Shown: positions 1-58,963 of the stretch, in pieces
Position numbering within the stretch: position 1 is the stretch's first letter
How the letters are laid out: every line of letters begins with the position of its first letter
NCBI GenBank assembly: GCA_016932035.1
Contig: JAFGDR010000043.1
Location: forward strand, 1-58,963
DNA from: Candidatus Cloacimonadota bacterium
Lineage (GTDB): Bacteria; Cloacimonadota; Cloacimonadia; JGIOTU-2
Direction of reading: 5' to 3'
DNA: 58,963 nucleotides
Notes under the pieces: generated by a model
Seen by the model: the letters and a program-made list of their open reading frames with translations, nothing else
Database searches by the model: none
Told to the model about the DNA's origin: nothing
Translations under genes and position numbers: made by a program

Positions 1-1
1 A

Positions 2-130
2 GAGAAAGAACGCGAGAATGTTAATGTCAAAATTAGGTTACCAGCCTTTTTTTACAATACAATTTTATATGGCTGGAGTTTTAATCTCGAATCACAATCG
101 GGATATCCATTATGTTACTTTCGCAAGTAG
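2..130 (+). CDS. possible 3' end of an upstream gene (partial)
   Basis: One frame stays open from the window edge for 42 codons and ends in TAG at 128-130. It would encode the C-terminal end of a protein whose start lies outside the window, finishing ...SGYPLCYFRK. I do not recognise the sequence, and 42 open codons in AT-rich DNA can occur by chance, so this is only a candidate. The next real gene starts at 232. Confidence 0.2.
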   Translation, partial: EKERENVNVKIRLPAFFYNTILYGWSFNLESQSGYPLCYFRK

Positions 131-135
131 GGAAC

Positions 136-165
136 CTGGGATATAGTCTTATGACAGCAACCCAG
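136..165 (+). other. hairpin in the leader of the giant surface-protein gene
   Basis: CTGGG at 136-140 pairs with CCCAG at 161-165. Inside lies a smaller hairpin, GTC (146-148) and GAC (153-155) around a TTAT loop. A short TACTT/AAGTA stem lies just upstream. No T-tract follows, so it is not a clear intrinsic terminator. It could be a structured 5' leader or the end of an upstream transcript. I could not match it to a riboswitch class. Confidence 0.25.
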
Positions 166-231
166 CATACTTGTATTTATGTTAATTTGCAATTAAGTAA
201 AATTAATTAATCCTTTTATAGGAGGAAAACA

Positions 232-3200
232 ATGAAAAAGTTCATTTTGTTGTTAATTGCTTTACTTCTGACTTCCTCTCTAGCGTTTGGTGCCTATATC
301 GAAATCGGTGATGGTACTGGATATCAAAATTACGTTCCTTGCTATGGTTATTATAACTATTCATGGTCCCAGACTATTTATCTTCAGTCTGAAATTGGAA
401 TGGCAGTTGATATCACAGGAATTCATTATGATGTAAATAATACACCTGCAGCATACGCTATGGAAAATCAAGAAGTATACATCGGTCATACTACCTTAAC
501 TGAGTTTCCAAGCAACGAAAATGTTGATCCTGTTGCTCTTGGAATGACATCAGTCTGGAGTGGTACAATGACATGGAATGGCAGTGGCTGGCAAGGAATT
601 GACTTTACAGCACCGTTCTCATACAATGGTACAGACAACCTTATGATTGTCTGGATCAACTACCGTGGGGACTATTCTACTGGCTATCCAAACTTCAAAT
701 ACACAAACCATACAGACAGAGTGGTTCGTGATTATGATGATTATGTACCCCCTGGCCCAGGTCATACGACCGGTTACCTGTCTTATTATGTCGCAAACAT
801 CCGCCTTCTGGCTGATATTCCTTACGGTTTAAACGTAACCCAGCTTACCCCTGATGCAAACATTCTTATGGGTCAGACCTTTGATTACCTTATGAAGGTT
901 TGCAACCTTGGTGATAATGCTGATACGTATGATCTTACACTTGCTGGTGGTGCATGGACCTATGAGATCAGAGATAAGGACGATACTGGTGTTATTTCAA
1001 CAATCAGCATTGGATCTGGTGAATGCGATACTGTTATAGTTCGCGTTACTGCTCCAGCTGCAAAAGATGTAACAGACATGACGACCTTTACTGCAACATC
1101 GCAGGCAGATCCAACAGTTTCAGCATCTGATGATATTAACACGACTGCATACGAACCTTACCTCGACCTCTTCGAAAACTTCGATACATGTACTGCGCCC
1201 GACCTTCCACCTAAATGGTCGAGAATCGTACAGACCACAAGCACCTATCCTTATGTTGATACATATTCTAGCGCAACATATGCCTATTCCGGCTTGATGA
1301 GCGTGAAAATGTACAACTCAAGTGATACTGCTGCAGAACTGATGCTCGTTACTCCCGCCCTTCAAACAGGTGTATGGGGTAATGTTATCTCGGCAATGGT
1401 TCGCTCAAGTTCAGGTACACAGAATATCTTGGTTGGAACCCTAACGGATCCTTCAGATCCTTCAACTTTCTCTCTTGTTCAATCCTTCGAAGTAACGAGT
1501 ACCTATTCTGAGGTCATTTGTCCCATCGACTTTGCAAAAGCAACAGGATATGTTGCATTCAAGCATGGTCAAGATGGCACCTATGATTACTTCTACATTG
1601 ATGATGTAGCCTGGCAAGAGATCATACCTGAACCAGATATGATTATTGACGAAACTGCCCATGATTTCGGTATGGTTGATCAGGGAACAGTAGAAACATG
1701 GGATGTTACGATCTATAATGATGGATTTGGCACACTCTATTTCAATGGTGTCACAATTAATCCTCCATTCTCAGTAACATATCCAGACTCAATCGAACCT
1801 CTCAGCTATGATGTTGCTACAGTAGAACTCGATGCTACAACCGTTGGTATGTTCGCTGATGTTCTTGAATTCCACACCAATGCAGTTCAGGACTCCACAA
1901 TCGACCTTAGCGTTATTGTGAAGGGTGTTGATTATGCGATGGAAGGATTCGAAGAGACAACATTCCCACCATTCGGTTGGGAAAATCCTGGCGACTACTG
2001 GGCACGCTTTATGAGCGATGCTTATGAAGGACAGGGATTTGCACGTTGTAGCTGGTATCATGACTATGACGCTGTTCTGATCACTCCTCGTCTTGTAATA
2101 AATGGTGGTGATTTCATTGACTTCTTCTGGAGAAATGATAACCTCTATGAGGCAAAGGGTGCAGATATCCTTGATGGTGATACCCTGTTTGTTGAAATAT
2201 CCAACACATATCTCAATCAGAATCCTACTTGGGAATGCATTGCAGTCTTAACCGCAGATGCACCAATGGATGATTACGAAGAAGTGTTTGTAACTATTCC
2301 AGATACGTATATTGGCGAAAATGCAAAGATCAGATTCCGTCATCGTAGTGAACTCAACAGTGAGTCCCGTGGTGTTGGTATTGATAATATCATCATGCCA
2401 GAACCGTATCTTCCGATCAACTTCTCAGTCGATCCATACTATGCATCCGATTATATCGCTGCAGGAAACAATATTCAGTACGAATTCGACGTTACGAATA
2501 TGGGTATTCAGAGTGATAGATACATCTTTGTTGTTCAGGATAGCTCAGCTATTCGATACAACAAGAGAGATGTCGAAGACTTCGAAACCAGTGATGGTGG
2601 CTGGGTAGCTACTGCAGACTGGGATCCAGTGGGTGACTGGGCATGGACGAATACGTATGATGTTGCCAACTATACCGGCACACATACACCTCCTCCAGCA
2701 GCTCACTCCGGAACAGGTCTCTGGGCAACCGTTCCCGAAGGTGATTACACCAACTCGGGCGGCAATACTTACATGAGCAAGACCGTTGACTTCTCATCAG
2801 TTACCGGTGCATACCTTCAATTCTGGTATTGGTCAGATATCTTTGGATCATGGGACTACTGTGATGTTATCGTTAATGGAGATATTCTTCTTACCGTTGA
2901 CTCATATCCCGGAACTGCCTGGGAATTCGCAGATCTTGACCTTTCAGCTTATGACGGCATGTCCGACGTTCAGATCGTCTTCTCATTCTATGCAACAACA
3001 GTTGTTGAGTATGCAGGAATGTATATCGACGACCTCGACTATCCTGGCGGCGGTGGTCCTGGTCCAGGTCCTGGCCCAACAGGATGGCCTGTAACTGTTA
3101 GCCCTCCATACATTGAGCTTGATCCGGGTGAAGTCGGCAACTTTACAGTTACCGTAGCAATTCCTGAAGACGCAGCTCTTGATGCTTGTCAGCTTACCCC

Positions 3201-6200
3201 TGTTCTTGCTTACTCAAGAGAAGAAAGTGCTGTTCAACATCAAGTATTAGTGCTTGCAACTGCTCATCCCAGAGATCCGTATGAACCAAACGATCTTATG
3301 GTTGATGCCACACCTGCACACTTTGACTTTGTGTCTGAAGGTGCTCAGATCTACTATAATCCGGATTATAGAGATAAGGACATTGATATCTATACGATCG
3401 ATTGCTTAGAAGGCGATATCGTATGGTGTGCCTTTGAACTTCCGATTGATGAAACAGAATTTGACGGTGCTATCAAGCTCGTTGATGCAGATTCTACTGA
3501 ACTCGCCTACGCAGATTCCTGGGCAGGTGGCGGAAGTGAATATCTGCAATACAGAATTCTTGAAGATGGTACCTATTACTGGATACTTGGAAAATGGGAT
3601 AACGTTCTTCTTGGAAAAGATTCGAAGAAGACAGTTACAAGAGGTGTGAACACCACCTATTATACTGTTGCCTTTGACCTTATTCCTTCACCAGAAGTTG
3701 CTGTGGAACCTGCATCACTTACCCTTGGTTTGATCGCAGGAACCGGTGGCACTGTTTCTGATGAACTTTACATCTCGAACATTGCACCAGACGCTATGGC
3801 AGAAGACCTTTCATTTAATATTGAAACTGTTATTCCAGGTGTCGAAACACTGTATGAATCAGACTTTGGTGACTTTTCCAGTTGGACAATTACAGGTGGC
3901 ACAAACTGGGGTGAAAGCAATACCAGTTATGCTGGTGGAACACCTCCGGAAGCACGCTTCTACTGGAGTCCTTCTACAACAGCTCTTCAAAGATTGATCA
4001 GCCCTGTTATTAATACAACAGGATATACAAGTGCTAATTTAACATTTAAACATTTCTTAGATTACTATTCTACCGGTATTACCGTTGGTGTCGCAACAAC
4101 CAGTGATGGTGGTGCCACATGGAATACTGTTTGGTCTACATCACCAACCGCAAATATGGGACCAGAAACTGTTCCTGTAACCATTGATAATGCTGATATG
4201 GGTTCAGACCAATTCCAGATGTGCTGGTTCTTTGACGGATACTCATTCAATATCGATTACTGGTATGTTGACGACGTCAATCTCGGTGTTGGTTCCGAAT
4301 GGATCAGCGTTTCACCAGTAACCGGTACAGTTGGTCAGGGTAATACCAAGACCATTACTGTTACCTGTGACGGTGATGCACGTCTCGATCCCGGCATGTA
4401 CACCGCAGACCTTATTGTCCATAACGATGCATTACTTTATGGTGCATCAGATATAACCGTTCCGGTTGTATTCTACATCAGCGATGCAGCTGGTGGACTT
4501 CAGGGAACAGTTACCTTTAATGGTGATCCGGTTCCTGATGTTATGGTCAAAGCAGGTAACTTTGTAACCTACACTGATGAATATGGTTTCTACTGCTTCA
4601 CAGAAGTAGCATCCGGATTCTTCGATATCTACTTCTACAAAGATGGATTCCAGCCATACTGGGCATATGGTGTCTATCTTAATCCTGGCTGGATCGTTCT
4701 TCTCGATGTAGAAATGATATTCGATGGTCCTGTACCAGAGAACCTCTCAGCTACAGGAATACAAGAAGCTGTTGATATTGATTGGGATAAACCGCAAACC
4801 GGTGGTGGTGGCGGTGGTACACAAGTTGATTATGTACTCGACGACGGCACCTACGAAAACGGTTGGTCAATCAATCCTGGTTATGAAGCATGGCTTGGTA
4901 ACCTGTTCCAGACTGATGATGGTGGTGAAATCATAAGCTTCGAGCTTTATGGTGATGCCAACGCAGCAGCTGGTGGTGAAACAGTTACGATCGACATTTA
5001 TGATGAAGATCGGAACCTGATCGGAACCACAGATCCATTCGTGATCCCGGCTGATGATTGGGTAACAGTACCTGTACCAAACGTCTCATTTGCCGGTGAC
5101 TTCTATGCAATGGTTCACTGGAACATGAATACAAGTTCTACAAACTATGTTGGATTTGATGAGAATGGTCCGAATGCAAATGCAAACCTTGACTGGTACA
5201 TGAGCGGTGGAGCATGGCAGCTTCTGCATGTTGCTGCAGCTTCTACTCCTGGTGTGTTCGGTATCCGTGCAACCGCAATGGTTCGTGGACGTAATATCGA
5301 GCTTGCCTATAACGAGAAGCAGCTTGGTAAAGAACCTGAAGTGAACCTGTACGCATTTGATGCAACTACCATTGATAATGGTAAGAGAATCCTTGATAAG
5401 GTCTTCGCACAAAGCGGTCATACTGTCGATACCGGCAATTATGAAGTATCTCATTATACCTTCAACGGTAATACTGAACTTGGCTTCAAGATGCCGAGAG
5501 ATATTACACTTCTTGGTTATAATGTGTACGAACTCGGTAAAGGATTTGTTGCCTATGTTGATGGTGAAAACCATACCAACTACACTGATGACATCGTTGC
5601 TGTAGGTGAAGAATATACCTACTGGGTAACGGCAGTCTACGAAGAAGGCGAATCCGGTCCTTCAAATACCGATACAGCAGTTCCGCTTGCACCAAGTGGT
5701 GGCTATCATGAACCATTTGATGTTGATTGGCATAATACCGGTTGGACAACACAAGGTTCTCCGAACAACTGGTTGTGGTCTGCAGGATATGCATACCTGT
5801 ACTGGAGTCCTTCAGTTACAAACTATGACATGTCATTGGTCTCACCAGTGATCAACCTTCCTGCTAATCCATTGGATGTCTACGATATTAAGATCAGCAT
5901 GTATATCAATGATTACAGCACCGATAGCGGTGAAATCATGGAGATCTGGGTCGTCCATCCTGGTGGTGAAGACTTGATCTTCGAATGGGATCTTGATACC
6001 AATGATGACTGGGGTGTATCCGGTGGAACAGACTGGTTCTATGATGATACTGCTCAGTATGCAGGGCAGGATGTCCAGTTGAAGTTCCGTTCCCATGGTG
6101 GAACCACATATAACTTCAATTACTGGTATGTCTATGATGTCCTCTGGGATTACGCTGGCATACCACCTGTTTACGGTGCTCTTGAAGGAACCGTTACAGA

Positions 6201-9045
6201 CGGTGATGGTAATCCTCTCGAAGGTGTTGCTGTAACAGCTAATCCTTCCGATTACAATCCTGTCTATACTGACGAATTCGGTTACTATCTCATTGATCCT
6301 ATGGCTGTTGGCTTCTATGACGTCCAGTACTACAAAGCCGGTTATACCGAAATTTGGTACTATGATGTTGAAATCGAAGAAAATGTAACAACAGTCCTCG
6401 ATGTAGCACTTGGTAATCCTACCATGGATATCACGCCTACTTCGATCAATGCGACCGTACCGGTTGGCGGAACCTCGACACGTACGATCACCGTTACCAA
6501 CAATGGTAATGCTCCTCTTGATTGGTCTGCCTCGATTGAGAATCAGACCGAGTTGAGAGCTAAGATGCTCGAAAACAGCTATACCGGTCAGACAGCTCCT
6601 TCATTTATTGCAGAAGCTGATCCAAATCCAGATACCTACAATCCTCCAGCATCTGATGATATGTGGGATATCCTCTTTAACTGGGATGTCGACACACCTA
6701 CTGGTGGTGTTGGTGTTGCAGGTGCAGGATGCGGTAATAATTACGTCCTCGCTTCTGAATGGGGTTACTCAAGCAGAAATGTCTTCAAGTTCGACTTTGA
6801 AGGTAACTACATCGGCAGCTGGGTACCCACATGGATGCCTGGTACTGCTGGTCTCAGAGACATGGCGTTTGACGGTGAATACTTCTATGCTTCCAATGCT
6901 GGAAATACCATCTATCAATTTGATGCTGATGGTAACAACTATGGAACCATTTCTTCACCTGTTGCAGTCAGATCGATTGCCTATGATGACATCAATGATG
7001 CATTCTGGGTAAACAACTGGAGTGAAACACTGACGCTTATCAGCAGAACCGGAACCATTCTTAATACAATTGCCTCACCTCCAAGCATGTATGGTTCAGC
7101 ATACGATAATGTTACTGCTGGCGGACCATATCTTTGGATCTTCACCGGAACAACAACTGGTGGCGGATGCCAGATCGAGCAATACAATCTGAATACCTTA
7201 ACACTAACGGGTGTTACCCACAGTGTTGACGGTGACTTCGGTGTTGGTTCCTATATTGCTGGTGGTCTGTTTGCAACTGGTAACATGGTACCTGGAACAT
7301 GGGTTCTTGGTGGTTGTGCACAAGGCACACCTGACCTTCTCTTCGGATATGAGCTTGGACCTTTTGCATCATGGATAACAATGGATCCTACTTCAGGAAC
7401 CGTTCTTCCATATGGTGCATATGAAGAAGTAACTGTTACATTTGACGCCTGTGATGATCCTGCAGGAACAATTCATACCTGTGACATCACATTCGACTCA
7501 CCGCAAGGCGTACCTTCAGTTACCATACCTGTAACATTAATGGTTGGTAATCCTGAATATGGCGAACTTGCCGGTACCGTAACAGCTGCAACTGGCGGAG
7601 CTCCTATCGCAGGTGCTCAGATCACTGCTTCTGATGATGCTGATAATACCTATGTAACCTACACGAATGCCTCTGGTCAATACACCATCGAGGATATGAT
7701 GGTCGGTTACTATACTGTTGAATGCATAGCAGATGGATATAATTATCATGTTGAGACCGATGTGCCTATCGTTGTTGATCAAACAACTACACAAAACTTC
7801 GCACTGACCGCTCCTGTGATGGTTGTTAATCCGACCGTGATCAACGTTAACGTACCTCCGGGATCAACTCATACCGAATACATCACCGTCCAGAATACTG
7901 GTGATGGTCCAATGGACTTCAATGTTAATCTGTATGACTACGGTAAGCTACTTACAGCCCCAACAGATTACAGCAGATTTAATTGCGAAGATGAGCTGCT
8001 CAGCATCAAGAATGAGCCTGTAACAGGAACCACTTCATTCAATGCCACTCAGACCCGTGATGATGTTACAATTCAATATCAAACCGGTTATGATGATAAT
8101 GGTATTGGTACAGGTGGCGTATTTGACGCAATTTGTGCTGCCAGATTTACCTCAACTGAGCTTGCACCTTATTATGATACCTATAACTTAACACAGGTGA
8201 ATATTCACGTTAGAAGTGCAGACTTCACCTCTGTTGAACTCAAGGTATTCGAAGGTGGTTCATATGGTAATGCTGGAACAGAAGTGTACTCACAAGACAT
8301 TACAGCCTCTGTACTGATCGATCAGTGGACAAATGTTGTACTTACAACTCCAGTTCCAATCCTGAGCGGTAATGAGTACTGGCTTGGTTACTCGATTTCT
8401 GCAACTGCAGACCATCCATGTTCTGTTGACGCAGGTCCAATGGCAACCGATAAGGGTGCTTGGATGTACTACAGTGGCGCATGGTCACTGCTGACAGATC
8501 TCAATCCTGCACTGGATTACAACTGGTGTATCCAGGGTATCCTGAGCTTAGGTACTCCTCCGTGGATTACTGTTGATCCGACATTCGGAACGATCGCTCC
8601 AAGTGGTCAGACTCAAATCGCTGTTATGTTCGATGCAACTGATCTGACATACGGTGAGATCAAGACCGCGGACATAGAGATCCTTTCCGATCCTGATGTT
8701 GGTTCAGTAACCGTACCGGTAACCCTTACAGCTACCGATACAGTCTCTAACGGCGATGTACCAGTAACAGAAACCAAACTGTATGCGAACTATCCTAACC
8801 CGATGCTTCATACTACAACCTTCCAGTTCAGCTTGAGGGAAAGATCTCATGTTAAACTGTCCATTTACAACTTGAAGGGACAGTTGGTAGAGACAATAGT
8901 CGATACCGAGTTCGATCCTGCACCTAAACATTCGGTTGAGTGGAATGGCACCGCTAACGGAAAAACGCTTGCAAATGGTATCTACTTCTATAAGCTTGAG
9001 GCTGACAACAAGACCTTCCTCAAGAAGATGATCTTGATGAAGTAA
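232..9045 (+). CDS. giant secreted multidomain surface protein with T9SS sorting tail
   Basis: A 2937-residue exported protein, probably anchored at the cell surface. A signal peptide (MKKFILLLIALLLTSSLAFG) opens it. Then come repeated beta-sandwich modules: choice-of-anchor-J/MAM-like segments near residues 310-470, 570-720, 780-940, 1210-1350 and 1825-1975, a Gly/Pro-rich linker near 940-950, and a prepeptidase-C-terminal-like region near 1020-1150. Three carboxypeptidase-regulatory-like domains lie near 1420-1497, 1980-2060 and 2443-2527, BACON-like Ig segments follow several of these, and a propeller-like stretch spans about 2145-2370. The last ~90 residues are a T9SS type A sorting domain (YPNP, IYNLKGQLVE, NGIYFYKLE, KKMILMK). 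No enzyme active site was recognised; adhesion or scaffold is inference. GGAGG at 221-225 fixes the start. A strong terminator follows, so it is probably monocistronic. Confidence 0.9.
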   Translation: MKKFILLLIALLLTSSLAFGAYIEIGDGTGYQNYVPCYGYYNYSWSQTIYLQSEIGMAVDITGIHYDVNNTPAAYAMENQEVYIGHTTLTEFPSNENVDPVALGMTSVWSGTMTWNGSGWQGIDFTAPFSYNGTDNLMIVWINYRGDYSTGYPNFKYTNHTDRVVRDYDDYVPPGPGHTTGYLSYYVANIRLLADIPYGLNVTQLTPDANILMGQTFDYLMKVCNLGDNADTYDLTLAGGAWTYEIRDKDDTGVISTISIGSGECDTVIVRVTAPAAKDVTDMTTFTATSQADPTVSASDDINTTAYEPYLDLFENFDTCTAPDLPPKWSRIVQTTSTYPYVDTYSSATYAYSGLMSVKMYNSSDTAAELMLVTPALQTGVWGNVISAMVRSSSGTQNILVGTLTDPSDPSTFSLVQSFEVTSTYSEVICPIDFAKATGYVAFKHGQDGTYDYFYIDDVAWQEIIPEPDMIIDETAHDFGMVDQGTVETWDVTIYNDGFGTLYFNGVTINPPFSVTYPDSIEPLSYDVATVELDATTVGMFADVLEFHTNAVQDSTIDLSVIVKGVDYAMEGFEETTFPPFGWENPGDYWARFMSDAYEGQGFARCSWYHDYDAVLITPRLVINGGDFIDFFWRNDNLYEAKGADILDGDTLFVEISNTYLNQNPTWECIAVLTADAPMDDYEEVFVTIPDTYIGENAKIRFRHRSELNSESRGVGIDNIIMPEPYLPINFSVDPYYASDYIAAGNNIQYEFDVTNMGIQSDRYIFVVQDSSAIRYNKRDVEDFETSDGGWVATADWDPVGDWAWTNTYDVANYTGTHTPPPAAHSGTGLWATVPEGDYTNSGGNTYMSKTVDFSSVTGAYLQFWYWSDIFGSWDYCDVIVNGDILLTVDSYPGTAWEFADLDLSAYDGMSDVQIVFSFYATTVVEYAGMYIDDLDYPGGGGPGPGPGPTGWPVTVSPPYIELDPGEVGNFTVTVAIPEDAALDACQLTPVLAYSREESAVQHQVLVLATAHPRDPYEPNDLMVDATPAHFDFVSEGAQIYYNPDYRDKDIDIYTIDCLEGDIVWCAFELPIDETEFDGAIKLVDADSTELAYADSWAGGGSEYLQYRILEDGTYYWILGKWDNVLLGKDSKKTVTRGVNTTYYTVAFDLIPSPEVAVEPASLTLGLIAGTGGTVSDELYISNIAPDAMAEDLSFNIETVIPGVETLYESDFGDFSSWTITGGTNWGESNTSYAGGTPPEARFYWSPSTTALQRLISPVINTTGYTSANLTFKHFLDYYSTGITVGVATTSDGGATWNTVWSTSPTANMGPETVPVTIDNADMGSDQFQMCWFFDGYSFNIDYWYVDDVNLGVGSEWISVSPVTGTVGQGNTKTITVTCDGDARLDPGMYTADLIVHNDALLYGASDITVPVVFYISDAAGGLQGTVTFNGDPVPDVMVKAGNFVTYTDEYGFYCFTEVASGFFDIYFYKDGFQPYWAYGVYLNPGWIVLLDVEMIFDGPVPENLSATGIQEAVDIDWDKPQTGGGGGGTQVDYVLDDGTYENGWSINPGYEAWLGNLFQTDDGGEIISFELYGDANAAAGGETVTIDIYDEDRNLIGTTDPFVIPADDWVTVPVPNVSFAGDFYAMVHWNMNTSSTNYVGFDENGPNANANLDWYMSGGAWQLLHVAAASTPGVFGIRATAMVRGRNIELAYNEKQLGKEPEVNLYAFDATTIDNGKRILDKVFAQSGHTVDTGNYEVSHYTFNGNTELGFKMPRDITLLGYNVYELGKGFVAYVDGENHTNYTDDIVAVGEEYTYWVTAVYEEGESGPSNTDTAVPLAPSGGYHEPFDVDWHNTGWTTQGSPNNWLWSAGYAYLYWSPSVTNYDMSLVSPVINLPANPLDVYDIKISMYINDYSTDSGEIMEIWVVHPGGEDLIFEWDLDTNDDWGVSGGTDWFYDDTAQYAGQDVQLKFRSHGGTTYNFNYWYVYDVLWDYAGIPPVYGALEGTVTDGDGNPLEGVAVTANPSDYNPVYTDEFGYYLIDPMAVGFYDVQYYKAGYTEIWYYDVEIEENVTTVLDVALGNPTMDITPTSINATVPVGGTSTRTITVTNNGNAPLDWSASIENQTELRAKMLENSYTGQTAPSFIAEADPNPDTYNPPASDDMWDILFNWDVDTPTGGVGVAGAGCGNNYVLASEWGYSSRNVFKFDFEGNYIGSWVPTWMPGTAGLRDMAFDGEYFYASNAGNTIYQFDADGNNYGTISSPVAVRSIAYDDINDAFWVNNWSETLTLISRTGTILNTIASPPSMYGSAYDNVTAGGPYLWIFTGTTTGGGCQIEQYNLNTLTLTGVTHSVDGDFGVGSYIAGGLFATGNMVPGTWVLGGCAQGTPDLLFGYELGPFASWITMDPTSGTVLPYGAYEEVTVTFDACDDPAGTIHTCDITFDSPQGVPSVTIPVTLMVGNPEYGELAGTVTAATGGAPIAGAQITASDDADNTYVTYTNASGQYTIEDMMVGYYTVECIADGYNYHVETDVPIVVDQTTTQNFALTAPVMVVNPTVINVNVPPGSTHTEYITVQNTGDGPMDFNVNLYDYGKLLTAPTDYSRFNCEDELLSIKNEPVTGTTSFNATQTRDDVTIQYQTGYDDNGIGTGGVFDAICAARFTSTELAPYYDTYNLTQVNIHVRSADFTSVELKVFEGGSYGNAGTEVYSQDITASVLIDQWTNVVLTTPVPILSGNEYWLGYSISATADHPCSVDAGPMATDKGAWMYYSGAWSLLTDLNPALDYNWCIQGILSLGTPPWITVDPTFGTIAPSGQTQIAVMFDATDLTYGEIKTADIEILSDPDVGSVTVPVTLTATDTVSNGDVPVTETKLYANYPNPMLHTTTFQFSLRERSHVKLSIYNLKGQLVETIVDTEFDPAPKHSVEWNGTANGKTLANGIYFYKLEADNKTFLKKMILMK

Positions 9046-9070
9046 CTCGCGTTGAAACTCATATAAATTA

Positions 9071-9106
9071 AGGGAAGAAGGTTCGCCTTCTTCCCTTTCT
9101 TCTTTT
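9071..9106 (+). terminator. intrinsic terminator of the giant surface-protein gene
   Basis: A perfect 11-bp stem, AGGGAAGAAGG (9071-9081) with CCTTCTTCCCT (9086-9096), closes a TTCG tetraloop. A T-rich run (TTCTTCTTTT) follows. It begins 25 bases after the stop codon at 9045. Confidence 0.93.
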
Positions 9107-9269
9107 ACTATTATTATAAATAAATATATATATATGAGGAATTCCATTATAATATACAAAGACAATTGAGGTGTAAAAAACTTGACTCCGCTGCTTAATA
9201 CTCCATGAAAAGAACAATTGCGTAAAAATATCAGCGTCTTATTAATTCGACGTTTTGAAAGGAGAAAAG

Positions 9270-12098
9270 ATGAAAAAAGCAATGACAGTTATTGCTCTTT
9301 TCGTACTCTTGACCTCACTTGCAATAGCAGAATCACAAGAGGTTAGAGTACAACAATTACAAGTGCAACCTGTTCTTTCAGGGACTGATTCACCAATGAT
9401 CAATCCTGCCACAAAGAGCAGAGACATGACACAAGTTTACTTTGAAGATTTTGAGACAGGTGCTACTGATTGGACAGCGTGGGATGCAACTGCAACTCCA
9501 CCCGTGTGGCATATTGATACCTATAATGCCTATGGTGGCTCAGGTATGTCATGGTGGATGGGTGATCCTGATATTGAACCTAATGGTGGTTATCTTGATC
9601 ACTGGTACCAAGTTCTGGATACTCCCCCGATCACAATTCCCGATCATGCAGACAATCTTCTCAGTTTCCAACAGTTCCGTGCGATCGAAGCACTTGGTAC
9701 AAGCGGCAACTTCGATGGCTGGGATGGATTTAATGTAAGGATCCGTCTTGCTACAGAAGAATATTCTGAAGCTGAAGTATTAACGAATTGTACACCTGCT
9801 TATAACAGTACAAGTATGTATAGTTTCGGTTTTGAGCACGGAGAATGCCCCACAGGTATACCTGGTATTCCTGGATGGGGTGGTTCAACCTCTGGTTGGC
9901 AGGCAACAAACATTACCATTCCAAGTAACTGGAATGGTGAAACAGTGATTATTAGCTTTGCTTTTGCTTCAGATCCAGCTCAATGTACAACAGATGATCC
10001 TACATTGATAGGTGTGTTTGTAGATAATATCGCACTTGCATCATTCTATAATACCGGTGATGACGCTACTGGTTTTGATATGTTCTCAAATGTCCCGGAA
10101 GGTGGACAGCTCTGGCATATTTATGATGATGCTTCTGCTCCCTCTCCAACACATGCAGCAGGTTGTTTCGATCCAGGAACCGGATTCTATAATCCTGATA
10201 TGGATGATTACTATATTACTCCTGAATTTGATCTTCCAGCAAACGTAGATATTACCTGGGATATGTATGTTCAAACAGACCTCGATGATGGTGTTTTCCC
10301 TGATTGTGATTACCTTTATGTTGAAGTTCGTCACGATGATGGTGCTGGCTGGAGTGGCTGGTGGTCAGTGAGTAATCCTCTCGGTGATCCAGGTGGAGAC
10401 AATTACGTTTTCACCGGCAGCATTGCAGATTGGTCACTCTTCTCAGCAGGATGGTCTGGTTATTCGGATATTTCATGTCTTGCTGGAATGACCGTACAAT
10501 TCCGTGTCGGTCTTCACTCAAACTCAGATCCCGTAACCACGTGGGGTTTCCATGTTGATAATTTTGAAGTATTGGCAACAATCGATGTTCTGCCACCAAC
10601 AAATCTAATAGCAGATTATAATGAACAAACAGCATTTGTTGACCTTGACTGGGATGCTCCAGTAGGTGGTGGTGGTGATATGCAATGGGATGATGGAACA
10701 TTTGAAAATGCAATATCATTCACAACTGGTTCAGGTATCATGGGTGCTTCATTCCCTGTTGGCGGTCAATGTCAAATTCTTGAATTTACAGTATTCAGCG
10801 AGAACTTAGCCGGTCCAACAACAATTGGTGTATATGAAAAAGAAGGTGCATCCTATTCATCGACTCCATCATATACTATGGGTGTTACAACTCAAGCCGG
10901 TGCTGCAGCCACATACGATGTATCTGCTATGCATTGGGATGTTCAAAACAGCTTTATCCTCGGATTTGAATGCTCCAGCACAGTTGACTGCGCTTTAGAT
11001 GAATCAACAGTTCCAAGTGAACACAGCTACGTAAATACCGGTGGAGCATGGGCTACATGGGCAGACGTGGCAGCAGCAAATAGTCTTCCTGATGGCGAAT
11101 GGGGAATTCGATGCAGCACAACATATGCAACCGTTGATCCTCCCAATAGTTATAATGTATATCGTGGTCTGGAAAGCGGAAACTATGATGATACACCAGT
11201 AGGAAATACTGCTGACACCTTGTTTACAGATGAAACAGTTGAAGCTGGAAATACCTATTATTATGTTGTTACAGCAGTCTATGATGCAGGAGAAAGCCAG
11301 TATTCAAACGAAGCATCTGCATTTGTTGAGATCGCTTCAGCAGTAGAATATGCCTATGATGATGGTACATCCGAAATGGGTTATAGTGCAGGTTCAGCAG
11401 CAAGTCAGCTCGCTGTTCGCATCACTCCTGATCAATATCCTGTAAAACTTATTCGTATCAAATACTATCTTACAGAAGTCAATCAGCAGCTTATTGTATA
11501 TGCTTGGGATGATGACGGTCCGGGTGGTCAGCCAGGTACACAACTCATCGATCCGATCTATATGATTCCTTCTGCAAACCTTGTTGCAAATGACTGGAAC
11601 GTGGTTTCACTTCCGGATGATGCACGATATAATATCGTGATCAACGATGGTGACTTCTATGTTGGATGGTTTGAAGCATCGAACAGCAGCTTGATAGGTG
11701 TTGATACAAATGGTCCTTCATACTTCAGGAGTTGGCAGTATACATCAGGTACATGGTTTGACTATACAATGGGTATTCCTCAGAATATGATGATACGTGC
11801 AGTCGTCGATACCAACGTGATCGTTTCCAATGATGACGAACCGGTCGTCGGCACATACCTGCTTCAGAACTACCCCAATCCTGTTAAGGGTTCAACACAG
11901 ATCAAATATGGAATTCAGAATCATCACGGACCAGTTGAGATCGATATCTACAATATCCTCGGACAGAAAGTAGATTCTATTGAGGGTGAAAGTGGTGTCG
12001 CAACCTGGAATCCTGGTGAACTTCCAAGCGGTATTTACTTCTATAAACTCGATACTGCAGAATTCACTCAAACAAGAAAAATGCTACTCATTAAATAG
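9270..12098 (+). CDS. secreted multidomain surface protein with T9SS sorting tail
   Basis: A 942-residue exported protein. The start is ATG 9270, preceded by AAGGAG (9259-9264); an in-frame TTG at 9255 would bury that Shine-Dalgarno sequence. The signal peptide MKKAMTVIALFVLLTSLAIA is followed by a choice-of-anchor-J-like module (about 57-255, opening FEDFETG), a second beta-sandwich (about 256-440), fibronectin-III-like stretches interrupted by a DDGTxE-type module, and another such module around 690-850. A T9SS type A tail begins near residue 865 (NYPNPV, IYNILGQKV, SGIYFYKLD, RKMLLIK). The architecture resembles the preceding 2937-aa protein, so the pair is probably a tandem of surface components. 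No catalytic motif was recognised. Confidence 0.88.
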   Translation: MKKAMTVIALFVLLTSLAIAESQEVRVQQLQVQPVLSGTDSPMINPATKSRDMTQVYFEDFETGATDWTAWDATATPPVWHIDTYNAYGGSGMSWWMGDPDIEPNGGYLDHWYQVLDTPPITIPDHADNLLSFQQFRAIEALGTSGNFDGWDGFNVRIRLATEEYSEAEVLTNCTPAYNSTSMYSFGFEHGECPTGIPGIPGWGGSTSGWQATNITIPSNWNGETVIISFAFASDPAQCTTDDPTLIGVFVDNIALASFYNTGDDATGFDMFSNVPEGGQLWHIYDDASAPSPTHAAGCFDPGTGFYNPDMDDYYITPEFDLPANVDITWDMYVQTDLDDGVFPDCDYLYVEVRHDDGAGWSGWWSVSNPLGDPGGDNYVFTGSIADWSLFSAGWSGYSDISCLAGMTVQFRVGLHSNSDPVTTWGFHVDNFEVLATIDVLPPTNLIADYNEQTAFVDLDWDAPVGGGGDMQWDDGTFENAISFTTGSGIMGASFPVGGQCQILEFTVFSENLAGPTTIGVYEKEGASYSSTPSYTMGVTTQAGAAATYDVSAMHWDVQNSFILGFECSSTVDCALDESTVPSEHSYVNTGGAWATWADVAAANSLPDGEWGIRCSTTYATVDPPNSYNVYRGLESGNYDDTPVGNTADTLFTDETVEAGNTYYYVVTAVYDAGESQYSNEASAFVEIASAVEYAYDDGTSEMGYSAGSAASQLAVRITPDQYPVKLIRIKYYLTEVNQQLIVYAWDDDGPGGQPGTQLIDPIYMIPSANLVANDWNVVSLPDDARYNIVINDGDFYVGWFEASNSSLIGVDTNGPSYFRSWQYTSGTWFDYTMGIPQNMMIRAVVDTNVIVSNDDEPVVGTYLLQNYPNPVKGSTQIKYGIQNHHGPVEIDIYNILGQKVDSIEGESGVATWNPGELPSGIYFYKLDTAEFTQTRKMLLIK

Positions 12099-12118
12099 CA
12101 ATTCTTATTATAAAAATC

Positions 12119-12154
12119 AAAGTCCCAATCGTTATACGTTTGGGACTTTTTTTA
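12119..12154. terminator. bidirectional terminator between convergent genes
   Basis: AAAGTCCCAA (12119-12128) pairs with TTGGGACTTT (12140-12149), with an extra CG/CG pair near the loop. T7-8 follows on the plus strand, and the minus strand shows a T-rich run after the same stem. It lies between the T9SS protein gene ending at 12098 and nnr ending at 12175, so it can serve both. Confidence 0.88.
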
Positions 12155-12174
12155 TTGCGATTGAACGCTAAAAT

Positions 12175-13725
12175 CTATTCTTCAGATTCAGGCGGGATAA
12201 ATATTCTGTGAATGTTTGAGATCAATTTGGAAGGAGTTATCGAAGCTTCATCATATTCATCAAGCAATATGTCCGCAACTTCTCCATGAATATAAGCACC
12301 GACCCGTGCCGCTTCATATGGTGAGAAATGCTGTCCAAGCAGAGAACCGATAATACCACTCAGAACATCACCGCTACCGCCTGTGGCTAGCCCTGGATTA
12401 CCCGTGACATTGAATGTTATGTTACCATCTTTTGAGGCTATGATTGAAGTACTTCCTTTAAGAAGTAATGTGAGTTTGTATTTTTTTGCGAATTCCAGAG
12501 CATATCCCAGTAAATCCTGCTGAAGTTGTTCTGCATCGACATGTATCATGCGGGAGAATTCCTTTATATGAGGAGTAAAAATATATGGTTTTCCAGAAAG
12601 TTTTTGCAGTGCATCACTATCATGTTCAAAGGCATTGATGGCATCTGCGTCGATAACAGCTGGTACTGTATTGCGGAATAAAAACTCTCGCACGAACTCA
12701 GCAGTCTCTTCATCTCTTGAAATACCCGGTCCAATTACAACGGCATCACAAAATTCAACAAAATCAAGTACTTCGTCAACTGCTTCCCGAGCAAATGTAT
12801 GCTTCTTTGTTTCAGACACTCCTCGTGTCATCACTTCTAGAAGTCCTATTTCAAATATAGTACCCAGGCTCTTAGGATGAAGAAGAGTGATCAGACCAGA
12901 ACCCATTTCCAATGCAGCATTTGAAGCCATCATACCAGCTCCGGTCATACCAGGTGAGCCGGCGATGATTGCTATTTTGCCATAATTTCCTTTATGTGTA
13001 TTCCGTTCGCGTATGGGGAAATATTGGAGGATATCGGGAAGGATTTCTGCAACCGGTGGATTTTCTTCGTATGCATTGAGAGGAATACCTATATCAACAA
13101 TATACATCTCACCGCAAAGGTCGCGTCCCGGATAGAGAAGATGCCCGTACTTCATATTTGCCATTGTGATAGTGATATCCGAATTGATTGCAACATTGGC
13201 AACCGTTCCTTTTTCTGCATCCAAACCTGATGGTATATCAATTGCAATGATAGCAGCATCAAGTTCGTTTACAATCTCGATAAGGTTTTTTCGAAATCCT
13301 TGAACGTCACCTTTGAGTCCAACTCCAAAAAGAGCATCGATGATCACCGTGAAATCATAGAATTGGTCAATAACATCATCCAGATCATCTTTACTCGATA
13401 TATATTGAATTTCACAATGCATTTTCTGAAGGATATCATGGTTCTTCTTGGCAAGTGAGGTGAATTTTTTTGTATCTCCAATGATATAACAGCAAACATC
13501 AAAACCATGATTGTGGAGCCATCTCCCAATGACCATACCATCTCCGCCATTGTTCCCTGTACCACAAAGGATCGCTATCGAATCCGATTCTTCCAACATT
13601 TCCATCTCGATGATCTCGGCACTTTTCTTGCCGGCGTTTTCCATAAGCAGGATCGGGTCAATACCGAATTGCTCGTGAGCTGTTTTATCAAAAAATCTCA
13701 TTTCTTCCGGGCTTAATATATACAT
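12175..13725 (-). CDS. nnr: bifunctional NAD(P)H-hydrate epimerase / ADP-dependent dehydratase
   Basis: Repairs hydrated NADH and NADPH. The N-terminal half epimerises R- and S-NAD(P)HX; the C-terminal half dehydrates S-NAD(P)HX using ADP. At 516 residues it has the normal length of the fused bacterial enzyme. GTGNNGGDG at about 55-63 is the epimerase nucleotide loop. In the ribokinase-like C-terminal domain, GSPGMTGAG near 250 and NPGLATGGSGDVLSG near 440 are the NnrD signatures, with the Asp of GSGD as catalytic base. It is cytosolic. It is the last gene of a minus-strand operon, 7 bases after the histidine kinase gene, and ends at a bidirectional terminator. Confidence 0.95.
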   Translation of the reverse strand: MYILSPEEMRFFDKTAHEQFGIDPILLMENAGKKSAEIIEMEMLEESDSIAILCGTGNNGGDGMVIGRWLHNHGFDVCCYIIGDTKKFTSLAKKNHDILQKMHCEIQYISSKDDLDDVIDQFYDFTVIIDALFGVGLKGDVQGFRKNLIEIVNELDAAIIAIDIPSGLDAEKGTVANVAINSDITITMANMKYGHLLYPGRDLCGEMYIVDIGIPLNAYEENPPVAEILPDILQYFPIRERNTHKGNYGKIAIIAGSPGMTGAGMMASNAALEMGSGLITLLHPKSLGTIFEIGLLEVMTRGVSETKKHTFAREAVDEVLDFVEFCDAVVIGPGISRDEETAEFVREFLFRNTVPAVIDADAINAFEHDSDALQKLSGKPYIFTPHIKEFSRMIHVDAEQLQQDLLGYALEFAKKYKLTLLLKGSTSIIASKDGNITFNVTGNPGLATGGSGDVLSGIIGSLLGQHFSPYEAARVGAYIHGEVADILLDEYDEASITPSKLISNIHRIFIPPESEE

Positions 13726-13732
13726 AGATACC

Positions 13733-14941
13733 TCATTTATATTTTTTAGGAAGCATTATCTCAAAGGTTGTTCCTTCATTTTGTTCACTCTTCAATATTG
13801 AAATCTTTCCTTTATGAAATTCTTCAATGATCCTCTTTGTAAGGGCAAGACCCAAACCCCAACCTCTTTTTTTAGTAGTGAAGCCAGTGTCAAAAATAAT
13901 TTTCTGCGATTTCTTAGGTATTCCGCAGCCTTCATCCTTTATTTGGATGTAGAATTTATCACCTTTGTCATATGTTATAACAAAGATATTTCCCGATTTT
14001 TCCTTCATGGCATCTATTGCATTTTTCAGGAGGTTCTCAAGAGCCCATTTCAGGAGATCGGGATCAAAACAAATTACTTTTTGTTCTGCATGATCGATAT
14101 AGTTCAGATTAACCTGTTTGCTTGATCGTGGGATACGGTCGCGGAAATAATCGAGTACCTCGTGAATTGTCGCTTCAATATTTGCTTCTTTGATCTGTAT
14201 ATCCGAACCGACCTTTCCAAACCTGGATGCTATCATTTCGAGGTGGTGTACATCCTCTTTCATGTGCTGAACAATATCTTCCATCTGCTGAATTTCTTTG
14301 CATGAAGAAGCTTTTGATCTTAGAACTTCAAGCCATCCCAGAAGTGAAGTTATAGGAGTGCCAAATTGATGTGCGGTTTCTTTTGCAAGGGCTACCCAAA
14401 TTGTCTCTTTTTCCTGTTTTTTCATGATCGAAAGACCGGATATGCCAACGCCGATAAACAAGATGACGATCAGGAACTCGAAGAAAGGAAGATATTTAAG
14501 CTGCTTCATCGTCTGAGAAGAACTGTATAGTATTTTTGAAATAATTTCCCCAGTTCGGGGTTCTTTCAGCAGGATGAATGTCTCATTTTTCTCCATTTTA
14601 GAGGCGATTTCACGGACTCGATCTTCATTGATCTCCTGGTCAGATTGCTCTGTTTCAAGATTTTTCCAGTATTTAGGATTATTATGAACGTCGGTTACAA
14701 TAATTGGGAAATTTATTTTCTGAATAACTTCAGTAAGGATGATCTCCAATAATTCACTTTCAATATTTTCCTGGGTGGACACTTCTGCAAAACGCGCATA
14801 GATCTTTGGAAATACTTCGAGTTCTTTTCGAACCTGTTTGAGAAGAATATTTGAATACAGTACAAAAGATAAAATAATAATGATGCTGCCGAGGAGAAAG
14901 TAAAACCTGAGAATGGTTAGATTCTTATTGTTATTCTTCAT
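13733..14941 (-). CDS. membrane-bound sensor histidine kinase
   Basis: A 402-residue two-component sensor. One membrane segment lies at about 11-34, an extracytoplasmic sensing region at about 35-152, a second membrane segment at about 153-172, then the kinase core. The phospho-acceptor is His191 in AHQFGTPI. The N box is ENLLKNAIDAM; the G boxes are DEGCGIP and GWGLGLAL. I chose ATG 14941 because AAGGAAAAAG lies just before it. It overlaps the end of mazG by 11 bases. In-frame upstream starts exist (to 15016) but run deep into mazG. No response regulator lies beside it, so its partner is unknown. Translational coupling to mazG probably reflects operon packing rather than function. Confidence 0.88.
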   Translation of the reverse strand: MKNNNKNLTILRFYFLLGSIIIILSFVLYSNILLKQVRKELEVFPKIYARFAEVSTQENIESELLEIILTEVIQKINFPIIVTDVHNNPKYWKNLETEQSDQEINEDRVREIASKMEKNETFILLKEPRTGEIISKILYSSSQTMKQLKYLPFFEFLIVILFIGVGISGLSIMKKQEKETIWVALAKETAHQFGTPITSLLGWLEVLRSKASSCKEIQQMEDIVQHMKEDVHHLEMIASRFGKVGSDIQIKEANIEATIHEVLDYFRDRIPRSSKQVNLNYIDHAEQKVICFDPDLLKWALENLLKNAIDAMKEKSGNIFVITYDKGDKFYIQIKDEGCGIPKKSQKIIFDTGFTTKKRGWGLGLALTKRIIEEFHKGKISILKSEQNEGTTFEIMLPKKYK

Positions 14942-15698
14942 CTTTTTCCTTGGCTTTTTGCCAGTAATACTCCATTTCATCAAGATCAGCAGAAAAAATC
15001 TTTTCTTTGAGTTCATCCTCGATGAAATTGAAACGCTTTATAAATTTCTTGATGGTTCTATCAAGAGCGAATTCTGGATCGATGTCAAGCCGACGTGCGA
15101 GATTGACAAGTGCGAAGAGAATATCTCCAAGTTCATCTTTCATTTTTTCAATGTCTTTGGTCTTATATTCCTGTTCAAATTCCTGTATTTCTTCCTTGAG
15201 TTTATCAAATATCAGATCAACTTCATCCCAATCAAAGCCCACGGTTGCTGCTTTTGCCTGGATTCTCCTTGCTTTTATCAGAGCAGGAAGAGATTTGGGA
15301 AGTCCTTCCAGAATTGAAGTCCGAGCAGTTTTTTCTTTCTTCTTGATCTTTTCCCAATTATGCTCAACCTCTTGATGATCCTTAACGTGTATATCGCCAA
15401 AAATATGAGGATGCCGTCTTTCCATTTTATCATTGATCGCTTCCAGAACATCATCCAGTGAAAATCGTCCCTCTTCTTCAGCAATCTTAGCTTGAAATAC
15501 GATATGAAGAAGTAAATCACCCAACTCTTCTTTCATATGAACATCATCTTTATGATCGATCGCTTCGGAGAGTTCATAAACTTCCTCGATCATGTGAGGA
15601 CGAAGTGACTCGGGTGTTTGTAGTCTGTCCCAGGGACAGCCCTTTTCAGGATCGCGAAGGATTTTCATAATTTCAACAAGTCTATCAAATTCTTTCAT
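14931..15698 (-). CDS. mazG: nucleoside triphosphate pyrophosphohydrolase MazG
   Basis: Hydrolyses NTPs to NMP and pyrophosphate and is thought to clear non-canonical or excess nucleotides. It is 255 residues with two MazG repeats. The first holds EEVYELSEAI followed by EELGDLLLH, the EExxE...ExxD metal-binding pattern; the second holds KEEIQEF and DELGDILFA. CPWD near the N-terminus is typical of the family. Start ATG 15698 overlaps the TAA of the prepilin peptidase gene (TAATG), giving tight coupling; a TTG at 15710 in the same frame is less likely. Confidence 0.95.
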   Translation of the reverse strand: MKEFDRLVEIMKILRDPEKGCPWDRLQTPESLRPHMIEEVYELSEAIDHKDDVHMKEELGDLLLHIVFQAKIAEEEGRFSLDDVLEAINDKMERRHPHIFGDIHVKDHQEVEHNWEKIKKKEKTARTSILEGLPKSLPALIKARRIQAKAATVGFDWDEVDLIFDKLKEEIQEFEQEYKTKDIEKMKDELGDILFALVNLARRLDIDPEFALDRTIKKFIKRFNFIEDELKEKIFSADLDEMEYYWQKAKEKDEE

Positions 15699-16453
15699 TA
15701 CAAGCCCCAAATCTGTAAATACAAACGAATAATATCATTGCCGATCAAGATACTAACAAACATTGCCATGATGATGAAAGAGCCATACGGAATCAATATT
15801 TTATTTCTTTTCACAGAAAAAGCATAAATGAGAATACCCAATATCGAACTTAAAAAAATGGTAAGAAATGTTAATTGAAATCCTAGAAAAAGTCCTATCA
15901 TTGCAATAAGCTTGATATCTCCCCCTCCAAGCCCGTCTCGCTTTGTGATAAGCTTGAATAATAATGCAATGAGTATAAAAACACCAGCACCCAGAGCAAA
16001 TCCCTTGAGTGAAAACCAAAAGCCTAAGCCGTTAAAAAATGAAAAGAGAATCCCGCACGCCATCATAGGAAAAGTAATAATGTCCGGGATTACTCGGTAA
16101 TAGAGATCCAGGAAAAAAATGAGAATAGCGATTATTGCCAGGAATCCAAATTGAAAGAACAATACTGATAATTCAAATTTGATAAAAAAGAGAATTAAAA
16201 GGATCGGTGATAAAACCGGTATTATAAGAAGATATGATGGAAGAGATTTTTTGCAATGTGAGCATTTACATTGAGTAAGTATAAAACCTAAAATGGGTAT
16301 TTGATAAACTGGTATAAGCCGCTCTTTACACTGCGTACATATCGGTGATGAGAAAAAATTTCGTTTTTCGGGAAATTGCCAAACAGTTAGAGCACAAATC
16401 CATCCAAGATTAATTCCCACACAAGGAATAATAATGATCCAGATCAACCACAT
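15698..16453 (-). CDS. type IV prepilin peptidase (A24 family)
   Basis: An inner-membrane aspartic protease that trims, and often N-methylates, type IV prepilins and pseudopilins. It is 251 residues and mostly hydrophobic, with about eight membrane segments. The cytoplasmic loop carries two CxxC pairs (C39/C42 and C64/C67), as in full-length PilD enzymes that bind zinc. The two catalytic aspartates are visible: D116 in FLDLYYRVIPD and D179 in GLGGGDIKL. No pilin or secretion genes lie nearby, so the substrate is encoded elsewhere. It sits in the minus-strand operon, 9 bases after the small exported protein gene and overlapping mazG. Confidence 0.92.
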   Translation of the reverse strand: MWLIWIIIIPCVGINLGWICALTVWQFPEKRNFFSSPICTQCKERLIPVYQIPILGFILTQCKCSHCKKSLPSYLLIIPVLSPILLILFFIKFELSVLFFQFGFLAIIAILIFFLDLYYRVIPDIITFPMMACGILFSFFNGLGFWFSLKGFALGAGVFILIALLFKLITKRDGLGGGDIKLIAMIGLFLGFQLTFLTIFLSSILGILIYAFSVKRNKILIPYGSFIIMAMFVSILIGNDIIRLYLQIWGL

Positions 16454-16462
16454 CCGAATCCT

Positions 16463-16885
16463 TTATCTGAAGGGATAATAATACGTTGGAAAGCTGTTAT
16501 ACTCAATATGTAGTCTCATGTTCTCGGCCGGTGTATAATCAAGACTGAAATTCGGCAGTATCTTAGTGTTTTCACGTGATATCAACGGGCTGCTTGAACC
16601 GAATTTTCCATAATTCACAAAATTCAGGTCTAATGCAAGTTTGAGTTTGTCAGACAATGGAAGAGAGAAGCTATTACAATAATTGCTGAGATAATATGCA
16701 CTTTTCGTTCCGCTGTTGTATGTTGTTGAAAAACTGATTGACTGACTCATCTTGAGATTGTTTAAGGGAAGTGCTGTAGGAAACGAAAATAAGGATGAAG
16801 GAGTGTTCTTGGGTATCGTTAAATCCTGAGCACACAGGAGTGTAGCGCTTACTATTAAAATTGTGATTATTATAATGTATTTCAT
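16463..16885 (-). CDS. small exported protein, possibly an outer-membrane beta-barrel fragment
   Basis: A 140-residue protein of unknown function. The N-terminus (MKYIIIITILIVSATLLCA) is a signal peptide. The rest is rich in Ser, Asn, Tyr and aromatic residues in alternating patterns (for example MSQSISFSTTYNS and LKLALDLNFVNYG), which suggests beta-strands of an outer-membrane protein. The end is aromatic (YYYPFR). Start ATG 16885 follows GGGAG; an in-frame TTG at 16897 lies on that Shine-Dalgarno sequence and was rejected. It sits between asnS and the prepilin peptidase gene. Confidence 0.7.
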   Translation of the reverse strand: MKYIIIITILIVSATLLCAQDLTIPKNTPSSLFSFPTALPLNNLKMSQSISFSTTYNSGTKSAYYLSNYCNSFSLPLSDKLKLALDLNFVNYGKFGSSSPLISRENTKILPNFSLDYTPAENMRLHIEYNSFPTYYYPFR

Positions 16886-16897
16886 CTCGACTCCCAA

Positions 16898-16917
16898 AAT
16901 TCTATATATGTAGAATT
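16898..16917. other. short AT-rich palindrome between asnS and the exported-protein gene
   Basis: AATTCTA (16898-16904) pairs with TAGAATT (16911-16917) around TATATG. A T-rich run follows on the plus strand, but only TTTT before GGGAG on the minus strand, the coding direction here. It may be a weak attenuator ahead of the small exported-protein gene or simply AT-rich DNA. Confidence 0.3.
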
Positions 16918-16963
16918 ATTTTTTATTTGATGTACTAATATTTCGTGCTTTTCGTGGTTCATA

Positions 16964-18265
16964 CTATGGATAAATTCTGTAAAGCATTCTCGGGAAGGGA
17001 ATTGCTTCACGTATATGCCGTACGCCGGACATCCATCCGATCAAACGCTCAAGACCGACACCGAAACCGCTGTGTGGTACAGATCCATATTTTCTTAAGT
17101 CAAGATACCACTGGTAATCCTGCATAGATATGCCGTCTTCTTCCATTCGTTTTTTGAGGATGTCGTAATCATCTTCTCTTTGTGATCCACCAATGATCTC
17201 ACCGAATCCTTCCGGAGCGATAAGGTCCGAACCGAGAGAGATATCCGGGTCATTAGGATCCTGTTTCATGTAAAATGCTTTAATATGTTTGGGCCATCTC
17301 TCAATAAATATAGGTACGTCCGAACCTTCTGCAAGCGCTTCTTCTTCGGGTGCTCCCATGTCATCTCCGTAATTTATACTAACACCCTTTGCCTGGAGGA
17401 TTTCTATCATGTCATTATAGGTAATTATCTTAAATGGTGCATCCGCTTTTTTCAAAGCATCAATATCACGTTCCAATGTCTGTAAATCAACAAGATTGTT
17501 CTTCAAAACAGACTTAATAACAAACCGGATGAGTTGTTCCTGGATCTGCATGTTCTCTTTGTGCTCTACATAGGCTTCTTCAGCATCCATCATCCAGAAT
17601 TCTGTCAGATGTTTACGGGTTTTAGATTTTTCCGCACGGAAAACAGGACCAAAATCATACACTCTTCCCAGACTCATGATACCGGCTTCAAGATAGAGCT
17701 GCCCGGATTGCGATAGATAGGCTTTACCCTGGTCAAAATAAGGGACCTCGAAAAGTGTGGTTGTTCCTTCGCATGCATTTGGAGTGAGAATAGGGGAGTC
17801 AAACCTATAAAATCCATTGTTATTCAGATATTCGCAAATTGCAAAATAGACGGTGTGCCTGATTTTCATGAGAGCATGCTGTTTACTGGAACGAAGCCAG
17901 AGATGCCTGTTTGAAAGGAGAAAATCAACCCCATGTTCTTTTTTTCCTATGGGGTAATCTTCTGCGATGTGAACGATCTCGAGACCGGTTAGTTGTATCT
18001 CGAATTGTCCATCGAGGTTGGGATGTTTTTTGGGGATACCGGTTATAATTATTGATGATTCAAGGGTTAAAGCTTTTACTTTCTCGAAATTTTCTTCACC
18101 AAGATCAGGTTTCCAGGCAACTACCTGCACCTCACCAGTACCATCCCTGAAAATAATAAAACGCAGCTTGCTGCTTGATTTGCGGTAGTTACGTACCCAG
18201 CCTTGGAGGGTTACTTCTCTCCCAATATATTTTGCAAGATCTTTAACAAATACTCTCTTTGCCAT
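16964..18265 (-). CDS. asnS: asparaginyl-tRNA synthetase
   Basis: Charges tRNA-Asn with asparagine in the cytosol. It is 433 residues and class IIb. The N-terminal OB-fold anticodon-binding domain (about 1-105) contains VTLQGWVRNYRKS. Catalytic motif 2 is FRAEKSKTRKHLTEF near 205-222, with WMMDAEEAY after it. Motif 3 is near 405-425 (GFGVGLERLIGWMSG). The length is shorter than the E. coli enzyme and close to archaeal-type AsnRS/AspRS, so an Asn/Asp ambiguity remains; the motif 2 context favours AsnRS. It starts 2 bases after the oxidoreductase gene ends. Confidence 0.88.
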   Translation of the reverse strand: MAKRVFVKDLAKYIGREVTLQGWVRNYRKSSSKLRFIIFRDGTGEVQVVAWKPDLGEENFEKVKALTLESSIIITGIPKKHPNLDGQFEIQLTGLEIVHIAEDYPIGKKEHGVDFLLSNRHLWLRSSKQHALMKIRHTVYFAICEYLNNNGFYRFDSPILTPNACEGTTTLFEVPYFDQGKAYLSQSGQLYLEAGIMSLGRVYDFGPVFRAEKSKTRKHLTEFWMMDAEEAYVEHKENMQIQEQLIRFVIKSVLKNNLVDLQTLERDIDALKKADAPFKIITYNDMIEILQAKGVSINYGDDMGAPEEEALAEGSDVPIFIERWPKHIKAFYMKQDPNDPDISLGSDLIAPEGFGEIIGGSQREDDYDILKKRMEEDGISMQDYQWYLDLRKYGSVPHSGFGVGLERLIGWMSGVRHIREAIPFPRMLYRIYP

Positions 18266-18267
18266 TC

Positions 18268-19254
18268 CTATTCCAAATCCAGTTTTTTCCTATTATTTTC
18301 AATATCTTCCATGATCTTATAAGCAACTCGCAATGCCTCGTAACCATCCTGAGCATTAACAATGGGGCGTGTATTATTCTTTACAGCATGAATAAAACTC
18401 TCGATCTCAGCTTTCAATGGTTCTTTTTCAATGATCGGGAGTTCTTCAGACCTGAATAATTCAAAGATATTGGGATCGCGTTTCCCAGCCATGACCTCAT
18501 CCATGATTTCTTCTACTTTTGGATTTTTTTGCACAACACGCACTTTTTTATCCTGGTAATCCAAAGAGATATACATATCTTTCTGGAAGAATCTGATCTT
18601 TCGTTCACGTTTGAGTGAAATTCTACTTGAAGTTATGTTTGCCAGTGCACCATTTTCGAATTCTATTTTTGCATTCGCAATATCGATGTCGTTTGTGAGG
18701 ATCGGTACACCAACCGCATTGATTTCTTTCACTCTGCTTTGTACAAGCGAGAGGATAATGTCGATATCATGGATCATAATATCATACACAACCGGAACAT
18801 CACTACCGCGAGGAGTAAAGGGTGCAAGCCGGTTTGCTTCGATGAAAATAGGACGAAGCAGGATCGATGAAAGAGCCACAATAGCAGGATTGAACCGCTC
18901 GATATGCCCGACCTGTACTTTGATCCCTTTTTTATCAGCAAGCTCAACCAGCTTCTTCGCATCATTAAGGGTACTGCAGATGGGCTTTTCTACAAGTATA
19001 TGCTTACCATTTTCAACGCAATAGCTTGAATATTCATAGTGAGATTGTGTAGGGGAAGCGATACTCAAAATGTCAGCATTTTCAAGCAGTTCGTCCAGGC
19101 TATCATAAACCTTGCATCCGTTTTTGTCTGCGATTTCCTTTGCTCTTTGAATATCTGTATCAAAGATCCCTACAGATTCAATATCCTGCAGTTCCGAATA
19201 TATTCTTGTGTGATGCTGTCCCAGATGACCAACTCCGATAATGCCTGCTCTCAT
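18268..19254 (-). CDS. Gfo/Idh/MocA-family NAD(P)-dependent oxidoreductase
   Basis: A 328-residue sugar-type dehydrogenase. The Rossmann motif GIIGVGHLGQHH (residues 4-15) binds NAD(P), and EKP at 89-91 is the family's catalytic-lysine signature. GHIERFNPA at 116-124 is, in my recollection, shared with the branch near lipid A genes that oxidises UDP-GlcNAc at C3 (GnnA-like), but no lpx gene or aminotransferase is nearby, so the substrate is open. It overlaps the small membrane-protein gene by 4 bases (ATGA) and is followed 2 bases later by asnS. Confidence 0.85.
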   Translation of the reverse strand: MRAGIIGVGHLGQHHTRIYSELQDIESVGIFDTDIQRAKEIADKNGCKVYDSLDELLENADILSIASPTQSHYEYSSYCVENGKHILVEKPICSTLNDAKKLVELADKKGIKVQVGHIERFNPAIVALSSILLRPIFIEANRLAPFTPRGSDVPVVYDIMIHDIDIILSLVQSRVKEINAVGVPILTNDIDIANAKIEFENGALANITSSRISLKRERKIRFFQKDMYISLDYQDKKVRVVQKNPKVEEIMDEVMAGKRDPNIFELFRSEELPIIEKEPLKAEIESFIHAVKNNTRPIVNAQDGYEALRVAYKIMEDIENNRKKLDLE

Positions 19255-19559
19255 TTGCTGTCCTTTGTTTCTGCTGTGTTAGTATTTTTCTTTTTAGAAT
19301 AACTCATTCCGAGATTAAAGACAGCATAAAGGATAAAGAGATAAGCAACTATCCTCATAAGGATCGTAATGCCCATGATAACAGTACTGAAGGTTATTTC
19401 ATTTAATAAGAAAATGACTGCAAAAAGAGCAAAAGCTATTGCAATAAAAAGAGGAGATTGGTTTTGAGTCTCCTTATACGCCCAGAGACCAAGGAGAAAT
19501 ATTATAATATAAAGAAGCAGATAAAATATGGGAAGAAGCGCAAAGAAAATATCGACCAT
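19251..19559 (-). CDS. small three-segment membrane protein
   Basis: A 102-residue protein of unknown function. Three hydrophobic segments are visible: residues 5-26, about 36-55 and about 61-84. A charged cytosol-like tail follows (SKKKNTNTAETKDSK). It is the first gene of the minus-strand operon that runs to nnr. Its stop overlaps the start of the oxidoreductase gene. A GGAGA Shine-Dalgarno-like sequence precedes ATG 19559. Confidence 0.7.
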   Translation of the reverse strand: MVDIFFALLPIFYLLLYIIIFLLGLWAYKETQNQSPLFIAIAFALFAVIFLLNEITFSTVIMGITILMRIVAYLFILYAVFNLGMSYSKKKNTNTAETKDSK

Positions 19560-19588
19560 GATTTCTCCAATCTTTTCAAGAACTTAAT

Positions 19589-19621
19589 GAAAGATATGCA
19601 ATGATGCTAAAATGCTGTCAA
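19589..19621 (-). promoter_or_regulatory. candidate promoter for the minus-strand nnr-asnS operon
   Basis: TTGACA (19621-19616) is followed by TATCTTTC (19596-19589), which matches the FCB-type -7 box TAnnTTTG at 7 of 8 positions. The spacing is about 3 bases longer than in the other candidates here. It lies 30 bases upstream of the first start codon of the operon. Confidence 0.35.
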
Positions 19622-19722
19622 TTATTTTGCTATGATGCCAGTTTTGTAACTCCTTCTGAAGATGTCTGTTATTGAGAAGACTTTCATGAATAAGTCCAAA
19701 ATTCTGTTATCATCCGATATTA

Positions 19723-19751
19723 TTTGACAAATAATTAAGTTCATTTATTTG
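19723..19751 (+). promoter_or_regulatory. candidate promoter for the histidine kinase / sigma-54 activator pair
   Basis: TTGACA at 19723-19728 is followed by TTTATTTG ending at 19751, one mismatch to TAnnTTTG. The end-to-end distance is 28 bases beyond the first T, as in other candidates in this window. The kinase ATG is 28 bases further on. Confidence 0.4.
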
Positions 19752-19779
19752 GTAAAATACCGAATTAAAGGAATATCCT

Positions 19780-21312
19780 ATGATCGATAAAATTCATTAT
19801 ATATATCGTGAGTTGATCACACTCTCAAAGAAGAAAACCAATCTTCTGAAATATGTACATACGATTCACAAGTTCCTTGCTGCCGAGTTGAACGTGCGTG
19901 AATCGATCTTTGTATTTGTAATAAACGGTTATTTTTTTAAAAGTACATATAGTATTGAAAACGATGAATACTGGGATGTGCGAACGAATGAAGCTCAGGA
20001 TGAAGAACGTTTCTTACGATTAGCTGATATTGTTTTTCAGGAGATAAATTTTAATAAAGATTCAGATATACGAGTCGAGATAAGGGATGATGATGCAACA
20101 ACGGGATATATTATTGTACGTCCATTCAAGGAAAATGAAGGTCTTATCGAAATAATGGAAGAGATAAAGGATTTCTTTTTCCTGATATGTCGTTCCATAT
20201 ATCGTCAATATCAGTTGAATGAGAGAGTAAAGGAGTTGAGCTGCCTGCAGAATATCAGCAAAATTGCCGAAAAGGTCGATATAAGTATCGAGGAATTTCT
20301 TGATGAAATCGTGAACATCCTTCCTCCGGCATGGCAATATCCGTCACAGGCACAAGCTCGAATACTATTCAATGACGAGTCATTTATGACTAAAAATTAC
20401 AAGGAGAGCGAAAGATCCCTTAAAGCACCTATAGTGCTGGGAAAGGCAAAAGTTGGTTTTGTTGAAGTCAATTATCCTCAAGAAAGCACTTTTCCAGATG
20501 CTCATACTTTTTTAATAGAAGAAACGCATCTCATTCATATTATAGCACAGGAATTGAGTATTACCCTTGAGAAAAAAAAGGCAGAGAGTGAGAGCAGGCA
20601 GCTTGAAAAACAGCTCCGGCATGCAGACCGTCTGGCTACGTTGGGACAACTATCTGCAGGTATAGCACATGAGATCAATGAACCACTCGCAGGTATTCTT
20701 GGACTAGCGCAACTGATGGAGAAGAATGAAAGTCTGGATGAACAAGCGCAGTCTGATCTGGAAAATATTGTATCTGCATCCCTTCATGCACGTGATGTCG
20801 TAAAGAAATTGATGTTGTTTGCACGTCAAATGCCTTCCAGCCAGTCAGATCTGAATCTTAGCGAAGCAGTAAATAATGCAGTATTTTTCCTCGAATCACG
20901 CTGCAGAAAGAATATGGTTAAAATCATGCTTGATCTCAAAGATGGGATGCCAAGTATCAAGGCAGATTCTTCGCAAATCCACCAGGTTCTCATCAACCTG
21001 ATCGTGAATGCTCTGCAGGCAATGCCAGAGGGGGGCACTATTACGATCAGAACTTTTTATGATGACACACATGTTAGTCTTGAATGCAGTGATACAGGTA
21101 TCGGTATGAGTAAAAAAGTGCTTTCACAAATATTTAATCCCTTCTTCACTACAAAAAAGATAAATGAAGGAACCGGACTCGGTTTATCAGTTGTACACGG
21201 GATAATCTATTCTCATGGGGGTGAGATAAAAGTGAAAAGCAAACCCGGCAACGGAACAAGATTTACAATTACATTTCCATATTCGCTGGAAGTAGGCACA
21301 GATGAAAAATAA
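19780..21312 (+). CDS. soluble sensor histidine kinase with two GAF-like domains
   Basis: A 510-residue cytosolic two-component sensor; no membrane segment is visible. Residues 1-140 look like one GAF-like fold. About 145-268 is a second (LSCLQNISKI... NILPPAWQYP... FLIEETHLIHIIAQEL). The second domain is also found at the N-terminus of the 1049-aa protein at 25968. A short coiled coil leads to the kinase core: His297 in AHEINEPLAG, N box NLIVNALQAM near 405, G boxes DTGIGMS and GTGLGLSVVHGI. It resembles NtrB-type kinases. Its end overlaps the response regulator gene by 11 bases, so the two are a cognate pair. Likely signals are small metabolites or redox state, but the sequence does not say which. 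Confidence 0.92.
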   Translation: MIDKIHYIYRELITLSKKKTNLLKYVHTIHKFLAAELNVRESIFVFVINGYFFKSTYSIENDEYWDVRTNEAQDEERFLRLADIVFQEINFNKDSDIRVEIRDDDATTGYIIVRPFKENEGLIEIMEEIKDFFFLICRSIYRQYQLNERVKELSCLQNISKIAEKVDISIEEFLDEIVNILPPAWQYPSQAQARILFNDESFMTKNYKESERSLKAPIVLGKAKVGFVEVNYPQESTFPDAHTFLIEETHLIHIIAQELSITLEKKKAESESRQLEKQLRHADRLATLGQLSAGIAHEINEPLAGILGLAQLMEKNESLDEQAQSDLENIVSASLHARDVVKKLMLFARQMPSSQSDLNLSEAVNNAVFFLESRCRKNMVKIMLDLKDGMPSIKADSSQIHQVLINLIVNALQAMPEGGTITIRTFYDDTHVSLECSDTGIGMSKKVLSQIFNPFFTTKKINEGTGLGLSVVHGIIYSHGGEIKVKSKPGNGTRFTITFPYSLEVGTDEK

Positions 21313-22657
21313 AAGAATTCTTGTTTTAGATGATTACGATTTAACCCGCGATGTAATAAAGCGAAATCTAACAGCAAATGCCTATCAGATCTATACAGCA
21401 GGCAAATTTGAACTTGCGAAAGAGATACTGGAAGAGATTGAGATCGATCTCGTCATAACTGATCTTAAGATGCCGGATATAAGCGGATTGGACGTGATCA
21501 AGTATATAACAGAACATTACAAAGATATTGAGATAATCGTCATAACTGGTTATCCGACCATAACTTCTGCTGTCGATGCAGTTAAGCTTGGTGCCGATGA
21601 TTATCTGACGAAACCGTTTACTGATGTCGAGCTTCTTGCTGCTGTAAAAAAAACTTTTGAAAAACAAGAGAATAAAAGGGAATTCAATAAGGAGATTTCT
21701 GACGGATTTGGAGAAAAATTCGGGATCATAGGAACTTCAGACAAAATGCTTGAAGTGTTCAGTACTATTAAGAAGGCATCTGAGATCAATAGTACGGTTT
21801 TGATCACAGGAGAAAGTGGAACTGGTAAGGAGTTGGTAGCTCGAGCTATCCATTATGCCGGGTATCGAGCAGCTGCACCATTTGTCCCCATCAACTGCGG
21901 TGCTATTCCGGAAACACTTCTGGAAAGTGAACTTTTCGGATATGTGAAAGGAGCTTTTACTGGTGCGCATACAACACGAAATGGTTTTTTCAGAAGCGCC
22001 AACAAAGGAACGATCTTTCTCGATGAGATCTCTGAAACGTCTATGATGCTTCAGATAAAACTGCTTCGAGTGATACAGGAAAAAGAAGTATACATGGTCG
22101 GTTCTGCCGAACCTCATAAAGTTGATGTGCGGATACTTGTTGCTTCCAACAAAGACTTACATGGTCTTGTTGATCTGGGTAGATTCCGTGAAGATCTTTA
22201 CTATCGTTTGAATGTTCTTACCATAAATATCCCACCTTTACGGGAACGAGGAAGGGATATTTTCCAACTTGCGAATTATTTTGCCAACAAGTATGCAAAT
22301 GAGTTTAACAAAAAAGTACCTGTTTTCCATGATGAGGTACTAAAGACCTTTGGTAGATATAACTGGCCTGGCAATGTGCGTGAACTGGAAAATATTGTAC
22401 ACCGCCTGGTGATCATGGATGAGGACGGGAAAATATTGAAAGCCGATCTTCCGAACTATATGAAGTCACGAATAGGAAGCGGAACCGACCTTACCAGGAC
22501 GCTGCTGGAGATGGAACTTGAGTATATTAAAAATGTTCTTGAGTTTACCAATAATAATAAATCAAAAGCTGCGCAGATCCTCAATATTGATCGCAAAACA
22601 TTGAATAATAAACTTCAACAGGATGTGGAAAAAGACTTAAATAAAAGCAAAAGCTAA
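21302..22657 (+). CDS. NtrC-family sigma-54-dependent response regulator
   Basis: A 451-residue transcription activator. The receiver domain (1-125) has phospho-acceptor D54 in TDLKMPD and the conserved KPF lysine. The AAA+ domain (about 140-380) has Walker A GESGTGKE at 170-177, the sigma-54 contact loop GAFTGA at 217-222 and Walker B GTIFLDEI. The C-terminal Fis-type helix-turn-helix (about 405-448, KAAQILNIDRKTLNNKL) binds DNA. Its kinase is the overlapping upstream gene. The next gene downstream, glutamate dehydrogenase, has a clear -24/-12 promoter and an upstream palindrome, so it is the obvious target. Confidence 0.95.
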   Translation: MKNKRILVLDDYDLTRDVIKRNLTANAYQIYTAGKFELAKEILEEIEIDLVITDLKMPDISGLDVIKYITEHYKDIEIIVITGYPTITSAVDAVKLGADDYLTKPFTDVELLAAVKKTFEKQENKREFNKEISDGFGEKFGIIGTSDKMLEVFSTIKKASEINSTVLITGESGTGKELVARAIHYAGYRAAAPFVPINCGAIPETLLESELFGYVKGAFTGAHTTRNGFFRSANKGTIFLDEISETSMMLQIKLLRVIQEKEVYMVGSAEPHKVDVRILVASNKDLHGLVDLGRFREDLYYRLNVLTINIPPLRERGRDIFQLANYFANKYANEFNKKVPVFHDEVLKTFGRYNWPGNVRELENIVHRLVIMDEDGKILKADLPNYMKSRIGSGTDLTRTLLEMELEYIKNVLEFTNNNKSKAAQILNIDRKTLNNKLQQDVEKDLNKSKS

Positions 22658-22686
22658 GATGATATGAGTGAGGAAAAATAGAATAG

Positions 22687-22703
22687 TGGGGAAATTTTCC
22701 CCA
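22687..22703. promoter_or_regulatory. palindromic operator, candidate enhancer site for the NtrC-like activator
   Basis: TGGGGAAATTTTCCCCA is a perfect 17-base palindrome (8-base arms, one central base). It lies 29 bases after the activator's stop codon and about 150 bases upstream of the start expected from the sigma-54 promoter at 22822-22839, a normal distance for an enhancer. No T-tract follows the right arm, which argues against a terminator. Confidence 0.55.
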
Positions 22704-22821
22704 ATTTGAATCTTTCATAGTTTAGTTATGGAACCTCAATTTACACAGATTTTGGTGAAAAAATACTCCTTTTAGTTAGATTTCTCTTATAATCATGAGT
22801 AATTTCATTTAATTTCAACTT

Positions 22822-22839
22822 TTGGCACAGCATTTGCAG
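22822..22839 (+). promoter_or_regulatory. sigma-54 (-24/-12) promoter of glutamate dehydrogenase
   Basis: TTGGCACAGCATTTGCAG matches the RpoN consensus YTGGCACGnnnnTTGCW. The invariant GG (22824-22825) and GC (22836-22837) are spaced exactly as required (12 bases from G to G). Transcription would start near 22849, about 32 bases before the ATG at 22881. Confidence 0.88.
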
Positions 22840-22880
22840 ATTGTCATCATAAAACCAAAAATATGTGCGAAGGAGAAAAG

Positions 22881-24167
22881 ATGGAAAAATCTTTCAATGC
22901 ATTCAAGATGGCACAAGATCAGTTTGATGCTGTTGCCGACAAGCTTAACCTGAATCAAGCAGCAAGGGAGCTGTTAAGAACTCCTATGCGTGAATTTCAT
23001 TTTACGATTCCTGTAAAAATGGATGATGGAACTTCAAAGGTGTTCCGTGGATTTCGTATCCAACATAACGATGCACTTGGACCATGTAAGGGTGGTATTC
23101 GTTTCCATCCTCAAGAGACTGTCGATACGGTGCGAGCGCTTTCTATGTGGATGACATGGAAAACCTCAGTCGTGGATATTCCTCTTGGTGGAGGAAAAGG
23201 TGGCGTGATCTGCGATCCTCATAACCTTTCTTTACGAGAACAGGAACAGATCTGTCGTGGCTGGATTCGTCAACTACACAGAAATGTTGGACCTCTTCGT
23301 GATATTCCCGCTCCTGATGTTATGACCAATGGACAGCACATGCTCTGGATGTTGGATGAATATGAAGCAATTATGGGCGAAAAATATCCTGGTATGATCA
23401 CCGGAAAACCAGTTGGTATGGGCGGTTCACTCGGTCGAACTGAAGCAACCGGTTATGGTGTTATCTTTACGGTTCGGGAAGCTCTCAAAGAGATGAATAT
23501 CAAGATCGAAGATACGACTGCATCTTTCCAGGGATTTGGAAATGTTTCACAATATGCAATCAAGCTCTATAACCAGCTTGGTGGTAAGACGCTCTGTATT
23601 TCCTGCTGGGATCAGCAAGACCAGAAATCTTATGCATTTTATAAGAAAAACGGTGTCGATCTCGATGAGCTTCTTGCAATAACAGACAGATTCGGCGGAG
23701 TCGATAAGAAAAAAGCAAAAGATCTTGGTTATGATGTACTTCCCGGAGAAAAATGGATTGAGGTGCAGTGTGATATTCTCGTTCCTGCTGCCATGGAAAA
23801 CCAGATCACCGGTGAAACAGTGAAGAAGATACATCCGCAGGTCAAACTCGTTGCAGAAGGTGCAAACGGTCCCACTACTCCTGAAGCAGATGAAGTTTTG
23901 AAAGCAAGCAACATCTTTATGATTCCTGACTTTCTCTGCAATGCCGGTGGTGTTACATGCAGCTATTTCGAGCAGGTTCAGTGTAATATGAACTACTTCT
24001 GGAGTAAAGACGAAGTACTCGGTAAACTCGATTATAAGATGACAACAGCGTATCATAAGGTATCCAAACTTGCAAGAGACAAAAACATTTATATGCGTGA
24101 TGCTGCATATATGATCTCTGTTGATAGAGTGGTTCGTGCCTCAATTGCAAGAGGTTGGATTTCATAA
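22881..24167 (+). CDS. gdhA: glutamate dehydrogenase (Glu/Leu/Phe/Val family)
   Basis: Interconverts glutamate and 2-oxoglutarate plus ammonia in the cytosol, so it links nitrogen and carbon metabolism. It is 428 residues, typical of the hexameric class. GPCKGGIRFHP and IPLGGGKGGV hold the substrate and catalytic lysines; a Rossmann-type coenzyme domain follows (SFQGFGNVSQYA). ATG 22881 is preceded by AAGGAG (22870-22875); the in-frame ATG at 22863 lies upstream of that site and was rejected. It is expressed from a sigma-54 promoter and probably controlled by the adjacent kinase/activator pair. Coenzyme choice (NAD or NADP) cannot be read with confidence. Confidence 0.93.
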   Translation: MEKSFNAFKMAQDQFDAVADKLNLNQAARELLRTPMREFHFTIPVKMDDGTSKVFRGFRIQHNDALGPCKGGIRFHPQETVDTVRALSMWMTWKTSVVDIPLGGGKGGVICDPHNLSLREQEQICRGWIRQLHRNVGPLRDIPAPDVMTNGQHMLWMLDEYEAIMGEKYPGMITGKPVGMGGSLGRTEATGYGVIFTVREALKEMNIKIEDTTASFQGFGNVSQYAIKLYNQLGGKTLCISCWDQQDQKSYAFYKKNGVDLDELLAITDRFGGVDKKKAKDLGYDVLPGEKWIEVQCDILVPAAMENQITGETVKKIHPQVKLVAEGANGPTTPEADEVLKASNIFMIPDFLCNAGGVTCSYFEQVQCNMNYFWSKDEVLGKLDYKMTTAYHKVSKLARDKNIYMRDAAYMISVDRVVRASIARGWIS

Positions 24168-24179
24168 ATGACGATATAT

Positions 24180-24208
24180 CAAAGGGCAGAGGATCTGTCT
24201 GCCCTTTG
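24180..24208 (+). other. strong hairpin between gdhA and the PEP-synthase-like gene
   Basis: CAAAGGGCAGA (24180-24190) pairs perfectly with TCTGCCCTTTG (24198-24208) around a 7-base loop. The sequence after it, AATAATC, has no T-tract, so complete termination is unlikely. It may stabilise the 3' end of the gdhA message or act as a partial attenuator, lowering expression of the genes behind it. Confidence 0.6.
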
Positions 24209-24228
24209 AATAATCAAAGAGAAAAATT

Positions 24229-25971
24229 ATGGAAAGCGGACACAAATTTGATCGCCAAACCGGATTCATGCATGATGGTTTTACCTATATAGGACGTGGA
24301 TTGCCTGGTGGTAAGGCTTCTGGATTAGCACTCGCTCAGGAAATTCTCATAAAAAACTTCCCTGAAGGAAGTATAGATGGGATGCAGGTTGATATTCCTC
24401 ACACAACAGTACTGCTCAGTGGAGTTTTTGAAGAGTTCATGAAGAACAACGATCTCTATGATATTGCGCTGTCTGATGCATCGGATGAGGATATAGCTAT
24501 AAGCTTTATACATGCGTCATTCGGTGGCGTGTATAGCGGCGACCTCTATTTCTTGATCGAGAATGTTGATAGACCGCTTGCGATCCGCTCCTCGAGTATC
24601 TGTGAAGATTCCTTGAATGAACCATTCGCAGGTGTGTATGAAACAAAAATGGTAGCTAATAATCAGACAAGTACGACTGAGAAGTACAACGCCCTGGTGA
24701 ATGCGATCAAGTATGTGTATGCATCCATGTTTTTTCAACAATCTAAAAAGTATTTCAAAACGATCAACCGTGACATCAAAGAAGAAAAAATGGCTGTAGT
24801 CATTCAGGAAGTCGTGGGTGATCAGCATGGAGAGTTCTTCTATCCCTATATTTCAGGTGTTCTCAAATCCTATAATTTTTATCCCTCAGAACAGATCGGA
24901 CCGGATGCAGGATTTGCAGCTCTTGCGTTTGGTTTGGGTAAGACGATCGTTGATGGCTCGATATGCTGGAGCTACTGCCCCCGTTATCCCCGCACTCCTC
25001 AGCCTTTCAATAATATGAGAGACCTGCTTGAGAATACGCAAAAGGAATATTGGGCTGTGAACCTTGGAACCATCAACAGTTATAATCCAGTTGCAGAAAC
25101 AGAGTATTTAGTCCAAAATTCTATATTTGATATTAAGGATCGGGACGAGTTAAGACATGTCTGTTCAACATACGATCACACGAATGACCGTCTTATCATG
25201 GGTGTTCAGAAGTATGGTGCGCCGGTTCTCGATTTTGCTCCAATTCTTCGAGCAGGAACATTACCTTTGAATAACGTAATAGAAAAAGTGATCAAAGCAT
25301 GTGAGGATGAGACAGACAGCAAGGTTGAGATCGAGTTTGCAGTATCTCTTGGATCGAAAAATACAAAACCTCGTTTTGGTTTCTTGCAACTCCGTCCTAT
25401 CAATGTCTCTCATGAAATAGTAGATCTACCTGATATTGATAACAATGTAGATGATGTCCTTCTATTATCAAAACGGGCAATGGGAAATGGGATTTATGAA
25501 GATGTATGTGACATCGTGTATATTCGACCGGATACCTTTGATGTGAAGTATTCGAGTGAGATCGCAGGTGATATCAACGAATTGAATACGCTATTCACAG
25601 CAAACAAACGAACGTACCTTTTAATTGGATTTGGACGATGGGGTACATCTGATCCATGGTGCGGAATTCCCGTGCGATGGCCTCAGATATCCAATGCAAA
25701 AGTTATTGTTGAATCAGTCCTGCCCAGTATGCAGGCAGACTTCAGCCAGGGTGCACATTTCTTTCATAATATGACTGCACATAATGTGTTCTATTTTTCT
25801 GTAGATGAAGACGAGGCAAAAAATCTTGACTGGAATTGGATTCAGCAGCAGAAGACTATTAACGAAACAAAATTTGTGAAACATGTACGGTTGAAGCATA
25901 GTCTCAAAGTGATGGTTGATGGACGTCTAAGTAAGGGTGTTATTCTCAAAAATGAGGTTGGTGCGCAATGA
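24229..25971 (+). CDS. PEP/pyruvate-binding (PEP synthase-like) protein without phosphohistidine domain
   Basis: A 580-residue cytosolic protein related to the ATP/pyruvate-binding domain of PEP synthase and pyruvate phosphate dikinase. Residues about 20-392 are that ATP-grasp-like domain: GGKASGL with K29, RSSSICED at 120-127, EPFAGVYE, and the closing IEFAV...FLQLRP near 385-390. The histidine swivel domain and the PEP-binding barrel of true PEP synthase are not visible. Instead a C-terminal module carries GFGRWGTSDPW (467-477) and QGAHFFHN with H510. The same module occurs in the following 1049-aa protein. The reaction is unknown. It lies 61 bases after gdhA and its stop overlaps the next start (ATGA). 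Confidence 0.82.
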   Translation: MESGHKFDRQTGFMHDGFTYIGRGLPGGKASGLALAQEILIKNFPEGSIDGMQVDIPHTTVLLSGVFEEFMKNNDLYDIALSDASDEDIAISFIHASFGGVYSGDLYFLIENVDRPLAIRSSSICEDSLNEPFAGVYETKMVANNQTSTTEKYNALVNAIKYVYASMFFQQSKKYFKTINRDIKEEKMAVVIQEVVGDQHGEFFYPYISGVLKSYNFYPSEQIGPDAGFAALAFGLGKTIVDGSICWSYCPRYPRTPQPFNNMRDLLENTQKEYWAVNLGTINSYNPVAETEYLVQNSIFDIKDRDELRHVCSTYDHTNDRLIMGVQKYGAPVLDFAPILRAGTLPLNNVIEKVIKACEDETDSKVEIEFAVSLGSKNTKPRFGFLQLRPINVSHEIVDLPDIDNNVDDVLLLSKRAMGNGIYEDVCDIVYIRPDTFDVKYSSEIAGDINELNTLFTANKRTYLLIGFGRWGTSDPWCGIPVRWPQISNAKVIVESVLPSMQADFSQGAHFFHNMTAHNVFYFSVDEDEAKNLDWNWIQQQKTINETKFVKHVRLKHSLKVMVDGRLSKGVILKNEVGAQ

Positions 25972-28900
25972 GCATAATCGAAGAAAATACAAACAGACTT
26001 ATTGAAAGTCTGAAAGAGCGACAGAAAGAACTCAACTGTATTCATGGCCTGGAAGGTATTTTAATCGATTTTGATTCACCCATAAAGTTAATATTTGATA
26101 AAATACTCGATAACTTACCAACTGGCTGGCAGTTTCCTGAAAAGTGCTTTGCAGAAATCGAATATGAAGACAAAGTGTACAAAAATTCCCCACATCCGGT
26201 AACTGAATATGTCCAAAAAGCTCCCATGCATAAGAATGGTAAACGATTTGGGGAAATACGTATATATTATACTGATGTCCCGCCGGAACAGCATCAGGAA
26301 CCATTTTTAAAGGAAGAATATTCACTTCTCAATACCATTGCAAGCATCCTTGCATCATATCTTGCTGTACGGTCATATAAAGAAAGTGAACCGTCAGAAC
26401 GGCATAAGGGTGAATGGAAGATCATCATAAATATGCTGCAAAAGACTGATATTAAGCTCTTTTTACGAATTGCGCGAAAACTTTTGAATTTACTCTATCA
26501 GAAAGGAGTAAAGGAAGTACAGTCCATTTATGCTTCTTTCGGTGCCACAACGAGAGACTCGGATATCGATTTGTTTCAGGAGATCAATGTTCCACTTGAG
26601 AAAAAGGATTACAGGGAAACCATCAAGCTGAGTGACAAGATCTTTGAGAGTGCTCAGCAACATTTCTCCGATGAAGAATTAATTGATTACATCCGAAAAT
26701 GGATGCAGGAAGAAAAACTAAACTTCCTGATAAGTTCCCTTGAAAGTAAGGATACAACGTTATCTGAACTCCAGGATGTTCTGTTCCATTACCACAATAA
26801 TGAGATCGAAAAGGAGAGTATTTCACCTTATTCATATATGAATGTAAAGGTTCTCCTCATTCAGAAATTATTTACAAATCAACTACAATTCATAAATGTT
26901 GCAAAGAATTACATCGAGATCGATGATTTCTATAAGGTGCTTCAGCATACGATCTTTCCGCTCAATTCTCATGGGAAGCTTGGTGGCAAAAGTACCGGTC
27001 TTTTCTTTGCAAATAATATCATTAAACGGGAACTCGGTCCTGAATTTAATAAACATTTCAAGATCCCACAAACATGGTATCTTACCTCTGATGCGATGCT
27101 TAACTTTCTTCATTACAATAACTTAGAGGAGATTGTTGAGCAGAAATACAAGGATATTGAGATCGTCCGTGCTGAGTATGGAAACATCATACAGATGTTC
27201 AAGAATTCTCATTTCCCACACGACATATCAAAGGGATTGTCTCAGCTTCTCGATAGTCTTGGAGATAAACCCATTATCGTGCGGAGTTCATCACTTCTGG
27301 AGGATAGTTTTGGTTCGGCGTTTTCCGGTAAATATAAGAGTCTTTTCCTTGCGAACCAGGGAACTAAACAGGAGCGATTGAATGCACTGCAGGATGCTAT
27401 AGCAGAGGTTTATGCATCAATCGTGGGTCCTGATCCGATCGAGTACAGAAAAGAGAGGGGATTGCTGGATTTTAAAGAGGAAATGGCAATTCTTATCCAG
27501 GAAGTCGTGGGTAAAAAATGCGGGAAATACTTCTTTCCTGCCTTTGCCGGGGTTGCTTTTTCAAATAATGAGTTCCGCTGGTCATCACGTATCAAAAGAG
27601 AAGACGGGCTTGTTCGCATGGTTCCAGGTTTAGGAACCCGCGCCGTTGATAGATTGAGCAATGATTATCCTGTTCTTGCTTCACCTGGTAATCCGAATAT
27701 CCGTGTTAATCCAACCACGGAAGAAATCCTGAAATACAGCCCCAAAAATATCGATCTGATCAATCTCGAAACCAACTCATTTGAATCCCTTCCTATCGAA
27801 GAAGTCATTTTGGAATGCAAGGATAATTTTCCTCTATTCCAACAACTATTTTCTGTGTATGAGGACAATGAACTTGTTGAAAAATCTGGATTTATGATCG
27901 ATTTTGAAAAGGCTGATCTCATTGCTACTTTTAATGGAATTATTAAAAATTCGAACTTTCTAAAAAGAATGTCATTAATTCTTGAGACATTAAAAGCAAA
28001 GCTGGGAACACCAGTGGATATTGAGTTCGCCGTGAAGGGTGAAGATTTTTATTTTCTTCAATGCCGACCGCAAAGTTTCTCGAGCACCGACGAACCGCAG
28101 CCCATTCCCCAGGATATTCCAGCAAATGATATTATTTTTACTGCGCATAAATACATCTCAAATGGTTATATTCCTGAAATATCATATATCGTGTATGTCG
28201 ATCCTGAAAAATACAGCGTCCTGAAGTCCCTCGAAGAATTGCATAAAGTAGGATACTGCGTCGGAAAGTTAAATTTGCTTCTTCCAAAAAGAAAATTCAT
28301 ACTGCTCGGTCCAGGAAGATGGGGAAGCAAAGGTGATATCAAACTTGGTGTCAATGTTACGTATTCTGATATTAACAAGACTGCAGTACTCATAGAAATA
28401 GCCAAGGAGAAAGGGAATTATGTACCAGATCTTTCCTTCGGGACGCATTTTTTTCAGGATTTAGTCGAAGCTCGTATCCGTTATATTCCTCTGTATCCTG
28501 ATGAAAAGGGCAATGTCTTTAATACAAATTTTTTCAGGTTTTCCAAAAACATCTTACCCGATCTGCTTCCAGATTTTGAAGATTTGAAAGATGGCGTGAA
28601 AGTGATCGATGTTCCTGCTGAAACAAGCGGAAAGATATTGAAGATCTTTATGAATGCTGATCTTGATGAAGCGATCGGTTATATCGGTTCTCCGGGTAAA
28701 ACACGAGGAATTGTTCCCAACGTACCTGAAAGCTTAGAAACCGGTATTGAAAATTATTGGTTCTGGCGTATGCAGGTATGTGAATTCCTGGCACAAAATA
28801 TTGAGGCGAATAAGCTTGGTGTTGAAGCAATATATGTATTCGGAAGTGTGAAAAATGCCAATGCCGGTCCAGCAAGCGATATAGACCTTTTAGTACATTT

Positions 28901-29117
28901 TCGCGGGAATAAGACACAAAAAAAGGAACTCCTTGCTTGGCTTGACGGTTGGAGCATGTGCCTTGATCATTTCAACTACCTGAAAACAGGATATAAGACT
29001 GGCGGATTGCTGGATGTGCATATTATTACTGACGAAGATATTGCAAACAAAACCAGCTTCGCGATAAAAATCGATGCAGTAACAGATACCGCGAGAAAGC
29101 TCGATATGAGAAAATGA
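25968..29117 (+). CDS. fusion: GAF-like sensor + PEP/pyruvate-binding domain + nucleotidyltransferase
   Basis: A 1049-residue protein with three recognisable parts. Residues 1-135 are a GAF-like sensor (LDNLPTGWQFP... FLKEEYSLLNTIASILA), the same domain as in the upstream histidine kinase. About 330-705 is a PEP synthase-type ATP/pyruvate-binding domain: GKLGGKSTGL at 336-345, RSSSLLED at 439-446 and DIEFAV...FLQCRPQ near 700. About 775-840 carries GPGRWGS and GTHFF, shared with the previous gene. Residues about 940-1049 form a minimal nucleotidyltransferase: GS at 959-960, SDIDLLV with D971 and D973, and probable third carboxylate D1016. No swivel histidine domain is seen. A regulator or nucleotidylating enzyme acting on PEP or nitrogen metabolism is plausible, but this is inference. 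Confidence 0.82.
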   Translation: MSIIEENTNRLIESLKERQKELNCIHGLEGILIDFDSPIKLIFDKILDNLPTGWQFPEKCFAEIEYEDKVYKNSPHPVTEYVQKAPMHKNGKRFGEIRIYYTDVPPEQHQEPFLKEEYSLLNTIASILASYLAVRSYKESEPSERHKGEWKIIINMLQKTDIKLFLRIARKLLNLLYQKGVKEVQSIYASFGATTRDSDIDLFQEINVPLEKKDYRETIKLSDKIFESAQQHFSDEELIDYIRKWMQEEKLNFLISSLESKDTTLSELQDVLFHYHNNEIEKESISPYSYMNVKVLLIQKLFTNQLQFINVAKNYIEIDDFYKVLQHTIFPLNSHGKLGGKSTGLFFANNIIKRELGPEFNKHFKIPQTWYLTSDAMLNFLHYNNLEEIVEQKYKDIEIVRAEYGNIIQMFKNSHFPHDISKGLSQLLDSLGDKPIIVRSSSLLEDSFGSAFSGKYKSLFLANQGTKQERLNALQDAIAEVYASIVGPDPIEYRKERGLLDFKEEMAILIQEVVGKKCGKYFFPAFAGVAFSNNEFRWSSRIKREDGLVRMVPGLGTRAVDRLSNDYPVLASPGNPNIRVNPTTEEILKYSPKNIDLINLETNSFESLPIEEVILECKDNFPLFQQLFSVYEDNELVEKSGFMIDFEKADLIATFNGIIKNSNFLKRMSLILETLKAKLGTPVDIEFAVKGEDFYFLQCRPQSFSSTDEPQPIPQDIPANDIIFTAHKYISNGYIPEISYIVYVDPEKYSVLKSLEELHKVGYCVGKLNLLLPKRKFILLGPGRWGSKGDIKLGVNVTYSDINKTAVLIEIAKEKGNYVPDLSFGTHFFQDLVEARIRYIPLYPDEKGNVFNTNFFRFSKNILPDLLPDFEDLKDGVKVIDVPAETSGKILKIFMNADLDEAIGYIGSPGKTRGIVPNVPESLETGIENYWFWRMQVCEFLAQNIEANKLGVEAIYVFGSVKNANAGPASDIDLLVHFRGNKTQKKELLAWLDGWSMCLDHFNYLKTGYKTGGLLDVHIITDEDIANKTSFAIKIDAVTDTARKLDMRK

Positions 29118-29977
29118 CATCCGCCTTTTTTATTAGTGATTTACACGGATCAAAAAATAAATACGAATTTCTCTTCAAAAGTATCCTGACTCACAGACCT
29201 GCAATTGTATTTTTGGGGGGTGACCTGATGGGATTTGCTTCTTCAGCAAGAAGTAGTTCAATCCCAACTGGTGAGGATTTTCTGTATGATTATTTTGCTC
29301 GCAATCTGCAGAAAATAAAGGATATTCTGGGGGATGAATATCCACAAGTTTTTGTTATACTGGGTAATGATGACCCCAAAATACACGAAGCAGCTCTCCT
29401 CGATATATCGACAACAGGTTTGTTAATCTATGCACATGAAAGAACAATTGCATTTGGAAAATACAAAGTAGTTGGATATTCATACATCCCTCCTACTCCT
29501 TTTCTCAATAAAGACTGGGAGAAATATGATGTATCCCGCTTTGTGGATGTTGGTTGCGTTTCTCCGGAAGATGGATATCGGAGTATTCCGGTCTCCATCG
29601 ATGATCTCCGTTACTATACCATAAAACGTGATTTGCACACTCTTTTTTCAGATGTTGATATGGCTCATGCAGTTTGTCTTTTCCATTCACCTCCACATGA
29701 TACAAAACTCGATCGGGCTGCACTGGATGGGATAATGATCGAGCATGCACCGGTCGATGTGCACGTTGGAAGTGTTGCGATAAAAGATTTTATACTTGAG
29801 AGAATACCCTATCTAACTCTTCATGGGCATATTCACGAATCGACTCAATTAACAGGAGTCTGGAAAGAGCGAATAGGGGAGACACTTTGTTTTCAAGGGG
29901 CTTCTAAGTCCAATGTTAATAGAATTATTCATTTCGATCTTGATGATCCGAATCATGCGGAGTTGATAGAAGAGTAG
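29114..29977 (+). CDS. calcineurin-like metallophosphoesterase
   Basis: A 287-residue cytosolic phosphoesterase. The metal-binding motifs run in order: SDLHG (8-12), GGDL near 36-39, GNDD near 95-98, FHSPPHD near 192 and HGHIHES near 236-242. The GNDD form, where many relatives have GNHE, places it outside the most common subgroup. The start overlaps the stop of the 1049-aa fusion gene (ATGA), so the two are translated together. Beside a nucleotidyltransferase it could remove what that domain adds; this is inference. The gene ends 10 bases from the convergent rsmE without a visible terminator. Confidence 0.88.
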   Translation: MTSAFFISDLHGSKNKYEFLFKSILTHRPAIVFLGGDLMGFASSARSSSIPTGEDFLYDYFARNLQKIKDILGDEYPQVFVILGNDDPKIHEAALLDISTTGLLIYAHERTIAFGKYKVVGYSYIPPTPFLNKDWEKYDVSRFVDVGCVSPEDGYRSIPVSIDDLRYYTIKRDLHTLFSDVDMAHAVCLFHSPPHDTKLDRAALDGIMIEHAPVDVHVGSVAIKDFILERIPYLTLHGHIHESTQLTGVWKERIGETLCFQGASKSNVNRIIHFDLDDPNHAELIEE

Positions 29978-29987
29978 TTAACCTCTA

Positions 29988-30719
29988 TTAATAAAATGCG
30001 GGATTCTTTCCCAGTTGGTAGAACATCGTTTGTGCAGTAAAAGCAATCGCAGCAGTCTCTGCTCGCAGAATATGATTTCCTAACGAAACAATTTGAGTGT
30101 TATATTTTTTTGCTAAGCTAATTTCACGTTCTTCAAAACCACCCTCCGGTCCCACGATCAAACAGATATCCTTGAAGGTAGTATCAAGTACTGATACCAA
30201 GGATGTCTTTTGTTCCTCTTCCCATGCAAGAATGGGAGTATATTGGTTAGTGACACTGTTAAGCAATTTTTCATAAGTTACAGGTTCATGAATGAATGGA
30301 AGATGGGTTGAATCACATTGTTTAATAGCTGAGACAGTGATCTTTCTCAACCGTTCGAGTTGATGATCTGAGAGCGAATCTTTTACATTTCTTTTTGCAT
30401 AAAAAGGATAGAATTCAAACACACCGAGTTCAGTGCATTTTTCAATGATAAGATCATTGTGCTGTTTGAGGAGAGCAAATGCCAGAGCGATGTGTGGATG
30501 GGATTTTTCTTTGTAAGTTGTCTGATTTATCTGAAGGATAATTTCCCTATTCTGAATATTCTTAATTTCACAAAAAGCAAGCATTCCTTTACCATTTGTG
30601 ACCTCGATCGTATCTCCAATGCTCTTTCGCAAGGTAGTTTTTATATGCTTATATTCGTTATCAGAAAGAACAATTTCATGTGAGTTTTCATTGAAATCTG
30701 GAGAGTAAAAGATCGGCAT
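29988..30719 (-). CDS. rsmE: 16S rRNA (uracil-1498-N3)-methyltransferase
   Basis: Methylates U1498 of 16S rRNA in the 30S subunit with S-adenosylmethionine. It is 243 residues: an N-terminal PUA-like RNA-binding domain (about 1-70) and a SPOUT/trefoil-knot domain with LIVGPEGGFEEREI near 185-200 and LGNHILRAETAAI near 215-227, the cofactor-binding knot. It starts 7 bases after dnaJ and so ends the heat-shock operon; dnaJ-rsmE adjacency is common in bacteria. Confidence 0.95.
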   Translation of the reverse strand: MPIFYSPDFNENSHEIVLSDNEYKHIKTTLRKSIGDTIEVTNGKGMLAFCEIKNIQNREIILQINQTTYKEKSHPHIALAFALLKQHNDLIIEKCTELGVFEFYPFYAKRNVKDSLSDHQLERLRKITVSAIKQCDSTHLPFIHEPVTYEKLLNSVTNQYTPILAWEEEQKTSLVSVLDTTFKDICLIVGPEGGFEEREISLAKKYNTQIVSLGNHILRAETAAIAFTAQTMFYQLGKNPAFY

Positions 30720-30726
30720 AAATGGA

Positions 30727-31890
30727 TTACACGAAGTAGTCTTTTAATTTTTCAAAGAATGATCTGCCCGGTTTCAGATTCCGTGCTTTGTCGAAAGGGG
30801 CGATCTTGGTGTAGAGTTCCTTCTCTTCATTTGATAATTTGTTCGGGATCACAACAATGATCTTCACATACAGGTCACCTTTTCTATTGCTGTTCAGGTA
30901 GGGAAGACCTTGTCCGCGAAGGCGGAATACTTTTCCGGACTGTGTGCCGGAAGGCACTTTCATTTTTGCATGACCCTTCAGAGTTGGGATTTCCATCGTA
31001 TTTCCAAGCACAGCATCAGTAACAGTGATTGGGAATGTGCAGATGAGATCTTGACCATCTCGTTCAAAGAGGTCATTTCTCTTTTCTTTGATATACACGA
31101 GGATATCACCAGCTGGACCGCCTTGTTTGCCGGCATGTCCCTGTCCGCGAAGTTTGAGATATTGTCCGTCAGATACACCAGCAGGGATCTCAACTTTGAT
31201 CGTTTTAACCGAAGATACTCTTCCATCACCATTACATTTTGTGCATTTATTCTGGATTATCTGACCGGTACCATTACAAGCAGGGCAGGTCGTGATCGTG
31301 GACATCTGACCGAAGAAGGATTGCCGAATCTGCTTAACTCTGCCCGATCCACCACATTGCTGGCAGGTTGTAACTTTTCCATCAGCTGATCCTGTTCCAT
31401 TGCAGGCATCACAGACCTGCTTGATATTTACCTTAAGCCGCTTTGTTACACCTTTCGCAATCTCTTCCAAACTGAGAGAAAGTGATATCTTGAGATCACC
31501 ACCACGATTGACAGTGTGTTGGCGCGGTTGTGCACCAAAACCAAATCCTCCACCACCCCCTCCAAAAAAGGTTTCAAAAATATTGCCGATATCGCCAAAA
31601 ATGTCGGTGAAATCATTTGCATGTGTGAAATTATCCCATGTGAAACCGCCACTGCCGAAAGCACCTTCCAGTCCGGCATGCCCGAATTGGTCATATTTCT
31701 TTCGCTTTTCTTCGTCACTCAGCACTTCATACGCTTCAGATGCTTCTTTGAATTTTTCCTCTGCATCTTTGTCATCTTTGTTCTTGTCCGGGTGATATTT
31801 CAATGCCAGCTTTCTGTATGCACTTTTGATCTCACTTGGAGAAGCTTCTTTTCCAACACCGAGTATTTCGTAGTAATCTCTTTTAGCCAT
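30727..31890 (-). CDS. dnaJ: chaperone protein DnaJ (Hsp40)
   Basis: Co-chaperone that delivers unfolded proteins to DnaK and stimulates its ATPase. It is 387 residues. The J domain (1-70) carries HPDKNKDD. A Gly/Phe region follows ([11 protein letters not shown]). Four zinc-binding repeats lie near 145-220: [24 protein letters not shown] and [10 protein letters not shown]-terminal substrate-binding region follows. It lies 77 bases downstream of dnaK, with a hairpin between them. Confidence 0.97.
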
Positions 31891-31918
31891 ATCCTGTCTT
31901 AACCTTCTTTATTGATAG

Positions 31919-31950
31919 GCACGGGAACTGCGCCTTGGCAATCCCCGTGC
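31919..31950 (-). other. hairpin between dnaK and dnaJ
   Basis: GCACGGG (31919-31925) pairs with CCCGTGC (31944-31950). The 18-base loop contains a smaller GCC/GGC pairing. On the transcribed (minus) strand no T-tract follows. It is probably an RNA processing or stability element that sets dnaJ below dnaK, not a full terminator. Confidence 0.5.
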
Positions 31951-31967
31951 TTTGAGTTTATGTTATC

Positions 31968-33926
31968 TTATTTATTTTCTTCGTCATCAACAACTTCGAA
32001 ATCTGCATCGACAGCTTCATTATCAGTTGATTCCTGCTGTGTTTGAGATTCCTGTTGCTGAGTCTGATCTTGACCGCCAGGTTCTTCCTGTTGCTGCTGT
32101 TGTTTCTGTTGATTCATGGTTTCCTGGTAGACGATTTCACCAAGTTTTTGAGCTTTCTGTTCGAAGTCAGCTTTTGCTTTCTTAAGCACTTCAACATCCT
32201 GCGAATCAAGTTTTTCTTTTGCAGCTTTGATCGCTTCTTCGATCTCCGTCTTTTCGTTGTCTTTCAGCTTATCACCGTATTCTTTTAGTGATTTTTCGGT
32301 GCTGAAGATCATGGTATCGAGATGATTTCGAAGTTCGACCAACTCTTTGAATTTCTGGTCTTCCTGGGCGTGTTCCTCAGCTTCTTTGACCATTTTATCG
32401 ATCTCGTCTTCAGAAAGCGCGCCAGCTTTATCGATCTTGATCTGCTGCTTCTTACCAGTGCCCTTATCAACTGCAGAAACATGAAGAATACCGTTTGCGT
32501 CGATGTCGAAAGTAACTTCGATTTGCGGCATTCCGCGTGGTGCTGGTGGGATCCCAACAAGATCAAAACGACCAAGCGTTCTGTTCTGAGCTGCCATCTC
32601 ACGTTCACCCTGTAATACATTAATTGATACTGCTGTCTGGTTATCTGCTGCAGTTGAGAATATCTGGCTCTTCTTAACTGGAATGGTCGTATTCCTTTCG
32701 ATAAGTTTTGTCATCACACCGCCAAGGGTTTCGATTCCAAGAGAGAGAGGAGTCACATCCAGAAGAAGGATGTCTTTCAGGTCTTCATCACCGGAAAGGA
32801 TACCACCCTGTATAGAAGCACCAATAGCAACAACTTCATCAGGATTCACGCTCTTATTCGGCTCTTTCTTAAAGAAATTCTTCACTGCTTCCTGAACTGC
32901 GGGAACTCGGGTGGAACCACCTACGAGGATAACCTCATCGATCTCTGATACATCGAGTTTTGAATCTTTCATGGCTGATTTACAAGGTGTGATACTTCTC
33001 TCGATAAGGTCGTCTATCATTCTGTTGAATTCAGAACGGGACAGGTTCAAAGAAAGGTGTTTCGGACCGCTGCTGTCTGCAGTTATATACGGCAGATTGA
33101 TGTTTGTGGATTGAGTTCCACTTAGTTCGATCTTTGCTTTTTCTGAAGCTTCACGAATTCGCTGCATTGCCATAGGATCTTTAGAAATGTCGATACCGTC
33201 GCTTTTCTTAAATTCGCTTACAATCCAGTCGATGATCTTCTTATCAAAGTCATCTCCACCGAGGTGAGTGTCTCCATTTGTTGAAAGCACTTCGACAACG
33301 CCTTCACCAATTTCCAATATGGAAATATCAAAGGTACCGCCACCAAAGTCATATACTGCGATTTTTTCATCTTTTTTCTTTTCAAGACCGTATGCAAGTG
33401 CTGCAGCAGTAGGCTCGTTGATGATACGATCAACTTCCAAACCAGCGATCTTGCCGGCATCTTTGGTTGCCTGTCTTTGAGCATCATTAAAGTATGCCGG
33501 GACAGTTATGACTGCTTTATCGACTTTCGTACCGAGATATTCCTCAGCAGTCTCTTTCATTTTTTTTAGGATAAATGCAGAGATTTCCTGAGGGGTGAAA
33601 TCTTTTTTCTGGTTCGGTATCTCTATGACAACTTCACCTTTGCTGTCACCCTTGATCTTGAAGCTTACTTCAGATTCTTCCTGCTTTACCTCATTTACTT
33701 TTCTACCCATGAAACGTTTTACCGAGTAAACCGTATTCTGGGGATTGGTTACTAATTGATGTTTTGCTAACTGACCAACTAGTATTTCACCGTCTTTTGT
33801 AAAACCAACCACCGAGGGTGTTGTTCTTCCACCTTCTGAGTTTGGAATTACGGTAGGTTTTCCACCTTCCATAACAGCCACACAACTGTTGGTCGTTCCT
33901 AAGTCTATTCCTATTATTTTACTCAT
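31968..33926 (-). CDS. dnaK: chaperone protein DnaK (Hsp70)
   Basis: ATP-driven protein-folding chaperone, cytosolic. It is 652 residues. [15 protein letters not shown] at the N-terminus is the first phosphate-binding loop; [13 protein letters not shown] and [11 protein letters not shown] complete the actin-like ATPase (about 1-385). A beta-sandwich substrate-binding domain and helical lid follow. The tail is unusually Gln-rich (about 595-635, runs of Q with EEPGGQDQ) before an acidic end (DDEENK). It sits between grpE (32-base gap) and dnaJ. Confidence 0.98.
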
Positions 33927-33958
33927 GGTTATTCTCCTTGAATTTTTTATTTAAAAAT

Positions 33959-34600
33959 CTAATTTTCTTCATTATTATTTTTCTTCTTTTTTGCATTTAT
34001 TTTGATCGAATCATCATCGACCTTGTCTTCGAAATATTCCTGATCTTCATCAGAATACTCTTCAGGAGCTTTTGCAACAGCCACTCTGGCAGGTCGCAGC
34101 ACTTTGTCGTTCAATGTATATCCGCTTTGAATACAATCGAAAATAATATTATCATCGAAGCCTTCTTTTGGAGTACAGATGATCGCCTGGTGATATTGAG
34201 GATCAAATTCGACACCCACAGCCTCGATTCGTTTGAGTCCGTATTTTTCAAGAAGGTCTTTCAGTTGATCATGAACCATAATGATGCCTTTCTGAAAATT
34301 TTCTGGTACTTTATCGGTATCTGCAGATTTCATGGCCATTTCGAGATGCTCATAGACATTGATGAGTTCAGTGATGAGTTCCTTATTGGCGTTCTTTATC
34401 CAATCGATGCGGTCTTTTTCGTTACGGCGGCGGAAGTTTTCAAATTCAGCAGCGCTTCTCAACCATCTATCTTTGTAGGATGTCACTTCTTCTTTCAAAG
34501 TCTCGATCTCTTCTTGTAAGATATCGATCGTATCCTGTACCTGTTCTTGTTTCATGTCCTGTTCCATTTCTATATCATTATCTTGTTTCTTTTTGGGCAT
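33959..34600 (-). CDS. grpE: nucleotide exchange factor GrpE
   Basis: Releases ADP from DnaK. It is 213 residues: an acidic, charged N-terminus, a long coiled coil (about 20-75, IDILQEEIETLKEEV) and a C-terminal beta-domain with the signature region VEFDPQYHQAI near 155-165. The tail is Lys/Asn-rich (KKKKNNNEEN). AGGAG precedes ATG 34600. The 152-base gap to hrcA (34601-34752) holds a small GGGAT/ATCCC hairpin and no second CIRCE element. Confidence 0.96.
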   Translation of the reverse strand: MPKKKQDNDIEMEQDMKQEQVQDTIDILQEEIETLKEEVTSYKDRWLRSAAEFENFRRRNEKDRIDWIKNANKELITELINVYEHLEMAMKSADTDKVPENFQKGIIMVHDQLKDLLEKYGLKRIEAVGVEFDPQYHQAIICTPKEGFDDNIIFDCIQSGYTLNDKVLRPARVAVAKAPEEYSDEDQEYFEDKVDDDSIKINAKKKKNNNEEN

Positions 34601-34752
34601 TTATATCTCCTGATTATTATTTATTTTTACCACTCGGCTTCTTTTCAATACGCCGCAGCAAGCGAAATACACGAAAGGCAAGTATGAATCAATTTTCTTC
34701 TCTGGGATGAGATCCCTTTATACAAAATCTTTTTATGATTCATTAACTTTCC

Positions 34753-35826
34753 TTAAACCGCATGGCATGGCATGACAGTACCACGTGTGGTCATCTCGGT
34801 TATCATGCGTGAAGCAAAGCAGATCATTGGAATGTTCTCACGGTAATCCATACGTTTGGTGCCGAGTATTCCAATAAATCCCGGAAGATCCATTACCTGA
34901 TATTTGCCGAAGATGAGTACGAGGTCTTTGAACTCTTCACCTTTGATCTCATCACCCATAAGGATCGTATAATCCTCCGAACCATACTGCTGGAAGATAT
35001 CGAGGAAATCTCTTTTTCTTTCGATTATCTTGAGTAGTTGTACGATCTTCTCTTGTGAGTTGAATTCAGGTTGATTTAAAAATCCCACTTCACCTTCGAA
35101 CCTGATATTGTATTGCTTCACTTGCTGGATGATCTTTTTAATCTCAAAGAGAATATCAAAGAGAAACGCTTTTTTATGGGGATCAAGATTCAGGTCATTC
35201 AAGCTGATCTTATCAATTTTATGGATTGGCTTTTCAGCAATTCTTGTATTGACATAACGGGTAAGAGCATTGATCTGAGCATCTGAAAGGGAATACGTGT
35301 CCTGCAAGGTGAACGTCTTTTCGATACCACCTTCAAAATTTACGACAATGAGCAGTTTTTTTCCTTCGATCTTAAAGATCTGTATAGATCGAAGAATCCC
35401 AAGCGAATAATCCGGTTCAGCTATGATACTGAGTTGACCTGATGTTTTTGCAAGGAATCGATGGAGTGCACCAAGCATCCTATCGAGATTTTGATAATTT
35501 TCCGAGAGAAGTTGCTGCATCAGCTTTATCTTTTGTTCCGGGATATTATTATCAAAATCAATGATATCATTAATATAAAATTTATACCCTTTTTCTGTTG
35601 GCATCCTACCGGCAGATGTATGAGGTTGCTCGATGAATCCCATTTGAGCCAGCACTGCCATCTCATTTCGGATCGTAGCAGAACTGAGATCGAAATCATA
35701 ACATTCCGAAAGTATCTTGGAACCAACTGCCTGAGCATTCCTGAGATATTCAAGAATAATGGCCCGAAGCAGTTTTTTCTGCCTTTGACTTAAGGATGAT
35801 TCATTATTAGATATATTATTTTCCAT
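34753..35826 (-). CDS. hrcA: heat-inducible transcription repressor HrcA
   Basis: Represses class I heat-shock genes by binding CIRCE, and needs GroEL to stay active. It is 357 residues. The winged helix-turn-helix (about 15-90) reads SSATIRNEMAVLAQMGFIEQ then HTSAGRMPTEKGY, a family signature. A GAF-like regulatory domain follows. It is the first gene of the hrcA-grpE-dnaK-dnaJ-rsmE operon. A CIRCE element lies 17 bases before the start, so the operon represses itself. Confidence 0.97.
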   Translation of the reverse strand: MENNISNNESSLSQRQKKLLRAIILEYLRNAQAVGSKILSECYDFDLSSATIRNEMAVLAQMGFIEQPHTSAGRMPTEKGYKFYINDIIDFDNNIPEQKIKLMQQLLSENYQNLDRMLGALHRFLAKTSGQLSIIAEPDYSLGILRSIQIFKIEGKKLLIVVNFEGGIEKTFTLQDTYSLSDAQINALTRYVNTRIAEKPIHKIDKISLNDLNLDPHKKAFLFDILFEIKKIIQQVKQYNIRFEGEVGFLNQPEFNSQEKIVQLLKIIERKRDFLDIFQQYGSEDYTILMGDEIKGEEFKDLVLIFGKYQVMDLPGFIGILGTKRMDYRENIPMICFASRMITEMTTRGTVMPCHAV

Positions 35827-35842
35827 GATTTATTAACAAATT

Positions 35843-35869
35843 TTAGCACTTTAATTATTTGAGTGCTAA
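35843..35869. promoter_or_regulatory. CIRCE operator (HrcA binding site)
   Basis: TTAGCACTT (35843-35851), nine bases, then GAGTGCTAA (35861-35869). This matches the canonical TTAGCACTC-N9-GAGTGCTAA with a single change in one arm. It sits just downstream of a candidate promoter and 17 bases before the hrcA start codon. Confidence 0.97.
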
Positions 35870-35877
35870 TTTTAGCT

Positions 35878-35907
35878 AAAATGTAGGTCATATGGGTATT
35901 ATGTCAA
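35878..35907 (-). promoter_or_regulatory. candidate promoter of the hrcA heat-shock operon
   Basis: On the minus strand TTGACA starts at 35907, and TACATTTT (35885-35878) matches TAnnTTTG at 7 of 8 positions, with 19 bases between TTG and TA. Transcription would begin near 35871, directly before the CIRCE element, which is where repression works. Confidence 0.5.
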
Positions 35908-35976
35908 AATATTATTTTCATTTTATTCTCTAGAAAATTGACAGATAAATCGTTCCATTTCGAACATTCATCCTGT

Positions 35977-38226
35977 ATGAAATTGGGCATATCGCTGATA
36001 CTTATCAGCATCATAATACAAATCTCGCTATTCGCAGAAATTCCTGCAGGATACTACGATTCTGCTTCGGGTTTGTCCGGAACAGATCTTAAAAACGCGC
36101 TGCATGATATCATAGATAATAATACAAATACAAACTATGATGCTTCATCAACGGGCGCTCGTGGGCAAATGTACGCATATTTTGATAATCATGGTAATAC
36201 TGTTACATGTGTTTATACTGGCTATGCTGTGGCTCATACGGAAGGGACATATAGTGCACCGAGTGGTATAAATTGCGAGCATACATTCTGTCAGAGTTGG
36301 TTTCAGGGCATTCCAGAACAAGCAATTGCAAAAGCAGACATTCATCATTTATTCCCTGTTGAAGAAGGTGTGAATTCTTCCCGAAGTAATTATCCTATGG
36401 ATAATGTTAATACGATAACGCATACATATAACTCTGCAGGAGATTATTATAGTTATTTAGGTACAAACACCTTGGGTGATACGGTTTTCGAGCCTGACGA
36501 TGAACATAAGGGTGATGCAGCACGAGCATTGCTGTATTTTTCCGTACGATACGAAATGGACCTCACACAAGGAGGGGTGGACATGTTGAGTACTCTTATT
36601 TCATGGAATAATGCTGATGGGGTTAGTACTCTTGAACAGAACAGGAACGATGATATCTATGACTACCAGGGAAATAGAAATCCTTTTATCGATCATCCAA
36701 CATATGTAGAATCAATTTGGGGAAACACTCCAACGGATATTACTCCTCCTATAATAACGAATATTTTTGTGCAATCATCAACGATACTATATGTTCACTT
36801 CTCGGAATCCGTGGATGAAACGACATCGGAAACAACGACCAATTACTCGATTGATAACGGAATCGGTAATCCGTCAGGAGCTACAAGAGGTGTTGCAAGC
36901 AATAACTCGATTGTAGAACTGACTGTTCCAGCTCTTTCAAGAGGTGTTACCTATAACCTAACTGTGAACAATGTAAAGGATCTCAATGATAATACAATTG
37001 AGGATGGGTATCATAGGAAGTACCAGGTTTTAGAACAAGGTGATATTGTATTACTTGGTATGAATACCTCTGATCCGGATGATTTTACTTTCCTCACAAC
37101 GGTTGATATCCTAAATGGAACTCAAATTACATTTTCAGATAATGGCTGGAAAAGTACCGGATCATTTTATGAATACGAAGGTTGGATGAAATATATATTT
37201 CCTGAAGATTTACCAGCACTTACAATTATTAATTATTCAGAGAATGAATCTTCTGGTGATTTCATAGATAAAACAGGAAATTTCGAATTTTCGACTTCAG
37301 GAGATCAACTTTTAATATTTCAGGGTGATTCTGACACCCCGCTTTTTGTATATGGTCTAAACATTGAAGGTAACGCTGTTTGGCAAGCGGATGCATCATC
37401 CTCGAATACTTCCGCATTACCAGCAGGTTTAACTAACGGCACAACTGCTTGCGCGGTTCAGGAATATGATAATGTGAAGTATAATGGAGCAACAGATTTT
37501 AGTTCAAGAGCAGCATGTCTCTCAACAGTGAGTAATGCATCGAACTGGATTGGAAATAACACAACAGGTTACGATCTTACCAGCTTTGGAGATTTTACCC
37601 TTCCGGTCGAACTCAGTTCCTTTACTGCTCAGTATCTGGACAATAAACCAACTCTTTACTGGTCCACCCAATCGGAAACCGATAATGCCGGATGGCTGGT
37701 TTATAGGAATAATGAAAATAATTTTACATCTGCACAGTGTATATCCGAGCTGATCTCGGGATACGGCACCACAACACAAACTCAAGCATACATTTATAAT
37801 GATGAAACAGACATCTCAATGGGAGAAACATACTACTATTGGCTGGAAAGCATCGATTATGGTGGGACGATCCATCATTATGACCGAATTGCTCAGCTTT
37901 TCATTCCACAAGATCCTGACCCCAATAATTCTATTCCAATCCCCAACATTTATACAACGAATGCTTATCCAAACCCATTCTCTGATGTAACCCAGATCTC
38001 TTTCAATTCAAAAGAAACAGGATATGTTGTGCTCGAGATATTTAATGTAAAAGGTGAGTTGGTCAAACGTTTTGATAATAGATTCTTGAGTACTGATGAA
38101 AAGGTTATGTATATTTGGGATGGGAAAGATGGAAAAGGAAAACCTGTGAAGAATGGGATGTATTTTTACTCATTGATCCTCAATGATAAAGACATCTCAG
38201 ATGGAAAGATCATTTTTTTACAATAA
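35977..38226 (+). CDS. secreted endonuclease I (EndA/NucM family) with T9SS sorting tail
   Basis: A 749-residue extracellular nuclease. The signal peptide begins MKLGISLILISIIIQISLFA. Residues about 25-250 are an endonuclease I domain: NCEHTFCQSWF, KADIHHLFPVE with the catalytic His, NSSRSNYP, and EPDDEHKGDAARALLYF, which binds metal. An Ig-like domain follows (about 255-350), then a lamin-tail-like beta domain (about 360-530). The C-terminal ~200 residues (LPVELSSFTAQY...) end in a T9SS tail (AYPNPF, IFNVKGELVK, NGMYFYSL). A TTG at 35938 in the same frame would prepend 13 residues and spoil the signal peptide, so ATG 35977 was chosen although its Shine-Dalgarno is weak. Likely role: digesting external DNA. 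Confidence 0.88.
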   Translation: MKLGISLILISIIIQISLFAEIPAGYYDSASGLSGTDLKNALHDIIDNNTNTNYDASSTGARGQMYAYFDNHGNTVTCVYTGYAVAHTEGTYSAPSGINCEHTFCQSWFQGIPEQAIAKADIHHLFPVEEGVNSSRSNYPMDNVNTITHTYNSAGDYYSYLGTNTLGDTVFEPDDEHKGDAARALLYFSVRYEMDLTQGGVDMLSTLISWNNADGVSTLEQNRNDDIYDYQGNRNPFIDHPTYVESIWGNTPTDITPPIITNIFVQSSTILYVHFSESVDETTSETTTNYSIDNGIGNPSGATRGVASNNSIVELTVPALSRGVTYNLTVNNVKDLNDNTIEDGYHRKYQVLEQGDIVLLGMNTSDPDDFTFLTTVDILNGTQITFSDNGWKSTGSFYEYEGWMKYIFPEDLPALTIINYSENESSGDFIDKTGNFEFSTSGDQLLIFQGDSDTPLFVYGLNIEGNAVWQADASSSNTSALPAGLTNGTTACAVQEYDNVKYNGATDFSSRAACLSTVSNASNWIGNNTTGYDLTSFGDFTLPVELSSFTAQYLDNKPTLYWSTQSETDNAGWLVYRNNENNFTSAQCISELISGYGTTTQTQAYIYNDETDISMGETYYYWLESIDYGGTIHHYDRIAQLFIPQDPDPNNSIPIPNIYTTNAYPNPFSDVTQISFNSKETGYVVLEIFNVKGELVKRFDNRFLSTDEKVMYIWDGKDGKGKPVKNGMYFYSLILNDKDISDGKIIFLQ

Positions 38227-38292
38227 AAACTTTACATAAATTTTTGTATTTTTTATAAGTACTTAACATTCTTATTGTAGAATGAATAAAAT

Positions 38293-38757
38293 ATGGATAA
38301 AAAAATACTCGTAAGAATTATTGCAGGTAGTAAGTCTGATATGCAGTACGTAGAGCAGACGCAGCAGGTACTCGAAGATTTTGGTGTGCCCTACGATATG
38401 CATATCTCTTCCGCACACAGAAATCCAGAAAGAACTGAAAAACTTGCCAAAGATTCAGAAAAGGTTGGAATACAGGTAATAATTGCGCTTGCTGGTATGG
38501 CTGCTGCTCTTCCTGGCATTATTGCTGCAATGACAACGATTCCCGTAATTGGTGTTCCCCTTCCCGGCTCCGCATTGAATGGTATTGATTCGCTCTACTC
38601 GATAGTTCAGATGCCCACTGGTATTCCTGTTGCCGGTGTTGGTATTGGTAATTCCGGTGCAAAAAATGCTGCCTACCTTGCAGTCTCAATTTTAAGTTTG
38701 CATAATGATGAATATAAGGAAAAATTAAAAAAATATCGAACTGGTTGGAACGATTAA
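38293..38757 (+). CDS. purE: PurE-family N5-carboxyaminoimidazole ribonucleotide mutase
   Basis: Acts at the carboxylation step of purine synthesis that yields CAIR. It is 154 residues, class I length. AGSKSD near 10-15, SSAHRNP near 37-43 (catalytic His) and GVPLPGSALNGIDSLYSIVQMPTG agree with class I. The segment usually written GGAAHLPG reads GMAAALPG here, so a conserved His is replaced by Ala; the same region also differs in class II AIR carboxylases. Which reaction it performs is therefore uncertain. No purK is nearby; purF lies at 44.2 kb. It sits between two T9SS-substrate genes. Confidence 0.85.
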   Translation: MDKKILVRIIAGSKSDMQYVEQTQQVLEDFGVPYDMHISSAHRNPERTEKLAKDSEKVGIQVIIALAGMAAALPGIIAAMTTIPVIGVPLPGSALNGIDSLYSIVQMPTGIPVAGVGIGNSGAKNAAYLAVSILSLHNDEYKEKLKKYRTGWND

Positions 38758-38785
38758 GTAAATTGTTCAGCTGGGAAGGAGAAAG

Positions 38786-40876
38786 ATGAAGAAAGTTGGA
38801 TTGATAGTTGTTGTATTATTTTTTAGCGTTAACTTAGTATATGGAGATGTTTTTATTACAGAGTTAGCGGATCCAAACAATGATGCTACTGCTCGTTACA
38901 TAGAATTGTACAATTCGGGTGTGTCATCAGTGGATTTTTCCGAGGGAAGCAGCTGGAGAATTGATAAATATACCAATGCTTCTGCTTCTGTAAGTCAAAC
39001 TTTAAATTTAACTGGTACAATACCAGCTGGAGGCTTCTATATTATTGCAACAGGAACAAATGATGGCCACTTCCTTTCAGTTTATGGTGTCAGTGCTAAT
39101 CAATTTGATGGGGCATATGATAATGTTGCAGGTAGTAATGGTGATGACAATTTGGAATTGTATAACGGCAGTGGAACTCTAGTTGATCAATTTGGTGTTC
39201 CCGGCGAAGACGGCACAGGTACAACTCATGAATTTGAGGATGGACGTGCTGAGAGAAAAGGAACAGTTACAACTGGAAATACAACTTGGGATGTTAATGA
39301 ATGGAATATTGATAATGATAGTGGGGGGGGAGATGGTCCACAAGATGCACCTGATGACTTTGATCCAGCTCAATGGATTGGAGCTGCAACCCCAACAATT
39401 ACTCTTAGTACTACATCTTTAAACAACTTTACGTATGTTTTTGGAAATGGTCCTTCTTCAGAGCAATCATTCACAGCTGAGGGATCAGACCTATCAGCAG
39501 ATATTTCTATTACTTCCCCAACAAATTATCAAATTTCTACGGGAACTGGTGGTTCCTTTGTTGCTACAAATCCAATAACTTTAACTCAATCTGGTGGAAC
39601 AGTTAACTCAACGACTATTTATGTCAGATTAAAAGCTGGATTAAGTGTAAATAGCTATAATAATGAAAATATTTCTGCGACCTCTTCAGGTGCTACAAGT
39701 AAAACAGTTAGTTGTAGTGGAGCTGTAACAGGAACTACACCTGTTGAACCATCAATAGGTGATCTGATAATTTCTGAAATAGTTGGTGATGACGCAGATG
39801 GTAATGCAAGTAATGATAACGGTTTTATGGAAATCTATAATAATACATCCAGTACAATAAGTCTTAATAATATACAAGCAAGATATTACAATTCGAATCC
39901 TGGCCCTGTTTCAGGTACATACGATTTATCGGGTTATATTGAAGCAGGTGGTTATATGGTTTTAACACAAAATAATACTGGATTTAATTCTGAATACAGC
40001 TTTGATGCTGATTTTGCCGCAGGAGGTTCATTTTATTTTAATGGTGGTGATGATGGTGTAGATATATATTTAACAACCTCAAAAGCTGAAGTACTTGATG
40101 AGTTTAATGATAATGGTGACGATGGTACTCCCTTTATATGGGATGATTCTAAGGATTATGAAAGAACTTCAACATCAGCTGGAAATACATTAGATTCATG
40201 GACTGCAGTATCTAGTACGGGTACACCTGGTGCAGAAAATGGTCACACTCTACCAGTCACCCTTTCAACTTTCACTGCCCAATACATTAATAGCAAACCA
40301 ACCCTTTACTGGTCAACAAAGTCTGAGTATGATAATATTGGCTGGTTTATTTACAGAAATATAACCGAAGACTTCACTTCTGCTGATAAGATCACCGGTA
40401 TGATCGAAGGACATGGTACAACCACACAACAGCAGGATTATATCTATACAGATATTGGTGAACTTCAAACTGAGCAAACATATTATTATTGGCTTGAAAG
40501 TGTGGATTACGGCGGCACAGTTCATCATTATAACATGGTTGCCCATGTTACTATTCCTGACCCCAATGATCCCGGACAGCAAGTTGTTCCACCTACAGCA
40601 TATAATGTCTCAGCAGATCCAAGCCCCTTCTCACAAAGTACCAGAATATCTTTTGCACTCACACAATCAGGTATGGTCGATTTATCTATTTACAATGTAA
40701 AAGGTGAACTGGTCAAAACCTATAGTACAACAGCGGTGACTGCAGATGAGATTGTTGAATTCGAATGGAATGGAAAAGATGATGCAGGTAAGATACTTTC
40801 AAATGGAGTGTATCTATATGCTGTTAAGGTAAATGGTAAAGATTACGCAACTAAGCGTATGATATTAATGAGATAA
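38786..40876 (+). CDS. secreted lamin-tail-domain protein with T9SS sorting tail
   Basis: A 696-residue exported protein. The signal peptide is MKKVGLIVVVLFFSVNLVYG. Lamin-tail domain 1 (about 22-200) opens DVFITELADPNNDATARYIE; a beta-sandwich (about 205-320) follows; lamin-tail domain 2 (about 330-490) opens DLIISEIVGDD. Such domains often sit on secreted nucleases and adhesins, but no catalytic part is present. The last ~210 residues (LPVTLSTFTAQY... KRMILMR) closely resemble the tail of the endonuclease at 35977. GGAGA precedes ATG 38786, 28 bases after purE. A strong terminator follows. Confidence 0.85.
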   Translation: MKKVGLIVVVLFFSVNLVYGDVFITELADPNNDATARYIELYNSGVSSVDFSEGSSWRIDKYTNASASVSQTLNLTGTIPAGGFYIIATGTNDGHFLSVYGVSANQFDGAYDNVAGSNGDDNLELYNGSGTLVDQFGVPGEDGTGTTHEFEDGRAERKGTVTTGNTTWDVNEWNIDNDSGGGDGPQDAPDDFDPAQWIGAATPTITLSTTSLNNFTYVFGNGPSSEQSFTAEGSDLSADISITSPTNYQISTGTGGSFVATNPITLTQSGGTVNSTTIYVRLKAGLSVNSYNNENISATSSGATSKTVSCSGAVTGTTPVEPSIGDLIISEIVGDDADGNASNDNGFMEIYNNTSSTISLNNIQARYYNSNPGPVSGTYDLSGYIEAGGYMVLTQNNTGFNSEYSFDADFAAGGSFYFNGGDDGVDIYLTTSKAEVLDEFNDNGDDGTPFIWDDSKDYERTSTSAGNTLDSWTAVSSTGTPGAENGHTLPVTLSTFTAQYINSKPTLYWSTKSEYDNIGWFIYRNITEDFTSADKITGMIEGHGTTTQQQDYIYTDIGELQTEQTYYYWLESVDYGGTVHHYNMVAHVTIPDPNDPGQQVVPPTAYNVSADPSPFSQSTRISFALTQSGMVDLSIYNVKGELVKTYSTTAVTADEIVEFEWNGKDDAGKILSNGVYLYAVKVNGKDYATKRMILMR

Positions 40877-40900
40877 ACAATATTATCACATATATTATGT

Positions 40901-40929
40901 AAGGGCTGGTTACGACCAGCCCTTTTTTT
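40901..40929 (+). terminator. intrinsic terminator after the lamin-tail protein gene
   Basis: AAGGGCTGGT (40901-40910) pairs perfectly with ACCAGCCCTT (40915-40924) around TACG, followed by T7. It begins 25 bases after the stop codon. Confidence 0.93.
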
Positions 40930-41001
40930 ATCACGCTGTCTTGTCGAGTCGTATCCGTCAGCCGGCGGAGAAGACTGAAAGGTAATAATAGCGGATGATA
41001 T

Positions 41002-41034
41002 CCTCACCCTAACCCTCTCCTTCAAAGGAGAGGG
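41002..41034. repeat. REP-like palindrome, copy 1
   Basis: CCTCACCCTAA followed by a perfect palindrome: CCCTCTCCTT (41013-41022), CA, AAGGAGAGGG (41025-41034). A diverged copy lies at 41187-41219. Confidence 0.8.
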
Positions 41035-41062
41035 AATAAAAGGGAGAGGTTGTTTTATTGAA

Positions 41063-41091
41063 CCACGACTTAAAAGTCGCGGCAAAGCAAA
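41063..41091. repeat. 29-base direct repeat with internal palindrome, copy 1
   Basis: Identical over 29 bases to 41510-41538. Its core CGACTTAAAAGTCG (41066-41079) is self-complementary, flanked by CCA and CGG, and the tail is CAAAGCAAA. The form suggests a mobile palindromic element of the REP type. Confidence 0.85.
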
Positions 41092-41124
41092 ATGAAGACA
41101 GCACTATCTGGTGAATGAGAATTT

Positions 41125-41190
41125 CTATGTATTTCCCTTAAACGGTTTGTCTTTCCTGAAGTCTGGAACAAAATCGATCTTATCTACCTC
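41125..41190 (-). pseudogene. truncated copy of the 3' end of the radical-SAM gene
   Basis: Bases 41131-41190 match 41661-41720, the end of the neighbouring radical-SAM gene, at 53 of 60 positions. In the same frame they encode EVDKIDFVPDFRKDKPFKGNT and a TAG stop, against EGDKTDFVPDFRKEKPFKGNR in the intact gene. The homology stops where the palindrome at 41187-41219 begins. Nothing upstream remains of the second gene. Confidence 0.85.
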
Positions 41191-41219
41191 ATCCTGACCT
41201 TCTCCTATCAAGGAGAAGG
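41187..41219. repeat. REP-like palindrome, copy 2
   Basis: CTCATCCTGA followed by CCTTCTCCT (41198-41206), ATCA, AGGAGAAGG (41211-41219). It is a diverged copy of 41002-41034 and abuts the end of the pseudogene fragment. Confidence 0.75.
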
Positions 41220-41240
41220 AATATCCTCACATAAAACAAA

Positions 41241-41300
41241 CATTGTCACCCTGAGCCTGCTTGTCAAGGCGAAACGAATTGAAGACTGGTCGAAGCTCTC
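41241..41300 (+). repeat. GTCACCCTGAG-type dispersed repeat, copy 1
   Basis: Begins CATTGTCACCCTGAGCC. Over 37 aligned bases it agrees at 28 with the reverse complement of the element at 42633-42706. The two copies flank the radical-SAM gene in opposite orientation. Confidence 0.6.
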
Positions 41301-41413
41301 GCAGATAGGATAAATTATCAATCATGGAGATCCTTCTACCGATTAATCGGGACCAGGATAACAAAGAGGGTGTTTTAAGGATTGAGTTTTTATGCGGAAT
41401 TAAGATTGAATAG

Positions 41414-41433
41414 CCACGAGCTTCAGCTCGTGG
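41414..41433. repeat. perfect palindrome CCACGAGCT-TC-AGCTCGTGG
   Basis: Nine-base arms with a two-base loop. It is similar in design to the 29-base repeats on both sides (a CCACGA start and a short A/T-containing centre), so probably one family of palindromic elements. Confidence 0.75.
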
Positions 41434-41472
41434 TGTAAGAAAGAAAAGAATTAGGGTTTTAATCCAAATATA

Positions 41473-41486
41473 AGGACTAAAGTCCT
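41473..41486. repeat. short palindrome AGGACT-AA-AGTCCT
   Basis: Six-base arms around AA, located between the CCACGAGCT palindrome and the second 29-base repeat. Same layout as its neighbours, but short enough to be weaker evidence. Confidence 0.5.
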
Positions 41487-41509
41487 ATTTATTTTTGATC
41501 CATTTGTTT

Positions 41510-41538
41510 CCACGACTTAAAAGTCGCGGCAAAGCAAA
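41510..41538. repeat. 29-base direct repeat with internal palindrome, copy 2
   Basis: Identical to 41063-41091 and 447 bases from it, in the same orientation. The palindromic core is at 41513-41526. Recombination between the copies would delete the pseudogene fragment and the repeats between them. Confidence 0.85.
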
Positions 41539-41654
41539 TAGTAAACTTATCCAAAATTGCTCCTATCAAAATAATGAACAATAAACAATGTTAGAATATT
41601 ACTGATAATCTCTGTGTTCTCAGTGTGCTCTGTGGTTATATGGTTTTTTAAAAG

Positions 41655-42611
41655 TTATCTATTTCCCTTAAACGGTTTTTCTTTCCTAAAGTCTGGAACA
41701 AAATCTGTTTTGTCTCCCTCTACAACAAAATCGTGGGGATACTGCACCAGCATATTAGTAAATCCAAGACTGAACGTATGTTCATAAACTTCCCCAAACT
41801 CCTGTAAGGTGATCCTTCTTAAAAGGTATCTCAGATCAGAATCATCATTTCTCTGCAAACGAGCGGGAGGATAATACTGCGACATCAAACTTATGGGAAT
41901 TTCTTTTCCAAATTCTAGAAAGAGAGTGGTGAGTACATCCTTGGAATTCTGAACTTGATCAGGTAGTATCAGATGTCGGACAAGTACTCCTTTTGTCGCA
42001 ATACGTTTTTTCTCAGTAAAAGAATTAAGGAAACCCTTTTGGTTAACCATTTCGATCAAAGACTTAATTGCTTTATCTGGATAATCATCTGCATGGGATA
42101 GCTGCTTTGCCAGTTCTCTGTTTGCATACTTGTAATCAGGCATGAAAATGTCTGCGTAGTCTTCCAGCGCTTTCACCGATTCAAGCTTCTGATATCCTGA
42201 CATGTTGTAAAGTATGGGAAGATTGATCTCTTTTTTTCTCAATAACTGAACGATTTCAATCGTGTGGGGTAAAAAGTGATCAGGAGTAACAAAATTTACA
42301 TTGTGGATATTATATGATCCCACCAGTTTAAGGATTTCTTCAACAACCTGATCAGACGTATAGTAATCACCAAGTCCATCAAATGAGATCTGATAATTCT
42401 GGCAGTAGCAGCACTTCAGGGAACATCCGGTAAAAAAAACTGTTCCTGATCCATTTGTTCCTGAGATAGGGGGTTCCTCACCAAAATGGGCTCCGATACT
42501 TGAGATACGAAGCTGATCTGATTCGCCACAATACCCAAGTTGTCCATTCGTTCGGTCAATGTTGCATTCCCGAGGACATAGAGAACAATTTTTATATGTA
42601 TGCATACTCAT
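41655..42611 (-). CDS. radical-SAM protein, PflA/PflX-like
   Basis: A 318-residue radical S-adenosylmethionine enzyme. The cluster motif is CSLKCCYC near 59-66 (CxxxCxxC). An N-terminal cysteine-rich segment, CSLCPRECNIDRTNGQLGYC, is typical of the PflX-like group of pyruvate-formate-lyase-activating-enzyme relatives. The partner or substrate is not known for most members, and no glycyl-radical enzyme is encoded here. It is the last gene of the der-plsY-purF-heptose cluster but separated by about 100 bases of repeat. Start ATG 42611 (or 42605) has no strong Shine-Dalgarno. A truncated copy of its 3' end lies about 530 bases downstream. Confidence 0.88.
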   Translation of the reverse strand: MSMHTYKNCSLCPRECNIDRTNGQLGYCGESDQLRISSIGAHFGEEPPISGTNGSGTVFFTGCSLKCCYCQNYQISFDGLGDYYTSDQVVEEILKLVGSYNIHNVNFVTPDHFLPHTIEIVQLLRKKEINLPILYNMSGYQKLESVKALEDYADIFMPDYKYANRELAKQLSHADDYPDKAIKSLIEMVNQKGFLNSFTEKKRIATKGVLVRHLILPDQVQNSKDVLTTLFLEFGKEIPISLMSQYYPPARLQRNDDSDLRYLLRRITLQEFGEVYEHTFSLGFTNMLVQYPHDFVVEGDKTDFVPDFRKEKPFKGNR

Positions 42612-42632
42612 TAAATCGTTTATTGAGATTTC

Positions 42633-42706
42633 GTCATCCTTCGATCCGACTTCATCTCGATAGATCGGGATTACGCCGTGACTGGCAACCTCAGGATGAC
42701 ATTGTT
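42633..42706 (-). repeat. GTCATCC...GGATGAC dispersed repeat, copy 2
   Basis: Terminal inverted sequences GTCATCC (42633-42639) and GGATGAC (42694-42700) bound the element; an internal CTCGATAGATCGGGA stretch could fold. Reverse-complemented, it aligns with 41241-41300. It fills most of the gap between the radical-SAM gene and the heptose adenylyltransferase gene. Confidence 0.6.
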
Positions 42707-42712
42707 TATGTA

Positions 42713-43177
42713 TTATAGATTTTTTATCTTCTCGATTATATCAGTTGTTGATTTACCTTCAACAAATTGGAGACTTTTTACTTCACCACCACGATCAAGC
42801 ACAATATCACTTCCGACAATATCATCAATAGCCCAATCTCCACCTTTCACAAGTACATCAGGTTTGATAATGCTAATGAGTTCGTACGGTGTGTCCTCAT
42901 CAAAAATACAAACATAATCGACCGATTTGAGATTATCAAGAACGACAGCTCGATCCTGCTCATAATTAATGGGACGGTCAACACCTTTTAGTCTTCTAAC
43001 CGAATCATCACTATTGAGCCCAACAATGAGTATGTCACCGCATTCTTTTGCGAGCTTCAGATATTCAATATGACCTCTGTGAATGAGGTCGAAACATCCA
43101 TTGGTAAAAACGATCTTTTTATCTGATAGATGTAAATTTTGTGCAATATCTGCTATTTCTTCTCTTGTTGCGATCAT
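42713..43177 (-). CDS. rfaE2: D-glycero-beta-D-manno-heptose 1-phosphate adenylyltransferase
   Basis: Makes ADP-heptose for the inner core of lipopolysaccharide. It is 154 residues, equal to the C-terminal half of E. coli HldE. FTNGCFDLIHRGHIEYL near 24-40 has the HxGH-type nucleotidyl-transfer motif; NSDDSVRRLKG and DVLVKGGDW follow. ATG 43177 overlaps the TGA of the kinase gene (ATGA); an in-frame start at 43300 would lie inside the kinase gene and adds non-homologous sequence. Confidence 0.93.
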   Translation of the reverse strand: MIATREEIADIAQNLHLSDKKIVFTNGCFDLIHRGHIEYLKLAKECGDILIVGLNSDDSVRRLKGVDRPINYEQDRAVVLDNLKSVDYVCIFDEDTPYELISIIKPDVLVKGGDWAIDDIVGSDIVLDRGGEVKSLQFVEGKSTTDIIEKIKNL

Positions 43178-44169
43178 GATGCATTCCATTCTTTGAATGA
43201 GTGAATGATTTCTTCGGGAGATGCAGTTGCTGCTCCAACTTTTCCACACACAACACCAGCTGCATGGTTTGCGATGATGGATGCGGTTTTGACGTCGCAC
43301 CCCGCGCTTATTGCAAGCATGAGTGTGCTGATCACTGTATCACCGGCACCGGATACATCATAGACTTCTTGAGAAAAGGTCGGTATCTGCCAGTCGTGCT
43401 TTTTGTCATCATAAATGAACATCCCCTTGGAGCCGAGAGTTATAACAATATACGAGCAATTCAGTCGATCCATAAGCTCTTGAGCTGCATGTTTCAGATC
43501 TTCGTTTGATCTTATGGAGATCTGGAGATTCTTTTCAGCTTCATTTCTATTAGGTTTGAAAAGTGTAACATTTTTATAATCGAAGAAATTTTTTGCCTTG
43601 GGATCAACTCCGACAAATGTATCATGCTTCTGTGCGAGAGAAGTAAAAAGATGAATGAGTTCCTTTGTGAGTAATCCTTTATTGTAATCCTGCATAATGA
43701 TGCCATCGACCTTTGGGACAGTCTTTTCTGCGAATGTCTTTATCTGCTCAAATACAGAGCCGTCGATCTCATCATCCTTTTCAAAATCGATACGAACAAG
43801 CTGCTGGTTTCGAGCGATTACACGTGTTTTTTGTGTAGTAGGATGACCTTTGCGCATGATGATACCATCATCTGAGATGCCATTTTTCTGGAAGATTTTC
43901 CTTAATCTCTTTCCGCTTTCGTCATCACCAACAGTACCTAAAATTATAGGAATTGCTCCCAGTGCTTTGATGTTTTGAGCCACATTTGCAGCACCGCCCG
44001 GTCCGAACTTTTCTTTTTCTACTTTGACCACTTGAACCGGTGCTTCAGGTGAAATCCGATCAACATCTCCTATGATGTAATGGTCGAGCATAAGATCGCC
44101 GATAACGAGTATCTTTTTTGAACGTATTTTTTTCAATATATCCGTAAGTTTTCGTCCATCTATTTGCAT
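43174..44169 (-). CDS. rfaE1: D-glycero-beta-D-manno-heptose-7-phosphate kinase
   Basis: Phosphorylates heptose 7-phosphate at C1 in LPS-core precursor synthesis. It is 331 residues of the PfkB/ribokinase fold, equal to the N-terminal half of HldE. GDLMLDHY near 27-34, GPGGAANVAQN near 56-66 and DVSGAGDTVISTL near 267-279 (catalytic Asp in GAGD) identify it. AAGGAG lies just before ATG 44169. The separate but overlapping kinase and transferase genes indicate that the organism makes a heptose-containing LPS. Confidence 0.94.
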   Translation of the reverse strand: MQIDGRKLTDILKKIRSKKILVIGDLMLDHYIIGDVDRISPEAPVQVVKVEKEKFGPGGAANVAQNIKALGAIPIILGTVGDDESGKRLRKIFQKNGISDDGIIMRKGHPTTQKTRVIARNQQLVRIDFEKDDEIDGSVFEQIKTFAEKTVPKVDGIIMQDYNKGLLTKELIHLFTSLAQKHDTFVGVDPKAKNFFDYKNVTLFKPNRNEAEKNLQISIRSNEDLKHAAQELMDRLNCSYIVITLGSKGMFIYDDKKHDWQIPTFSQEVYDVSGAGDTVISTLMLAISAGCDVKTASIIANHAAGVVCGKVGAATASPEEIIHSFKEWNAS

Positions 44170-44249
44170 AGTACTCCTTAGAAACAATGACCGCAAAAAA
44201 ACACGTAAATTCTAATATGTGAATATTTCATGAACAGATATTTTTGTCA

Positions 44250-45635
44250 CTATTTATTCTTTAAGCTGATGGGGTAGTCCCCATCGAAACAGGCAAAGCA
44301 GAAATTTTTCCTGTCCTTCACCAAGCCTTGCAATTCAGCTACTGTCAGATATCTGAGCGAGTCTGCATGGAGATATTTTGCAATATCATCAACCGACTTC
44401 TGATTAGCGATCAGTTCTTCGTAGGTCGGAGTATCGATGCCATAATAGCAAGGATATTTAACCATGGGCGAACCAATACGGACATGCACTTCTTTTGCAC
44501 CGTGCTTTCGAACCATTGAAACGATTTTTTTCAACGTTGTACCGCGCACAATTGAATCGTCGATCAAGGTTACTTTTTTTCCTTTAAGAAATCCTGGCAG
44601 GGGATTGAATTTTTGACTAACATTCTCATCACGGATCGTCTGTTCCGGTGCAATAAATGTCCGTCCTACATAGTGATTTCGAATCAGACCAAAGTTGAAA
44701 TCCATGCCCAGTTTTTTTGCATATCCCAGAGCAATAAAGTTACTGGAGTCGGGCACAGGCATCACGACATCGGTTATGATATCTTCCTTCTCTGCAAGTT
44801 TTTCTCCAATGTGTTCTCGAAAAGAATATACTGTATGATCATATACAATGCTATCCGGACGGGAAAAATAGATCAGTTCGAATACACAATGTGCTTCATG
44901 TTCGTTGCTTCGGAACTGGTGCGGATCTTGCTTGATCGATTGCAATCCTTTTTTATCGATATGAATTATCTCAGCGGGAGAAACTTCCTTTACAAAGTTC
45001 ATACCGATAATATCCAGGCAACAGGATTCTGAAGCGAGAACAAATGTTTTGTCATCTAACTCCCCAAGAATAAGGGGTCTATTCCCAAAGGGATCGCGAA
45101 AAGCGTAGAGTTCATCTTTAACCATCAAAATTGTTGAATAGGAACCCTCGAAATTTTCCATCACCCTTGTGATAGAATCAACAACTGATAATCCTTCCCG
45201 CTCATGATAATACGCAATATATTTGAGAATAAGTTCACCATCATTATCAGATTCGAAATAAACATCCTTTGATTCAAGTTGAGAACGGAGAGTTTTGTAA
45301 TTGACTATGTCGCCGTTGCTTGCGAGTGCGAATTTTGGACCTGAAAGATTCCGCAAGATGTGAGGTTGAGCATTGCCGATATTTGATGATCCCTTTGTAG
45401 GGTATCGGACATGTCCCAATGCTATATGTGAATTCATTGACTTCAGTGTTACATCGTTGAATACTTCTTTTACAAGTCCCATCTTCTTCATGAGTTGTAT
45501 CTTAAAGCCGTTATGGTAAGCAATTCCACAACTTTCCTGTCCGCGGTGTTGCTCAGCGAATAGCCCGAGAACAGCAAGTTGGGATGCGTTACTGCTTTTC
45601 GTATCCTTTTTATAAACGCCTATGATTCCGCACAT
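44250..45635 (-). CDS. purF: amidophosphoribosyltransferase
   Basis: First committed enzyme of purine synthesis: PRPP + glutamine to phosphoribosylamine. It is 461 residues. Cys2 of MCGIIGVY is the glutaminase nucleophile, and there is no propeptide beyond Met1. LIDDSIVRGTT is the PRPP loop. Cysteines in the contexts HCVFELIYFSRPDS, YPCYYGIDTP and CFACFDGDYP match the four that hold a 4Fe-4S cluster in Bacillus-type enzymes, so a cluster is likely. It lies 3 bases after plsY. Confidence 0.96.
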   Translation of the reverse strand: MCGIIGVYKKDTKSSNASQLAVLGLFAEQHRGQESCGIAYHNGFKIQLMKKMGLVKEVFNDVTLKSMNSHIALGHVRYPTKGSSNIGNAQPHILRNLSGPKFALASNGDIVNYKTLRSQLESKDVYFESDNDGELILKYIAYYHEREGLSVVDSITRVMENFEGSYSTILMVKDELYAFRDPFGNRPLILGELDDKTFVLASESCCLDIIGMNFVKEVSPAEIIHIDKKGLQSIKQDPHQFRSNEHEAHCVFELIYFSRPDSIVYDHTVYSFREHIGEKLAEKEDIITDVVMPVPDSSNFIALGYAKKLGMDFNFGLIRNHYVGRTFIAPEQTIRDENVSQKFNPLPGFLKGKKVTLIDDSIVRGTTLKKIVSMVRKHGAKEVHVRIGSPMVKYPCYYGIDTPTYEELIANQKSVDDIAKYLHADSLRYLTVAELQGLVKDRKNFCFACFDGDYPISLKNK

Positions 45636-45638
45636 GTG

Positions 45639-46313
45639 CTATTCTATTTTCTTTCTAAAAGATATTTTTGATTCTTTGCCGTTTCGAAGACGGGAAATGT
45701 TTTCTTTATGACGATATATGATCAATATAGCTGTACATATTGTTAAAATGAGTAAAGGAATTTCATTGAAATCCGGTATGTTCCGGACAACCTCCACAAT
45801 GATGAACGATAGGGTCGCTGTAAGAGAGGCAAGAGAAACATATCTAAAAAGCGCTGCTACCATAAGAAACACGCCAACTGCAATAAGAGATGGGATCGGT
45901 AGAAGGTTCATATACACACCTGCGCCTGTTGCCATACCTTTTCCACCTCGGAATTTGAGGAAAACAGGGTAAATGTGCCCGATAATTGCAGCTAATCCTA
46001 TTGCTACGATGACGATCTGATAGGTTTGCGGATTTGTATAATCAAGACACGGGTTAAATCCAAATATTGTATGTTCGCACGATTGAGAGAGTAATATCCT
46101 TCCGATCTCTACGGCAAAAAAACCTTTGAAGAAATCGAAGATAAGAGAAACAATACCCGGGATCACACCGAGGGTACGAAGTACATTTGTTGCGCCGATA
46201 TTTTTGCTTCCATGTTCCCGGATGTCGATTTTTTTCAACAGCTTACCGAGAATGAAGCCACTCGGGATTGCTCCGAGGAAATAAGCGATGAGAAGAGATA
46301 TGATGAGGATCAC
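45639..46313 (-). CDS. plsY: acyl-phosphate:glycerol-3-phosphate acyltransferase
   Basis: Inner-membrane enzyme that transfers an acyl group from acyl-phosphate to glycerol-3-phosphate, the first step of phospholipid synthesis. It is 224 residues with several membrane segments. GAIPSGFILGK near 14-24, GSKNIGATNVLRT near 35-47 and KFRGGKGMATGAG near 120-132 are the three conserved cytoplasmic motifs. It overlaps der by 4 bases. Confidence 0.95.
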   Translation of the reverse strand: MILIISLLIAYFLGAIPSGFILGKLLKKIDIREHGSKNIGATNVLRTLGVIPGIVSLIFDFFKGFFAVEIGRILLSQSCEHTIFGFNPCLDYTNPQTYQIVIVAIGLAAIIGHIYPVFLKFRGGKGMATGAGVYMNLLPIPSLIAVGVFLMVAALFRYVSLASLTATLSFIIVEVVRNIPDFNEIPLLILTICTAILIIYRHKENISRLRNGKESKISFRKKIE

Positions 46314-47629
46314 GTTTTATCCTTAAATTTTAATTTTATTGTTATTCCATCAAAACAAAATGCTGTCCTGAGTTGGTTATGTATGTACCGTTTATAGTTT
46401 TCTGTAACGAGTGTTCGATTATTAACAACAAAGAGGAACAAAGGGGGATCGGTCTCAACCTGAGATGCATAATAGAATTTGATGCGCTTATGAGATGGAT
46501 GTTTTGGAGGATTCTGGCTGGTAATTCTTGTCAGGAACTCATTCATCTCGTGAGTAGAGATTCGTTTGTTTCTTTGTTGATTCACGTAGAGTATGAGATC
46601 CAATAACTTGTTGACACGCTGACCGGTTTTTGCAGAGATAAAGATCAACGGAGCATAATCGACAAAATTAAGAGTATATTTTATCTCATCCTCGTATTCT
46701 TTCGCAGTTTTATGATCTTTTTCTATGACATCCCATTTATTTACGACAAGAATGATTGCTTTAAGCTGAGATTGAGCATACTCAATGATCCGCTTGTCCT
46801 GTACCGATACTTCTTCTTGTGCATCAAGCAGAACAAGTACGATATCCGAATCCTCAATGCTTCTCAGGCTCCTGAGATTACTGAAATATTCGATACCGAA
46901 ATTCACTTTGCTTTTTTTCCGTAATCCAGCAGTGTCTATGATCGTCATATCCTGGTCTTTGAACGCGAAGTGCAGATGCACAGAGTCACGGGTTGTACCA
47001 GGGATATCAGTGACAATAACAGCATTCTGTCCAATGATCTTATTTACTAATGATGACTTTCCGACATTCGGTTTACCCACAACTGCTATTTTTATTGTAT
47101 CAGCATTTTGATCTTGATCAGCTCCACTTATAGAGGGGAGTTTGTTAACGATTTGGTCAAGCAATTCGATGAAATTTCTTCCATTGATCGCAGAGATGCC
47201 GATTGGTTCGCCAAATCCAAGATTCATGAACTCATAGAGTTCCATCTCCCGTTTGTCATTATCTACCTTATTCACAGTGAAGATCACTTTATCCTGAACA
47301 GGGAACAGCATTTTTGCGATTTGCTGATCGTAGTCAGCGATTCCGGTCGTACCATCAGCTACGAAAACGATCAGATCTGCTTCTTCTATAGCCAGTTCAG
47401 CTTGAGCTTTTATTGATTTTGTTATCGTATCTTTTGTGCGGGGAACAATACCTCCGGTATCAACAACAATAAAGGGGTAACCATTCCATTCTGTATGATA
47501 GTATTTTCGGTCACGTGTTACGCCTGCCTGCTCATCAACAATCGCAAGTTTCCTCTTCACCATCCGGTTAAAAATGGTTGATTTGCCCACATTTGGACGT
47601 CCAACAATTGCAACAATAGGGGTAGCCAT
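46310..47629 (-). CDS. der: ribosome-associated GTPase Der (EngA)
   Basis: Essential GTPase for 50S subunit assembly. It is 439 residues with tandem G domains: GRPNVGKST at about 10-18 with DTGG and NKVD, then GKPNVGKSS near 185-193 with DTAG and NKWD. A KH-like C-terminal domain follows (residues about 350-439). It is the first gene of the der-plsY-purF operon on the minus strand. The 91 bases upstream, to the DUF2851 gene, show nothing recognisable. Confidence 0.97.
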   Translation of the reverse strand: MATPIVAIVGRPNVGKSTIFNRMVKRKLAIVDEQAGVTRDRKYYHTEWNGYPFIVVDTGGIVPRTKDTITKSIKAQAELAIEEADLIVFVADGTTGIADYDQQIAKMLFPVQDKVIFTVNKVDNDKREMELYEFMNLGFGEPIGISAINGRNFIELLDQIVNKLPSISGADQDQNADTIKIAVVGKPNVGKSSLVNKIIGQNAVIVTDIPGTTRDSVHLHFAFKDQDMTIIDTAGLRKKSKVNFGIEYFSNLRSLRSIEDSDIVLVLLDAQEEVSVQDKRIIEYAQSQLKAIILVVNKWDVIEKDHKTAKEYEDEIKYTLNFVDYAPLIFISAKTGQRVNKLLDLILYVNQQRNKRISTHEMNEFLTRITSQNPPKHPSHKRIKFYYASQVETDPPLFLFVVNNRTLVTENYKRYIHNQLRTAFCFDGITIKLKFKDKT

Positions 47630-47720
47630 ACGTAATAAATTACACTGGGATTTTGGGAGAAAAGGTTGTCAAATAATTCGTGGAATGATCGTTGTTAATT
47701 TGGATTCGGTTAATGCAATA

Positions 47721-49040
47721 TTATTGAAGGTTTGCAATACAATTATCACATTCATGTTTTGAACAGAATTGATAGTAGAGCTGGATCATGCCCTGCTGCA
47801 TTAAAAGGTTGATCTTGAAGTTGATACCTTTTTGCAAAAGCGTCGAAATATAGCTTGTAATATAATGCTCTGAGAGTTTTGGTAACATGCAGTATACGTG
47901 TGAGATAACGTTCATAAGTTTGTCGTAAGTCAATGTTTGTGCATACACAAAAGAAATAGGCAGGATTATGTTTGCAAAGATATCTCTGCTTCGTCCATTT
48001 CCAATTGATGTATGTTCATCTTTATTGATTAATTTGATGAAATCTTGTTCAACCTGCCGGGCATCGACAGTTTGCCCATCTCCATAACTGAAAAGAGCAA
48101 TAATAGGATTTATGAGTGTGCCCTGTTTGAGTGTTTCAAATAGGAAAGGAGCTATCTGCAAGAGCCGGTTGATCGGATGATTTTGTGGTCGGCATCTGAA
48201 GAAATTCCAATCATTCTCTTGGAGTTGCGTGAAAGAGCTGCTTTTCAGAAGCGAGCAAACTTTTTTGTATCTCTTGATAAGATCTTCATTGATATAATTA
48301 AAATTGTACTTGTTCAAATTCAGTCCGGAAGTATAAACAAGTATGCTAAAGACATCTTGTAAGTCGTGAATTTCATGCATGAAGGATTTCAATTTCTGGT
48401 AGGGGAGAAGCTTTGCAAGTTTCAAGAAAGGCATCTTGTTCTTACCGTATCCAAGCGCTTCGAGAATACCCTCAAATAGGATCTGGTTGAAATCTGAATT
48501 GTAGAGTTCTGCAGAGAACCGTTTGCATTTCTTTTGAAAACGATCTTTTCCAAATGCAGTCAAAATATCATGCAGTTCGTTTGGATCTTCAATTTTATTT
48601 ATAAGCAAGCATTCGATTGTTTTTTGCTGAGAAGTATCGAAGGGCTTATGTCCGTATCGTTTCCAGAGTTTTTCGATCTGTTGATCGAGATTGTGCTGGA
48701 GTTCGAAAATTGGAATATGAGTTCCATTTTCAGAGATTGTAGAGATTGCATTCTGGTCATTGGAAAACACTACGTGGAGAATAACATTATTGTATCTGCT
48801 ATCTTCATGATGATTATGAGCTTTCCAGTCATACTCATGTCTGTGTATTTCAATATCTCCCTGTAGTTTAGTGTCGTTTAAAAGTATGATGCTATTCACA
48901 AAATCAGGTCCCGCATCAGTATTCCATTTTCCTTGGAACAATATTTTTAACTTCTCACCTGATTCTGTATTGATTGAATCTTTGAGATGCTGTTCATCCC
49001 AGATATGGTAAAGAAAATTTTCCGCAATATATTCTTTCAT
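47721..49040 (-). CDS. DUF2851 family protein
   Basis: A 439-residue protein of unknown function, known mainly from Bacteroidetes-related bacteria. The conserved N-terminal part reads ENFLYHIWDEQ, then GKWNTDAGPDFVNS, GDIEIHRHEYDW and YNNVILHVV. The Asp, Glu and His residues there recall a nuclease-like core, though that is a guess. The C-terminus has a cysteine cluster (CSKHECDNCIANLQ) that could bind a metal. ATG 49040 follows GAGGGAC; an in-frame start at 49136 adds a non-conserved hydrophobic leader and was rejected. It is divergent from the HU/IHF gene. Confidence 0.82.
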   Translation of the reverse strand: MKEYIAENFLYHIWDEQHLKDSINTESGEKLKILFQGKWNTDAGPDFVNSIILLNDTKLQGDIEIHRHEYDWKAHNHHEDSRYNNVILHVVFSNDQNAISTISENGTHIPIFELQHNLDQQIEKLWKRYGHKPFDTSQQKTIECLLINKIEDPNELHDILTAFGKDRFQKKCKRFSAELYNSDFNQILFEGILEALGYGKNKMPFLKLAKLLPYQKLKSFMHEIHDLQDVFSILVYTSGLNLNKYNFNYINEDLIKRYKKVCSLLKSSSFTQLQENDWNFFRCRPQNHPINRLLQIAPFLFETLKQGTLINPIIALFSYGDGQTVDARQVEQDFIKLINKDEHTSIGNGRSRDIFANIILPISFVYAQTLTYDKLMNVISHVYCMLPKLSEHYITSYISTLLQKGINFKINLLMQQGMIQLYYQFCSKHECDNCIANLQ

Positions 49041-49064
49041 CTGTCCCTCGAATTCATGAAAACA

Positions 49065-49091
49065 CAAAAAAAATATAATAATTTTTGTCAA
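49065..49091 (-). promoter_or_regulatory. candidate promoter of the DUF2851 gene
   Basis: TTGACA (49091-49086) is followed by a T-rich run ending TTTG at 49065, with TATATTTT inside it. The start codon is 25 bases further. It is AT-rich DNA, so only moderately specific. Confidence 0.3.
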
Positions 49092-49101
49092 TTTATTTAC
49101 A

Positions 49102-49130
49102 TTGATAATTATTTTTTCATATAAAATTTG
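49102..49130 (+). promoter_or_regulatory. candidate promoter of the HU/IHF gene
   Basis: TTGATA (49102-49107) and TAAAATTTG (49122-49130) give the same 28-base end-to-end spacing as the kinase-gene candidate. The ATG is at 49196. Confidence 0.3.
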
Positions 49131-49195
49131 ACACAAGATTTGTAATGCACAAATTAGTCGCTAATTACAGAAAAAAATCCATCCATGGAGGCACC

Positions 49196-49477
49196 ATGAC
49201 CAAGGCTGATTTAATTCAGGCAATTTCCCAGGAAACTGGAATAATCTTAAAAGATACGAAAATTATAGTTGATGCACTCTTGGATAATATTAAAGTTAGT
49301 ATGATCAATGGAGAGCACATTGAACTTAGAGGATTTGGAACCTTCAAAAATAAGGTTCGCAAATCGCGTATCGCACGTAATCCTAATACCAAGGATCTTG
49401 TTCACCTTCCAGAGCGAGTTGTCCCCACCTTTAAGTTTTCAAAATTCTTTATTGATGAGGTAATGAAGAACAATTAA
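49196..49477 (+). CDS. HU/IHF family DNA-binding protein
   Basis: A 93-residue nucleoid protein that bends DNA. It has the family layout: helices MTKADLIQAISQETG and VDALLDNIKVSMINGEHI, beta-strands ELRGFGTFKNKVRKSRIARNP with the DNA-minor-groove arm RNPNTKD, and a C-terminal FKFSKFF. ATG 49196 follows GGAGG (49187-49191); an in-frame start at 49145 would add 17 residues and was rejected. IHF and HU subtypes cannot be told apart from the sequence alone. Confidence 0.93.
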   Translation: MTKADLIQAISQETGIILKDTKIIVDALLDNIKVSMINGEHIELRGFGTFKNKVRKSRIARNPNTKDLVHLPERVVPTFKFSKFFIDEVMKNN

Positions 49478-49493
49478 TCTTTTCGGAGTTGAA

Positions 49494-49583
49494 ATGCCCT
49501 GCGGGAAAAAAAGAAAAAAAGCTAAAATCAATAAACACAAACGTAAAAAGAGACTAAAAAAGAATCGTCATAAAAAGAAATAA
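49494..49583 (+). CDS. 29-residue very basic protein, AURKAIP1/COX24-like (putative ribosome-associated)
   Basis: A complete small gene: CGGAG at 49484-49488, ATG 49494, TAA 49581-49583. The product starts MPCGKKRKKAKINKHKRKKR and ends KKNRHKKK; more than half of its residues are Lys, Arg or His. I recall near-identical small proteins (MPCGKKRK...HKRKKRL..NRHKKK) annotated as AURKAIP1/COX24-domain in Bacteroidetes-related genomes; the mitochondrial relative is the small-subunit protein mS38. A ribosomal location is therefore likely but not proven. It lies 16 bases after the HU/IHF gene. Confidence 0.85.
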   Translation: MPCGKKRKKAKINKHKRKKRLKKNRHKKK

Positions 49584-49634
49584 TGGTGCTTTGCTCGGTT
49601 TAATAGCACACATATAAAAAATGGAGTACCTTAT

Positions 49635-49832
49635 ATGTACAAGATCCTCGCAAAACTCAGTGCTATTGTTGCGGCTATATTATTAATTCTTGGTGTTGTC
49701 GACAAGATCTTTTTTCCACATAGTAATATTCTTTTGCAGCATGAAAACTATTTTCTTGCTGCAAATCCCTTTATTCTATTTGGAATATTCTTCCTCATTG
49801 CGTCGTATGTGAAGTCTCATAAAAAAGAATAG
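49635..49832 (+). CDS. small two-segment membrane protein
   Basis: A 65-residue protein of unknown function. Two hydrophobic stretches (about 5-27 and 42-59) are separated by FPHSNILLQHENYFL, and the end is basic (KSHKKE). GGAG lies 8-11 bases upstream of ATG 49635. It follows the 29-residue protein gene by 51 bases and may share its transcript. Confidence 0.65.
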   Translation: MYKILAKLSAIVAAILLILGVVDKIFFPHSNILLQHENYFLAANPFILFGIFFLIASYVKSHKKE

Positions 49833-49858
49833 TAATATAACATTCACTGGTAAAATAA

Positions 49859-49935
49859 TGGTCGGGATGGCCGGATTTGAACCGGCGACTTCTTCGTCCC
49901 GAACGAAGCGCGCTACCGGGCTGCGCTACATCCCG
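49859..49935 (-). tRNA. tRNA-Pro (anticodon CGG), CCA encoded
   Basis: Read on the minus strand the cloverleaf is complete. Acceptor arms are CGGGATG (5' end at 49935) and CATCCCG (49869-49863), followed by discriminator A and an encoded CCA (49861-49859). The D arm is GCGCAGCCCGGTAGCGCG-like, the anticodon stem CTTCG/CGAAG holds loop TTCGGGA (anticodon CGG, G37), and the T arm GCCGG/CCGGC holds TTCAAAT. Confidence 0.97.
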
Positions 49936-49944
49936 ACAGGGAAT

Positions 49945-49974
49945 CAAAACCTTTTCCATAGAATCGTCTGTCAA
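49945..49974 (-). promoter_or_regulatory. candidate promoter of tRNA-Pro
   Basis: TTGACA (49974-49969) and GTTTTG ending at 49945 keep the same 29-base end-to-end spacing as the hrcA candidate. The tRNA 5' end is 10 bases further on, fitting a stable-RNA promoter. Confidence 0.45.
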
Positions 49975-50007
49975 GAAAAAGTGGGACCGACTGATCAATA
50001 CTTTTAA

Positions 50008-50037
50008 TTGACAAATGTATGTGCAAAGGTATTATTT
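50008..50037 (+). promoter_or_regulatory. candidate promoter of the lon operon
   Basis: TTGACA (50008-50013), 16 bases, TATTAT (50030-50035). This fits a classical sigma-70 pattern, and TATTATTT also fits the FCB -7 box at 6 of 8 positions with 29-base end-to-end spacing. The lon ATG is at 50066. Confidence 0.5.
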
Positions 50038-50065
50038 ATTGTAAAAATTCAGGTTTTATGTATAT

Positions 50066-52414
50066 ATGACAGAGAAAATTCTCAAAGAACAGAACAATAT
50101 ATTACCAATCATTCCTACGCGAAATATTGTAATTTTTCCTCAAATGATTGTTCCGCTTGTTATCGGTAGAACGCACTCGATAAAGGCAACGGAAGAAGCT
50201 TATGGAAAAAACAAGATAATCTTCTGTGTTGCGCAAAAAAAAGCAGATACACAGGATCCACAGCAAGATGATATGTACGAGATGGGAGTAGTATGTCAGA
50301 TATTGCAAATCTTGAAAATGCCCGATGCTACAATCAGGATTCTTGTCGAGGGACTGCAGAGAGCACGAATTGAAGAACTCTACTTTACTGATGACTATAC
50401 AAGTGCTAAACTAGATCTTATTCCAAAAGAAATCCTGAGGGAAACCCCTGAGAATCTTGCCCTTTTGCAAACCTTGGAACATGATTTCAAAGAGTATGGT
50501 AATCTAAGTAGGAATTTTTCAGATGATGTTCTTATCACTTATGAAAATCTGAAGTCAATGGATGATAAAGTAGACTTTATGGCATCCAATATCGAGCTGG
50601 ATATTGACATTAAACAGAAACTGCTGGAAACGAAGCTGATGGAGAGGATCTTCGATCTTATCGAGCATATTTCAAAAGAACTCGAAATATTGAAAATACG
50701 AAAAAAGATAGCTGGTGAGGTGCGGAGTAAACTTACAAAAAGCCAGAAAGAATACTTCCTTAATCAGGAACTCCAGGCGATCCAAAAAGAACTTGGTTTT
50801 TCTGATGACCAAAATGTTGAAGTCAAAGAGCTTGAAAAGAAGATAAAAAAGCTGAAACTCAGCGAAGAAGCACTTGAAAAGGCTGAATATGAACTCAGTA
50901 AATTACGCAGAACAAATCCAATATCTCCCGAATATTCTGTTTCTCTTAACTATCTAAACTGGCTTACTGATCTACCCTGGAACAATCAAAAAAAGGGACG
51001 ATTCGACCTTTCTGAAACTGAGCGAATCCTGGACGAAGATCATTATGGTCTTAGTAAGATAAAAGAACGTATTGTTGAATATCTTGCAGTGCTGAAGATG
51101 GTTAAAAAGGTCAAAGGGCAGATACTATGCTTTGTTGGACCTCCCGGAGTAGGGAAAACATCACTTGGTCAGTCTATTGCTCGTTCCCTCAACCGAAAAT
51201 TCGTTCGTCTTTCTCTCGGTGGCGTACGCGATGAAGCTGAAATTCGCGGTCACAGGAAGACATATATTGGTGCAATGCCGGGGATTATCATTCAAGCGAT
51301 GAAACGAGTCGGGATAAAAAATCCTGTTATTATGCTGGATGAAGTTGATAAGATGAGCATGGACTTTCGTGGTGATCCATCTGCTGCCCTTCTCGAAGTA
51401 CTTGATCCCGAACAAAATTTCGAATTCCACGACCATTATCTCGAAGTCGGATACGATCTTTCGCAGGTACTCTTTATCACAACAGCCAATAATCTGTTTT
51501 CAATCCCACCTGCTCTCCAGGATAGGATGGAGATCATTACCCTACCCGGTTATACTGAGATTGAAAAATGCAAAATAGCGGAAGGATTTCTCCTAAAAAA
51601 GCAACTTGATAAGCATGGATTTAATAATAAAATTAAAGTTGAATTTTCTGAAAATGCATTTCTCAAAATCATCCGTAATTACACACGGGAAGCTGGTGTA
51701 CGAAATCTTGAAAGAAACATCTCATCCGTTTTGAGGAAGATCGTTCGTGAATATCTTAAGGATAAGAAGAAAAATTCATACAAAATATCTGAGAACAGTA
51801 TCAAGAAGTATCTCGGTATCGAGAAGTATCTTTATTCGGATGTTAAGAAAGAGGATAATGTTGGTGTTGCAAATGGACTTGCATGGACATCTGTTGGAGG
51901 TGTTCTTCTTCAGGTTGAAGTAGTCGTTCTTGAAGGTAAGGGAAATCTTGTCCTGACAGGAAAACTCGGCGATGTAATGAAGGAAAGTGCAAATGCAGCG
52001 TTAAGCTATACCCGTGCTCGATATGCTGAATTCGGTATTAAAAAAGATTTTTATAAGAGCAAAGATATTCATATCCATGTTCCCGAAGGAGCGATTCCCA
52101 AAGATGGACCTTCTGCAGGAATTACAATAGCCACAGCGATTATATCAGCGCTGTCCAAAAGAAAAGTTCGCGTGGATCATGCAATGACAGGAGAAATAAC
52201 CCTTATGGGCGATGTTCTTCCCATAGGTGGATTAGAAGAGAAACTCGTTGCTGCGCAGAGAGCCAAGATCAAAAATATAATCATTCCAAAAAGAAATTTT
52301 AGAGAGTTGACCGAAATACCACAACAGATAAAAAAGGGGCTTAATATTATCGCAGTTGAGACAATGGATGAGGTGCTTTCTCATGCATTGCATGAAAAAG
52401 TTGAGGTCGTATAA
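50066..52414 (+). CDS. lon: ATP-dependent protease Lon
   Basis: Degrades misfolded and regulatory proteins in the cytosol. It is 782 residues, normal length. The N-terminal substrate domain (about 10-205) is followed by a coiled coil, the AAA+ domain with Walker [10 protein letters not shown] at 358-366 and MLDEVDKM, and the protease domain with catalytic dyad S683 (DGPSAGI) and K726 ([10 protein letters not shown]). The Shine-Dalgarno is weak. A three-codon frame (ATG 50058, stop TGA 50067-50069) overlaps the lon start as ATGA. It is the first gene of a seven-gene operon. Confidence 0.97.
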
Positions 52415-52648
52415 ATGTATTTTGAAATAACGTCCAGAACACCACTTGATGGACATTCTGAAGAGATGATCTTAAAAATCGATAAAAACAATCTTCAATT
52501 ACTCGGATATATTCTGGAAACAGTTGAAGGCATGTGTCATTATACTACCATCGATAAGGATGAGAACTTACTCAAAATCGTATACACACTTGACTTCAAA
52601 AACGATATAGACAATATTCTCATCTCATTTCAAGAGTATCAGGAATAG
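52415..52648 (+). CDS. DUF4911-like small protein
   Basis: A 77-residue cytosolic protein of unknown function. The pattern ITSRTPL... LKIDKNNLQLLGYILETVEGMCHYTTIDKDE... LKIVYTLDF resembles the short DUF4911 family, a beta-alpha-beta unit with TTID in the middle. Its ATG directly abuts the lon stop codon, and meaB follows 17 bases later, so it is translated as part of the lon operon. Confidence 0.65.
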   Translation: MYFEITSRTPLDGHSEEMILKIDKNNLQLLGYILETVEGMCHYTTIDKDENLLKIVYTLDFKNDIDNILISFQEYQE

Positions 52649-52665
52649 AACTTTTATCATCATTC

Positions 52666-53622
52666 ATGAACATCGAACACCAGATTGATCTTTTGCTGAA
52701 AGGGAATTTCCGAGCCGCAGCGAAACTAATAACCAATATAGAAAACCAGGAACAAGTACAGGAGATTCTGTCAAAGATATATCCTCATAAAAAAGAAAGT
52801 TATGTCATTGGTATTACAGGTGCACCCGGTGTTGGGAAAAGCACGATTACAGACCGGCTTATTGAGAAATTCAGACATGATGGAAAAAAAGTTGGTGTTG
52901 TCGCCATTGATCCAACAAGCCCGTTCTCCGGAGGTGCAATTCTTGGCGACAGGATTAGATTACAAAAGCACGCAACTGATAAAAATGTTTTTATACGCAG
53001 TATGGGATCTCGAGGTCATCTGGGAGGACTGGCTCCTGCAACCAATAATGTTGTGACAATACTATCTGTTCTTGGATGTGATTATATTATTATTGAAACT
53101 GTAGGAGTGGGACAATCCGAAGTTGAGATAGTAAAATATGCAGATACGGTATTACTGGTTCTAACACCCGGTTCTGGGGATAGCGTACAAGTCATGAAAG
53201 CTGGGATTATGGAGATCGGCGACATATTCGTAATTAATAAGTGCGACAGACAGGGAAGTAATAAGATCGAATCGGAGTTACGAATGCTCCAACAGATCGG
53301 AGATAATAAAACTTCAGAAAAGCCCATTGTAAAAATCGTCGCCCCTAAAAATATTGGCATTGAGGAATTGTATCACGCTATTCTCGATCATCAAGAAATC
53401 CAGAAGAAAAATCGTTCGCTGACCATCCGGCGTCGTGAACGTATCAAGAATGAGATCATGAATAATCTTCATCAATCAATCCTTTCTCACATACAAAATA
53501 ATATTGTTACAGATAATGAAATTGAACTACTCATCAACAATGTGTTTGACAATAAATTAGATCCCCTGACAATTTCACTTTCTCTCATCGAGAAATCCAA
53601 AAATAATGACCCTGTGGAGTGA
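52666..53622 (+). CDS. meaB: MeaB/ArgK-type G3E GTPase (methylmalonyl-CoA mutase chaperone)
   Basis: GTPase that loads and protects the B12 cofactor of methylmalonyl-CoA mutase. It is 318 residues. Walker A is GAPGVGKST at 52-60; VAIDPTSPFSGGAILGDRIR, SMGSRGHLGG, IIETVGVGQSE and VINKCDRQG are the MeaB-specific motifs. No mutase gene is in the window; many genomes keep it elsewhere. It lies in the lon operon. Confidence 0.94.
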   Translation: MNIEHQIDLLLKGNFRAAAKLITNIENQEQVQEILSKIYPHKKESYVIGITGAPGVGKSTITDRLIEKFRHDGKKVGVVAIDPTSPFSGGAILGDRIRLQKHATDKNVFIRSMGSRGHLGGLAPATNNVVTILSVLGCDYIIIETVGVGQSEVEIVKYADTVLLVLTPGSGDSVQVMKAGIMEIGDIFVINKCDRQGSNKIESELRMLQQIGDNKTSEKPIVKIVAPKNIGIEELYHAILDHQEIQKKNRSLTIRRRERIKNEIMNNLHQSILSHIQNNIVTDNEIELLINNVFDNKLDPLTISLSLIEKSKNNDPVE

Positions 53623-53624
53623 CC

Positions 53625-54857
53625 ATGAAACTCTGTATCTTTGAAGATAGTGCATGGGATCAGTTTCTCCCGCTCACGTATACAAGAGCTTCTTTTGATC
53701 TGAAATCCGGGATACTCAAACTTAGACAGAAAATCTCTTATTTCTATCCTGATGCTAAAAAATATTTCATTGTCCGCCAGGAATTAAAAGAACTTTATCA
53801 AGAACGATACAATTATGCAATAAACGAGCTTGAAAAAGGAACATATCTCTTCATTAATGGTCGATTGCTTTTTAATGAAAATATATTAAAAGGGATTAGT
53901 ACGCTTGAAGTCGGATCCAGTCTTTTTAATGAAGGTGTATGTATAGCTGCCCGGATCGACATCAAAGAGAAGAAAGTCATCTCAACTGAACAATTGACTG
54001 TATTATTTTCCGATATCAACAAAATCCAAACTGAGATACGCCCAATCGATTATATATGTGAATTAGTTGCGATGAATGCATACCAAATCCAGCAGGACTA
54101 TGCTAATTGTATCAAAAATAAAATTAACTACCATATCCAGGACGGTACGTTCCATGTTCTCAATGCCGAGGATATTTTTCTTTGCGAAAATGTGACAATT
54201 GAGCCCGGAGTGGTTCTCGATGCCACAAAAGGTCCGATTCTTGTGGATAATGATGCGCACATAATGGCGCAAGCTGTGATCAAAGGACCTGTCTATATTG
54301 GAAAAGGAAGCAAGGTCAAAGTAGGGGCAAAGATTTACGAGGGCACATCGGTAGGGAAAGTATGTAAGGTTGGAGGTGAGATAGAGGAGACGATCATTCA
54401 AGGTTATTCAAACAAGCAGCATGAAGGATTTCTCGGACACTCATATATCGGCGAGTGGGTCAATATCGGTGCAGATACAAATAACAGCGATCTCAAGAAC
54501 AATTATGATCACGTAAAAACATTCTATTATCCTAAAAGAACGTTTATAAGTACAGAATCACAATTTTTTGGGGCTGTTTTTGCGGATCATACTAAAACCG
54601 GGATCAACACAACTTTTAATACAGGTATTGTAGTAGGTGTTGGATGCAATTTGTATTCATCGTTGTTATTCAGCGGTTTTATTCCATCATTCAGTATTGG
54701 AAGTGCAAACAAGATTGGTGAATATCATCTTAAAAAGATGCTCCAAACTGCCGAGATCGTCAAATCAAGACGCGGACTTATCCTGTCTGATGAAGAGAAA
54801 AAATTGCTTGAAAGTTGCTTTGAACGATCTGCACCTTTACGAAAAATATTTTTATAG
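53625..54857 (+). CDS. GlmU-like putative sugar-nucleotidyltransferase with left-handed beta-helix
   Basis: A 410-residue cytosolic protein. The N-terminal part (EDSAWDQFLPLTYTRASFDLKSGI) fits the GlmU-related family whose nucleotidyltransferase domain lacks the usual GxGTR signature. Residues about 185-370 are hexapeptide repeats of a left-handed beta-helix (VTIEPGVVLD, GPVYIGKGSKVKVGAKI, GEWVNIGADTNNSDLKNN). The role is probably sugar-phosphate nucleotidylation or acylation in envelope synthesis; the substrate is unknown. GTGGAG before ATG 53625 decides the start, two bases after meaB; GTG 53619 was rejected. Confidence 0.83.
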   Translation: MKLCIFEDSAWDQFLPLTYTRASFDLKSGILKLRQKISYFYPDAKKYFIVRQELKELYQERYNYAINELEKGTYLFINGRLLFNENILKGISTLEVGSSLFNEGVCIAARIDIKEKKVISTEQLTVLFSDINKIQTEIRPIDYICELVAMNAYQIQQDYANCIKNKINYHIQDGTFHVLNAEDIFLCENVTIEPGVVLDATKGPILVDNDAHIMAQAVIKGPVYIGKGSKVKVGAKIYEGTSVGKVCKVGGEIEETIIQGYSNKQHEGFLGHSYIGEWVNIGADTNNSDLKNNYDHVKTFYYPKRTFISTESQFFGAVFADHTKTGINTTFNTGIVVGVGCNLYSSLLFSGFIPSFSIGSANKIGEYHLKKMLQTAEIVKSRRGLILSDEEKKLLESCFERSAPLRKIFL

Positions 54858-54865
54858 GATTAAAT

Positions 54866-55741
54866 ATGAATGGACTTATTGAAGTAAAATTCAAATGTGA
54901 CGAAAAGCGTTATTACGAAAATCCCCATGACATAGAAGTTAGAAAAGGGCAGTATGTGATCGTGGAAGCAGAAAAAGGTGCAGACCTTGGTTGTGTGGGC
55001 AACTATCCTCTAGATAGAGAAAAACTCGAACTACCCGATCATTATACAATACGAAAGATCATCCGCGAAGCAAGCGATGATGATATCGAAAAGATGAACC
55101 GCATCCATGAAAAAGAGGCAGATGCCCGAGAAAAATTCTTGAATGCACTTAAGGATCAGCCCTTTGAAATGGATCTGGTTGATGTCGAATACCAGTTTGA
55201 TGGGAACAAGTTGACGTTTTATTTCATGGCTGAAACACGTGTTGATTTTCGAGATTTTCTCAAAGTACTTGCACGTATCTTCCGAACCAGAATAGAACTT
55301 CGTCAAATTAATGAACGGCAAGAGATCAAGCGGCTTGGCGGAATTGGACCATGTGGAAGAGAATTATGCTGTAAAAATCTTAACTTGAATTTTGACCGAG
55401 TTACCATACAAATGGCGAAAGACCAAAATGTAAGCGTTACATCCTCAAAGATGTGCGGATTATGTGGAAAATTGCTCTGCTGCCTTGCATATGAAGAAGA
55501 ATTTTACAAAGAAGAAGCAGAGAAGTATCCTGAAATCGGTGAAGAGATAGAATTTAACAATAAGAAAATGACCGTTGAAAAGAACAATTTCTTAACACTC
55601 AGAATCGAGTTAAGAGATGAAAATGGCGTTCTCACGACAATTAGCTTTGATGATTATCTTGAAGATAAGATAAAGAAGAAAAAAACAAAATTTCAAGCAA
55701 AAATCACCCCTAAAAAAAATAAGAGACAAGATGATGAATAA
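54866..55741 (+). CDS. ricT: PSP1 domain protein, RicT/YaaT-like
   Basis: A 291-residue cytosolic protein. The PSP1 C-terminal domain includes RIELRQINERQEIKRLGGIGPCGRELCC near 150-175 and KMCGLCGKLLCCLAYEEEFY near 195-215. Paired cysteines of this type hold 4Fe-4S clusters in the Bacillus RicA-RicF-RicT complex, which acts in RNA maturation with RNase Y; here neither partner is nearby. The C-terminus is Lys-rich. Its last 11 bases overlap deoC. Confidence 0.88.
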   Translation: MNGLIEVKFKCDEKRYYENPHDIEVRKGQYVIVEAEKGADLGCVGNYPLDREKLELPDHYTIRKIIREASDDDIEKMNRIHEKEADAREKFLNALKDQPFEMDLVDVEYQFDGNKLTFYFMAETRVDFRDFLKVLARIFRTRIELRQINERQEIKRLGGIGPCGRELCCKNLNLNFDRVTIQMAKDQNVSVTSSKMCGLCGKLLCCLAYEEEFYKEEAEKYPEIGEEIEFNNKKMTVEKNNFLTLRIELRDENGVLTTISFDDYLEDKIKKKKTKFQAKITPKKNKRQDDE

Positions 55742-56528
55742 TATTAAATCGATTGCACTCGAACTCTGGCCTCTGGATGAAAATTCTCGATCCAGATGTA
55801 ACGGAGCCCACGAGGTTTGTCTTCAATGTGCAGTATGCGGGTATAAGAACAACTCTTATTCCGTGGTGGATGAGTTGCCATCTCAGGAAGAACTTGCGGA
55901 GTATATTGATCATACCAATCTTAAACCTGATGCCACAAGCGTTGAAATTATCAGGTTATGCCAGGAAGCCCGAACTTATGATTTTGCATCAGTCTGCGTC
56001 AATCCATACAATGTCAAACTCGCTAAGAAAGAAATGGATAAACGAGTGGTATGTTCTGTCATTGGATTTCCGCTTGGAGCCAATCTTACCCACACAAAGC
56101 TTGAAGAAACACAGCTTGCACTGAAACAGGGTGCCACAGAATGCGATATGGTTCTGAATATTGCCGAACTAAAGGAGCAAGGTTATAATTACGTACTCAC
56201 AGAGATCGAAAAGATCGCTGAACTCTGCCATGCAAACGGAGCAAGACTCAAAGTTATTCTTGAAACCTGCCTGCTTAATGAGCGTGATAAAATAATTGCA
56301 TGCCTGATAGCTAAGAAAGCTGGAGCTGATTTTGTTAAGACTTCAACCGGCTTTTCCAAATCAGGTGCAACAGTCGATGATATTATGCTCATGCGTACCG
56401 TTGTGGGAGATTATATGGGCGTGAAAGCGTCAGGTGGGATTCGGGACACGGAAACAGCCCTGGAAATGATATCTGCTGGTGCAAACCGTATCGGAGCAAG
56501 CAGCAGTCTCTCTATTATCGGAGTGTAA
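55731..56528 (+). CDS. deoC: deoxyribose-phosphate aldolase with four-cysteine N-terminal extension
   Basis: Splits 2-deoxyribose 5-phosphate into glyceraldehyde 3-phosphate and acetaldehyde. It is 265 residues. The TIM-barrel part starts near 52 (YIDHTNLKP); the Schiff-base lysine is K203 in FVKTSTGF and the second lysine K232 in GVKASGGIR. Residues 1-50 are an extra segment with C23, C30, C33 and C36 (RCNGAHEVCLQCAVCGY), spaced like a metal or iron-sulfur site. ATG 55731 or 55734 both fit. It overlaps ricT and is followed immediately by the thyX-like gene. Confidence 0.92.
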   Translation: MMNNIKSIALELWPLDENSRSRCNGAHEVCLQCAVCGYKNNSYSVVDELPSQEELAEYIDHTNLKPDATSVEIIRLCQEARTYDFASVCVNPYNVKLAKKEMDKRVVCSVIGFPLGANLTHTKLEETQLALKQGATECDMVLNIAELKEQGYNYVLTEIEKIAELCHANGARLKVILETCLLNERDKIIACLIAKKAGADFVKTSTGFSKSGATVDDIMLMRTVVGDYMGVKASGGIRDTETALEMISAGANRIGASSSLSIIGV

Positions 56529-57926
56529 TTGAAGGTCATTCTCGCTGGCTATAATATTGATGTCACCCAGTTAACCTCAAAAGAAGGAAATTTCACTCCA
56601 GAGACGATCTCTGCTGCATATGCTCGAATAAGCAGATCGAAGAAATCGGTGGATGATCTTCGAACGGATGCAATCCTTGATGTAGAAAAATCCAGAAGAT
56701 CAAATAAAAAAATTGTCTTTGAAATGGGACATAGTGCCATTGCAGAGCATGCAGTGTTTAACTTTGATATCATCGGTATTTCCCGCTATCTGACTGAATT
56801 TGTACAACGTACCAGGCTGGCTTCTTTTACCGAAAAATCGCAGCGATATGTTACACTTGATGGTGATTATATCATCCCCGAAGAGATACAACACGATAAT
56901 GTCATAGTAACACAATACAACGATATGATCCAAGAACAAAACCAAACGTATCGTATCCTGTTTGAACAACTGAAAAATTACTTTGAACAGACATCATCGC
57001 TTCCTAAAAAAGAGCTTGAAGGCAGAGCTAAAGAGGATGCGCGATATGTACTTTCCATGGCAACGCAGACTCAGATGGGAATGACGCTTAACGCACGGAG
57101 CCTCGAACATCTTCTCAAACGCTTATATGCACTTAATCTATCTGAAGCAAAGAATCTTGCAGACAGTTTATATGAGAATGTCAAAGAAGTTACACCTTCT
57201 CTCATTCGCTACATCGAACCGTCTGATTTTGATATGGAAAAATATCGAACCGATGTTGCTGAGGGATCTCAGTCAAAAAACGATAAATGTATACTTCTAT
57301 CCCACACACCTCAAGCGGATGAAACAATACTCGCCGGTTTGCTCTTTCGTTCCACAGGAAGAGACTATCAGGCAGTACTTGAGGATGTTAAAAGAATGAC
57401 CACTCATGAAAAAGAGGAGATTCTTGATAGTCATCTGAATAATCTATCATGTCATGACTCTTTGCCGCGCGAATTTGAATTAGCTGATATGCTTTTTCAG
57501 GTAAATATTAGTTCATCATGTTTTGCTCAGCTCAAACGTCATAGGATCGCCACAATTATCTCAACAGATTATAGCCCGAGATTTGGTTATACGATGCCAA
57601 AGAGTATAGATAAGATAGTGCAAAAGGATCTGTTCATAAGAATTATGAATAGAACTGAACAGATGTATAAGATATTATCTGAAAGTTATCCTGAAATTCG
57701 GAATTACATCCTGACCAATGCCCATCATAAAACTGTTCTTTTTAAATGCAATATGCGCGAGTTATGTCATTTTTCCCGACTGCGTCAGGACAAACATGCG
57801 CAATGGGATATTCGCTACCTTGCAGATATAATTATAGAAGAAGCACGAGAAGTAGCTCCACTCACCACCCGTCTGATATGTGGGAAAGATCAGTTTCCAA
57901 AATTCAATGGAAATGTAGAAGAATAG
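56529..57926 (+). CDS. double-domain ThyX-like flavin-dependent thymidylate synthase
   Basis: A 465-residue protein made of two ThyX-type domains in tandem; a normal ThyX has about 220-250 residues and one. ThyX methylates dUMP with flavin and methylene-folate. Domain 1 (about 1-235) carries RTRLASFTEKSQRY at 94-107, where the ThyX motif RHRxxSxNxxSxRY has lost its His and Asn. Domain 2 (about 240-465) keeps R337-H338-R339 but continues IATIISTDYSPRFGY, without the canonical Ser-x-Asn. The two may complete each other, or the activity may have changed. The start is TTG 56529, chosen because CGGAG lies 5 bases upstream and no ATG follows nearby. Confidence 0.85.
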   Translation: MKVILAGYNIDVTQLTSKEGNFTPETISAAYARISRSKKSVDDLRTDAILDVEKSRRSNKKIVFEMGHSAIAEHAVFNFDIIGISRYLTEFVQRTRLASFTEKSQRYVTLDGDYIIPEEIQHDNVIVTQYNDMIQEQNQTYRILFEQLKNYFEQTSSLPKKELEGRAKEDARYVLSMATQTQMGMTLNARSLEHLLKRLYALNLSEAKNLADSLYENVKEVTPSLIRYIEPSDFDMEKYRTDVAEGSQSKNDKCILLSHTPQADETILAGLLFRSTGRDYQAVLEDVKRMTTHEKEEILDSHLNNLSCHDSLPREFELADMLFQVNISSSCFAQLKRHRIATIISTDYSPRFGYTMPKSIDKIVQKDLFIRIMNRTEQMYKILSESYPEIRNYILTNAHHKTVLFKCNMRELCHFSRLRQDKHAQWDIRYLADIIIEEAREVAPLTTRLICGKDQFPKFNGNVEE

Positions 57927-57995
57927 CACACAGTTTCCCGCAGATCCACCAGTAGGCGGACAAGTTCAAGAAGATTAGCGCTGATAAAAAATGTA

Positions 57996-58045
57996 AAACA
58001 AGATTCCGACCTGTCTCGGCGGAGTAATGAAGCCAGATCTTGTTT
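57996..58045 (+). other. inverted repeat with internal hairpin after the lon operon
   Basis: AAACAAGAT (57996-58004) pairs with ATCTTGTTT (58037-58045) around 32 bases that contain CCGA/TCGG. No T-tract follows. The 218-base gap also has ATCCACCAGTAGGCGGACAAG near 57947, similar to ATCCGTCAGCCGGCGGAGAAG near 40954. It may be a palindromic repeat, or the operon end. Confidence 0.4.
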
Positions 58046-58144
58046 AAGAGATTCTTGATAAAAAAGTATCGATTTATGTTATTAGATTATAATTATATTG
58101 ACTAAATATTTCCGTTTTATTCAAAAAGAGGTAAGGTGAATTTT

Positions 58145-58909
58145 ATGAAAACACGGGATAATCTTAAGGCTGTTTTTAAGCTTTCAGTAATTATTTTATC
58201 TTCAATTTTGATATTACTCCTATCTTCATGTATTTTTGACGAAAATGTTTATATCGATTTCTACGAGGATTGTTTATATATGATGAATTCAGATGGAAGT
58301 GGTTTATTAAAACTACTTGATGGATTTTCCTCATATGCACAGTTCGTCCCTAATAGACCATTAATATTATATCGAGGTAAAAACAATAACCTTTATACAA
58401 TTGATTATAATGGTTCAAATATTAACAAAATAAGTGATACTCTGGAAGTAAAGCAGGAATTTCCTGCACTATCTTTAGATGGTTACAAGGTAGTATTTAT
58501 CTCTGAAGATGATCTCTTTTATGTAAATATGGATGGTTCGAATCTAAAAAGACTTACATATACGAATAATGTATTTGAAAGACAACCATCCTTTGCACCT
58601 GATGGAAATGAAGTTATATATGATTCATGGAATAGCATAAAAGATTGTTATCACATATGTACAATTGATTTAACAAATTTGGGAAAAGACACTTTATTAA
58701 CAAGTAATTATTTCCTAAATTGGCCACATTTCTCTTCAGATGGAGAAACAATTTATTTCACGAAGAGTGGAACTAATGAAGGTCTCTACTCAATGAACAA
58801 TGATGGTTCGGATATCATAAAACTCATTTCAGAAATATCAGCAGGTTTTCCAATTGAAGTGTCAGTTAATAAATTATTAGGTGATTATATAAAAATCGGA
58901 CCAAAGTGA
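58145..58909 (+). CDS. lipoprotein with TolB-like beta-propeller repeats
   Basis: A 254-residue protein. The signal sequence ends in a lipobox, LLLSSC, with Cys about 29 residues in, so the protein should be lipid-anchored. Repeats of the form YxMNSDGSGLxKL, YTIDYNGSNINKI, FYVNMDGSNLKRLT and YSMNNDGSDIIKL are PD40/TolB-type propeller blades, about five to six in all, each followed by an xFxPDGxxV-like strand. ATG 58145 has AAGG 8 bases upstream; a GTG at 58136 (AGAGG 4 bases before) is an alternative. The last ~50 bases of the window hold no identifiable gene. Confidence 0.8.
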   Translation: MKTRDNLKAVFKLSVIILSSILILLLSSCIFDENVYIDFYEDCLYMMNSDGSGLLKLLDGFSSYAQFVPNRPLILYRGKNNNLYTIDYNGSNINKISDTLEVKQEFPALSLDGYKVVFISEDDLFYVNMDGSNLKRLTYTNNVFERQPSFAPDGNEVIYDSWNSIKDCYHICTIDLTNLGKDTLLTSNYFLNWPHFSSDGETIYFTKSGTNEGLYSMNNDGSDIIKLISEISAGFPIEVSVNKLLGDYIKIGPK

Positions 58910-58963
58910 ATATTGATCAAAAAATGGAACAGATTATCTTTTCTATAATTATATCTAAACTCC

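Follow-up and report, generated by a model that had tools for sequence, protein, structure and literature searches.

PPDK, PEP synthase and rifampin phosphotransferase share an ATP-binding domain (PF01326, PPDK_N) with characteristic K, R, DxE and QxR residues. In PPDK and PEP synthase, this domain is accompanied by a swivel histidine domain and a C-terminal PEP/pyruvate domain, and it is in the C-terminal barrel that the PEP/pyruvate site is located. Small nucleotidyltransferases (NTases) of the MntA/MNT antitoxin type carry GS, DxD and D residues, and one of them, the adenylyltransferase MntA, has the protein HepT as its target of modification (PMC7641770). GlnE and GlnD provide a functional parallel, namely nucleotidyl transfer in the control of a nitrogen-assimilation enzyme. 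Glutamate dehydrogenase (GDH) occupies a point where carbon metabolism and nitrogen metabolism meet. SelO, which is mitochondrial, is a kinase-like protein and not an NTase. Mammalian GDH is AMPylated and thereby inactivated by SelO (PMC12375108), a precedent for the type of mark on GDH proposed below.

The window analyzed here, i.e., the whole stretch of 58,963 nucleotides from a Candidatus Cloacimonadota bacterium (contig JAFGDR010000043.1), encodes a fusion protein of 1,049 amino acids (25968..29117; all window features given here are on the forward strand). The original prediction had described it as a three-part fusion of a GAF-like sensor, a PPDK_N-type domain and an NTase. Pfam, alignments, AlphaFold2 and Foldseek confirmed the PPDK_N and NTase parts, supported the GAF-like one and revealed two further ones that had been overlooked; the protein consists of five segments, namely, GAF, a helical region, PPDK_N, a domain termed X, and NTase. 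The GAF-like domain (residues 1-140; 25968..26387) is supported through homologues, since PF01590 matched 6 of 26 homologous N termini (best E 0.0036) and left the window protein itself unmatched. The helical region (residues 146-335; 26403..26972), defined by AlphaFold2 secondary structure, belongs to no known family, and a Pfam scan of its homologues did not return any recurring family; in Acidobacteriota it is found without GAF and NTase. The full-length AlphaFold2 model had a pLDDT of 81 and a pTM of 0.66.

The PPDK_N ATP-grasp domain (residues 337-716; 26976..28115) was matched by Pfam above the cut-off with an E of 1e-57. Its ATP-binding signatures are intact, as had been claimed: K341, R439, E445, D446, D684, E686, Q698 and R700 show no variation across the 55 full-length relatives that were aligned, and the GGK, DxE and QxR signatures align with the PPDK of the same genome. 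The RSSS motif corresponds to VRSG of that PPDK by eye, the automatic alignment having misplaced this stretch. The Foldseek matches of the model were headed by the ATP-binding domains of rifampin phosphotransferase, PEPS and PPDK (E 1e-14). The window genome also encodes a protein of ~880 amino acids (L006, contig C40) with a weak, diverged PPDK_N match.

Where PPDK and PEP synthase have the swivel histidine and C-terminal PEP/pyruvate domains, the fusion has X, GAF and NTase instead. The predicted absence of the swivel domain was corroborated, as PF00391 had no hit in the fusion; in this genome it matched only PPDK (contig C18) and one protein on contig C1, which is probably PTS enzyme I. Nor did Pfam detect the C-terminal PEP/pyruvate-binding barrel in the fusion, in which X and NTase come after PPDK_N. 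An ordinary PEP synthase is ruled out by the absent swivel domain and the unmatched barrel. The original prediction had further proposed that the protein nucleotidylates a partner in response to pyruvate/PEP status. Nucleotidylation of a partner remains the likeliest guess at what the protein does; the response to pyruvate/PEP is unsupported, because PF01326 is the ATP-binding domain, the barrel is unmatched and the swivel histidine is absent.

Domain X (residues 717-910, ~190 amino acids; 28116..28697) is common to the fusion, its 580-amino-acid neighbour and a group of paralogues with receiver-like N termini (receiver-type PPDK_N-X). It contains the motifs GRWGS-x-GD and G(T/S/A)HFF, and H827 within the latter is invariant in 71 sequences from two paralogue families. 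Modelled separately by AlphaFold2, X reached a pLDDT of 91 and a pTM of 0.90. No Pfam relative above noise was found, and Foldseek comparisons provided nothing significant, either with PDB folds (best E 0.12) or with viral models (best E 0.011), where several Mre11/SbcCD-like proteins appeared with a TM of about 0.27. A look-alike pattern, GRWG...GIPV in X and GG..SH...GIPA in the swivel domain, was the basis for considering X a diverged swivel histidine domain. This assignment is unsupported: hhalign against the swivel profile gave a probability of 0.1%, and Foldseek and PF00391 gave nothing.

The NTase domain (residues 927-1049; 28746..29114) was matched by NTP_transf_2 (PF01909) at residues 948-986 with an E of 1.4e-9, above the Pfam cut-off. 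The active-site residues are located as predicted, with G959, S960 and D1016 kept in all 55 full-length homologues and D971 and D973 each kept in 54. Loss of the aspartates was thus confined to a single relative (L086:5767-8901), which has NIK in place of the DxD motif; the genome of this relative has no match to the phosphoesterase described below. Foldseek supported the predicted fold, as the C terminus matched MntA, HEPN-MNT and 2rff NTases at probabilities of mostly 0.92-0.99, with E values of only 0.03-0.15. The domain differs from MntA/MNT in its own motif, GS(T/V)KNAxAGPxSDID, in its fusion to PPDK_N-X and in its phosphoesterase partner, and among those window genes that were scanned with Pfam no HEPN partner was detected. 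It also differs from GlnE/GlnD, to which none of the Pfam or NCBIfam matches of the fusion belonged, in being a single small NTase whose putative counterpart for removal is a separate phosphoesterase. The only PADLOC matches were to the NTase (PDC-S09) and, at a weak level, to the phosphoesterase; no defence setting was evident.

The gene neighbourhood begins with a histidine kinase (19780..21312; 510 amino acids; HisKA and HATPase_c), the GAF-like N-terminal region of which resembles that of the fusion (30% match), and an NtrC-type sigma-54 response regulator (21302..22657; Response_reg, Sigma54_activat and HTH_8). A GAF-bearing gene followed by a response regulator is also found upstream of GDH in loci L095 and L096. 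An exact match to a sigma-54 -24/-12 promoter, TGGCACAGCATTTGCA (22823..22838), precedes the GDH ORF by 40 nt, and a match is present at the same position in locus L007. Allowing up to one mismatch, the window contained 8 such sites versus 5.66 expected, which is not above chance, and an exact match preceded only 3 of 88 GDH copies; the site is therefore suggestive for the window genus only. The GDH gene (22863..24167; ELFV family, Pfam ELFV_dehydrog, GdhA_Arch-like) likely starts at ATG 22881 and not at the called ATG 22863, as suggested by the AAGGAG just before the later codon. It is followed by a paralogue of the fusion composed of PPDK_N and X (24229..25971; 580 amino acids; PF01326 E 7e-29, with X identified by alignment) that lacks GAF and NTase, by the fusion itself, and by a calcineurin-like metallophosphoesterase (MPE; 29114..29977; PF00149). 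Each neighbouring pair of the last three ORFs (24229-29977) shares a 4-nt overlap, which suggests translational coupling. In the MPE, the metal-binding motifs DxH, GD, GN(H/D), H and GHxH are present, with GND replacing GNH, and D9, H11, D37, N85, D86, H191, H239 and H241 are invariant in 42 sequences.

A scan with one genome per species yielded at least 583 relatives of the fusion, and the best 80 of these shared about 47-83% identity over most of its length. According to record titles, mostly of MAGs, the fusion is spread over at least 12 phyla, and the titles of the best 80 comprise Cloacimonadota, Zixibacteria, Krumholzibacteriota, Acidobacteriota/Aminicenantes, Calditrichota, Bacteroidota/Ignavibacteria, Gemmatimonadota, Eisenbacteria, Marinimicrobia, Myxococcales, Spirochaetes, Planctomycetes and Verrucomicrobia. 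Counting occurrences and neighbours, a check named in the original prediction, showed that, of 51 loci offering 4 kb or more of upstream sequence, 48 have GDH (>50% identity) adjoining the fusion; the GDH operon, the MPE and the PPDK_N-X paralogues had not featured in that prediction. All but one of 66 GDH copies were on the strand of the fusion, and a PPDK_N-X protein of the 580-amino-acid type was present in 35 of the 51 loci. When 60 relatives of the window genome were compared, the fusion and a GDH with 72% identity or more occurred in exactly the same 10 (p 1e-11), and among 60 genomes from the phylum to which the acidobacterial record G063 belongs, operon-type GDH was present in 15 of 17 carriers of fusion-like proteins versus none of the 43 others; the genomes compared are related, so that p-values from these tests overstate independence, and many are incomplete MAGs. 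Candidate residues specific to the operon-type GDH are H120 and Y290, from a comparison set that is small and phylogenetically confounded.

The linkage to GDH extends to proteins that lack the NTase. Proteins composed of the helical region, PPDK_N and X, with or without GAF, likewise adjoin GDH; in several GC-rich loci, GDH was located by tblastn. For the receiver-type paralogues, 23 of 40 contigs had a GDH, mostly of another type, no more than 5 kb away, with contig ends disregarded. Given that NTase-less PPDK_N-X proteins still go with GDH, the NTase is an add-on. In L003 (contig C1 of the window genome, 35767-39547), L097 and L110, receiver-type proteins of ~1000 amino acids, sometimes in tandem, adjoin a second GDH, similar to GdhA of E. 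coli, and those in L097 and L110 have a putative sensor gene and a regulator of the NtrC type as further neighbours.

The presence of the MPE, in turn, follows the NTase and not GDH. NTases without PPDK_N, either stand-alone (~128 amino acids) or as GAF-NTase (~320 amino acids), had an adjoining MPE in nine of nine loci with GDH distant, and most kept the motif GSTKNAxAGPxSDID, one being truncated by a contig end. A stand-alone NTase beside an MPE in L093 (3857-4153) is apparently broken by a frame change. The MPE was detected in 16 of 17 NTase-containing genomes versus 0 of 43 NTase-less ones among the 60 relatives of the window genome, and, for the carriers of fusion-like proteins among the 60 genomes of the G063 phylum, in 6 of the 8 that have the NTase versus 0 of the 9 that lack it. 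It was within the examined flank of the fusion in 33 of 55 loci; of 22 genomes in which the fusion has no neighbouring MPE, 12 have one elsewhere, and in 10 (L086 and nine others) none was found. An MPE elsewhere in the genome was also recorded for the relatives G008, G029 and G050. Split forms exist as well (L111/L113 and L112/L122), in which NTase and MPE lie together and PPDK_N-X is by GDH at another site; in G118 and G105, NTase and MPE form a separate divergent pair, with PPDK_N-X by GDH. The fusion thus joins two units, a GDH-linked PPDK_N-X and an MPE-linked NTase or GAF-NTase.

We favour, with slightly less than even confidence, what is also the simplest reading, namely that the fusion is part of a module for the reversible covalent control of GDH, in which PPDK_N-X acts on or with GDH, the NTase writes a mark and the MPE removes it. 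The GAF domain would sense a metabolite, and PPDK_N-X may bind GDH and/or carry out ATP-dependent phosphoryl transfer, H827 of X being a candidate phosphoryl acceptor. The NTase would place a nucleoside monophosphate on a protein, for which GDH and a PPDK_N-X partner are the likeliest candidates, and the MPE would cleave the resulting phosphodiester and restore the enzyme. Transcription of the operon would be set by the histidine kinase/NtrC pair and the sigma-54 promoter. The domains, conserved residues, linkage and co-occurrence are observed, and from them we infer the transferred nucleotide, its target, the direction of the effect, the role of H827 and the GAF ligand, which are all putative.

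The gene linkage is compatible both with a modification of GDH and with a shared pathway. GDH need not be the target of the NTase, because genomes with stand-alone NTase and MPE lack the operon-type GDH. The 10 fusion genomes in which no MPE was found and the add-on nature of the NTase also speak against the favoured reading. The NTase might instead modify PPDK_N-X, either its own part in cis or the 580-amino-acid and receiver-type paralogues in trans, and affect GDH only indirectly. Receiver-type PPDK_N-X is indeed present in all seven relatives that have stand-alone NTase and MPE without the fusion, and G118 and G105 hold an NTase separate from an NTase-less PPDK_N-X; however, receiver-type proteins are also common in NTase-less genomes, which makes the association weak, and we consider this alternative unlikely. 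About as improbable is a metabolic unit, in which the substrate activated by PPDK_N-X would be a small molecule with a link to either glutamate or 2-oxoglutarate, and NTase and MPE would make and break a nucleotidylated metabolite. The closest structural matches, the rifampin phosphotransferase-like relatives of PPDK_N, act on small molecules, and a report on SidL and 3-phosphoglycerate provides a precedent for an adenylylated metabolite (PMC13431035), but the GAF and receiver-like inputs and the two-component neighbours suggest control, and PPDK_N-X pairs with two GDH types with no other enzyme conserved nearby. That NTase and MPE are a separate MNT-like unit, acting through a second messenger or derived from a toxin-antitoxin system and fused by chance to a GDH-linked protein, would fit the MNT antitoxins as closest small structural matches and the occurrence of NTase and MPE without GDH nearby, but is very unlikely in view of the lack of HEPN matches in the scanned window genes, the retention of fused form and operon across many phyla, and an NCBIfam MntA score of 27.8 bits that is far under the cut-off of 60.

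The fusion is a large, widely conserved and unstudied bacterial enzyme with ATP-using and nucleotide-attaching domains, and, as a GDH gene almost always adjoins it, it may be an unrecognized on/off switch of GDH. That it represents an undescribed covalent control system of GDH in a dozen or more phyla, with a mark written by a PPDK-type ATP-grasp domain, the new domain X with its invariant H827 and a fused NTase and erased by a dedicated phosphoesterase, is a possibility that we regard as rather doubtful; no description of such a system was found in the freely accessible literature searched. If GDH control by the fusion is true, many little-studied bacterial phyla would regulate this enzyme through a covalent writer and eraser, reminiscent of GlnE and glutamine synthetase yet assembled from other components, one of them a domain without a recognized fold relative. 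The existence of split and fused forms makes this reading testable in vitro.
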